A stretch of 36,615 bases of DNA from a bacterium (GTDB lineage: Bacteria; Cyanobacteriota; Vampirovibrionia; Gastranaerophilales; Gastranaerophilaceae). The stretch is taken from NCBI GenBank assembly GCA_017629215.1, contig JAGBXP010000041.1, forward strand, positions 1 through 36,615, written 5' to 3'. The translations under genes and the position numbers were made by a program. The notes below the pieces were generated by a model that had not been told where the DNA came from, made no database searches, and worked only from the letters and a program-made list of their open reading frames with translations. Below are positions 1 through 36,615 of the stretch, piece by piece. Every line of letters starts with the position of its first letter. Positions within the stretch are counted from its first letter, which is position 1.

Positions 1-216
1 AGTATCGTCTTTAAGTTCTCTAACGAAATCTTTAGCAAGAGCAGAAAGAGGTCTTTCTTCCATTTTATTGAAAACAGCGTAGATAGGGTCAGCACAATTA
101 TTAAATCTCATTTGTCTATCTTTTTTATTAAGATAATAGAAATTAAAATCTTCAGGAATATCAAGTGCTCCTGCTGGTTTTTTATTTCTTTCTATTGCTG
201 AATAAGTTGCTACCAT
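1..216 (-). CDS. Partial hypothetical protein cut by the left edge
   Basis: The minus strand is open from an ATG at 216 to the window edge, giving the first 72 residues of a longer protein. It begins MVATYSAIERNKKPAGALD and contains a Lys/Arg-rich stretch and one Cys. I do not recognise the family. Codon use is AT-rich like its neighbours. Upstream on the minus strand are a TATACT -10 box (263 to 258) and an HLR1-like box (317 to 300), so this gene probably has its own promoter and may belong to the same regulon as the RiPP precursors. No strong Shine-Dalgarno sequence is seen. The function is unknown; the gene call rests on the open frame, the start and the promoter. Confidence 0.6.
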   Translation of the reverse strand, partial: MVATYSAIERNKKPAGALDIPEDFNFYYLNKKDRQMRFNNCADPIYAVFNKMEERPLSALAKDFVRELKDDT

Positions 217-299
217 TTTTTGTTCTCACTATCTAAATATCTCTTACATATATATAAAGTATATAAATGTAAAAAAATTGCCTTTTTCTCTTGTATTTT

Positions 300-317
300 T
301 TTACAAATCTTTACAAT
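300..317 (-). promoter_or_regulatory. HLR1-like direct-repeat box
   Basis: The plus strand reads TTTACAAA-TC-TTTACAAT, a full match to the cyanobacterial HLR1 consensus for RpaB: (G/T)TTACA(T/A)(T/A), two bases, then the same again. Relative to the minus-strand gene starting at 216, the box is centred about 57 bp upstream of the predicted start of transcription. It has the same orientation as the boxes before both RiPP precursors. The match is seen in the sequence; binding by an RpaB-like protein is inferred. Confidence 0.5.
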
Positions 318-420
318 TGGCTCAATCCTTGATTATATTTGATTAATAGCTATGGTATTTATAAGATTATTGTCTTTAAATTGATATTTAATAGCAAATT
401 TTTTTTTAAAATGTTTTTAG

Positions 421-426
421 TATAAT
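421..426 (+). promoter_or_regulatory. -10 box of the 449-1162 gene
   Basis: TATAAT preceded by TAG. The predicted start of transcription, near 433, leaves a leader of about 16 nt that contains GGAG (439-442) six bases before the ATG at 449. No clear -35 box. Confidence 0.5.
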
Positions 427-448
427 TATATGTGTACTGGAGTTGTGT

Positions 449-1162
449 ATGATTGAGTTAACTACAAGTGTAAATTTTATACAGCAATTAGAATCTTCTG
501 AAGCTTTATATGTGAGGAATGAAAATTCTGAGCGTGTAGCACAAAAGGCTGAAAATTCTGCTTATGTTACTGATGTTAATCAATCCCAACAACAAAGTTC
601 TGATAAAGTTACTGATATTTTATCAACAGAGGATATACTTGTTTTAAAACGTAATAAAGCTCAGAATATAATTGACTCTCTGGCAGATATAAGATTAAAA
701 TTAAAGGATTTAATGCAAATCTTAAAAGATCCTGAAATGGAATTTGACGTTGCAACGCTTGATAAAATGGATTCCATGTCAAATTCTCTTATAGAAAGTA
801 CAATTAGCATCGTAAGAAAAAATGATGATATGGGTATTGTAAATTTTAATATTTTAAACACGTATTTAGGTGGTCTTGAAACCATAAAAAACATGAATCT
901 TCAAGACAATGATTATCTTTTGAAAATTCAAACTTTGGATAGTAATGTAAAAAGTCAGGTTAATGAATATTTAAAAGCTTCTGATTATTTGGATTTAGAG
1001 CTTGAAAAAACTTGGGTTAAATATGATAAATTGGTAGATGATAATAATTCTATAAATGTAAAAGATATTGAAAAACAAATTTTAAATTCAGCAGACCAAA
1101 CGCTTTCATCAGTAACTGCTAATATGTCATCGGATGCAGTTTTAAGAGTCTTGAAACATTAA
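449..1162 (+). CDS. Hypothetical helical protein
   Basis: A 237-residue protein starting at ATG 449, chosen because GGAG lies six bases upstream; a TTG two codons earlier is in frame but has no better ribosome site. There is no signal peptide or membrane segment. After a Gln/Ser-rich N-terminal 60 residues the protein is predicted to be mostly long amphipathic helices with many Leu, Lys and Glu, suggesting coiled coil. The last 25 residues (ADQTLSSVTANMSSDAVLRV) vaguely recall the C-terminal helix of flagellins, but the N-terminal counterpart is absent, so I make no functional claim. It is a single gene with its own promoter, and serB follows in the opposite direction. Confidence 0.75.
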   Translation: MIELTTSVNFIQQLESSEALYVRNENSERVAQKAENSAYVTDVNQSQQQSSDKVTDILSTEDILVLKRNKAQNIIDSLADIRLKLKDLMQILKDPEMEFDVATLDKMDSMSNSLIESTISIVRKNDDMGIVNFNILNTYLGGLETIKNMNLQDNDYLLKIQTLDSNVKSQVNEYLKASDYLDLELEKTWVKYDKLVDDNNSINVKDIEKQILNSADQTLSSVTANMSSDAVLRVLKH

Positions 1163-1188
1163 TTATATCTTTTTATATTCAATTTTGC

Positions 1189-1815
1189 TTAGATATAATT
1201 TAAAATAAGAGTTAAATCTTTTTTATCAATTATTATGTTTGCTTCGTTTTTTAAAATAGGTTTTGCGCAAAAAGCCACTTTTTTATTAGCGAATTTAAAC
1301 ATGCTTAAATCATTTGCACCGTCGCCAACAACAAGTGTATTTTCTATGCTGACATTCATAATATTTTGTAGTCGTTTAAGCATTTCACCTTTGCTATTGT
1401 TAAACATCATTTCTCCACCAACAAAACCTGTCAAAACATTGTCTTTAGAGTGTAAATAATTAGCAAATTCGCCGTCAAGTCCTAGCTTTTTTGCAAAATG
1501 GCTCGTAGCATTTCTGAATCCACCAGAAAAACATATAACTTTATAGCCTTGTTCTTTTAGGCCATTAACAACATTTTCAGCTCCGTTCATTAATGGTAAA
1601 GAATAGCAAATTTCATTTGTTTTTTCTAATGAGAGACCTTTAAGTAGGCTTACACGTTCTATTAGGCTTTCAAAAAAGTCTAGTTCACCATGCATAGCTC
1701 TATCTGTAATAGCTTTAACTTTTTCACGAATACCAAGTTCTTCAGCGAAAAACTCTAAAGTCTCACCATCCATTAATGTTGAATCAAAATCAAAAATTGC
1801 CAGTTTGTTTGTCAT
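1189..1815 (-). CDS. serB: Phosphoserine phosphatase (HAD family)
   Basis: This enzyme removes phosphate from phosphoserine in the last step of serine synthesis. All HAD motifs are visible in the 208 residues: the nucleophile pair D9 and D11 in FDFDSTL, FSGGF at 96-100 supplying the motif II Ser, K142 in SKGEM, and GDGANDLSMF at 164-173. The cap between residues 17 and 75 has the ETLE start expected of SerB. Length fits the family. The other two enzymes of the pathway lie nearby at 5475-8227 in a separate transcription unit. A TATACT box (1832 to 1827, minus strand) sits only 11 bases before the ATG and there is no Shine-Dalgarno sequence, so the transcript is nearly leaderless. A related HAD phosphatase with another small substrate is possible, but the motif set and the pathway neighbours favour SerB. 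Confidence 0.85.
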   Translation of the reverse strand: MTNKLAIFDFDSTLMDGETLEFFAEELGIREKVKAITDRAMHGELDFFESLIERVSLLKGLSLEKTNEICYSLPLMNGAENVVNGLKEQGYKVICFSGGFRNATSHFAKKLGLDGEFANYLHSKDNVLTGFVGGEMMFNNSKGEMLKRLQNIMNVSIENTLVVGDGANDLSMFKFANKKVAFCAKPILKNEANIIIDKKDLTLILNYI

Positions 1816-1870
1816 AATACTATTGTAGTATATTGTCCATAAAATACAAGAGATTTATTCTTTAAGTAAA

Positions 1871-1969
1871 CGTCTCTGCGAGGCGTGATGAAATCCGACG
1901 AAGCAGTCCAGTGAAATATGTTTGATGATAAAAAGAGCTGGATTGCTTCGCATTCGCTTGCAATGACGG
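1871..1969. repeat. Intergenic palindromic repeat element
   Basis: A GC-richer block that can fold into one long hairpin. CGAAGCAGTCCAG (1899-1911) pairs with CTGGATTGCTTCG (1938-1950) with one mismatch, and the outer arms 1871-1890 and 1951-1968 also pair imperfectly. Its wording (AGCAGTCCAG, CTGGATTGCTTCG, GCAATGACGG) is like intergenic repeats I recall from many unrelated bacterial genomes. It has no coding capacity. Base composition is clearly unlike the surrounding AT-rich DNA. Confidence 0.65.
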
Positions 1970-1989
1970 GAAATCATAATTAATATCCA

Positions 1990-2178
1990 TTGTCATGCTG
2001 AACAAGCCGAGCAGAGGATGAAAGCGGAAGTGTATCCGTTTAAAGCGAGGCGCGTTTCAGCATCTTACCAACTTGGCGTTTAGCTTGGGTTTTGGAAAGA
2101 TCCTGAGGGGTAAATAAATTAAGTTTGGTATAATAACTACAAATTTGTAAGTAAAGTGTAAAAAATTCAGGATGACAA
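1990..2178. repeat. MITE-like element with 13-bp terminal inverted repeats
   Basis: The ends TTGTCATGCTGAA (1990-2002) and TTCAGGATGACAA (2166-2178) are inverted repeats matching at 12 of 13 positions and enclose 189 bp. Inside are further echoes (TTTCAGCATC near 2055, GATCCTGAGG near 2100) and a GC-rich middle. There is no open frame. It looks like a small non-autonomous mobile or repeat element sitting directly upstream of the RiPP promoter. Confidence 0.55.
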
Positions 2179-2265
2179 TTTAATTTTTTGTTTTTTGTAA
2201 AAAATCACTTCCAAAATTCAGATAAAAATCATCAATTTTCGTAACAAAACTTCACAATATCCTCC

Positions 2266-2283
2266 ATTGTAACGATTTGTAAA
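2266..2283 (-). promoter_or_regulatory. HLR1-like direct-repeat box, RiPP promoter 1
   Basis: The coding strand reads ATTGTAACGATTTGTAAA; the other strand gives TTTACAAA-TC-GTTACAAT, a full match to the HLR1 consensus. Its centre is about 50 bp upstream of the predicted start of transcription, the position typical of an activator site next to -35. A lone GTTACGAA half-site lies further upstream near 2234-2241. Confidence 0.55.
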
Positions 2284-2312
2284 GATGAGTTTTCAAGAGG
2301 CTAAAATTCAGT

Positions 2313-2318
2313 TATAAT
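2313..2318 (+). promoter_or_regulatory. -10 box of RiPP precursor 1
   Basis: TATAAT, aligned with TACAAT in the second copy. The -35 region is poor (TTTTCA at 2290-2295), as expected for an activator-dependent promoter. Transcription should start near 2325, at the first ATATG unit. Confidence 0.6.
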
Positions 2319-2323
2319 GCCCT

Positions 2324-2348
2324 ATATGATATGATATGATATGATATG
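2324..2348 (+). repeat. (ATATG)5 tandem repeat at the predicted transcription start
   Basis: Five exact ATATG units run from the predicted start of transcription. The second copy (9868-9887) has four units plus a variant ATGTG. Each unit creates the minimal frame ATG-ATA-TGA, and each TGA overlaps the next ATG. Confidence 0.85.
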
Positions 2349-2415
2349 AGGTGAATTGTATTTTAGCATTAAAGTTTTCTAAAAACATGCCGTATACTAA
2401 AGATGTATAGCATTA

Positions 2416-2435
2416 GTCGGAATAAGTTTTCCGAC
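2416..2435 (+). promoter_or_regulatory. Leader hairpin before the precursor ribosome site, copy 1
   Basis: Stem GTCGGAA / TTCCGAC (7 bp) closes the loop TAAGTT. The second leader has the same loop TAAGTT on a different but fully paired stem (AGAGA / TCTCT). The hairpin ends about 10 bases before the AAAGG ribosome site. Confidence 0.75.
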
Positions 2436-2459
2436 ACAAGTAAAGAAAGGAAACTATTT

Positions 2460-2660
2460 ATGGAATTTTTCGAAATTGACATGCAGAATGATTTTTTAGC
2501 CGCAAACATTGGTGGTGGTTATGTTTGTACTAAAGGTAAGCAATTTAAAGAAGAATCCTGTCATGACTATTGTGTTAATATTAAACTTAACACAGCTTGT
2601 GCAGTGAATAAACCAACCATGCCTGTTAAACCGGTTAATGGACCTAATACAATTAGATAG
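2460..2660 (+). CDS. RiPP precursor peptide 1 (four Cys, radical-SAM modified)
   Basis: A 66-residue peptide starting at ATG 2460, chosen because AAAGG (2446-2450) lies nine bases upstream and the same start is conserved in the second locus. A longer frame from 2403 would run through the leader hairpin and is unlikely. The N-terminus MEFFEIDMQNDF matches MKFFDLELNGLS of the second precursor and is probably the leader that the maturases recognise. After GGG (18-20) the presumed core carries Cys at 23, 34, 38 and 47 and a Pro/Asn-rich tail. QFKEESC (28-34) resembles QYFKENC of the second precursor. Two radical-SAM/SPASM enzymes follow, so Cys-centred cross-links (sactipeptide or ranthipeptide type) are the likely modification. 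The cleavage site and product are unknown. Confidence 0.8.
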   Translation: MEFFEIDMQNDFLAANIGGGYVCTKGKQFKEESCHDYCVNIKLNTACAVNKPTMPVKPVNGPNTIR

Positions 2661-2670
2661 TTATTATTTT

Positions 2671-2704
2671 AAAGAGCTTGGGTGTTTTTACCCAAGCTCT
2701 TTTT
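2671..2704 (+). terminator. Terminator or attenuator between precursor and maturases
   Basis: Stem AAAGAGCTTGGGT (2671-2683), a six-base loop and ACCCAAGCTCTTT, then a T run. It sits 10 bases after the precursor stop and 33 bases before the first maturase, so it probably lets the precursor be made in excess, with partial read-through into the enzymes. Confidence 0.85.
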
Positions 2705-2736
2705 ACCTTATATATATTTGTGGAGAGAGATTTTTT

Positions 2737-4020
2737 ATGAAGTTTAGTCAATATAATTTAGTGATAGGTATGCCTTATGGAAAAATGGTATATAACTTAA
2801 AGACTCATAAAGGTTTTAAATTAAAAGATGTTTTAGTTGAAGAAATGGAGCATTTTAATTCTTTATTTAATGGCGATACACCATTGTTACCAGAAGATAA
2901 TATGGTAAAAGAGCTATATAAGAGAGGTTTTGTAGTTGATGATGATAGAGATGAGTTTCAAGAAGTACAGGATGAAGTAAACGAGATAACTACAAGATCA
3001 AAATCTACTCAAAATATTATATTGCATGTTACAGAAAATTGTAATTTTAGTTGTGAATATTGTTTTAAGAAATCTCATCCTCAAAATTTTTCTGATGAAA
3101 ATTGGGATAATTTATTGAATTATTTTGAAAAAGTTGTAGAAGATGAAAATTTATATAAAAGAGTAAGATTAACATTTTACGGTGGTGAGCCATTATTAAG
3201 AAGTCAAAAAATAATTGATTTTATGAAAAAGGCGAATAAAGTATTTGAAAAAAATAAAGAAAAAAGTATAGATTATAATATGATAACCAACGGTTATTTA
3301 TTATCTAAAGATATTTATCATCAACTTGTAGATTTAGGATTAGGATTCTTTATGATAACACTTGATGGTTTTGCAGAACAGCATAACAAATCTAGACCTC
3401 GAGTTGATGGAGAAGGAACTTGGGATAAGATAGTTGAGAATTTGAAGTATATTAATACTGTTGAGGACGAAGCTGTATTTTTAATACGTTCTAATTGTAA
3501 TAATAAAAATATTGAAATTATGGAAGAATTTAAGGCATGGGTAAAATCAACATTTAATCCAAAGAAATTTTCTATTGATATAGTTCCAGTAACTAAATAT
3601 TCTGAAATGGTCGAAGACTCTTTATTAATGGATTGTTTCTCAGAAGAATTCCTTAAAGTTAGGCATCCTCAAAATTATACAAAAGAAGAAATTTTTAAAT
3701 TTTTCACCTTTATGGGTTTAGCTTGTAAATATGCTTATGGTAACTTTATTACTATATCTAGTTTAGGTAAGGTATTTATGTGTGAAGAGAGTGATGAGGA
3801 TGATGTTTATTTAGCAGATTTAGTTAAAGAAGGGATTATATATAAACAAGATTTAAATAAGTGGTTAAATCGTTTAGTGGACGATAAATGCCGTAAGTGT
3901 ATATTATTTCCTACTTGTACAGCTCGTCATTGTTTAAGATGTAAAAAATGTGAATTAGCTTATGAAGGTTTAGCAAAAGCTATAGAAAAAATTAAGAAGC
4001 ATGGTATTGATTTGGTATAA
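2737..4020 (+). CDS. Radical SAM/SPASM peptide maturase A
   Basis: A 427-residue enzyme that should use S-adenosylmethionine and iron-sulfur clusters to modify the adjacent precursor. ATG 2737 is chosen because GGAGAGAG lies upstream and the protein then begins MKFSQYN, matching MKFSKYN of the second maturase; an in-frame extension back to 2638 would run through the terminator. The radical-SAM motif is C102-x3-C106-x2-C109, followed by GGEP at 149-152. The SPASM region has C330-x13-G-x4-C349 and then C385, C388, C394, C399, C402 and C405, ligands for auxiliary clusters. The N-terminal 90 residues, with a 'KFSxYN...YN' pattern, resemble the recognition region of Cys-rich-peptide maturases. The next gene starts nine bases after the stop. 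The exact bond formed cannot be read from sequence. Confidence 0.9.
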   Translation: MKFSQYNLVIGMPYGKMVYNLKTHKGFKLKDVLVEEMEHFNSLFNGDTPLLPEDNMVKELYKRGFVVDDDRDEFQEVQDEVNEITTRSKSTQNIILHVTENCNFSCEYCFKKSHPQNFSDENWDNLLNYFEKVVEDENLYKRVRLTFYGGEPLLRSQKIIDFMKKANKVFEKNKEKSIDYNMITNGYLLSKDIYHQLVDLGLGFFMITLDGFAEQHNKSRPRVDGEGTWDKIVENLKYINTVEDEAVFLIRSNCNNKNIEIMEEFKAWVKSTFNPKKFSIDIVPVTKYSEMVEDSLLMDCFSEEFLKVRHPQNYTKEEIFKFFTFMGLACKYAYGNFITISSLGKVFMCEESDEDDVYLADLVKEGIIYKQDLNKWLNRLVDDKCRKCILFPTCTARHCLRCKKCELAYEGLAKAIEKIKKHGIDLV

Positions 4021-4029
4021 CGAGGATTT

Positions 4030-5340
4030 ATGAAATTTAGTAAATATAATATAGTAGAAGAAACAGAAAAAGCTTTAGTAATATTTAATCCATTGTATTC
4101 AAATTATGTCAAAATAACAACAGATGCTGATATAAAAAAGTTTAATAATTTGCTAGAAACAAAGATTTTTGATATTGCTGATCCGATGGTTAAAGCTCTT
4201 TATCAACGGAATTATATAATAGATAAAGAAATAGATGAGTATGAGGTCGCATTAAATAAGGTAAATGAATATGTAAAGGGTTTTGATAAAAAATGTACAC
4301 TTTTATTATATGTAACTGAGCAATGCAATTTTAGATGTATATATTGTCCTGAGGATCATGTTAATAAGAGGTTTTCTGAAGAGAATTGGGACTCTCTATA
4401 TAGGCATATAGAGAAGAATGTAAGAAACGGTCAGTATGAGTTTGTTCGTATAAGTTTTTTTGGTGGAGAGCCCTTATTAGAAACATCATCTATATTAAAA
4501 TTTTTAGATAGATTGGAATTGTTAAAGAATGAGTATCCAGAAGTTGTATTTAAACATGAAATGACAACAAATGGTTATTTGTTAACTCCAGAAATATATG
4601 ACAAATTAACAAGATATAATGTTAAACATTATCAGATTACAATTGATGGATTTGCTGATGTGCATAATAAAACACGTCCATTAGTTAATGGTGGTGGAAC
4701 ATGGGAACGTATTATTGAGAATTTGAAATATATTAATACAAAAGATGATAATGTAACAATAAATTTTCGAGCTAATATAAGTCCATTAAATCAAGATAGT
4801 ATTCAAGAATTTATGGATTGGTCAATGCAAACTTTTGATAACAAGAAGTTTACCTTTAGTGCAGTAACGGTTATTGCAAATACTGAAAATGTGCCAGAGG
4901 AGTTGGCGACTGATTATCAATCAAAAGAGTATCAAGAAATAGATACGTTTATGAATCATTCTAATAGGGGGTTTAGCAAAGAAGAAGTAAAACCTTTGAA
5001 GCTTTTAGGATTTTCTTGTCGTTATGCGACTAAAAATTTTTATACAATAACAACTGATGGCTATATTTCTAAATGTGGCGAGGCCGCATTTGGACTAACC
5101 GAGGTTGTTGGTAAATTACTTCCAGATGGAGATTTTGAATTTTTTGATAATTACATAGATTGGACTGAAGGGTTTGAAATAGAAGCTTGCAAAGACTGTA
5201 ACGTATATCCGCTATGTGGAGCGAGAAGTTGTTTGTATAAGAAGGTTCATTCAGATGAGCAAGGACGTATGGATTGTAGTTTTATGCAAGAACATAAACA
5301 AATGATTGGAAAGTATATAAGAGATGGTTTGCTAGGTTAG
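4030..5340 (+). CDS. Radical SAM/SPASM peptide maturase B
   Basis: A 436-residue paralogue of the preceding enzyme, with the same N-terminal pattern (MKFSKYN), the radical-SAM cluster motif C99-x3-C103-x2-C106 and GGEP at 145-148. The SPASM cysteines are C330-x13-G-x4-C349, then C387, C390, C396, C401 and C416. C330 and C349 fall at the same residue numbers in both proteins. The stretch FAxxHNKxRPxVxGxGTW is shared almost word for word, so the pair arose by duplication. It differs from maturase A in lacking the extra C-terminal LRCKKC cluster and in having a longer insert between residues 350 and 385. Two diverged enzymes in one operon suggest two different modifications, or one enzyme per precursor. 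GAGG lies just upstream of the ATG. Confidence 0.9.
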   Translation: MKFSKYNIVEETEKALVIFNPLYSNYVKITTDADIKKFNNLLETKIFDIADPMVKALYQRNYIIDKEIDEYEVALNKVNEYVKGFDKKCTLLLYVTEQCNFRCIYCPEDHVNKRFSEENWDSLYRHIEKNVRNGQYEFVRISFFGGEPLLETSSILKFLDRLELLKNEYPEVVFKHEMTTNGYLLTPEIYDKLTRYNVKHYQITIDGFADVHNKTRPLVNGGGTWERIIENLKYINTKDDNVTINFRANISPLNQDSIQEFMDWSMQTFDNKKFTFSAVTVIANTENVPEELATDYQSKEYQEIDTFMNHSNRGFSKEEVKPLKLLGFSCRYATKNFYTITTDGYISKCGEAAFGLTEVVGKLLPDGDFEFFDNYIDWTEGFEIEACKDCNVYPLCGARSCLYKKVHSDEQGRMDCSFMQEHKQMIGKYIRDGLLG

Positions 5341-5388
5341 TTTTTAGTAAATTTGTAATAGTTAACAAAGCCAATAGGAAAATTATAG

Positions 5389-5423
5389 AGACCATAACAA
5401 ATTTTATCATTTGTTATGGTCTT
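5389..5423. terminator. Terminator after the maturase operon
   Basis: A perfect 13-bp stem, AGACCATAACAAA (5389-5401) with TTTGTTATGGTCT (5410-5422), and an eight-base loop. It lies between the end of maturase B and the convergent serA gene and may serve both. The T run on the plus strand is weak. Confidence 0.7.
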
Positions 5424-5474
5424 AAAATACACTCTGTTTTATCAAATAGGTCTTATATTCTGTCTGTTTAAGCC

Positions 5475-7067
5475 CTATACTGTTAAATTAACACATTTTG
5501 GATTATTAACGCCATCAATTTTTGAAATCAGTTCAAGTGTCTTTTCATCAACTACAGTGTCTATATTTATTACCATGATTGACTCTGTTTCGTGTTTATC
5601 ATTTTTTTGCACAACGTTCATTGAACCAATGTTAATTCCATTTTCACCAATTACTTGTGCAACTTTTGCAATCATAGAAGGCTTGTTTACGTGTGGAACG
5701 ATAAGCACGTGCTTTTGTGGTCTTATACTTGTTGCATAATCATTAATTTTTACAATTCTTGGAATATCTTTTGTAATTAATGCTCCTGATACAATATTTA
5801 CTTCATCATCTGTAATAAGTTTTATTGTAATTCTTCCTGCAAAACTACAATTAGATTTTGAACGAGTTGATTTAATTTCAATACCTCGTTTTTTTGCAAT
5901 AATTGGAGCGTTAACATAATTAACTCCTTCTATTTTAGAAGATAGAATTCCTTTTAGAATTGCAACTTCTAAAGGCTCTATATCAACATCAGCTAAATCG
6001 CCATCTGCAGTTATTTCTATAGTTTTAATAACTCCTTCTGTTAGCTGAACTGCTAATTCTCCAGAATTTTCTGCTATTTGCATGTAATCTTTTACTGGCT
6101 CTAGCTTATCAGGTCTAAGAGATGGAATATTTACAGCAGAGGACGCTGAACCACCAGAAAGAACTTCTTTTATTTGTTCAGCAACATCAATAGCAACATT
6201 GATTTGAGCTTCTTGAGTGCTTGCTCCTAAGTGAGGAGTTAGTACGATATTTCCTTCGCAATTTAAAAGAGGACATTCTGTAATATTAGGTTCGTTTTCA
6301 TAAACATCAATTGCAGCACCAGCAACATGTCCAGAATTAATTGCTTCTTTTAAGTCAGCTTCATTGATAATTCCCCCACGAGCGCAGTTTACTAATCTGA
6401 TACCTTTTTTCATTTTTGTGATAGTATCTTTATTTATCAAATTTAGGGTATCTTTTGTTTTAGGTACATGAACTGTTATAAAATCACAAATTCCCCAGAA
6501 ATTATCTAGACTGCTAATGTGTTCACCACCTATTTTTTCAACGATTTCCTTAGATGTATATGGGTCATATACAACAACTTTCATGCCTAAAGCAAGTGCA
6601 ACTTCTGCAACGTGTGAACCTATTTTGCCAAATCCGATGATACCTAAAGTTTTTTTATAAAGCTCACATCCTGTGAATTTAGCTCTATCCCATTTTCCTT
6701 CTTTTGTAGAAGTCGCTGCTGGTGCAATATTTCTAGCCATTGCAAGCATTAAAGCTATGGTATGTTCTGCTGCTGCCATTGTATTACCGTCCGGAGAGTT
6801 TACAACTATAATCCCATTTTGAGTTGCAGATTCTAAGTCTATATTATCAACTCCAACTCCTGCACGACCTATAATTTTTAACTTTTTACCAGCTTCAATA
6901 ATTTTAGAAGTAACTTTTGTTTGACTTCTAACCATAAGAGCATCATAGTTTGGGATTACTTTTATTAATTCATCCTCGCTCATTGTAGGTAAAAAATCTA
7001 CTTCAGCAGCTGCTTCAATAATTTTTCCAGCAGATTCATTAATTTTATCTGTAACTAATACTTTCAT
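5475..7067 (-). CDS. serA: D-3-phosphoglycerate dehydrogenase
   Basis: It oxidises 3-phosphoglycerate with NAD, the first step of serine synthesis. The 530 residues make it the long type: substrate-binding halves around a Rossmann fold (GFGKIG at 145-150, D168 binding NAD), NCARGG with R230, E259 and the catalytic H279 in LTPHLGAST, then an intervening allosteric domain (about 305-450) and a C-terminal ACT domain (about 455-530) that usually binds serine for feedback. The start has ACTCC-type ribosome bases in the short gap after the upstream aminotransferase gene, which ends eight bases earlier, so the two genes form an operon. The family call is clear. Confidence 0.95.
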   Translation of the reverse strand: MKVLVTDKINESAGKIIEAAAEVDFLPTMSEDELIKVIPNYDALMVRSQTKVTSKIIEAGKKLKIIGRAGVGVDNIDLESATQNGIIVVNSPDGNTMAAAEHTIALMLAMARNIAPAATSTKEGKWDRAKFTGCELYKKTLGIIGFGKIGSHVAEVALALGMKVVVYDPYTSKEIVEKIGGEHISSLDNFWGICDFITVHVPKTKDTLNLINKDTITKMKKGIRLVNCARGGIINEADLKEAINSGHVAGAAIDVYENEPNITECPLLNCEGNIVLTPHLGASTQEAQINVAIDVAEQIKEVLSGGSASSAVNIPSLRPDKLEPVKDYMQIAENSGELAVQLTEGVIKTIEITADGDLADVDIEPLEVAILKGILSSKIEGVNYVNAPIIAKKRGIEIKSTRSKSNCSFAGRITIKLITDDEVNIVSGALITKDIPRIVKINDYATSIRPQKHVLIVPHVNKPSMIAKVAQVIGENGINIGSMNVVQKNDKHETESIMVINIDTVVDEKTLELISKIDGVNNPKCVNLTV

Positions 7068-7075
7068 CTTTATAT

Positions 7076-8227
7076 TTACTCCTTTAATTCTTTAATAACT
7101 GTAGCAACCCCTTTTCCTAGCTCAAAATTGTAGCCAAGCTTATAAAGTGTTGCTTCTAAAGCACCAATTGCTGAAATTAAGTCTCTATCACAAACAAATC
7201 CTAATGTTCCCATCCTAAAGATTTTATCTTTAAGAGCGTTTTGTCCGTTTGCAACAACAATATCAAAATCTTTTTTCATTGTACTTCTTATATCAGGAAC
7301 TGAAATCCCTTCAGGAGGAAGTATTGAAGTAATAGCGCAACTTGCGTTTTTATCTTCTTTAACAACTAATTCAAGTCCTATAGCTTTTATAGCCTTTCTT
7401 AATGCTAGACAATGACGTTTATGACGAGCGTTCATTTCATCAATGCCTTCTTTTTTAATCATTTCTAAAGCTTTATCTAATCCTGTGATTAAATTTACAG
7501 CAGGAGTGAATGGTGTTGAATTTTCATTAACAGATTTTTTATAAGCTTTCCAATCCCAATAGAAGCTTGGATGTTTGCATTCTTCATAAACTTTCCATGC
7601 TCTTTCATTTGCAGTTAAAAAAGCAAGTCCTGGAGGTATCATAAACCCTTTTTGTGAGCCAGAAACAAGTACATCAATATCCCATTCGTCTGGATGACAT
7701 TCCATTGCACAAACTGAAGTAACACCATCAACAACAGAAAGCGCACCATGTTCTCTTATTATAGAGCAAAGAGTTTTGATATCATTAGCAGCTCCTGTTG
7801 AAGTTTCACTTTGTGTAAGAGTTACAATTTTGATTTTCTTTTCAGTATCTTCAGCTAGGCGTTTTCTTAAAACTTCAGGATCAATAACAGCTCCAGTTTC
7901 TACTTCAATTTTTTCTACAATTGCACCACGAGATTGAGCAATTTTTACCCAACGATTGCCAAAATTCCCCAGTACTAAAGATAAAACGTGGTCTCCTTCA
8001 TTAATTAGGTTTTCAAGAGCTGCACACATTGCACCTGTGCCACTTGCTGTGTAAACAAATACGTCATTTTTTGTTCTAAATACATATTTTAAATTTTGAT
8101 ATACATTTTCTAAGATTTTTGAAAACTCGCTACTTCTATGTCCAATTGGGTGTTTTGCCACTTCAAGCATAACACTTTCTGGAACAGGGGTTGGTCCAGG
8201 TATCATTAAAAAAGTTTTATCTTGCAT
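7076..8227 (-). CDS. Class V aminotransferase, probable phosphoserine aminotransferase role
   Basis: A 383-residue PLP enzyme. K193 in SGSQKGF forms the Schiff base, D167 in VDGVTS holds the pyridine nitrogen and SGTGA (62-66) binds phosphate. The start MQDKTFLMIPGPTPVP is typical of the serine-glyoxylate / alanine-glyoxylate branch, which in cyanobacteria has also been labelled 'soluble hydrogenase small subunit'. Because it is the first gene of an operon with serA, and serB is nearby, it most likely converts 3-phosphohydroxypyruvate to phosphoserine in place of a classical SerC. This is inference from context; a true serine-glyoxylate or alanine-glyoxylate enzyme remains possible. GGGAGGAG lies upstream of the ATG. 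Confidence 0.85.
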   Translation of the reverse strand: MQDKTFLMIPGPTPVPESVMLEVAKHPIGHRSSEFSKILENVYQNLKYVFRTKNDVFVYTASGTGAMCAALENLINEGDHVLSLVLGNFGNRWVKIAQSRGAIVEKIEVETGAVIDPEVLRKRLAEDTEKKIKIVTLTQSETSTGAANDIKTLCSIIREHGALSVVDGVTSVCAMECHPDEWDIDVLVSGSQKGFMIPPGLAFLTANERAWKVYEECKHPSFYWDWKAYKKSVNENSTPFTPAVNLITGLDKALEMIKKEGIDEMNARHKRHCLALRKAIKAIGLELVVKEDKNASCAITSILPPEGISVPDIRSTMKKDFDIVVANGQNALKDKIFRMGTLGFVCDRDLISAIGALEATLYKLGYNFELGKGVATVIKELKE

Positions 8228-8365
8228 AATAAAAATCTCCTCCCTAAATAAATCTTTTCACCTGATAATTTTAGCATATTATTTATAAGAGTGAAATATA
8301 TTAATAAATGTAATTTTTTAGTTGAGAAGCTTTGAAGAATTTTCGTCATTGTGAGTAAAAATGAT

Positions 8366-8492
8366 ACTTTGTAGATAATGTCTTGAAAGTCAAGGAATAT
8401 TTTTCTTGGGGAAAAATGTATATTTTAAGCAAGCAAAACTAGGGTGCTTAATGCATCCTAGTTTTTGATATTTAATTGTTCAAATTATGCAA
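8366..8492. repeat. Repeat A: 3' flank of the IS110 transposase, copy also at 10195-10317
   Basis: About 120 bp starting ACTTTGTAG and running through TTGAAAGTCAA and TTGGG-GAAAAA to a hairpin at 8435-8465. The same order of blocks occurs at 10195-10317 at roughly three-quarters identity by eye. It overlaps the last codons of the transposase. It may be the right end of the element or a shared terminator. Confidence 0.65.
8435..8465. terminator. Hairpin in repeat A, probable terminator of the transposase
   Basis: AAAACTAGGGTGC (8435-8447) pairs with GCATCCTAGTTTT (8453-8465) with one G-T pair. The equivalent hairpin in repeat B (10266-10296) is also 31 bases long but has two changed stem pairs that remain paired. 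It could terminate from either side. Confidence 0.6.
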
Positions 8493-9489
8493 TTTTTACA
8501 GAATTTTTGTTGTAACAAGAAATATGATTTTCTTCATAAGGTTTTTGAGAGTTTAAAATAGCACAAGCTATAACAAGCAATTTTCTTGCAACAGCAATTA
8601 ATGCCAATTTTTTAGGCTTACCTTTATTAACCAAATGTAAATAAAAATCAGACATTTTTGCATTATGACGAATTGCAACCAAAGCTGCCATATAGAGCAT
8701 ATTTCTTACTCTAGGGTTACCAAATTTTGTTATTCTTGGCTTATTCCAAACACTACTTCCGGATTCCATTTCTCTAACATCAAGTCCAAAGAATGCAGTT
8801 AATCTTTTTGAATTATACGTACCATATTCATCTTTGTAAATTTCAGAAATAAGTACATTGCTAACACGTTTTCCAAATGAAGGAATAGAATTAAGTAATT
8901 CGTATTCTTTGTTTATTTCAGGATAATTATCGTAATAGTACTTTATTTCTTTTTCGGTTTCTGCTATGGTATTGTCGATTGAATTTAAAGTGGCTTTGAC
9001 CACGCGGGCTGCAGCTTCTGTATTGAATGTTTGCAGCCTTACTTTTTGCATAATTCTTAATTCGACAAGATTATCCATTAATCTTGATAAATCTCTCAAC
9101 TCACGTCTTTCTTTGGATTGAGGAGAAAAAGGTCTAGGACTCCGTTCTTTGCAAAATTCTGCAAGAATTTTAGCGTCTGTTTTGTCATTTTTTGTTTTAA
9201 CCAATGATTTTGCAAAAGATTTTACTATTCTTGGATTAACAACGCTGACTTTGTAATTTTTGTTTTCCAATAAAGTAAAAGCTAACAGCTCGTGATAGAC
9301 ATTAATTGCCTCCAAGCAAAAATGGACAAAAGCGTCTTTTTCTAATTTGCTTTTAATCCAATCTTGAAGAAAATTCCCCCCTTCATTACTGTTTTCAACA
9401 ACTTTGTAATGAAATTTTTCTTGAGCTAATAACATCACATCTAGTTTCTTTTTAGAAACATCGATACCACAATAGAATTTGTTATTCAT
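8485..9489 (-). CDS. IS110-family transposase (DEDD type)
   Basis: A 334-residue recombinase that moves its element, in this family guided by a structured bridge RNA. The N-terminal RuvC-like domain shows D10 (GIDVSKKKLDV), E60 (FCLEAINVYHE), and D102 and D105 (KNDKTDAKILAEF). The C-terminal Transposase_20 domain has the helix-hairpin-helix text SIPSFGKRVS (201-210) and the serine motif ESGSSVWNKPRITKFGN (242-258). The frame is intact, so the gene could be active. ATG 9489 is chosen because AGAAAGGAG ends just upstream; a TTG at 9513 lies before that site. It is inserted between the serine operon and the second RiPP precursor. Confidence 0.93.
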   Translation of the reverse strand: MNNKFYCGIDVSKKKLDVMLLAQEKFHYKVVENSNEGGNFLQDWIKSKLEKDAFVHFCLEAINVYHELLAFTLLENKNYKVSVVNPRIVKSFAKSLVKTKNDKTDAKILAEFCKERSPRPFSPQSKERRELRDLSRLMDNLVELRIMQKVRLQTFNTEAAARVVKATLNSIDNTIAETEKEIKYYYDNYPEINKEYELLNSIPSFGKRVSNVLISEIYKDEYGTYNSKRLTAFFGLDVREMESGSSVWNKPRITKFGNPRVRNMLYMAALVAIRHNAKMSDFYLHLVNKGKPKKLALIAVARKLLVIACAILNSQKPYEENHISCYNKNSVKIA

Positions 9490-9640
9490 AGAACTCCTTT
9501 CTGAATTAATCAAACGGTCCGTTCTTGTGTAAAACTTTGCTTACCTTGTAAATACGAGTTTTTATCACTCTCGAGATAATGTTCAGCTTAAAAGAATTAC
9601 AAACGGGGACTTATCTACAAAACAGTCTTAAACACTTTGG
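9490..9640 (-). ncRNA. Candidate bridge-RNA region upstream of the IS110 transposase
   Basis: Non-coding DNA between the transposase start and the presumed left end, with short hairpins on the minus strand (AACGG/CCGTT at 9513-9523; CGAG/CTCG at 9555-9573). In the IS110 subgroup the bridge RNA comes from this end. No bridge-RNA loops could be confirmed by eye, so the call rests on position only. Confidence 0.25.
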
Positions 9641-9810
9641 GTGGGTACAGTTTTATTCCGTTTTTTAATTCATTTTTATTCTACTATTTTTTACAAATTC
9701 ATGATACAAGGCTGGGTGAAACCCACCAATAATACAAAATTAAAAAAAATTACCTTCAAATTTCATACAATAATCATCAATTTTCGTAACAAAACTTCAC
9801 AAAACAAGCA

Positions 9811-9828
9811 ATTGTAACGATTTGTAAA
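9811..9828 (-). promoter_or_regulatory. HLR1-like direct-repeat box, RiPP promoter 2
   Basis: The 18 bases are identical to the box at 2266-2283 and match the HLR1 consensus fully on the minus strand. It is centred about 50 bp before the predicted start of transcription. Confidence 0.55.
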
Positions 9829-9856
9829 GACGAGTTTTAAGAGGTTCAAATCCAGT

Positions 9857-9862
9857 TACAAT
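9857..9862 (+). promoter_or_regulatory. -10 box of RiPP precursor 2
   Basis: TACAAT, aligned with TATAAT at 2313-2318. Transcription should start near 9869, at the first ATATG unit. Confidence 0.55.
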
Positions 9863-9867
9863 GCGCT

Positions 9868-9892
9868 ATATGATATGATATGATATGATGTG
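9868..9892 (+). repeat. (ATATG)4 plus ATGTG tandem repeat
   Basis: Four exact ATATG units, then ATGTG and ATGGG. It occupies the same place as the five-unit repeat of the first leader, so the unit number differs between the two copies. Confidence 0.8.
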
Positions 9893-9955
9893 ATGGGTCT
9901 CTTTTCATTAAAGTTTTCTGAAAAAATGCCGTTATAAAGTATGTATAGTAATAAT

Positions 9956-9971
9956 AGAGATAAGTTTCTCT
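9956..9971 (+). promoter_or_regulatory. Leader hairpin before the precursor ribosome site, copy 2
   Basis: Stem AGAGA / TCTCT with loop TAAGTT, the same loop as the first leader on a stem of different sequence. It lies 13 bases before AAAGG (9984-9988). Confidence 0.75.
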
Positions 9972-9999
9972 GTACAAGCAACGAAAGGAAACAAAACGT

Positions 10000-10167
10000 A
10001 TGAAATTTTTTGATTTAGAGCTTAATGGGTTATCAGTCGAAATGATTAATTTGAATTCTAGTGGTTCGTTATCGAAAGCTTCTTCGAAGAAACCGGAGCC
10101 ATTTTTTAATCATACTACTCGTTGTATACAATATTTTAAAGAGAATTGCAATAAAGATGCTTTATAA
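10000..10167 (+). CDS. RiPP precursor peptide 2 (orphan, two Cys)
   Basis: A 55-residue peptide from ATG 10000 to TAA 10167, too short for many gene finders. AAAGGAAAC lies upstream exactly as in the first locus. The N-terminus MKFFDLELNGLSVEM aligns with MEFFEIDMQNDF of precursor 1. The middle is Ser/Lys-rich (20-31), followed by KPEPFFNHTT and the motif CIQYFKENC with Cys at 42 and 50, matching QFKEESC of precursor 1. There is no GGG and there are only two Cys, so the product would differ. No maturase, protease or transporter gene lies next to it; modification would have to be done in trans, most simply by the enzymes at 2737-5340. It could also be a decaying duplicate, but the frame, ribosome site and shared motif are intact. 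Confidence 0.75.
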   Translation: MKFFDLELNGLSVEMINLNSSGSLSKASSKKPEPFFNHTTRCIQYFKENCNKDAL

Positions 10168-10194
10168 TGGAGATTTAAAAAGATAATGAAAAGA

Positions 10195-10317
10195 ACTTTG
10201 TAGTAATAATGTATTGAAAGTCAAACAATATTTTACTTGGGAAAAATTGTATATTTTAATTATGCAAAATAAGGGTGCTAATGGTATCCTTATTTTGTTA
10301 TTTAATTAATTAAATTA
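10195..10317. repeat. Repeat B: diverged copy of 8366-8492
   Basis: It begins ACTTTGTAG and carries TTGAAAGTCAA, TTGGGAAAAA, GTATATTTTAA and a 31-base hairpin in the same order as repeat A. It starts 28 bases after the stop of precursor 2. It may be the solo end of a lost IS110 copy or a 3' region shared by cassette copies. Confidence 0.65.
10266..10296. terminator. Hairpin in repeat B, probable terminator after precursor 2
   Basis: AAAATAAGGGT (10266-10276) pairs with ATCCTTATTTT (10286-10296) with one G-T pair. Compared with repeat A, two stem pairs changed on both sides and still pair. Confidence 0.6.
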
Positions 10318-10432
10318 AGTTTTGTTAGCTAAAGAATGTAATTTTTTCTCATTTTTTAAATTAAAAAAGTAACTATTACTGAAGTTTTTTAATAAAAATT
10401 TAACTTTTAAACTAATCTAAGTTTTTTTTGTG

Positions 10433-10438
10433 TATAAT
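10433..10438 (+). promoter_or_regulatory. -10 box giving a leaderless mRNA
   Basis: TATAAT ends seven bases before the ATG at 10446, so transcription should start at or next to the start codon. No Shine-Dalgarno sequence is present. Confidence 0.6.
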
Positions 10439-10445
10439 ATTTTTT

Positions 10446-11339
10446 ATGAAAAATAAATTAGTCGGAAATTTAGCATTATTTTTAACTGCTTTAATTTGGG
10501 GGTTGGGTTTTGTAGCTCAACGCTCAGGAATGGAATTTATAGGACCATTCACGTTTAATACTGTAAGAAGCTTTTTAGGAGCATTAAGCCTTGTACCTCT
10601 TATACTGTGGGTCAAATATTCAAAGCCAGATAATCGTAGCGATAAAAGAAAGCTTGTACAACGTATTGGGCTGTTGCGTGCAGGTACGTATTGTGGTCTT
10701 GCATTGTTTATGGCAATGACGATTCAACAATATTGTATGCAATATGTTGGTGCTGGTAAAGCTGGGTTTATAACAGCCTTGTATATTATTTTAGTTCCAA
10801 TAATGTCAGTATTTATGGGAGCAAAAATTGCAAAACGTGTTTACTTGAGTGTTATAATGGCAGTATATGGGCTATATCTTCTTTGTTTTCAGCCTGATGG
10901 AAAATATGATATCTATGATTTATTAATGTTAATATCAGCATTTTTCTATGGTTTACAAATAATTTTAGTTAATAAATATGCAAAGTTAGTTCATCCTATA
11001 AAAGCTTCTGCCACTCAGTTTCTTGTTGTTGGAGCTCTATCTGCGATTTTAATGTTATTATTTGAAACTCCAAATTTATCTAGCTTAGTAGATTGCAGTG
11101 TTCCTTTATTATATGCAGGTTTTTTTGCTTGTGGTCTTGCGTATTCATTGCAAATGTTTGGTCAAAAATATACATTACCAATTCTCGCAACTTTGATATT
11201 ATGCTTGGAATCAGTTTTTGCTGTAATAGGTGGAGCTTTGATTTTAGGTGAAGTATTAACGGTTAGAGAAATAGTTGGTTGTGTATTGATGATAGGAGCT
11301 GTAATAATTGCAAATACGAAAATGGAGCAAAGGTTATAA
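10446..11339 (+). CDS. EamA/DMT-family transporter
   Basis: A 297-residue inner-membrane protein with about ten hydrophobic helices arranged as two EamA repeats. The first begins LALFLTALIWGLGFVAQRSG and the second begins near DLLMLISAFFYGLQIILVNK. The short loops and C-terminal TLILCLESVFAVIGGALILGE are typical of the drug/metabolite transporter superfamily, which exports amino acids, nucleotides or small metabolites; the substrate cannot be told from sequence. ATG 10446 is chosen because a -10 box lies just upstream and the MKNKLVGN start gives a normal cytoplasmic end before the first helix. The stop overlaps the next start (TAATG), so the two membrane proteins are translationally coupled. 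Confidence 0.88.
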   Translation: MKNKLVGNLALFLTALIWGLGFVAQRSGMEFIGPFTFNTVRSFLGALSLVPLILWVKYSKPDNRSDKRKLVQRIGLLRAGTYCGLALFMAMTIQQYCMQYVGAGKAGFITALYIILVPIMSVFMGAKIAKRVYLSVIMAVYGLYLLCFQPDGKYDIYDLLMLISAFFYGLQIILVNKYAKLVHPIKASATQFLVVGALSAILMLLFETPNLSSLVDCSVPLLYAGFFACGLAYSLQMFGQKYTLPILATLILCLESVFAVIGGALILGEVLTVREIVGCVLMIGAVIIANTKMEQRL

Positions 11340-11680
11340 TGTTAAGACAGCTTTTGCCAGTCCTATTGTTAACGATTTCAAATGTATTCATGACATTTGC
11401 TTGGTATGGACATTTAAAATTTAAAAGTTCAGCTTTATGGATAGTAATTCTTGTAAGCTGGGGTATTGCATTGTTAGAATATTGTTTCCAAGTCCCTGCA
11501 AATAGGATTGGACATGAATATTTCACAGCTGCTCAATTAAAAACTATGCAGGAAGTCATAACTTTAGTTGTGTTTAGTATTTTTTCAATCTTTTATTTAA
11601 AAGAAGATTTCCAATGGAATTATTTAGTTGGGTTTGGGTTAATCATTTTAGCTGTATTTTTTATTTTTAAGCGTTGGTAA
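11339..11680 (+). CDS. DMT-family small membrane protein (DUF486)
   Basis: A 113-residue protein with four hydrophobic helices, matching the DUF486 family of small DMT-like proteins. Recognisable text includes SNVFMTFAWYGHLKFK, FQVPANRIGHEYFTAAQLK and MQEVITLVVFSIFSIFYLKE. ATG 11339 overlaps the stop of the upstream transporter and has AAAGG a few bases before it, so it belongs to the same operon. Small four-helix DMT proteins usually work as dimers. The substrate is unknown. Confidence 0.85.
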   Translation: MLRQLLPVLLLTISNVFMTFAWYGHLKFKSSALWIVILVSWGIALLEYCFQVPANRIGHEYFTAAQLKTMQEVITLVVFSIFSIFYLKEDFQWNYLVGFGLIILAVFFIFKRW

Positions 11681-11713
11681 GCAAAAAATATTTTTACGGG
11701 TTTTATATTAAAT

Positions 11714-12298
11714 ATGAATGACCTAAGTTTTAAATCAACAATAAGGCCAATAAGTAGAAGCTCATTTAATAAGATGGTATCTAATTATGGTGAAAAAAAA
11801 TGCGCTTGTCCTCCTTGGACTATTAAAGAAAGCGTTTATGCTGATAAAGCATATACGAGAAATGTTTATGATTGTACGGTTTGTGGCATAACTGATGGAA
11901 TAAAAGTTTTGATGTTGCATATCTGTCCAACAATGCCTGAAAATAATAATTTTGAGGAAATAAGAGCTTTTATTAAAAGGAATATTGATTTAGGAAACAA
12001 GAAATTGAAAGCTTTTTTGTTTGGCTCAAAGAATATAAAAGCTTTGGGAGCGCAAAGTTCTATAAATTTTAAAAAGTTTGAAAAAATGTTGGCAAATATG
12101 AACATACCTTATTCAAAAATTAAGGGAGGACCTTGTATAAATGATGTGGCGTATTCATCACAAACTGATGAATGGCTTATATCTTTTGGCATGCTTGAAG
12201 GTACTTATATTAAAAACGATTTTAATTCTCCAGAAGAGTTCATTAGAAGGTATTATGATGAGGTAGAATTAAACGAATTTGATAAATTCAGTTGGTAA
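11714..12298 (+). CDS. Cys-rich protein, possibly metal-binding (DUF2284-like)
   Basis: A 194-residue soluble protein. Six Cys stand out: C30 and C32 in KKCACPPW, C54 and C57 in YDCTVCG, C71 in HICPT and C141 in GGPCIND. The CACPP and GGPC pieces recall the DUF2284 family of predicted metal-binding proteins, in which Cys-Pro-Pro near the start and a later CxxC are conserved, but the match is by memory and not firm. It starts 33 bases after the DUF486 gene, so it may be co-transcribed. Ribosome site at the start is weak. No signal peptide or membrane segment. If the family call is right, it would bind zinc or an iron-sulfur cluster. Confidence 0.6.
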   Translation: MNDLSFKSTIRPISRSSFNKMVSNYGEKKCACPPWTIKESVYADKAYTRNVYDCTVCGITDGIKVLMLHICPTMPENNNFEEIRAFIKRNIDLGNKKLKAFLFGSKNIKALGAQSSINFKKFEKMLANMNIPYSKIKGGPCINDVAYSSQTDEWLISFGMLEGTYIKNDFNSPEEFIRRYYDEVELNEFDKFSW

Positions 12299-12325
12299 TA
12301 AATTTAAAGAGATTAAATATAAATA

Positions 12326-12366
12326 AAAACAACTTCCATTTATCGCTTAGAAAGTTGTTTTTTATT
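12326..12366. terminator. Bidirectional terminator between convergent genes
   Basis: AAAACAACTT (12326-12335) pairs with AAGTTGTTTT (12352-12361), with a T run after it on the plus strand and an A run before it. It lies between the convergent 11714-12298 gene and ndk. Confidence 0.8.
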
Positions 12367-12388
12367 TTAAAATCAGTATAATTTGTTT

Positions 12389-12877
12389 TTATAGACCTTG
12401 CTGATTATATCTTTCTTCATCATAAGCAATTAATTCTTCCATTGATTGCCAGTTATCATAAATTTCTTCTGGCTTGAAATATATATTTATTTCACGTTCT
12501 GCGCTTGCTAACGAATCTGAAGCATGAACAACATTATATTCCATAATCTGCGCAAAATCTGCACGAATAGTTCCTACATCAGCATTTAATGGGTTTGTAG
12601 CGCCAACCATGTGTCTAACGCTTTCAACTGCGTTATAGCCTTGAATAACTAAAGCTACTATAGGAGCGCTTGTTATGTAGTATATTAACCTATTATAAAA
12701 AGATTTACCAAGATGCTCTTCATAATGTTTTGCAGCTAATTCAGGCGTAACTTGAAGTAGTTTCATTCCTACAATTTTAAATCCTTTATCTTCAAATCTT
12801 GTTAAAATTTTTCCGATAAGTCCTCTTTTTACACCATCTGGCTTAATCGCTACAAATGTTCTTTCTTCTGGTCTCAT
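12389..12877 (-). CDS. ndk: Nucleoside-diphosphate kinase
   Basis: It moves the terminal phosphate from ATP to other nucleoside diphosphates through a phosphohistidine. The 162 residues begin ERTFVAIKPDGVKRGLIGKI, the standard nucleotide-binding start, continue with HYEEHLGKSFY and VRHMVGATNP, and hold the active-site His in NVVHASDSLASAEREI (most family members have HGSDS, so this one has Ala for Gly). The protein is about 12 residues longer than usual because of its C-terminal tail. AGGAGA lies upstream of the ATG. It is a single gene. Confidence 0.96.
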   Translation of the reverse strand: MRPEERTFVAIKPDGVKRGLIGKILTRFEDKGFKIVGMKLLQVTPELAAKHYEEHLGKSFYNRLIYYITSAPIVALVIQGYNAVESVRHMVGATNPLNADVGTIRADFAQIMEYNVVHASDSLASAEREINIYFKPEEIYDNWQSMEELIAYDEERYNQQGL

Positions 12878-12983
12878 GATCTCTCCTATAATTTCAAAAA
12901 AACGTGTAAAACTATACCTCTTATTGTCAATTAGAACATGAAAAGGTTATAATTGCAAGTTTAATGCATTTAATCATTAAATT

Positions 12984-13019
12984 AAAAGAGCTAGTATTTG
13001 TGGATACTAACTCTTTTTT
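12984..13019. terminator. Terminator downstream of the 13039-14361 gene
   Basis: AAAAGAG-C-TAGTAT (12984-12997) pairs with ATACTA-A-CTCTTTT (13004-13017) around a six-base loop. T runs occur on both strands. Confidence 0.75.
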
Positions 13020-13038
13020 GTGTGTTTTAAAGTTCAAA

Positions 13039-14361
13039 TTACTTAATAGGTTTCATTACGTCATACCATGTTTCTTCTGGCATAATATGACCATTCTCAA
13101 TGAATTTTTCATATATTTTTAAGTGTTTGTTTAATGTTTTGTTGCTTTCCATAAGGTAGATATATTCGTTAAGGCAACCTTTTTCTTCTAAAATATTACG
13201 GTTGTGGTTTTCATAATATAGTCCATATTCAAGTACGTCAATCCATTTTGCTTTAAGTTCATTAAGCATCGCTTTTTTTGATTTAAATTCTGTTAATAAA
13301 CTTTCATTTTCAGGATTTTTTACTAAGTCTTCATGTAGTTCTTCAATTTTATTTATAGTATTTCTTATTTCTTCTTCCATCAATTGCATGGCTTTCCAAA
13401 TTTCATTAACAGGATGAAGTTGAGTGTCTTTTGTAACGATTTCTAATTTGTGTTGATATTTACGTTCGATAAAATAGAAACTTTTTTCTAAATATTTATC
13501 CATGCCAGAGTGTCTTTTTAACCCTTCCATATATTTTTCCAACACTACTTTTCTGGCATTACGATATATTTGATGAAAATTTGTTTTGTTATTATAAATG
13601 TCTACGTTTTCTTTTATGAGTGCTTCATAATCATGTTCAATAAGGTCTAAAAGCTGGTCTTTATTAAGATACTTAGCATTAACTGTTTTTTGAGCTTCTG
13701 ATACTTTATCACCGTTTATGATTTCTATTAGTTCCTTTGCTGTGTAGTAACGATCTTCAGCTTTGTTGTATAGTTTATTTTTTTGAATATTAGCATATTC
13801 TTTACCGAGTTTACCTTCAGTAATCTTTTTTTCTTCAAGATAACGAGTTTCTAAATTGTCAATCTCTTTAAAATACTCAATAGCTTCTTTTTGTTTGTTT
13901 TCTTCAAGTTTAATTCTATCTTTAAGATTATTAATATAAGAATTCCAATTTCCTTTTTTGTCCAAACTCATTTTTAGGTCATCAATAAATGAATTCCATT
14001 CACCTTTTTGAACTAAGCTTTCTTTAAATTTTGCCATTTCAGAGTCTTGGATATTTTCAGCTGTGTATGCTTCGTAAAAAAATCTATTCAATTGACTTTC
14101 AAAGAGTTCTTTGGTTAATCGATAAAATTTATCAAGCCTTGCTCTCATATCTAATGTTTTTAATACTAATTCTTTTTCTAATCCTGATTTAGGCATTAGA
14201 ACCCAAGGATTACTCTCTTTCATCCCTAGATTTATTGCTATTAAGAATTTGTTTCTGTTAATAATCTCGGCTGTTGTTGCTGCTTTAAAATTAGTGTCCT
14301 TGTCTTTTGTTGCACTGCTTGTTTGTTGGCTGTTTTTTAAATTAATGGGTGTAATTAACAT
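13039..14361 (-). CDS. Hypothetical coiled-coil protein with an N-terminal NFKA motif
   Basis: A 440-residue, highly charged protein with no signal peptide or membrane helix. The first 45 residues are low in complexity (Ser/Thr/Lys) and contain TNFKA at about 23-27. This is like the NFKG and NFKE motifs near the start of two other hypotheticals in this window. The rest looks like long helices rich in Lys, Glu and Leu with a near-repeat (LVQKGEWNSFIDDLKMSL followed by LDKKGNWNSYINNLKDRI, about 113-150), suggesting a short tandem duplication. Only one Cys is present, late in the protein. I do not recognise the family. It lies 68 bases downstream of miaA, on the same strand, so it may be co-transcribed. 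Confidence 0.75.
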   Translation of the reverse strand: MLITPINLKNSQQTSSATKDKDTNFKAATTAEIINRNKFLIAINLGMKESNPWVLMPKSGLEKELVLKTLDMRARLDKFYRLTKELFESQLNRFFYEAYTAENIQDSEMAKFKESLVQKGEWNSFIDDLKMSLDKKGNWNSYINNLKDRIKLEENKQKEAIEYFKEIDNLETRYLEEKKITEGKLGKEYANIQKNKLYNKAEDRYYTAKELIEIINGDKVSEAQKTVNAKYLNKDQLLDLIEHDYEALIKENVDIYNNKTNFHQIYRNARKVVLEKYMEGLKRHSGMDKYLEKSFYFIERKYQHKLEIVTKDTQLHPVNEIWKAMQLMEEEIRNTINKIEELHEDLVKNPENESLLTEFKSKKAMLNELKAKWIDVLEYGLYYENHNRNILEEKGCLNEYIYLMESNKTLNKHLKIYEKFIENGHIMPEETWYDVMKPIK

Positions 14362-14429
14362 AATATCTCCTATTTTTTAGACATATATTATTTAATAAAA
14401 CCCGTAAAAAATAAATTTGCTAGTTAAAA

Positions 14430-15284
14430 TCAAATATTGCAAAAAGTTTTTAAATCAGGATTTTTTCTGAACCATGTAAGCTGTCTCTTTGCGTAATTCC
14501 TGCTATGTTGTTTAAGTTTTTCCAATGCTTCGTCAAGTGTTGCTTCTCCATCTAAGTATGTAAGAATTTCTTGATATCCAATTGTGCATATAAAATTTTT
14601 AATCCTGCCATGTTTAGCTAAAAGAGCTTTGGTTTCATCTATAATACCTTGTTCAACCATGATATCAACTCTTTTGTTTATTCTTTCATAGAGGATTTCT
14701 CGAGAGTCTATATAAGGCATCATCCATTTAACATCAAATTCTGGTTCTTTTTCTATAGAACACTCAGAAAAAGGCTTGTTAAGAATTTTTGTTACCTCTA
14801 ATGCTCTTATAATTCTACGTTTATTTGCATTTTTAATTTTTTCATATCCAATTGGGTCAAGTAGCTTTAGCTCGGTTAATAAGTCCTCTTTTTCTCTAAG
14901 TTCAAGTTCTGCGCGTAATTCTGGATTAGCTTCTACTCGTGGTAAATTATAATTTTCGAGTAGCACTCTAAAGTATAACCCAGTTCCTCCTGCTACAATT
15001 GGAGTTTTCCCTCTTTTTATTATCTCATATATCTTTTCTCTAGCATCGTCATAGTAATCAGCTACAGAATAATCTACTTCAGGCTCTACAATATCTATAA
15101 GATGATGAGGTATACCATCTTGTTCTTCTAATGTTGGTTTTGCAGAGGCGATATTGAAGCCTTTATAAACATATCGAGAATCTGCAGAAATAACTTCGCC
15201 ATTGATTTGCTTTGCTAAATCAATAGCCATTTTTGTTTTACCACTGGCAGTTGGACCTGCAATTGCTATAACTTTTGGTTTCAT
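14430..15284 (-). CDS. miaA: tRNA dimethylallyltransferase
   Basis: It adds a dimethylallyl group to A37 of tRNAs that read codons starting with U. The 284 residues show the P-loop GPTASGKT (10-17), the SADSRYVYKGFNIASAKP motif (34-51), GGTGLYFRVLL and the C-terminal RNYAKRQLTWFRKNPD. The protein is somewhat shorter than the usual 300-320 residues; the loss is in the swinging insertion and C-terminus, not in catalytic motifs. It is transcribed toward the 13039-14361 gene and diverges from the TPR/NHL gene at 15353, with a 68-bp gap to each neighbour. Confidence 0.93.
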   Translation of the reverse strand: MKPKVIAIAGPTASGKTKMAIDLAKQINGEVISADSRYVYKGFNIASAKPTLEEQDGIPHHLIDIVEPEVDYSVADYYDDAREKIYEIIKRGKTPIVAGGTGLYFRVLLENYNLPRVEANPELRAELELREKEDLLTELKLLDPIGYEKIKNANKRRIIRALEVTKILNKPFSECSIEKEPEFDVKWMMPYIDSREILYERINKRVDIMVEQGIIDETKALLAKHGRIKNFICTIGYQEILTYLDGEATLDEALEKLKQHSRNYAKRQLTWFRKNPDLKTFCNI

Positions 15285-15352
15285 AGATATATTCTACCTT
15301 AAATTATAAAAATATGTTACAATAATTCTAAAATATTAGAAGGGTTTATTCT

Positions 15353-16189
15353 ATGATAAAAAAAATACTAACTATAAACGCATTATTATTAACATTGACC
15401 TTGTCGGTATTTGCTGTTGAAATACCGATGGATGCTAAATTAGATTATAATCAAGGTATAGATTTCTATAAATTAGGTATGTACGAACGAGCAATTGAGT
15501 CTTTTAGAAGTGCAATTAGGACTTATCCCGATTATTTGGATGCTTATTATAATTTAGGAACAATACTTGAATATTTAAGAAATGATTCAGAAGCGATTGT
15601 GGTATTTAAGCAAGTTTATGTGAGAAATCCTCATGACTATGAAGTTATATATAAGCTTGCAAATTTATCAGCACGAACTGAGAATTATACAAAGGCTGGT
15701 GAATATTTGAACTTAATTCCTTCTTCTAGTGAATATTATAAAAAAGCTCAAGAACTAGCTGAAGTAATAAAGGTTAATATTACAGAGTCTAAAATAGAGT
15801 CAAACACACCTTCGAAAATTGCGAATTATACTGGAATATATGAAAATATAATGAGTCCGACAGGTATAACCACGGATAAAGACGGAAATGTATATGTTGC
15901 AACTTTTTCAGATAATTCAATAATAAAGATTACACCAGATAATAAAAGAATTGTATTCGTTAAAAGTAATAAAATAAAAGGTCCAATAGCTCTAGCTAGT
16001 GATGAAGTCGGTAATATCTATGTCTCAAATTATAGTGCTAATAATGTACTAAAAATTTCTCCTCAAGGAGCTTGCTCTGTGCTTGTTGAAAAACTTGATA
16101 AGCCTTATGGACTACATGTAAATGGTAATATGCTTTTTATAACTTGTCAGGGTTCAAATTCCGTATATAGACAAAAAATTGCTAGATAG
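15353..16189 (+). CDS. Secreted TPR protein with partial NHL propeller
   Basis: A 278-residue exported protein. Residues 1-21 form a signal peptide (KK, a Leu-rich core, then VFAVE). Residues about 27-135 hold three TPR units (NQGIDFYKLGMYERAIESF, YNLGTILEYLRNDSEAIVVF, YKLANLSARTENYTKAGEYL). Residues about 155-278 resemble NHL or Vgb-like propeller strands (SPTGITTDKDGNVYVATFSD, IALASDEVGNIYVSNYSA, KPYGLHVNGNMLFITCQG). Only three blades are present, too few to close a propeller, so it would have to assemble with another chain or be a truncated form. GAAGGG precedes the ATG. Probably periplasmic; a scaffold role is a guess. Confidence 0.8.
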   Translation: MIKKILTINALLLTLTLSVFAVEIPMDAKLDYNQGIDFYKLGMYERAIESFRSAIRTYPDYLDAYYNLGTILEYLRNDSEAIVVFKQVYVRNPHDYEVIYKLANLSARTENYTKAGEYLNLIPSSSEYYKKAQELAEVIKVNITESKIESNTPSKIANYTGIYENIMSPTGITTDKDGNVYVATFSDNSIIKITPDNKRIVFVKSNKIKGPIALASDEVGNIYVSNYSANNVLKISPQGACSVLVEKLDKPYGLHVNGNMLFITCQGSNSVYRQKIAR

Positions 16190-16247
16190 TTTTTATTATA
16201 ATTAGTTAATTAAATTTCAGATTACAATTACGCTATTTTTTATAAGT

Positions 16248-16283
16248 TTTGTATATATAAATAGGTTTTATTATATATACAAA
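16248..16283. terminator. Perfect AT-only inverted repeat, possible weak terminator
   Basis: TTTGTATATATAA (16248-16260) is followed by a ten-base loop and its exact complement (16271-16283). It sits 59 bases after the TPR/NHL stop. No T run follows, so the role is uncertain. Confidence 0.4.
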
Positions 16284-16487
16284 TTTAAGTTGTGTAACAA
16301 TTTTCCCAAAAACAACTCAAAAAAGGCAATTTTTCAAATCAAAAAAACTTTATATAAATGTAAGACATAAGAAAAGGAAATAGATAAAATCAAAAAATAA
16401 AATAAATTAGGCATTCAATTTTGCTGAAATATTAAAAAAAGTTTCTTTTATATTCTCTCTCTCTTAATATCCTCGTGTTTATTTAAT

Positions 16488-16516
16488 GTTTGCTAAGCTT
16501 TCTTGGCAAACTTTTT
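16488..16516 (+). terminator. Intrinsic terminator upstream of the metallophosphoesterase gene
   Basis: GTTTGCTAAG, loop CTTT, CTTGGCAAAC (one G-T pair), then five T. It must end a transcript that begins upstream in the gap or at 15353. Confidence 0.85.
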
Positions 16517-16586
16517 CTTTTATTTATAAGTATTTGTAAATATATAGATTTTTTTTAAATTATGTTTTATTATATAAGAGGTTATT

Positions 16587-17576
16587 ATGCGTAAAAAAGC
16601 TTATAAAAAAGAGAAAAAAGAGAGTTTCTTCCAAAAAATATTTAATATAATGCTAACTTTATTCATAGCGTTTGCGATAAGTAATCAGATGAGTACTGCT
16701 GCAAATAATAATTTAAGATTAGCACAAGTTAGCGATGTTCATTTTTCAACTTTTGAAGAGAATACTTCTTATAAGTTTTTGAAAAAATCTCCTCAGCTTT
16801 TAGATGATGTGGTTTTTCAGATAAACACTTCTGGACCTTATGATTTTGTGATGTTTACAGGTGATTTAGTTAATAAACCAAAGAGTAGTGAACTTTTAAA
16901 GTTTATATCGCATGCTTCTTTATTAAATTGTCCTTGGTATGCTATTAATGGAAATCACGATATCGCAATAGATGGACCTTTGACTAAAAATGAGTTTAGA
17001 AAAATTTTAAACTCTCATAATCGTTTTATGAGTAATTCTGAATTGTATTATTCTTTTTCTCCTAAAAAAGGTTATAGAGTGATATGTTTAGACTCAATTA
17101 TAGATTATAAATTAACTTCTAATGGTGAAATTAACAAGGAACAATTAGATTGGTTAAAAGAACAACTTGATAAATATAGAAAAGATGTGATAATTTTATG
17201 TACTCATGTACCGATAGAAGAACCTTACCCAAGTGCTAATCATAAATTAAATAATGATGATGAACTAAAGAAGTTATTGAGAAATTATACAAATCCAATT
17301 ATTGTACTACAGGGACATTATCATTGTGTTAGAGCAAAACAAAAAGATAATATTATTTATATATCATCTCCATCTTTGGTAACTTTTCCAAATGCTTTTA
17401 GGGTAATTAATATTAATTCTAATAAAAAAAGAACGGTAGTTGATGTGTTTTTAAAGGAAACTAATTTAAAAGATGTTCAATCTCGTTCAAAGCTTCGCTT
17501 GTTCGGAGTAGAATCATTATATGGTAATGATTTTGATAGAAATACAACTTTTGAGATAAAGAATAATAAGGAATAA
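16587..17576 (+). CDS. Membrane-anchored calcineurin-like metallophosphoesterase
   Basis: A 329-residue phosphoesterase with the full two-metal motif set: DVH in AQVSDVHF (about 47-54), GDLV (about 92-95), NGNHD (about 121-125), the His in THVPIEEP and GHYH (about 242-245). A Lys-rich start followed by a hydrophobic stretch (about 18-35) suggests an N-terminal anchor or uncleaved signal, placing the enzyme outside the inner membrane. The substrate is unknown; cyclic nucleotides, nucleotides and lipids are all known for this superfamily. It has AGAGG before the ATG, and the next gene starts three bases after its stop, so it leads an operon with the MBL hydrolase and the TPR protein. Confidence 0.88.
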   Translation: MRKKAYKKEKKESFFQKIFNIMLTLFIAFAISNQMSTAANNNLRLAQVSDVHFSTFEENTSYKFLKKSPQLLDDVVFQINTSGPYDFVMFTGDLVNKPKSSELLKFISHASLLNCPWYAINGNHDIAIDGPLTKNEFRKILNSHNRFMSNSELYYSFSPKKGYRVICLDSIIDYKLTSNGEINKEQLDWLKEQLDKYRKDVIILCTHVPIEEPYPSANHKLNNDDELKKLLRNYTNPIIVLQGHYHCVRAKQKDNIIYISSPSLVTFPNAFRVININSNKKRTVVDVFLKETNLKDVQSRSKLRLFGVESLYGNDFDRNTTFEIKNNKE

Positions 17577-17579
17577 AAA

Positions 17580-18509
17580 ATGGAAGAGTTTAGAGTTAAA
17601 TTTAGAGGTGTTCGAGGAAGTTATCCAGTCGCAAATGCTGATTTCTTAAAATATGGAGGAAACACAGCTTGTGTTGAGGTTAATGTTGGAGGACATCTTA
17701 TTATACTTGACGCAGGAACAGGTTTGATAAGTTTAGGTAATGAATTGATGCAACAATATATCAAATCAGGTACTACTATAACCGATAGGACACCTGTTAG
17801 ATGTTCAATTTTGCTAAGTCATATTCACCTTGATCATATCCAAGGTTTCCCATTCTTTAGACCTTCCCATTTAGCTTCGACAAGAATGTCCCTTTTAGGT
17901 GGAGTTAATTATAATGAATCATTGGAGGAAGAACTTGCAAAGCTTTTATTTACAAAGTCGTTTCCTCTAGATTTGGGTGATATTGCTGCTGATTTAAAGA
18001 TTATGGATTTAAACGAAACAAGTTACATAATTTTTAAAAAGGATGAGCCAATCCCTCGTATAATAAGAGTTAACGACCTTAAACCAGATGATTATAACGA
18101 CGATGATGTTGTTATTACTTGCTATAAATCTTATGCGCATCCTCAGAATGGCGTTTTTATCTACAAAATAATGTATAAAGGTAAATCATTGGTTTATGCG
18201 ACTGATAAAGAAAGCTATCCTGGAGGAGACAAAAAACTCGTTAAATTTGCTAAGGGCTGTGATTTAATAATCCACGATGCCCAATATTCAACGGAAGATT
18301 ATTTAAGTATATATGTTCCAAAACAAGGTTTTGGTCATTCAACATTCGAGATGGCATTAGATTGCAAACGTCAAGTCGAGGCGAAAAAAATAGTATTTTT
18401 CCATTATGATCCTTGTTACAATGATGAAAAACTTGATTTGTTAGCAGAAGAATATGCAGATGAAACAGCAATTATGGCAAAAGAAGGTTTAGAAATTAGT
18501 CTTTTATGA
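17580..18509 (+). CDS. MBL-fold metallo-hydrolase
   Basis: A 309-residue beta-lactamase-fold hydrolase. It opens with FRGVRGSYPV and KYGGNTACVEV, a start shared with a PhnP-like / cyclic-nucleotide phosphodiesterase-like branch, and shows DAGTG (about 47-51), the zinc motif SHIHLDHI (about 80-87), ATDKES (metal Asp, about 203) and a distal His in FHYDP. No signal peptide, so it should be cytosolic. The substrate is not predictable, but a phosphodiester is likely given the branch and its operon with a metallophosphoesterase. The stop overlaps the start of the next gene (ATGA). Confidence 0.88.
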   Translation: MEEFRVKFRGVRGSYPVANADFLKYGGNTACVEVNVGGHLIILDAGTGLISLGNELMQQYIKSGTTITDRTPVRCSILLSHIHLDHIQGFPFFRPSHLASTRMSLLGGVNYNESLEEELAKLLFTKSFPLDLGDIAADLKIMDLNETSYIIFKKDEPIPRIIRVNDLKPDDYNDDDVVITCYKSYAHPQNGVFIYKIMYKGKSLVYATDKESYPGGDKKLVKFAKGCDLIIHDAQYSTEDYLSIYVPKQGFGHSTFEMALDCKRQVEAKKIVFFHYDPCYNDEKLDLLAEEYADETAIMAKEGLEISLL

Positions 18510-19063
18510 TGAGAAATATTTTAATATTTTTATTATGCGTTACAATGTTTCTGTGTTCTGGATATAGAAAACCTCCCAAGTATGTTATTGATGCTGAAAA
18601 GGATGCTTTTTTTCATAATAATGTAGGGTTGAACTATTTAAAAGATAGAATATATTATGCTGCAATTCAGGAGTTTAAAATTGCAATATCATTAAGTCCA
18701 TCAACTCAGGCAAGTGCAATTTTCTACAATAATTTAGGTGAAACATATCGTTTTATTGGTTATCCTGATTTAGCAAGGACTTGTTTCGAGGATGCAATAA
18801 AATTATATGGTTTAAATCTTCAATATTATATAAATTTAGTTAAAAATTATGTTGATTTAGGTTTGTTAAATAATAAGATCAATGAGTTTCAACAATCTAA
18901 TAACGTATATGACCGTATAAAATTAGGCTTGTTATATGTTGAGAACAAGGAGTATAGAAAGGCTGTAAATACTCTTGATGAAGTATGTAGCGATGAACCA
19001 GATTTACTAATAATTCCAGCATTAAGGCAATATATAAAAGAAATTATAGAAAATTATTTATAA
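18506..19063 (+). CDS. TPR-repeat protein with signal sequence, possible lipoprotein
   Basis: A 185-residue exported protein. The first 18 residues are a short hydrophobic signal ending MFLCSGY; the Cys could be lipidated, though FLC is not a standard lipobox. It contains TPR-like helix pairs (GLNYLKDRIYYAAIQEFKIA, NNLGETYRFIGYPDLARTCF, LGLLYVENKEYRKAVNTLDE). Its start overlaps the upstream MBL gene by four bases, so translation is coupled. A second ATG one codon on is an equally good start. The last six bases overlap the end of the convergent gene at 19058. It may hold together envelope proteins; no more can be said. Confidence 0.8.
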   Translation: MMRNILIFLLCVTMFLCSGYRKPPKYVIDAEKDAFFHNNVGLNYLKDRIYYAAIQEFKIAISLSPSTQASAIFYNNLGETYRFIGYPDLARTCFEDAIKLYGLNLQYYINLVKNYVDLGLLNNKINEFQQSNNVYDRIKLGLLYVENKEYRKAVNTLDEVCSDEPDLLIIPALRQYIKEIIENYL

Positions 19064-19603
19064 TCTAAAGTTATGAACTAATAAATCGTTGATATGTCGG
19101 TTTAATATGCTTGCAGTTACATTATGTTTAACTTTTTTTGTTGCAGCACTATTAAATATTTTATCAACTATATTTTCGTTTTTTGTAACATTGTTCAGGT
19201 GGTTTAAAAAAAGAGCATGTGTGTTATATATGTTACGATCTTCTTTATGTACTGGTGAATTATTTACTCTTTTTGTTAATGAGCTTAAAAATATTAAAAA
19301 GTTTTTAACAAATTTTTTATCTTTTTTAGCTATTAATTCATCTACGTTTATAATTTTACCACCTATAAAAACTTTTGATTTACGATATTTTTGTACAGAA
19401 GATAATATTATGTAATCCTGAGGAGATTGTTCAAATAATTCACGTTGAAAATATCTCCAAATTCTTAAATCTTTATGAGGTCCTTTATTATTAAGTTGCA
19501 TTGTCATAAAAGCAATCTTGTCGTCATAATTACCTTCAATACTGTGTGATACAATATTGTTAAATCCTTTAAAATTCGTTTGAGATATATTATTTATTTT
19601 CAT
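19058..19603 (-). CDS. Hypothetical protein with N-terminal NFKG motif
   Basis: A 181-residue basic protein beginning MKINNISQTNFKGFNNIV, the INNIS-x-x-NFKG pattern I associate with many hypothetical proteins of Gastranaerophilales. The rest has no recognised domain; there are no Cys, no membrane segment and no classical signal peptide. It has a Lys-rich middle (IAKKDKKFVKN) and a His/Asn-rich C-terminal third. AGGAG (19616-19620 on the minus strand) lies upstream. It is a single gene convergent with the TPR gene. The shared N-terminal motif suggests a lineage-specific sorting or binding tag, but this is inference. Confidence 0.75.
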   Translation of the reverse strand: MKINNISQTNFKGFNNIVSHSIEGNYDDKIAFMTMQLNNKGPHKDLRIWRYFQRELFEQSPQDYIILSSVQKYRKSKVFIGGKIINVDELIAKKDKKFVKNFLIFLSSLTKRVNNSPVHKEDRNIYNTHALFLNHLNNVTKNENIVDKIFNSAATKKVKHNVTASILNRHINDLLVHNFRL

Positions 19604-19683
19604 ATTAGAATAAAAACTCCTAAAAATTTTTTTTGCTATTTTATTAAATAATATGATAAAATTAATTTAAAGGATAGAGTTTT

Positions 19684-21054
19684 ATGAATAAATTACCAAA
19701 TTTTGCAGGCAGCTTTTATCCTGATAAAGCTGATGAATTAACGAATTTACTTAATTCATATATGCAAAATACAAGAATTGAATATAAAAGTAAGGCGATT
19801 ATAGTTCCTCACGCAGGGATATATTATTCTGGTTATGCTTCAATGATTGGGTTTCAGCATTTAGAATTAAATGAAAATATTTTTATTATTGCGCCATCTC
19901 ATCATGATAATTTTAATAATATAGCATTACCAGAATATACTTATTTTGATACGCCTTTAGGTAGTTTAGAAGTAAATAATAGATTAATTAAAAATATTGC
20001 AGAGAAATTTCCTTGTATAATTTCAAATGAATTTTTTGATAGAGAACATTCTGTAGAAGTCCAGCTTCCTTTTATTCAACACGTTTTTTATCCAAAGATG
20101 CAAAGTGCGTTGGATTTTGTAAAAGGTTTAAAGAATATTCGAAAAAAATTTCGAATAATACCAATTCTAGTAGGAAATTGTGATTATAGATTGATTTCTG
20201 ATATTATATCGACATATTGGGAAAACTCTTCGTTTGTAATATCTTCGGATTTAAGTCATTATTATTCACACAATGAGTGTAGGCAAATTGATACTTATAC
20301 AGCGACAATAATAGAAACTGGTAAAATTGAAGCCTTTCAACCTCAGCAGGCTTGTGGTTTGATTGGAATAAAAGGATTGGTTGATTTCGCTAATCATAAT
20401 GACTGTACGCTTATCCGTACTATGATGTACACATCTGGAGATATCAGTAAAGAAAAAGATAGGGTTGTAGGCTACGGTTCTTGGTTTTTATATACTGACA
20501 GTAAAAATGAATATATTGAAACGCATTATTCTCATTATATATTAGATGCTGTTAAAAGTAGTATAAGTTCAGCTTTGGCAAATGAGGATTTTATACCTCA
20601 AAATATACCTTCTGTACTTACTCAGTATGGAGCTTCGTTCATTACGCTAAAACGAAATGGACAATTGAGAGGTTGTATTGGCTCTATTTACCCAACAAAA
20701 CCTTTGATTATTGATTTAATAGATAATGCACGAAGTGCTGCTTTTCAGGATTCAAGATTTGAGCCACTTGTACAAGAAGAATTAAAGCATCTTGATATAA
20801 CTGTGTCTTTACTTTCATCTATAGAACGAATAAATTTTCGAGATGAAAGAGATTTACTTTCGAAGATATATCCATACGGTGTAATTATTGTAGAAAAAGA
20901 TAAACGAGCTGTATATTTGCCTGTGGTATGGGAACAGCTACCAGAAAAAGATATTTTCTTAAATTCATTGAAGGAAAAAGCAGGATTACCACCTAATTAT
21001 TTTTCAAGTACACTAGAGGCTTACAAATTTGATACAACGATTATTCATTCGTAA
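19684..21054 (+). CDS. Memo-AMMECR1 fusion (AmmeMemoRadiSam proteins B and A)
   Basis: A 456-residue two-domain protein. Residues 1 to about 275 are a Memo domain: FAGSFYPDKADEL, the metal-type His in VPHAGIYYSGYA, APSHHDN, REHSVEVQLPFI and ISSDLSHYY. Residues about 285-456 are an AMMECR1 domain, with LKRNGQLRGCIGSI carrying the conserved RGCIG and then SRFEPLVQEELKHLDITVSLLS. In many prokaryotes these two proteins are encoded with a radical-SAM partner as the 'AmmeMemoRadiSam' set, whose chemistry is poorly known. Here the two are fused and the partner is not in the window. AAAGGA lies upstream of the ATG. The end overlaps the convergent recF by 14 bases. Confidence 0.92.
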   Translation: MNKLPNFAGSFYPDKADELTNLLNSYMQNTRIEYKSKAIIVPHAGIYYSGYASMIGFQHLELNENIFIIAPSHHDNFNNIALPEYTYFDTPLGSLEVNNRLIKNIAEKFPCIISNEFFDREHSVEVQLPFIQHVFYPKMQSALDFVKGLKNIRKKFRIIPILVGNCDYRLISDIISTYWENSSFVISSDLSHYYSHNECRQIDTYTATIIETGKIEAFQPQQACGLIGIKGLVDFANHNDCTLIRTMMYTSGDISKEKDRVVGYGSWFLYTDSKNEYIETHYSHYILDAVKSSISSALANEDFIPQNIPSVLTQYGASFITLKRNGQLRGCIGSIYPTKPLIIDLIDNARSAAFQDSRFEPLVQEELKHLDITVSLLSSIERINFRDERDLLSKIYPYGVIIVEKDKRAVYLPVVWEQLPEKDIFLNSLKEKAGLPPNYFSSTLEAYKFDTTIIHS

Positions 21055-22132
21055 GTTTTAGAGCTCCATTTTCAATAGAATATATTTTTACATCTTTTAA
21101 AAATTCGTTTTCAAAGAGAACTGTATCAACGGATGTGATTATAGTTTGAACATCTTTATCTATAGATTTGAGTAAATAATTTTGTCGAGTTTCATCAAGC
21201 TCGGCTAAAACATCATCTAGTAGAAGAATTGGTGAAAAACCTGTTTTTTCTTTAATTATTTCTAGTTCTCCAAGTTTAAGAGCTAAGACTAAAGTTCTCT
21301 GTTGACCCTGTGAGGCAAATTTTACGGCATCAATTTTGTTGATTTTAAACTCTACATCGTCTCTATGTGGACCGACGCAAGATTGTCTACGAGCAAGTTC
21401 TTCTGTTTTGCGTCTAGAAATCTCGTTTTTTAGATAATTACAGATGGCTTCAATTTCTGATTCTGGACAAGTGTAATTAAGGGATAGCTCTTCAGAATTG
21501 CTAATAATTTTATGTTTATCCTGTGCAATTTTTTCGATTTCTTTTAAGAATTTTTTGCGCAAGTAGATAATATTTGCTCCTGTAATGACTAATTGCTCGT
21601 TGTAGACATCAAGGAGGGCTTCGTCAATAAATTCATTTTTTAGAAGATTGTTTTTTTGTATTCTAATTTTTTCGTACTTGGATAATCTATCATCATAAGC
21701 TGGGTAAATTTGAGAAATTGCTCTATCTAGCCAATCTCGCCTGTCTTGTGGAGTACCTCTTAGAAGTAATAAATCTTTTGTTGAAAATAAAACAGTCTTT
21801 ACTAATAATTTAAAATTTTTTGCCGTTGAATTGACGCAATTGATTTTAAATTCACGTTTTTTATCTTGATTATATGCAAAATTCATCTCAATTTCAGTAT
21901 TATTTTTTTCAAGAAAAGCATTTATATTAAACCCAGTATTATTAAACTTGATTAAATCTGTCATTACAGAGGTTCTTGGGCTTTTTAAATCCGATAGTAA
22001 ATAAATACTCTCAAGGATATTAGTTTTGCCTTGTGCATTTTTTCCAATTATTAATGTTTTTTGTGTGGAAAAATCTAATACAACAGAAGAACAGTTTCTA
22101 TAATTGTTTAATTCTAATTTTTTTATTTTCAT
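21041..22132 (-). CDS. recF: DNA replication and repair protein RecF
   Basis: It loads RecA at gapped DNA together with RecO and RecR. The 363 residues are the normal length and show LNNYRNC near the start, the Walker A box GKNAQGKTN (30-38), RDWLDR, the ABC signature region SQGQQRTLVLALKL (about 277-290) and Walker B LLLDDVLAELD (about 306-316). A TATACT box (22145 to 22140, minus strand) ends seven bases before the ATG and there is no Shine-Dalgarno sequence, so the mRNA is probably leaderless. It is not next to dnaA, dnaN or gyrB, as is common in cyanobacteria. Confidence 0.95.
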   Translation of the reverse strand: MKIKKLELNNYRNCSSVVLDFSTQKTLIIGKNAQGKTNILESIYLLSDLKSPRTSVMTDLIKFNNTGFNINAFLEKNNTEIEMNFAYNQDKKREFKINCVNSTAKNFKLLVKTVLFSTKDLLLLRGTPQDRRDWLDRAISQIYPAYDDRLSKYEKIRIQKNNLLKNEFIDEALLDVYNEQLVITGANIIYLRKKFLKEIEKIAQDKHKIISNSEELSLNYTCPESEIEAICNYLKNEISRRKTEELARRQSCVGPHRDDVEFKINKIDAVKFASQGQQRTLVLALKLGELEIIKEKTGFSPILLLDDVLAELDETRQNYLLKSIDKDVQTIITSVDTVLFENEFLKDVKIYSIENGALKLTNE

Positions 22133-22139
22133 ATAGCTA

Positions 22140-22145
22140 AGTATA
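22140..22145 (-). promoter_or_regulatory. -10 box of recF, leaderless
   Basis: TATACT on the minus strand, seven bases before the start codon. CAGACA, 17 bases further upstream, is a partial -35. Confidence 0.55.
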
Positions 22146-22187
22146 GCTTTTATATGCTTAATTGTCTGTAAATTTTTGTTAAAAAAA

Positions 22188-22215
22188 AGAAGCGACTTGA
22201 AAAAGTCGCTCCTTT
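22188..22215 (-). terminator. Terminator after the wHTH gene
   Basis: On the minus strand GGAGCGACTT, a short loop and AAGTCGCTTC, then six or more T. It lies 24 bases after the stop of the gene at 22239. Confidence 0.85.
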
Positions 22216-22238
22216 TATAAACCTTATGGCTTTAGTAA

Positions 22239-22466
22239 CTATCTTAATCTTACTGTTACTGATTTAGCTTTTTGAGTGTATTCAAGTTTATCTTCTCTTG
22301 ATAACCAGCCAAGACCCATTTCAGCAAAGTTTTCATGTAAGCTTAAATCTTTTTTCATTTTGCTGATTGAAACTTCACCTTTAGAATTTAGGTAGTTGTA
22401 AATTTGTCCAGCTGATTCAATAATTTGTTCTTGAATACCCATTTTTACTTCTTTAATTTTAGCCAT
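22239..22466 (-). CDS. Small winged-helix protein (DUF2582 type)
   Basis: A 75-residue protein that fits the DUF2582 winged helix-turn-helix family: GIQEQIIESAGQIYNYLNSK, then a helix pair GEVSISKMKKDLSLHENFAE and GLGWLSREDKLEY before a basic C-terminal wing (KAKSVTVRLR). It may bind DNA or serve as a protein-binding wing; its target is unknown. A strong AAGGAG lies nine bases before the ATG, and a strong terminator follows the stop, so it is a well-expressed single gene. Confidence 0.85.
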   Translation of the reverse strand: MAKIKEVKMGIQEQIIESAGQIYNYLNSKGEVSISKMKKDLSLHENFAEMGLGWLSREDKLEYTQKAKSVTVRLR

Positions 22467-22563
22467 GTTAAAAATCTCCTTCTTAAATGTATATCTGTGT
22501 AATTGACTACATCACAATATTATAAAAAAATTTAACATTTGGCAAGAGGTTTTAGCTCTGTTT

Positions 22564-25500
22564 ATGATAAAATACTCTATAAGGAGTATGTTATTAAATT
22601 TTATTAAAGTTGAATTTAGAGCAAATTTGATAGTCAAGAAATATCTTGACTTAATTAATGATGGTGTAAAAGCTTCTGAAATTCTAGTATTAGTACAAAA
22701 TTCTAATATAAAAAATCAAATAAGTAATAAAATTCTTAAAGAAATAAAAGTTTCATCAATTGAAAAATTAAATGTACATTCTTTTTTTTCTATTGTATAT
22801 AACACTTTACAAGAAAATTGGTGTTTTATAGAAAATTCAATTCCTGGAGACAAATCTTTTATTTTGCCAAACCTTGTAGGATTGGAGGTTTCACAATTTT
22901 TATTAAAAGATATTTTAAAAAAGCAAGAGGTCAAAGGTTATAATTCAAAAAAGTCTCTTCTACATCAAATATTTAGAAGATATTCCCTTATTGTACAGAA
23001 TAATCTAAATAATGAGGAAGTAAGAGAACGCTCAAATATTTTAAAAGAGTCTTTTGGTGAAGATGCTGAGTTAATTATAAAAAAGTTATTATCGGCAACT
23101 CTTAAATTAAGAAGCCTTGATTATTTACGTCAAACATTAATTTTTAATCATGTTTATAAAAATACAAATTATTTTCAAAATATAAAATATGTTCTCATAG
23201 ATGATGCAGATGAAATGACGCCTGTTTGCTTTGAATTTATAAAATATCTTAGACCTCAGTTAAAAGATTGGCTTGTTTGCTTTGACAGCTTGGGTTCTAG
23301 TCGTTGTGGATATTTAAGCGCAGATACTTCGATAGAGTATAAGTTATCTAAATTGTTTGATGAAGAAGTAAATAATGGTGAGGATTTTATAGAAATTTCT
23401 CGAGATGAAAATTATAATTTTCAAGAAGAAAATGGAGAAATAATTTTTTCAAATGTCATGGATAAAACAAAAAAGAGATTAAGAAATTTTACTTTGTTAT
23501 CTCTTTCAAAACGTGCTGAAATATTAGATTATAGTGTAGCTAAAATATTAGAATTGTTAGCATTAGGTTTTAAACCTTGTGATATTTCAATAATCACTCC
23601 ACTTCAAGATGACATGCTAAGATTTACACTTAAAGAGAAGCTTAAAGCCTGTAATTTACTATTTTTATCGGGTAGTGAAAAATTAATAGATAACCCTCTT
23701 GTAAGAGCTAGTATAAATATTTTAAAATTAATGCAGGGTATTGAAATTACAGACATGGATTTAAGGGTTATTCTTGCTGATTATGTTGGAATACCGTTGA
23801 AGTATTGTCAAAAAATCTTAGATGGCTATAGACTGCATAAAAAGCTTCCGAATATAGAAATAGATTATTATGCTGAATGTTATGAAAATTTTTATAAATG
23901 TTTTGAAGAAGTAAAAGAAAAAAATTTAAAGCTTTCTTCGATAGTTTATGAAATGTTTTATAGTGTAGTTAGAATAGTTGATGAGCTTCAAATAAATAAG
24001 TTTAATTTTTTTATAAAACAGCTTAGGGATTTTGAAAAAGTTTTAGGAGTAGAGCTTGTAAAAGAAAGAATTGTTGATATTATTAATCAATTTGAAAATT
24101 CAATTATTGCAGAAAACCCAAATACCATAATTGATATTTCAGATAATGATTTAGTGATAGCGACTCCTCAAAAAATTATTGATAATAAAATTTCAACAAA
24201 ATATCAGTTTTGGCTTGATGTTTCACATTCTGATTGGGTAAAGAATGATAGTGGTCCTCTTTATAATGCTTGGGTGATGCAAGCAGATTGGACTAAAGAT
24301 GAATACACAATTGAAGATGATATATTTTTATCTTCGCAAAAAACTGCAAGAATTTTAAGAAAACTTTTGCTATTGTCAAAGGAAAAAACATACGCTCTCT
24401 CAAGCCTTTTTGATCCTGCTGGAGCAGAAAATTTAGGTGGTATTGAAGATTATTTAGTATCTGATATTCAACAAGAAGAGCCTGAAAAACCTTTGTTTAA
24501 GATTGTTCCACGAATTGACCAAAAACCTGTTCTGGATTATGAGAAAGGAACAATGGCAATATCTGCTGTCCCAGGAGCAGGCAAAACGACAATTCTTTTA
24601 GCTCTTATAATGAAATTATTAAATAAAGGCGTTAAGCCTTCTAACATATTTGTTCTTACTTATATGGATTCAGCAGCAAGGAATTTCCGAGAAAGAATTA
24701 AAAATATGTCGCCAAATAATAATCAGTTACCAAATATAAGTACTATTCATGGCTTAGCTTTGCGTATTATTAAGGATAATTCAAATTATGAGCGACTTGG
24801 CTTGACTTCAGATTTTGAGATTTGTGATGATACTCAGAGGATGAAAATTATAAAAAATATTGAAGGTAAGTATTCAAAAAGTGAATTAGATGAATTTGAT
24901 AGGGCAATATCTGTCTTGAAACTTCAAGAAGGAAATATTAATAAGCCTTCATCTGATAAGAAAATTGAGAAGTTTAAATCGTTTTATCTCGCTTATCAAC
25001 AAAAGCTTGATGAGTTAAACTTGATAGATTATGATGATATTTTGTTGCTTTCAGTTAAGCTTTTAGAAGAAAATCCTGATATTCTTGAGTACTATCAAAA
25101 TATATGTGAGTATATTATTGAAGACGAAGCCCAAGATTCTTCAGGTATACAACAAAGGCTTATAGGACTTTTAAGTGGTAAATATAATAATTTAATACGT
25201 TGTGGTGATATAAATCAAGCGATTACAACAACTTTTTCTAATGCAGACGTTGAAGGTTTTAGAAATTTTATTAAAAATGCAGAAAAGCTTGTGGAAATGA
25301 ATTATTCTCAAAGGTGTACACAAGATGTTATGGATTTGGCAAACAAGACTGTTATCTGGGGAGAAAACCTTTTACCAAAGGCGTTTTTTAAAAGTATTAT
25401 GAACGGTGTTGAAGGGAAAAATCCTGTTAGTGAAAATGCTGTAATTGCAAAAACCTTTGAAAAAACCTTTGAGGAAAAGAATTTTATTTTGAGAGAGATT

Positions 25501-26430
25501 AAAAATATTTTAACTAAAGATAAGGACGCAACTATTGGGATACTATTAAGAGGCAATTATCAAGTAGCAAATTGGACTCAGTTTGTAAATGATGCTGGTT
25601 TTAAAAGTATAACCAGAAGTGAATCTTTAGGGCAAAAAAGTGTGTTTAATACAATTTATGCTGTGTTGAAATTTCTTCAATCTCCTTTTGATAATGAGGT
25701 TTTAACTTCTGTTTATGAGGTGTTAAGTGGTAATGGTTTTTATAAGCCACGTTTACAGTTAGAAATAAAAAAATATGACATTCCTTTTATTACATTGAAT
25801 GGAGATATGATTGAGATACAGGATTTGGCTCAATTTTTGTGGGATATGCAATATTGGCTTTGTTCTTCAACATTACCTTTGGAAGAGCTAGTGATAAGGA
25901 TTGGGTTATATTATTATACATCAGAGATTGAGAAGTCCAATGTATACTTAATCGGAACATTAATTAGAAAATTGAATAATAATTCTAATTATAATTTGAC
26001 GCTAGAAAGACTTGATACACTTTCAAAACGGCCAAGTTTAAGTGGTTTTAAGTTTTTCTCAGAAGAAGATGATGACAACGCAATAAAAGGAAAAGTGCAA
26101 ATAATGACGTTGCATAAGTCAAAGGGTGATGAGTTCGATTATGTATTTATGCCAGAATTGTCCGAAAAATCATTATCAATGGATGTTGAGAAGTCTAGTA
26201 TTAAATCCTCGACTATTTTTATGGAAGAAATTAGAGGTTTTAATCCTAGCTATAAGGTTAAATCAGATTTGGAATTGAAGGAATTTTCAGCAGAAGAATC
26301 TATGCGATTATTTTATGTAGCTGTTACAAGAGCTAAGAAAAAATTGTATATAACAGCTCCATTGAAGGTGAAATCTTATGGAAAAGAAACCGAACAAGAA
26401 CCAAGTATTGTGTTTTCTAACCTGTTATAA
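22564..26430 (+). CDS. Tandem UvrD-like helicase with inactive N-terminal and active C-terminal copies
   Basis: A 1288-residue SF1 helicase. The C-terminal half has the motor motifs: Walker A VPGAGKTT (about 668-675), TYMDSAARNF (Ia), TIHGLALRI (Ib), IEDEAQDSS (about 851-859), GDINQAI (III), TLHKSKGDEFDYVF (V, about 1182) and FYVAVTRAKKKLYI (VI, about 1249). The N-terminal half follows the same order but is degenerate: VEFRANLIVKKYLDLI where Walker A should be, VLVQN (Ia), NVHSFFSIV (Ib), IDDADEMTP (II, about 212) and, at 300-395, a UvrD-type 2A/2B pattern. It thus resembles an AddB-like dead copy fused to a live one, but no nuclease motif is seen. The start is uncertain: ATG 22564 or ATG 22588, where AAGGAG is only one base away. 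Confidence 0.85.
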   Translation: MIKYSIRSMLLNFIKVEFRANLIVKKYLDLINDGVKASEILVLVQNSNIKNQISNKILKEIKVSSIEKLNVHSFFSIVYNTLQENWCFIENSIPGDKSFILPNLVGLEVSQFLLKDILKKQEVKGYNSKKSLLHQIFRRYSLIVQNNLNNEEVRERSNILKESFGEDAELIIKKLLSATLKLRSLDYLRQTLIFNHVYKNTNYFQNIKYVLIDDADEMTPVCFEFIKYLRPQLKDWLVCFDSLGSSRCGYLSADTSIEYKLSKLFDEEVNNGEDFIEISRDENYNFQEENGEIIFSNVMDKTKKRLRNFTLLSLSKRAEILDYSVAKILELLALGFKPCDISIITPLQDDMLRFTLKEKLKACNLLFLSGSEKLIDNPLVRASINILKLMQGIEITDMDLRVILADYVGIPLKYCQKILDGYRLHKKLPNIEIDYYAECYENFYKCFEEVKEKNLKLSSIVYEMFYSVVRIVDELQINKFNFFIKQLRDFEKVLGVELVKERIVDIINQFENSIIAENPNTIIDISDNDLVIATPQKIIDNKISTKYQFWLDVSHSDWVKNDSGPLYNAWVMQADWTKDEYTIEDDIFLSSQKTARILRKLLLLSKEKTYALSSLFDPAGAENLGGIEDYLVSDIQQEEPEKPLFKIVPRIDQKPVLDYEKGTMAISAVPGAGKTTILLALIMKLLNKGVKPSNIFVLTYMDSAARNFRERIKNMSPNNNQLPNISTIHGLALRIIKDNSNYERLGLTSDFEICDDTQRMKIIKNIEGKYSKSELDEFDRAISVLKLQEGNINKPSSDKKIEKFKSFYLAYQQKLDELNLIDYDDILLLSVKLLEENPDILEYYQNICEYIIEDEAQDSSGIQQRLIGLLSGKYNNLIRCGDINQAITTTFSNADVEGFRNFIKNAEKLVEMNYSQRCTQDVMDLANKTVIWGENLLPKAFFKSIMNGVEGKNPVSENAVIAKTFEKTFEEKNFILREIKNILTKDKDATIGILLRGNYQVANWTQFVNDAGFKSITRSESLGQKSVFNTIYAVLKFLQSPFDNEVLTSVYEVLSGNGFYKPRLQLEIKKYDIPFITLNGDMIEIQDLAQFLWDMQYWLCSSTLPLEELVIRIGLYYYTSEIEKSNVYLIGTLIRKLNNNSNYNLTLERLDTLSKRPSLSGFKFFSEEDDDNAIKGKVQIMTLHKSKGDEFDYVFMPELSEKSLSMDVEKSSIKSSTIFMEEIRGFNPSYKVKSDLELKEFSAEESMRLFYVAVTRAKKKLYITAPLKVKSYGKETEQEPSIVFSNLL

Positions 26431-26432
26431 AA

Positions 26433-26456
26433 AAAACGGTGATATAGAATCACCGT
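26433..26456. terminator. Terminator between the helicase and the convergent small gene
   Basis: ACGGTGAT and ATCACCGT around a short loop, flanked by an A run and T-rich sequence. Confidence 0.75.
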
Positions 26457-26490
26457 AAATTATGTGTGTGTATTATATTATAGAATTTAT

Positions 26491-26754
26491 TTATGCAACA
26501 GTATTTAGTTGCGAAAGTTCTTTATTTGATTTTTCATGATTTCTAATCATATTAAAAGTTCTGTAAAGCTTGTATCCGATAGCTATTATTGGATTTGAAT
26601 CTGCTGAATCTGCTTTTCTAGCAAATTCTTGATTTTTTTGAAATCTAACGGCAGCTTTTGGATCTCTTAACATAAGTATTGCGTTTTCTGATTTCATTTT
26701 TACAGATAAAGTGTTTTCTTTGAAATTTATATTTGATATTTTGTTTACTTTCAT
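26491..26754 (-). CDS. Small hypothetical protein with N-terminal NFKE motif
   Basis: An 87-residue basic protein beginning MKVNKISNINFKENTLSVK, the same kind of start as the protein at 19058-19603 (MKINNISQTNFKGFNN). The rest is probably helical (DPKAAVRFQKNQEFARK, IIAIGYKLYRTFNMIRN). No Cys and no membrane segment. GGAGGGAG is a strong ribosome site. Its 5' leader can form a small hairpin (AAGTGT/ACACTT at 26782-26800). Function unknown. Confidence 0.7.
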   Translation of the reverse strand: MKVNKISNINFKENTLSVKMKSENAILMLRDPKAAVRFQKNQEFARKADSADSNPIIAIGYKLYRTFNMIRNHEKSNKELSQLNTVA

Positions 26755-26848
26755 TTTTGCTCCCTCCGTAGAGTTTTTATTAAGTGTTTACCCTACACTT
26801 CATTTAACAATTTTATTATGCACTATATTAAAAATTTTGTCAATACTC

Positions 26849-26866
26849 ATTGTTAAGATTTGTAAA
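26849..26866 (-). promoter_or_regulatory. HLR1-like box upstream of ftsI
   Basis: The coding strand reads ATTGTTAAGATTTGTAAA; the other strand gives TTTACAAA-TC-TTAACAAT, one mismatch to the HLR1 consensus. A candidate -10 (TACTAT, 26898-26903) follows after 31 bases, a spacing close to the 28-29 bases at the RiPP promoters. Confidence 0.4.
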
Positions 26867-27018
26867 ATAGCTCGTGATGCCTGATAATACTTGCTTTTAC
26901 TATAAAGTGTATAAAATACATTATTTAAAATAGCCTAACTAGGTAGGAAATTTTATCTTTAATAAATATTTTGTCTTAATTTAAAATTTATGCTAAGATT
27001 ATAAAGAGGGTTGGAAGT

Positions 27019-28725
27019 ATGTATAGAGCTGATAGAACAAGTAAAAATAAAATGTTTTCAGATCGTTTGATGTGGTTTCATATCTTGTTCATTGTTCTAG
27101 TTGGGTTGTTTATTTTATATTTGTTTTGTATTCAGGTTGTAGATATTAAGGAATATAGAGTAAAGGCTAAAAAACAGCGTCGCGCAAGTGCTTTTGTTAT
27201 GCGAGGTAGTATTTTTGATAGAAATGGAATTAAGTTAGCTACTGATACAGTGTATTATGATATTTTTGCGAGAAAGGCAGATTTTACGCATACAGAAGAA
27301 GAACTTGCTAAGTTACTAGCACCAATATTAAAGATTTCACAAGTAAATTTAACGGAGAAGTTAAAACAGGATACTCCATTAATTTCATTAAAGAAAAATG
27401 TTGATCGTCAAACAAGGGATGCGATTGCAAAATTATCACTTTTAGAAATCCCGATGGATAAAAAGAGTATTAGAACTTATCCTCAAGGAGCTTTGGCTGC
27501 TCATGTATTGGGATATTATAATTTTGATGCTGATGTAGCATCTGGAGTTGAAGAAACTGCGAAAGATAAGTTAGAAAATGTGCCAAATGGTATAAATTAT
27601 GAAATGACTCCAAAAGGAAAAGTTATATACAATATATTAACTGATCCTATTGTAGCTACAAAACCGATAAAAGGGCAGGATGTTACGCTTACAATTGATG
27701 CAGCTGTGCAACATGTTTGTGAAAAGTCTTTGATGAAAACTATTGATAAGTATAAAGCTTTTCGTGGTGCAGTTATAGTTATGAATCCTAGAAATGGTGA
27801 AATATTAGCTTATGCCGTTTATCCGTATTTTGATCCAAATAATTTTAAAACTGCGACTTATTTTCAAACAAAAAACTGGACATTAACTGATGTTTTTCCA
27901 CCAGGCTCTACGTTTAAAACAATAACAATCGCATCAGCGATGGAGTTAGGTAAAATTGATAAACGTACTAAGGTTAATGATACAGGGAAAATTAAAGTCG
28001 GTTGGTGGACTATCAAGAATTATGATTATAATAAGCATCCTAATCCGGGTTGGATTGATTTAGTTTATTTATTTCAGCATTCAAGTAATGTAGGCTCTGT
28101 TTTAGTTGCTCAGATGATGAATAAGCATGAATATTATGATATGCTTAAAAAGTTTGGTTTTGGAGAAAAAACAGGAATTGATTTACCAGGAGAATCAATT
28201 GGTATATTAAAACCAGCAAGCAAGTGGGATTCTTCTGACCATGCTTCAATGAGTTATGGATATGGTTCTTCTGTTACTGCAATTCAAATGGTATCAGCTG
28301 TTTCTGCTATTGCAAATGATGGAGTTAGAGTAACTCCTCATGTTATAAAATATTCGCCAGAGGAAGAAGCTATTAAGGTCAAGAGAGTTCGGGTTATGAC
28401 ACCTGAGCATGCGAGAGCTGTTACTGATTTATTAACAGAAAGTGTTAATAAAGGTAAGTCGTTGATAAAGCTTGATAATTATAATATTGCGGCTAAGACA
28501 GGTACTTCAATTAAACCAAAGGAAAATGGAGCTGGATATACAAATAAGCTTTATACATCTATTGTTGGTTATTTGCCAGCGACCGATCCACAGGTTCTTA
28601 TTTATGTAATAGTAGACTCTGCTCAAGGTGCAGAAATTTGGGGGAATACTGTTGCTGCTCCAATTTTTAAAGAAATTTCAACACAAATTATTCATATTTT
28701 AAATTTGCAACCAGATAAGGTTTAA
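27019..28725 (+). CDS. ftsI: Peptidoglycan transpeptidase, FtsI/PBP2 family
   Basis: A division- or elongation-type class B penicillin-binding protein that cross-links peptidoglycan outside the inner membrane. It has a single N-terminal membrane helix (about 20-42), the dimerisation domain starting RRASAFVMRGSIFDRNG (54-70) and a transpeptidase domain with S297 in STFK (297-300), SSN (355-357) and KTGTS (493-497). No PASTA domains. Length 568 fits. murE follows after 17 bases, as in the dcw cluster, which favours FtsI over a PBP2 elongation paralogue. AGAGGG precedes the ATG. The leader is about 100 nt if the promoter near 26900 is used. Confidence 0.9.
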   Translation: MYRADRTSKNKMFSDRLMWFHILFIVLVGLFILYLFCIQVVDIKEYRVKAKKQRRASAFVMRGSIFDRNGIKLATDTVYYDIFARKADFTHTEEELAKLLAPILKISQVNLTEKLKQDTPLISLKKNVDRQTRDAIAKLSLLEIPMDKKSIRTYPQGALAAHVLGYYNFDADVASGVEETAKDKLENVPNGINYEMTPKGKVIYNILTDPIVATKPIKGQDVTLTIDAAVQHVCEKSLMKTIDKYKAFRGAVIVMNPRNGEILAYAVYPYFDPNNFKTATYFQTKNWTLTDVFPPGSTFKTITIASAMELGKIDKRTKVNDTGKIKVGWWTIKNYDYNKHPNPGWIDLVYLFQHSSNVGSVLVAQMMNKHEYYDMLKKFGFGEKTGIDLPGESIGILKPASKWDSSDHASMSYGYGSSVTAIQMVSAVSAIANDGVRVTPHVIKYSPEEEAIKVKRVRVMTPEHARAVTDLLTESVNKGKSLIKLDNYNIAAKTGTSIKPKENGAGYTNKLYTSIVGYLPATDPQVLIYVIVDSAQGAEIWGNTVAAPIFKEISTQIIHILNLQPDKV

Positions 28726-28742
28726 TAGAAAGGTGATTATAT

Positions 28743-30200
28743 ATGAGATTAGGTAATTTAATTAAAGAAATTCAGTTTAAAGAGATAATTAATATTAAGA
28801 ATTTTGATGATATGGTTGGTGGCATTTCTTATAGTTCAAAGAATACGAAGCCAAATGATGTTTTTGTGTGTTTAACAGGTGAGCATGTTGATGGGCATGA
28901 ATATGCAGAAGAAGCTATTGAAAACGGAGCTTTAGTTTGTTTTGTTGAGAGAAGGTTAAATACAGATGCGCCACAGATTATAGTTGATTCGACAGCTGCA
29001 GTTATTTCAGAATTATCATCTTTATTGTATTCAAATCCATCTTCAAAATTAAATATTATAGGTGTAACAGGTACAAATGGTAAGACAACGGTAACTCATT
29101 TAATTCAGAAATTGTTTGAAGAATTTGGACAAAAATGTGCATTGGTGGGGACTTTAGGTCATCGTTTTTCTTGCGACACAGCATATTTAGATGCAAAACA
29201 CACAACTCCACAAGCTCCAGAATTACAAAGTCTTTTTAATACAATTAATGAAAAATGTATAGATAATGTTGTAATGGAAGTATCATCTCATTCCCTTGTT
29301 CAACATAGAGTTGATCATGTTGATTTTAACGGTGCAGTTTTTACTAATCTTACACAAGATCACTTAGATTTTCATATAACAATGGCTAATTATTTTGAAG
29401 CAAAAGCTTCTCTTTTTACAAAGTTAGTAGCAGGAGATTTCGCAGTAATAAATATTGATGACGAATATGCTGAGAGTTTTTTAAAGATAATTTCACCAAC
29501 GGTTAGAGTTTTTACTTATGGACTTTCTTCAAAAGCTGATGTAATGGCAAAAGACATTTATTTTTCAGGTAAAGGAGCTTCTTTTACTTGCGTAGTTAAA
29601 AATAATAAATATAAAGTTGATTTATCAATGAACGGTCTTTTCTCTGTTTATAATGTTTTGGCTGCAATTACAACAGCTTGTGCTCTTAATTTTGACATAG
29701 AAAAAACCATAAGAGTTCTAGAAAAAATACCTGGTGTTGCTGGTAGATTTGAGATTGTAACGACAAAACCTACGGTAATTGTGGATTATGCGCATACACC
29801 AGATGGACTTGAAAATGTTTTAAAAACTGCTAGAGAAATTACGCCTAGAGAGGGTAAACTTATTTGTTTATTCGGATGTGGTGGTGATAGAGATGCAACA
29901 AAACGTCCAAAAATGGGCAAGATAGCTGAAGAGTTAGCTGATACTGTTATAATTACAAGTGATAATCCTCGTACGGAAAATCCTCAACAAATAATAACTG
30001 ATGTGCTTGCAGGATTTAAAAATATAAATAATGTAATTGTTGAACCTGACAGAGAGCTTGCTATAAAAGAAGCTTATAAGATTGCGAAAATAAATGATGT
30101 AGTTATTATTGCAGGAAAAGGTCATGAAGATTATCAAATATTAGCAGATAAAACTATTCATTTTGATGATAGAGAAAAAGTGAGAGAAATATTTTGTTAA
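28743..30200 (+). CDS. murE: UDP-MurNAc-L-Ala-D-Glu:meso-diaminopimelate ligase
   Basis: It adds the third residue to the peptidoglycan stem peptide. The 485 residues show the ATP loop GTNGKT (110-115), TPQAPEL, EVSSHSL, the carbamylated Lys candidate K222 in EAKASLF, DYAHTPDGLEN (349-359) and GCGGDRDATKRPKMG. DNPR at 407-410 is the signature for meso-diaminopimelate rather than lysine, so the wall is DAP type as expected of a diderm cyanobacterial relative. AGAAAGG precedes the ATG. It is in an operon after ftsI, and nagA begins one base after its stop. Confidence 0.95.
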   Translation: MRLGNLIKEIQFKEIINIKNFDDMVGGISYSSKNTKPNDVFVCLTGEHVDGHEYAEEAIENGALVCFVERRLNTDAPQIIVDSTAAVISELSSLLYSNPSSKLNIIGVTGTNGKTTVTHLIQKLFEEFGQKCALVGTLGHRFSCDTAYLDAKHTTPQAPELQSLFNTINEKCIDNVVMEVSSHSLVQHRVDHVDFNGAVFTNLTQDHLDFHITMANYFEAKASLFTKLVAGDFAVINIDDEYAESFLKIISPTVRVFTYGLSSKADVMAKDIYFSGKGASFTCVVKNNKYKVDLSMNGLFSVYNVLAAITTACALNFDIEKTIRVLEKIPGVAGRFEIVTTKPTVIVDYAHTPDGLENVLKTAREITPREGKLICLFGCGGDRDATKRPKMGKIAEELADTVIITSDNPRTENPQQIITDVLAGFKNINNVIVEPDRELAIKEAYKIAKINDVVIIAGKGHEDYQILADKTIHFDDREKVREIFC

Positions 30201-30201
30201 T

Positions 30202-31038
30202 ATGAAGAAAATGTTATTATTAGATCAACATATACATGGTGCTTTTGGAGTCGATTTTAATACTTGTGATGTTGATGAATTGTTAGAAGTTGCTGAAAAA
30301 CTTTATCAACGAAATATCGGAGGTTTTTTTCCGACGCTAGTAACAGACACTGTTTCTAATATCAAACGTCAAATTTCTATAATAAAACAAGCTTCGGAAA
30401 AAAATTCAAGAATACTTGGGGTACATTTAGAAGGTATTTTTATTAATCCTGAAAATAAAGGTATTCATAATCCTGAATATTTTATGCCATTGACAATAGA
30501 TAATTATAAATTATTAGAGGATGATTTTATTAAAATAGTTACCCTTGCTCCTGAGCTTGATAGAGGATTGATTAGTTACTTACATTCTAAAAATGTTAAA
30601 GTTCAAGCAGGGCATTGTTCAGGTTGGGGAGATGTTAATGGTGTTACACATACCTTTAATGCAATGTCAGGGATTACACATCGCAATACTTCAACAGCCT
30701 TATCAGCTTTGGTTAATGATAATGTATATGCTGAAATTATTGCTGATGGCATTCATGTAAACAACGATGCTTTAAAGCTTTTTCTTAGATCAAAACATAT
30801 TGATAAAGTTTTATTAATAAGTGATGCTTTACCAATTACTCATTCTGATATGAAAGAAGTTTGTTTTGCAGATTCAATAATATATTATGATGGCAAGAAA
30901 GCAACTTCAAAAAATGGTACAATTGCAGGAAGCACAATGCTATTAGATGAGATAGTCGACAGATTAAAAGATTTAGACTTGTTTAAAATTGAGTATGTTG
31001 AGAATTCTTGGAAATATCATGGAATAAAACCTTTTTAA
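30202..31038 (+). CDS. nagA: Compact N-acetylglucosamine-6-phosphate deacetylase-like protein
   Basis: It would remove acetate from GlcNAc-6-phosphate in amino-sugar recycling. The 278 residues keep the amidohydrolase core: H10 and H12 in DQHIHGAFG, E77 in HLEGIF, H138 in AGHCSG, H150 in THTFNAMSG, ADGIHV (181-186) and the catalytic D208 in LISDALP, then GTIAGSTMLLD. It is about 100 residues shorter than usual: the N-terminal part of the beta-sandwich domain is absent, since the protein starts straight at the metal motif, and the C-terminal part is cut. Either a minimal NagA or a related deacetylase. It is coupled to murE, one base downstream, which fits cell-wall sugar recycling. Confidence 0.8.
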   Translation: MKKMLLLDQHIHGAFGVDFNTCDVDELLEVAEKLYQRNIGGFFPTLVTDTVSNIKRQISIIKQASEKNSRILGVHLEGIFINPENKGIHNPEYFMPLTIDNYKLLEDDFIKIVTLAPELDRGLISYLHSKNVKVQAGHCSGWGDVNGVTHTFNAMSGITHRNTSTALSALVNDNVYAEIIADGIHVNNDALKLFLRSKHIDKVLLISDALPITHSDMKEVCFADSIIYYDGKKATSKNGTIAGSTMLLDEIVDRLKDLDLFKIEYVENSWKYHGIKPF

Positions 31039-31101
31039 TAAAAACCTTTTAATCCACTAAAAGATTGATTGAAAAATAACCTAAAAAGGGGTATCCTTAG
31101 A

Positions 31102-31338
31102 ATGATGAATAAAAAACAACAAATAGAAAAACGAATTCAACAAATAGAACTGCAACTAAAAAAATTATCACAAAGTTCTTCTGGTGCAGAAATTGAAGAA
31201 TGTTTACTTAATTCTTTGATTATGCAAAAAGCTGTGTTGAAACAAGAATTGAAGGATTTGAGTAAAAAACCAGTTCTTGAAATGTTAAAAAAAATAGTAC
31301 CACGTAAAGAAAAATTAATTTGTGATTATTTTAATTAA
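31102..31338 (+). CDS. Small coiled-coil hypothetical protein
   Basis: A 78-residue charged protein from ATG 31102 (31105 equally possible), with GGGG about 10 bases upstream; an in-frame TTG at 31069 is less likely. MMNKKQQIEKRIQQIELQLK is followed by further heptad-like helix, and the C-terminus is basic. No domain recognised. It lies between nagA and the transketolase gene and probably continues the same operon; a new promoter (TATAAT near 31379) precedes the next gene. Confidence 0.6.
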   Translation: MMNKKQQIEKRIQQIELQLKKLSQSSSGAEIEECLLNSLIMQKAVLKQELKDLSKKPVLEMLKKIVPRKEKLICDYFN

Positions 31339-31402
31339 TTGATTAATAAAAATAATTTCTTCTTTTTTAGATTTATGGTATAATTCTGAATGGGGGTATT
31401 GT

Positions 31403-32347
31403 ATGCTCGCAGTAAATTACGATAAGAAAAATTCAATAAGAGAGGCTTTTGGTAAAAAGCTGGTAGAGTTGGGTGGTAAAAATGAGTCTATTGTTGTTTT
31501 AGATGCAGATTTGGCTTGTTCAACACAAACTAAATTTTTTGCCCAAAGTTATCCTGATAGATTTTTTAATACAGGTATTGCAGAACAAAATATGATAGCT
31601 ACAGCAGCAGGTTTATCATTGGTTGGGAAAATACCTTTTGCGGCTACTTTTGCAGTATTTGCTACAGGGCGAACTTATGACCAGATAAGGACGTCGGTTT
31701 GTTATCAAAATGCAAATGTTAAGATAATAGGTACTCATGGAGGCATTACAGTTGGCGAGGACGGTGCTACTCATCAGGCGTTGGAAGATGTTTCATTGAT
31801 GCGTGGTTTACCTAACATGACAGTAATTGTTCCTGCAGATTGTAATGAGTGTGAGCAAGCTCTTGAATTTGCAGTAAATCATGTTGGTCCTGTATATATA
31901 AGAGTATCAAGGAATAGTTTACCTGATATTTATTCTGATAATTATAAATTTGACTTAAAAAAAGCTGTTATATTAAAAGAAGGTAATGATTTGACGATTA
32001 TCTCTAATGGCGATATATTATCAGAGGCTTTAAAAGCATCTGAATTATTATTGGAAAAGGGAGTTAGAGCAGAAGTAATAAGCTTACCAGTTATTAAACC
32101 AATAGACAGTAACACAATTATAGAAAGTGCTAAAAAAACAGGTTTAGTGGTAACTCTTGAAAATCATTCAATAAATGGTGGTATTGGCTCAGCTGTAGCA
32201 GAAGTGCTTTCAGAAAGTCATCCTACTAAGGTTTTGAGAATAGGTATTAATGATGAGTTTGGACAAAGTGGAACACCAAGCGAGTTGTTAAAATGCTATG
32301 GTCTAGATGCAGAAAGTGTTGTTAATAGGATAATGAGTATATTATGA
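31403..32347 (+). CDS. Transketolase C-terminal subunit
   Basis: A 314-residue protein equal to the pyrimidine-binding and C-terminal domains of a split transketolase. It carries VVLDADLACST, the catalytic-type Glu in NTGIAEQNMI (about 56-65), GTHGGITVGEDGATHQ, ALEDVSLMRGLPNMTV and the C-terminal PVIKPID. The thiamine-pyrophosphate-binding N-terminal subunit (GDG...N motif) is needed for activity and is usually the gene before it; it is not in this window. TATAAT lies about 20 bases upstream, with GGGGG as ribosome site, so a new transcript probably starts here. The stop overlaps the ftsE start. Confidence 0.9.
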   Translation: MLAVNYDKKNSIREAFGKKLVELGGKNESIVVLDADLACSTQTKFFAQSYPDRFFNTGIAEQNMIATAAGLSLVGKIPFAATFAVFATGRTYDQIRTSVCYQNANVKIIGTHGGITVGEDGATHQALEDVSLMRGLPNMTVIVPADCNECEQALEFAVNHVGPVYIRVSRNSLPDIYSDNYKFDLKKAVILKEGNDLTIISNGDILSEALKASELLLEKGVRAEVISLPVIKPIDSNTIIESAKKTGLVVTLENHSINGGIGSAVAEVLSESHPTKVLRIGINDEFGQSGTPSELLKCYGLDAESVVNRIMSIL

Positions 32348-33021
32348 TTCAATTAAGGTCGGTTACAAAAAAATATAAAAATAATTATGCGTTAAAAAAT
32401 ATTAATCTTGATATATTATCAGGAGAATTTGTATTTATAACAGGAGCTTCTGGAGCTGGGAAATCTACACTTATGAAGATGCTATATAAAGAAGAGACTC
32501 CTACTACAGGTACGGTTTTAATCGGTGGGATTAATATTGCTAATTTACCATCTGACAAAGTTCCTAATCTTAGAAGGTGCATGGGAATTGTGTTTCAGGA
32601 TTATAAACTACTGCAAAATCAAACAGTATTTGATAATATATCTTATGTTATAAGAACAATGGGCATGAGCTCAACTGATATTAGAAATAGAGTTACTGGA
32701 GCATTAAAGGTTGTAGGACTTTTAGATAAAGCGCATGCAAAACCTTCTGAATTATCTGGTGGTGAGCAACAAAGGGTTAGTATAGCAAGAGCGCTTGTTA
32801 ATGGACCACCATTATTGATAGCTGATGAGCCAACAGGAAACCTAGATCCTAAAAACTCTTTAGAGGTAATGCAAATTTTAGAGCAGATTAATCAAAGAGG
32901 AATTACAGTGATAGTTTCAACCCACGATTATACATTGGTGGATAGATTTAGAAAAAGAGTATTGACACTAGAAAATGGTGAGATAATAAGAGATATACAG
33001 GCAGGAACTTATGGAAACTAG
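32344..33021 (+). CDS. ftsE: Cell-division ATP-binding protein FtsE
   Basis: The ATPase of the FtsEX complex, which controls cell-wall hydrolases at the septum. The 225 residues have Walker A GASGAGKST (about 36-44), the Q-loop in VFQDYKLL, the signature LSGGEQQRVSIARAL (about 138-152), Walker B LLIADEPTGNLDP (about 157-169) and the switch His in STHDYTL. The start overlaps the transketolase gene by four bases and the end overlaps ftsX by 11, so all three are coupled. Confidence 0.94.
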   Translation: MIQLRSVTKKYKNNYALKNINLDILSGEFVFITGASGAGKSTLMKMLYKEETPTTGTVLIGGINIANLPSDKVPNLRRCMGIVFQDYKLLQNQTVFDNISYVIRTMGMSSTDIRNRVTGALKVVGLLDKAHAKPSELSGGEQQRVSIARALVNGPPLLIADEPTGNLDPKNSLEVMQILEQINQRGITVIVSTHDYTLVDRFRKRVLTLENGEIIRDIQAGTYGN

Positions 33022-33922
33022 CAGACAACAATTGAAAAAACAAGTAAAGAAGCATATTCCAAAAGACTGGCTGTGTGAGCTAAGAATTGCTTATAGAATA
33101 GTTATGGAATCTGTTAACGATATTAAAAGAACAGGTATTGTGAATTTAGTTATTATTACAACAATGGCTGCGATACTTACACTTTTTGGCGTGTTATTTA
33201 GATTTACTTTATCGTTATCAACATTTGCAAGTGAGCTAGGAAATGTCTTGGAGATATCTGTTTATCTTACTCAAAATGCAGATCCTACGATTGTAAAAGA
33301 TAGAATAAAAGAACTAAAACATGTAAGTTATGTAAAATTAATACCAAAAGCTGATTCTTGGAGTAGTTTAAGAAAAGAATTAGCTTTACCTGATGATATG
33401 ACAAATCCACTTCCAAATACTTTAAGAGTAAGAGTGGATAAGCCTGATAATATTCCAGATATTTTTAACAAGATTAAGACTATCTCAGGTGTTGAGGATA
33501 TGGGTTATGCAAAAGAGTTAGCTAAAAAAATTCAATTGCTAACAAATGTTGCTAATACAACGATGGTTTTTGTAATAATAATTTCAGCAGCATTAACTAT
33601 AACCATAATTAATAATACAATTCAATTGGTAATACAATCAAGGAAAGAAGAAATTGAGATTATGCGTTTAATGGGTGTTTCAAATTGGTATATCAAGACA
33701 CCGTTAATAATGCAGGGAGCTTTCTATGGGTTTGTATCATCAATAATAGCAGTGCTACCATTAAATTGGGTGCAAGGACTTTTGATGAATGTACATAAAT
33801 TTTTCTTGATTCCAATGCCTGTTTATGCTCAAAATATAGTTATTATAACATTACTTTTGATAGGTACAGCATTTGGAGCAAGTGGTAGTTTCTTGTCGAT
33901 AAAGAAACATTTGCAAGTATAG
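33011..33922 (+). CDS. ftsX: Cell-division membrane protein FtsX
   Basis: The membrane partner of FtsE. The 303 residues have four hydrophobic helices: one near 45-70 (IVNLVIITTMAAILTLFGVL), a periplasmic domain with the sequence EISVYLTQNADPTIVKDRIK, then three near 185-205, 235-258 and 275-295. The loop VIQSRKEEIEIMRLMGVSNW is the coupling segment typical of FtsX. The frame starts inside the end of ftsE. Confidence 0.93.
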   Translation: METSRQQLKKQVKKHIPKDWLCELRIAYRIVMESVNDIKRTGIVNLVIITTMAAILTLFGVLFRFTLSLSTFASELGNVLEISVYLTQNADPTIVKDRIKELKHVSYVKLIPKADSWSSLRKELALPDDMTNPLPNTLRVRVDKPDNIPDIFNKIKTISGVEDMGYAKELAKKIQLLTNVANTTMVFVIIISAALTITIINNTIQLVIQSRKEEIEIMRLMGVSNWYIKTPLIMQGAFYGFVSSIIAVLPLNWVQGLLMNVHKFFLIPMPVYAQNIVIITLLLIGTAFGASGSFLSIKKHLQV

Positions 33923-33939
33923 TAGCGAGGTAATCATAT

Positions 33940-34740
33940 ATGGACAAAACGATAGAGTTAGTTAATTCAATAAAGGATATTCAGGCGATGCCAAGTGTAA
34001 TCGTGAAGACTCTAAATCTTATGAAGAAACCAACTGTAAGCATGAAAGAATTAGGTGATATTGTTATTTATGATCAATCTCTTACGATAAAAATATTAGC
34101 GTTGGTAAACTCTGCATATTATGGTTTTTCACAACAAATCAGCTCTATAAATATAGCGCTTTCTTTATTAGGAATGGTAAAGGTTAAAAATATTATAGTA
34201 GCAGTTGCAATGAAGCCAATGATGTCGAATGCTGGAGATAAAGAGTTATGGAAACATTCGATTAGAGTAGCTGCAGGATGTGAGTATTTAGCTAGTTTAA
34301 CAAAGGTTATGGATGCTGATGAAGCATTTATTGCAGGATTTATTCATGATGTTGGAAAAATTGTTTTACATACATCAAATCCAAAAATGTATAATAAAGT
34401 GATAAGTGTTGTAAATACTGAAAATGCAGATATTCAAGAAGTGGAGAGACATTATTTTGATTCTGATCACGTCAAAACAGGTTCTCTTTTAGCTAAAAGA
34501 TGGCAGTTGCCAATATTGCTTGCTAATATTATTTCATATCATCATAATCCAAGTTTATCATCAATACCAGTTCCTTGTAGCTTGGTAAATGCTGTTGATA
34601 TCTTGATGCAAGATAATTTTAATCCTAATAGAATTGATAAAGATTTCTTAAAAACATTAGGGATTGACTTAGACGCATTAGAAGAGTTAAGAAATACAAT
34701 ACGCACTAAATCTGAATTATTGATATCAGAACTTACATAA
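33940..34740 (+). CDS. HDOD-domain signalling protein
   Basis: A 266-residue protein with an HDOD domain for nearly its whole length: MPSVIVKTLNLMKKPTVSMK, DQSLTIKILALVNSAYYG, then GFIHDVGKIVL and HHNP as remnants of the HD metal site. Such proteins usually sense or relay signals rather than cleave cyclic nucleotides. GCGAGG precedes the ATG. It lies 17 bases after ftsX and 13 bases before a receiver/GGDEF-like protein, suggesting a signalling pair in the division operon. Confidence 0.9.
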   Translation: MDKTIELVNSIKDIQAMPSVIVKTLNLMKKPTVSMKELGDIVIYDQSLTIKILALVNSAYYGFSQQISSINIALSLLGMVKVKNIIVAVAMKPMMSNAGDKELWKHSIRVAAGCEYLASLTKVMDADEAFIAGFIHDVGKIVLHTSNPKMYNKVISVVNTENADIQEVERHYFDSDHVKTGSLLAKRWQLPILLANIISYHHNPSLSSIPVPCSLVNAVDILMQDNFNPNRIDKDFLKTLGIDLDALEELRNTIRTKSELLISELT

Positions 34741-34753
34741 AATAAGGTTTATT

Positions 34754-35971
34754 ATGGCAAGCAGGATTGTTTTAGTTTCTGATGATTCGGATTTTTTCGA
34801 TTATATAAGAGCAAAATTGGAACTCAGAAAGAGTGATGAGCTGTTTATGTTTTCGTTTGATATGATTCCAGAAAAAGTTCATCTTATAGACACTGCAGTA
34901 TTGATTGTTAATAGTGAAAATTCGAGAGAAAAGACTTTAGATTTGCTCAATTTATTTAAGTGTACTCCTATTATTGTTTCTGCATTTAATGATGATGACT
35001 CTTTTAGGCGTAAATGTTATAGATCAGGCATGTTTGATTTTATAACTCTGCTAACTCCTGATGCAGAGTTTCGCTCAAGGATGATTCCTGCGCTTGCTAT
35101 TTCAGGTTTACTAGAAAAAGATAAGATGTATAAAGAAATTCTTATAAAAAATAATATTTTATCAAGTGAGAATGATGTTTTTATAGATTATGAATTTATT
35201 CTTGATAAGGAGTTGCAATCTATAAATAATGGGGTGAAAAAAGCTGTTTTCGGAGCATTGTCTCCAAACGAAAAGGATAAATATTTGCTTAAACCTGCAT
35301 TATTAGAATCAATATTATTAAACAATATAAGACAAAATGATATATTAATGAATTTTGCAGCAAATAAATATTTTGTTTTATTATTTGATATAGATTTAAA
35401 ATCTGCACATAAGTTATGGGACAAAATATCAAGTCAACTGCCTGTAAAAGTTTATGCAGGGTTTTGTACAATATCAAATCAAAAACGTCAACAGTTAATC
35501 AATGAAGCTTTAAATAAGTTACATGAAGCTATAAATGTTGATAGAGATATCGTCCATAATTCGACTCAGCTTAATGGTCTTTCTATCATACAGGGTGAAA
35601 AATCGTCATATATTAATTTTAAGATGTTTCGGCATGAATTTGGACGAAAAATTGAACAAATAATAACGCCAGTATTTTATCAGATGCAACAAAAATATTC
35701 AGGAAGCTTTTCAGGAGTTACGTTAGAACATGGCTCTGGTGAAGGCTATGGAACTTTTTATATAAAAAGCAAGAATGTAGTGAGTTGTTTTAGAATAACA
35801 AGTCCAGGATTTTCTAAGATAAATATTGATATAACGTATGAAAAAGATAAAGTAGTTGTTGATTCAAAACGTATTACACTTGAGCCGGAAGAATTAGAGT
35901 CAGGGTTGTTAGAGGATTTGTTGGAGCAGTTTATATTAGAATACAAGCGAGGATGTGGTTATGATTCTTAA
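34754..35971 (+). CDS. Receiver-like protein with a degenerate GGDEF domain
   Basis: A 405-residue regulator. Residues 1 to about 120 look like a receiver fold (RIVLVSDDSDFFDYIRAKLE with the acidic pair, AVLIVNSENS, CTPIIVSAFNDDDSFRRKCY); the phospho-acceptor Asp after the third strand seems replaced by Asn. Residues about 135-255 follow the GGDEF fold (NNIRQNDILMNFAANKYFVL), with FAANKY where RYGGDEF is expected, so it should not make cyclic di-GMP. The last 120 residues, ending EEEL-type acidic text and a helix, are unrecognised. It is next to the HDOD gene and overlaps the following gene by 11 bases. Likely a signalling scaffold. Confidence 0.65.
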   Translation: MASRIVLVSDDSDFFDYIRAKLELRKSDELFMFSFDMIPEKVHLIDTAVLIVNSENSREKTLDLLNLFKCTPIIVSAFNDDDSFRRKCYRSGMFDFITLLTPDAEFRSRMIPALAISGLLEKDKMYKEILIKNNILSSENDVFIDYEFILDKELQSINNGVKKAVFGALSPNEKDKYLLKPALLESILLNNIRQNDILMNFAANKYFVLLFDIDLKSAHKLWDKISSQLPVKVYAGFCTISNQKRQQLINEALNKLHEAINVDRDIVHNSTQLNGLSIIQGEKSSYINFKMFRHEFGRKIEQIITPVFYQMQQKYSGSFSGVTLEHGSGEGYGTFYIKSKNVVSCFRITSPGFSKINIDITYEKDKVVVDSKRITLEPEELESGLLEDLLEQFILEYKRGCGYDS

Positions 35972-36500
35972 TGAGGATAATACGTTATTTTTAGTTATTG
36001 ATATACAAGAAAAATTGGTGCGTGCGATTTTTAATAGGGACGTAGTAGAGAAAAACTCACAGATTTTGGTAAAAGGTGCGCAAATTTTGGATTTACCAAT
36101 GATTGTAACTGAGCAATATCCGCAAGGATTAGGTGAATCTATTGAAGGAATAAAGGTCGCAACATCTCAAGTTTTTATAAAAACAGATTTCAATGCTTTA
36201 ACTGATGAATTATTGTTTCAGACTTTGCAAAAGAGTAATAAAAATCAGATAGTTGTTTTTGGGATAGAAACTCATATCTGCGTGTATCAAACTGTCTTGT
36301 CCTTATTAGAGAAGGGCTATGAAGTTATAGTTGTAGCAGACGCTTGTGGTAGTCGTAAGGAACTTGAGTATAAAATGAGCTTGGACTTGTTGCGTGCGAG
36401 TGGTGCAAAAATAGAAACAACAGAGATGGTTTTATTTGAGCTTTTAAAAAGCTCCAAACATCCTAATTTCAAGGAGATGCAAAGGTTGATAAAAGATTAG
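35961..36500 (+). CDS. Isochorismatase-family cysteine hydrolase
   Basis: A 179-residue hydrolase of the isochorismatase / nicotinamidase fold. The triad is visible: the Asp in FLVIDIQEKLV (about 14), the Lys in FIKTDFNA (about 73) and the Cys in GIETHICVYQT (about 110), with the cis-peptide neighbour GIETH. ATG 35961 is chosen because AGGA lies upstream; a GTG at 35955 is possible. The proteins closest in size act on small amides or have unknown roles, so no substrate is given. It overlaps the end of the receiver/GGDEF-like gene. Confidence 0.88.
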   Translation: MILNEDNTLFLVIDIQEKLVRAIFNRDVVEKNSQILVKGAQILDLPMIVTEQYPQGLGESIEGIKVATSQVFIKTDFNALTDELLFQTLQKSNKNQIVVFGIETHICVYQTVLSLLEKGYEVIVVADACGSRKELEYKMSLDLLRASGAKIETTEMVLFELLKSSKHPNFKEMQRLIKD

Positions 36501-36545
36501 AATAATAAATTTTATAATTATATAGAAAATTTTAAAGAAAATATC

Positions 36546-36576
36546 TTGACATTTAAGCTTTATATTTTATTATATA
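36546..36576 (+). promoter_or_regulatory. Promoter of the tRNA gene
   Basis: A consensus -35 TTGACA (36546-36551) followed after 17-19 bases by a TATATA-type -10 (36570-36576). The start would fall a few bases before the tRNA. It is the clearest sigma-70 type promoter in the window. Confidence 0.7.
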
Positions 36577-36588
36577 TAGGTAACGTGA

Positions 36589-36615
36589 TGGGGCGTCGCC
36601 AAGTGGTAAGGCAGC
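36589..36615 (+). tRNA. Partial tRNA, probably tRNA-Gln
   Basis: The last 27 bases (TGGGGCGTCGCC, AAGTGGTAAGGCAGC) are the acceptor strand, the D-stem and the D-loop of a tRNA cut by the window edge. The opening TGGGG with U at position 1 and the GCC-AAG-GGTAAGGC D-arm are typical of bacterial tRNA-Gln. The anticodon is outside the window. Confidence 0.8.

Follow-up and report, generated by a model that had tools for sequence, protein, structure and literature searches.

We think it likely that the window analysed here, a contig of 36,615 nucleotides, holds one locus of a dispersed, leader-guided radical-SAM RiPP system which, judging from sequence, acts partly in trans and probably links cysteines through thioethers. 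At this locus a gene for a 66-aa, four-cysteine peptide is followed by a terminator hairpin and by two radical-SAM/SPASM enzymes, A and B. About seven further genes in the same genome share the peptide's leader and mostly lie far from any enzyme, so that a few enzymes probably modify many peptides at a distance.

A precursor gene and two paralogous maturases

The features of the locus are as follows.

2199..2354, + strand: core of a dispersed upstream repeat, present genome-wide in some 18 substantial copies
2416..2435, + strand: hairpin, probably within the 5' untranslated region, kept ahead of eight of eight home-genome leader ORFs
2460..2660, + strand: ORF with ribosome site for the 66-aa precursor peptide; leader MEFFEIDMQNDF, Cys 23, 34, 38 and 47 in the core
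2671..2702, + strand: strong hairpin, U-rich on its 3' side, separating precursor from maturases; -22.1 kcal/mol, z -8.4
2737..4020, + strand: radical-SAM/SPASM maturase A, Pfam PF04055 E 1e-16; nearest NCBIfam models below cut-off
4030..5340, + strand: radical-SAM/SPASM maturase B, Pfam PF04055 E 2e-21; TIGR04463 178.7 bits versus a cut-off of 525

The initial annotation had proposed a four-cysteine precursor followed by a terminator or attenuator and two paralogous SPASM maturases, and these elements stand. The precursor ORF is preceded by a well-matching ribosome site (AAAGGA, 2446-2451), and Pfam and NCBIfam searches with the peptide returned no family; folding it as a single sequence was uninformative (pLDDT 55.6). 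A short leader and a core encoded together with a modifying enzyme is the general RiPP arrangement, and the locus conforms to it. None of 200 shuffles folded as well as the hairpin at 2671-2702, which has equivalents at two other maturase loci (C12 in the home genome, C47 in a sister genome) and is a probable leaky terminator.

As full-length paralogues, A and B share 34% identity across 408 aa and have C330 and C349 in register, and both contain CX3CX2C, a radical-SAM domain and a seven-cysteine SPASM region, the latter supported by cysteine positions and by comparing a model of B with CteB and anSME. Two cysteines of A, C402 and C405, had been noted as extra. C402 is surplus, but C405 is probably the seventh SPASM ligand of A, placed on a shortened loop and corresponding to C416 of B, because the C12 paralogue, to which A is the sister clade in our tree, has an equivalent of C405 alone and none of C402. 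The model of B matches CteB over residues 4-435 with a Z of 20.9, RRE part included; in the whole-protein model, residues 8-83 form three strands followed by three helices, and the CteB alignment starts at residue 4. The model thereby predicts for B the architecture of CteB: an RRE-like N-terminus, radical SAM and SPASM. Profile searches match the maturases to PF04055. Neither A, B nor the other paralogues reach the cut-offs of TIGR04463, CefB, Clo7bot, geopeptide, PapB or SCIFF, the best score for A and B being the 178.7 bits (versus 525) listed above, so that no characterised subfamily can be assigned.

Why should there be two enzymes? By analogy, a cooperating pair resembling TrnC/TrnD and two separate modifications seem equally possible. 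That A and B form one complex in which a single enzyme does the chemistry is a variant of the dispersed system rather than an exclusive alternative, and one we regard as a real possibility without favouring it. The two enzymes are adjacent, as are their counterparts at the sister C47 locus, and in thuricin CD maturation TrnC and TrnD form a complex with only one enzyme doing the chemistry (PMC12093266). However, A and B both retain their CX3CX2C and SPASM cysteines, and the C12, C21 and C95 enzymes stand singly, so that a partner is not required by every member of the family.

The cores bear on the probable nature of the modification. Every core contains cysteine and none occurs within the first 22 residues; at 5.0% in cores versus 1.3% in the larger ORFs of the window, cysteine is the only residue type to stand out in all of them, although two orphan or C12-type cores hold just one or two. 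This argues against a radical-SAM change other than thioether formation (C-C crosslinks, epimerisation or a cyclopropane), with cysteines serving disulfides or metal binding instead, as does the presence of maturases of Cys-rich peptides and ranthipeptides among the nearest named models (TIGR04463, CefB, PapB). We consider such a change unlikely, even though the failure of the maturases to reach any NCBIfam cut-off is consistent with it and the model of B also matches TigE end to end, at a Z of 19.2 that comes near the value for CteB. TigE does other chemistry than CteB.

Leader cassettes dispersed through the genome

A second cassette lies further along the window.

9744..9999, + strand: another copy of the upstream repeat, with 80% identity to the first copy
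10000..10167, + strand: second precursor of the window, an orphan of 55 aa without an adjoining maturase; leader MKFFDLELNGLS, Cys 42 and 50 in the core

This precursor, recognised by its leader pattern and a profile match (E 5.4e-8), is one of five among eight leader sites in the home genome that have no adjacent enzyme. The other orphans are those of C5, C31 and C49, the last with two. The leader (consensus M[KE]FF[DEN][LIM][ED]) of the 2460 precursor recurs at the seven other home-genome sites and in the sister genome; its conservation, at first asserted without evidence, is now apparent from genome comparison. None of the eight precursor types reaches the cut-off of a Pfam or NCBIfam family. 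One orphan has a BufA2 match (E 0.011, 15.9 bits versus 60) weak enough to be taken as chance. Contig edges interrupt the C12 precursor, and the dispersed state is known from one draft genome, the sister showing one detected precursor. Four related maturases are present in the home genome, namely A, B and two further paralogues; no precursor adjoins the C21/C95 enzyme.

The cassettes share more than their leaders. Their 5' regions are 86-96% identical and include the hairpin represented by 2416..2435, whose seven pairs are formed in 100% of cells, with four pairs changed on both sides and a covariation score reached by none of 500 shuffles. An Rfam snoRNA match (E 0.31) was taken as chance. 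The first repeat copy contains promoter-like hexamers (TTTTCA at 2290, TATAAT ending at 2318) that are consensus matches only and show no excess over shuffles, along with a tandem repeat of ATATG pentamers (2324-2349, 5.2 copies); the copy at 9744..9999 carries these pentamers at 9868-9894 as well as the conserved hairpin.

Might A and B modify the adjacent precursor only, with the orphans being decayed or unused duplicates, as in an ordinary local cluster? Maturases adjoin no more than three precursors (2460, C12 and sister C47), whose leaders are of the MEFF type and unlike the MKFFDLELGGL(G/A) of the orphans. Orphan ORFs are intact, however, and keep both hairpin and ribosome site. Their leaders differ almost only synonymously. 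Among leader codons in general, pN is 0-0.07 versus a pS of 0.29-0.60 in the MKFFDLE group, and the C38 and C14 leaders are separated by three synonymous changes and no others. Cores are mostly unrelated among cassettes, and even in the close pair C5/C31 they differ by 23 non-synonymous versus 4 synonymous changes, without a stop. A purely local cluster is therefore improbable. That the repeat is a mere common promoter module, overrunning the start codon to make short non-RiPP ORFs look alike, is very hard to credit: further copies do precede unrelated genes, including one for an EF-hand protein, but those copies lack the leader, the variation in leader codons is almost wholly synonymous, and the leader is found without the repeat in the sister genome.

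Returning to a dispersed system acting partly in trans, we envisage that a maturase binds the leader through its RRE-like N-terminus and would then, by means of SAM and its SPASM clusters, alter the Cys-rich core, thioether crosslinks being the most likely outcome. Transcription leaking through the hairpin at 2671 would yield more peptide than enzyme. Modification of the orphan precursors would take place in trans. Although the locus itself has no transporter or protease, as the initial annotation stated, an ABC exporter and an S41 protease adjoin a third maturase paralogue elsewhere in the genome; the ABC protein might export modified orphan products and the protease trim them in the periplasm. 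The exporter was found (E <= 1e-60) only in the two maturase-bearing genomes. A C39 peptidase was rejected as the shared protease, with none in the home genome and one sister match on another contig. On balance we lean towards a combinatorial system, in which an amplifiable module of promoter, structured 5' UTR and leader is fused to unrelated cores and a few maturases plus one exporter/protease locus serve every one of them in trans; such a system would be the radical-SAM equivalent of the prochlorosins.

Distribution and implications

The host belongs to the Gastranaerophilales, a gut lineage of non-photosynthetic relatives of cyanobacteria. Maturases occur in only two of 115 relatives, the home and sister genomes. 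In the latter, the C47 enzyme pair is preceded by a peptide with leader MEFFEMD, so that the order precursor, hairpin, maturase is found at three loci (2460, C12 and C47). Leader sites number eight in the home genome and one in the sister, which has no MKFFDLE precursors, with chance levels elsewhere; in nine complete genomes of the genus that lack the enzymes there was one match, at chance level. Co-conservation with the maturases, expected of a RiPP precursor, holds for the leader but not for the core. Whole-precursor searches of the 115 relatives gave only matches with E > 0.008 outside the home genome, which we read as chance because the core is not conserved. Aligned locally, the precursors from window and sister reach a score equalled by 150 of 10,000 shuffles, which is not strong alone; kinship between the two sequences is based on the anchored leader and genome-wide counts. 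The initial call of a RiPP locus is thus upheld by leader/maturase co-occurrence, the CteB-like model and the three-locus order, but not as a self-contained locus, the precursor belonging to a dispersed family.

Scanning contigs with A alone gave no matches; the maturase alignment matched two loci in the sister MAG and, apart from these, just five distant ones. Two distant loci (L052, L057), with ACP-like and subtilisin-like proteins, look like another system. Plasmids held distant relatives only, 25-29% identical among the matches listed.

Our literature search found no radical-SAM RiPP in Gastranaerophilales, the two mentions of radical SAM in connection with the lineage being incidental, and no paper on the NCBIfam families nearest to the enzymes. 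The usual way of mining for radical-SAM RiPPs, which seeks a precursor adjoining its enzyme, would miss most precursors here. If the trans model is true, these maturases can handle widely differing cores that follow a single short leader, a property that would be useful for peptide engineering, and Gastranaerophilales harbour a natural combinatorial peptide library. How unrelated cores came to lie behind one promoter/hairpin/leader module becomes a testable question.

Comparison with known systems

The ranthipeptide (SCIFF) pair CteB/CteA, where CteB performs thioether chemistry (PMC8326336), resembles the present system in the modelled end-to-end succession of a putative RRE, radical SAM and SPASM and in its Cys-containing core. 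Identity in the structural alignment is, however, 14-15%, the SCIFF model scores far below its cut-off, and the precursor is unrelated to SCIFF family models. Over their full length, the enzymes match TIGR04463, CefB (NF038107) and Clo7bot (TIGR04334) best in sequence, with scores no higher than one third of the curated cut-offs. CefB-type relatives share the MKFSKYN start of the enzymes here, but at the CefB-type locus L055 repetitive Cys-rich precursors adjoin the enzyme, in contrast to dispersed leader cassettes. Thuricin CD likewise has two adjacent radical-SAM maturases for Cys-containing peptides, with two precursors beside the pair rather than one.

A parallel in organisation is seen with the prochlorosins (ProcA/ProcM), which combine a conserved leader, hypervariable cores, scattered single precursor genes and a distant enzyme (PMC10783134). 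Scattered precursors with a conserved leader and variable core are likewise found here. The adjacent enzymes examined are radical SAM rather than LanM, the leader is not of the Nif11 type, and the shared module of promoter, hairpin and leader is a feature of the system described here.

Gene order around the maturases

The home genome is a draft MAG of 1.80 Mb (98% complete, 54 contigs), of which the window is contig 39. The layout proposed in the initial annotation is borne out, with a peptide gene followed by a hairpin and then by two radical-SAM genes.

Features of the window
about 2160-2193: copy of an intergenic repeat, AAATTCAGGATGACA..., just upstream of the window cassette
2460-2660: window precursor (C39a)
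2671-2702: hairpin
2737-4020: radical-SAM/SPASM maturase A
4030-5340: radical-SAM/SPASM maturase B
8485-9513 (-): transposase of the IS110 family, immediately upstream of the orphan cassette
10000-10167: orphan precursor (C39b), about 4.7 kb downstream of B, with housekeeping genes and the transposase between

A search of 115 relatives, of which 65 (home genome counted) belong to the same genus, found maturases of this kind only in the home genome, which has four (A, B, and C12 and C21, named by contig), and in its sister G064, which has three (a tandem pair on contig C47 and one on C95). A phylum sample of 386 genomes added one distant relative, in G134, from the same family as the home genome. 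In a tree, the seven home and G064 maturases form a group that excludes five outside sequences (100/100); within it, A pairs with C12 (100/100) and C21 with C95 (98/99).

In G064, a 61-aa peptide (MEFFEMD...) with five cysteines, a ribosome site and a hairpin lies upstream of the C47 pair. C12 and C21 are assembled at contig edges; the final 141 bases of contig C12 overlap the ends of contigs C38 and C14, each of which supplies a precursor, MEFFNIEMKETE(I/V)..., ahead of the C12 enzyme with a hairpin between. C38 and C14 could be two copies or strain variants. The order of precursor, hairpin and maturase thus recurs at three places (window, C12, C47).

More distant maturase relatives in G134 (L057/L060, on its own C39) and in Clostridia (L052, L053) stand in a different row, a radical-SAM/SPASM gene with an ACP-like protein and a subtilisin-like protease, which is probably a separate peptide system. 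A Lachnospiraceae MAG encodes a CefB-like maturase with two long Cys-rich repeat peptides of the GANAGACG type (L055:1947-2728) immediately 5' of it.

Dispersed cassettes with a common leader

When the region 5' of the window precursor served as a DNA query, the home genome yielded about 18 substantial copies. Seven of them, besides the query, are followed by short ORFs that share the leader pattern of the window precursor (C38, C14, C39b, C5, C31 and two on C49). All four home maturases sit on contigs C39, C12 and C21; flanks of up to 1.5 kb around C39b, C5, C31 and the two C49 ORFs contain none. Such orphan precursors would be modified in trans.

A degenerate leader pattern occurs at eight places in the home genome and one in G064, while the other 63 genus genomes gave two matches, neither starting a precursor-like ORF (control matches, 4). 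A leader profile recovered the same eight and one, with no match in G134 and a single match at E 0.7 across nine complete maturase-free genus mates; being built from these same sequences, it is informative for absence elsewhere. Leader and maturases therefore co-occur. The initial annotation had staked its reading on conservation of the precursor with the maturases, which holds for the leader but not for the core. Since G064 has one detected precursor, the dispersed state is known from one genome.

The leader is under constraint: over the first 12 codons of the MKFFDLE group, pN is 0-0.07 and pS 0.29-0.60 (the sites are few, though all six comparisons agree), and C38 differs from C14 by three synonymous and zero amino-acid changes. 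The C5-C39a comparison (pN 0.22, pS 0.29) is uninformative because the leader types differ. Past codon 12 most pairs share 43-50% DNA identity, near that of unrelated sequence. In the only close pair, C5/C31, the core carries 23 non-synonymous versus 4 synonymous changes (pN 0.16, pS 0.11), counts that hint at diversifying selection. Judged from sequence, the cassettes combine a conserved leader with a hypervariable core.

Hairpin and upstream repeat

Between cassettes, identity over the 140 upstream bases is 86-96%. The upstream repeat contains promoter-like hexamers, ATATG pentamers, a TTAAAGTTTTC box, a hairpin and a AGAAAGGAAA ribosome site. A promoter scan gave no excess over shuffled sequence, and the promoter is therefore conjectural, proposed from its location and conservation. 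All seven pairs of the cassette hairpin are kept in 8/8 cassettes, four of them through two-sided changes, which were absent from slid controls; the covariation score was reached by 0/500 shuffles. Support for an RNA structure is good but, eight related rows being few, not overwhelming. Attenuation might act at the hairpin between precursor and maturases.

Repeat copies (L077, L079, L083-L085, L088, L090, L092) also precede non-precursor genes, among them an EF-hand protein and several genes without Pfam hits, and the repeat may therefore be the signature of a wider regulon. Individual copies carry 3 to 5 pentamers, a difference that could adjust expression. The intergenic AAATTCAGGATGACA... 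repeat recurs on contigs C12, C45, C49, C52, C53, C1 and C2.

Enzymes, export and known systems

Neither A nor B reaches an NCBIfam cut-off; B comes nearest to TIGR04463, CefB and Clo7bot, and A to geopeptide, CefB and TIGR04463. The predicted model of B (mean pLDDT 78.6) shows its structural class, aligning with CteB almost from one end to the other (Z 20.9, residues 4-435) and with anSME across the radical-SAM/SPASM portion (Z 21.5, residues 87-436). Seven SPASM cysteines are present in B (330, 349, 387, 390, 396, 401, 416), and A has cysteines at 330, 349, 385, 388, 394, 399, 402 and 405 in this region. The initial annotation had called C402 and C405 of A extra; both are present, but 405 is probably the seventh SPASM ligand, as the paralogue C12 keeps only the last of these two.

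We envisage that the leader docks on an RRE-like domain of the maturase, which would then form thioethers at core cysteines. The thioether step is suggested by the presence of cysteine in every core and in none of the first 22 residues, together with likeness to CteB and to the PapB, TIGR04463 and CefB models. Another chemistry is also open, the fold match of B to TigE (Z 19.2) being nearly equal to that with CteB. A and B may have separate tasks, or they may work as a complex in the manner of TrnC and TrnD (PMC12093266).

The modified peptide would be exported and then trimmed. The C21 and C95 maturase genes are each divergent from an ABC exporter gene encoding membrane and ATPase domains and no peptidase C39 domain; directly after it lies an S41 protease with a PDZ domain and, judged by eye, a signal-peptide-like start. 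At E <= 1e-60 the exporter occurs in both maturase genomes and in 0/113 others, which makes it the probable export route; the S41 protease, from where it lies, may be the leader protease.

Prochlorosin precursor genes can likewise be scattered singly and modified by a promiscuous enzyme (PMC10783134). The logic is alike, but enzyme class and leader differ from those here, so the window system is not a prochlorosin member. By enzyme, the closest fold is that of CteB, a ranthipeptide maturase (review: PMC8326336), although the tested family cut-offs are not reached.
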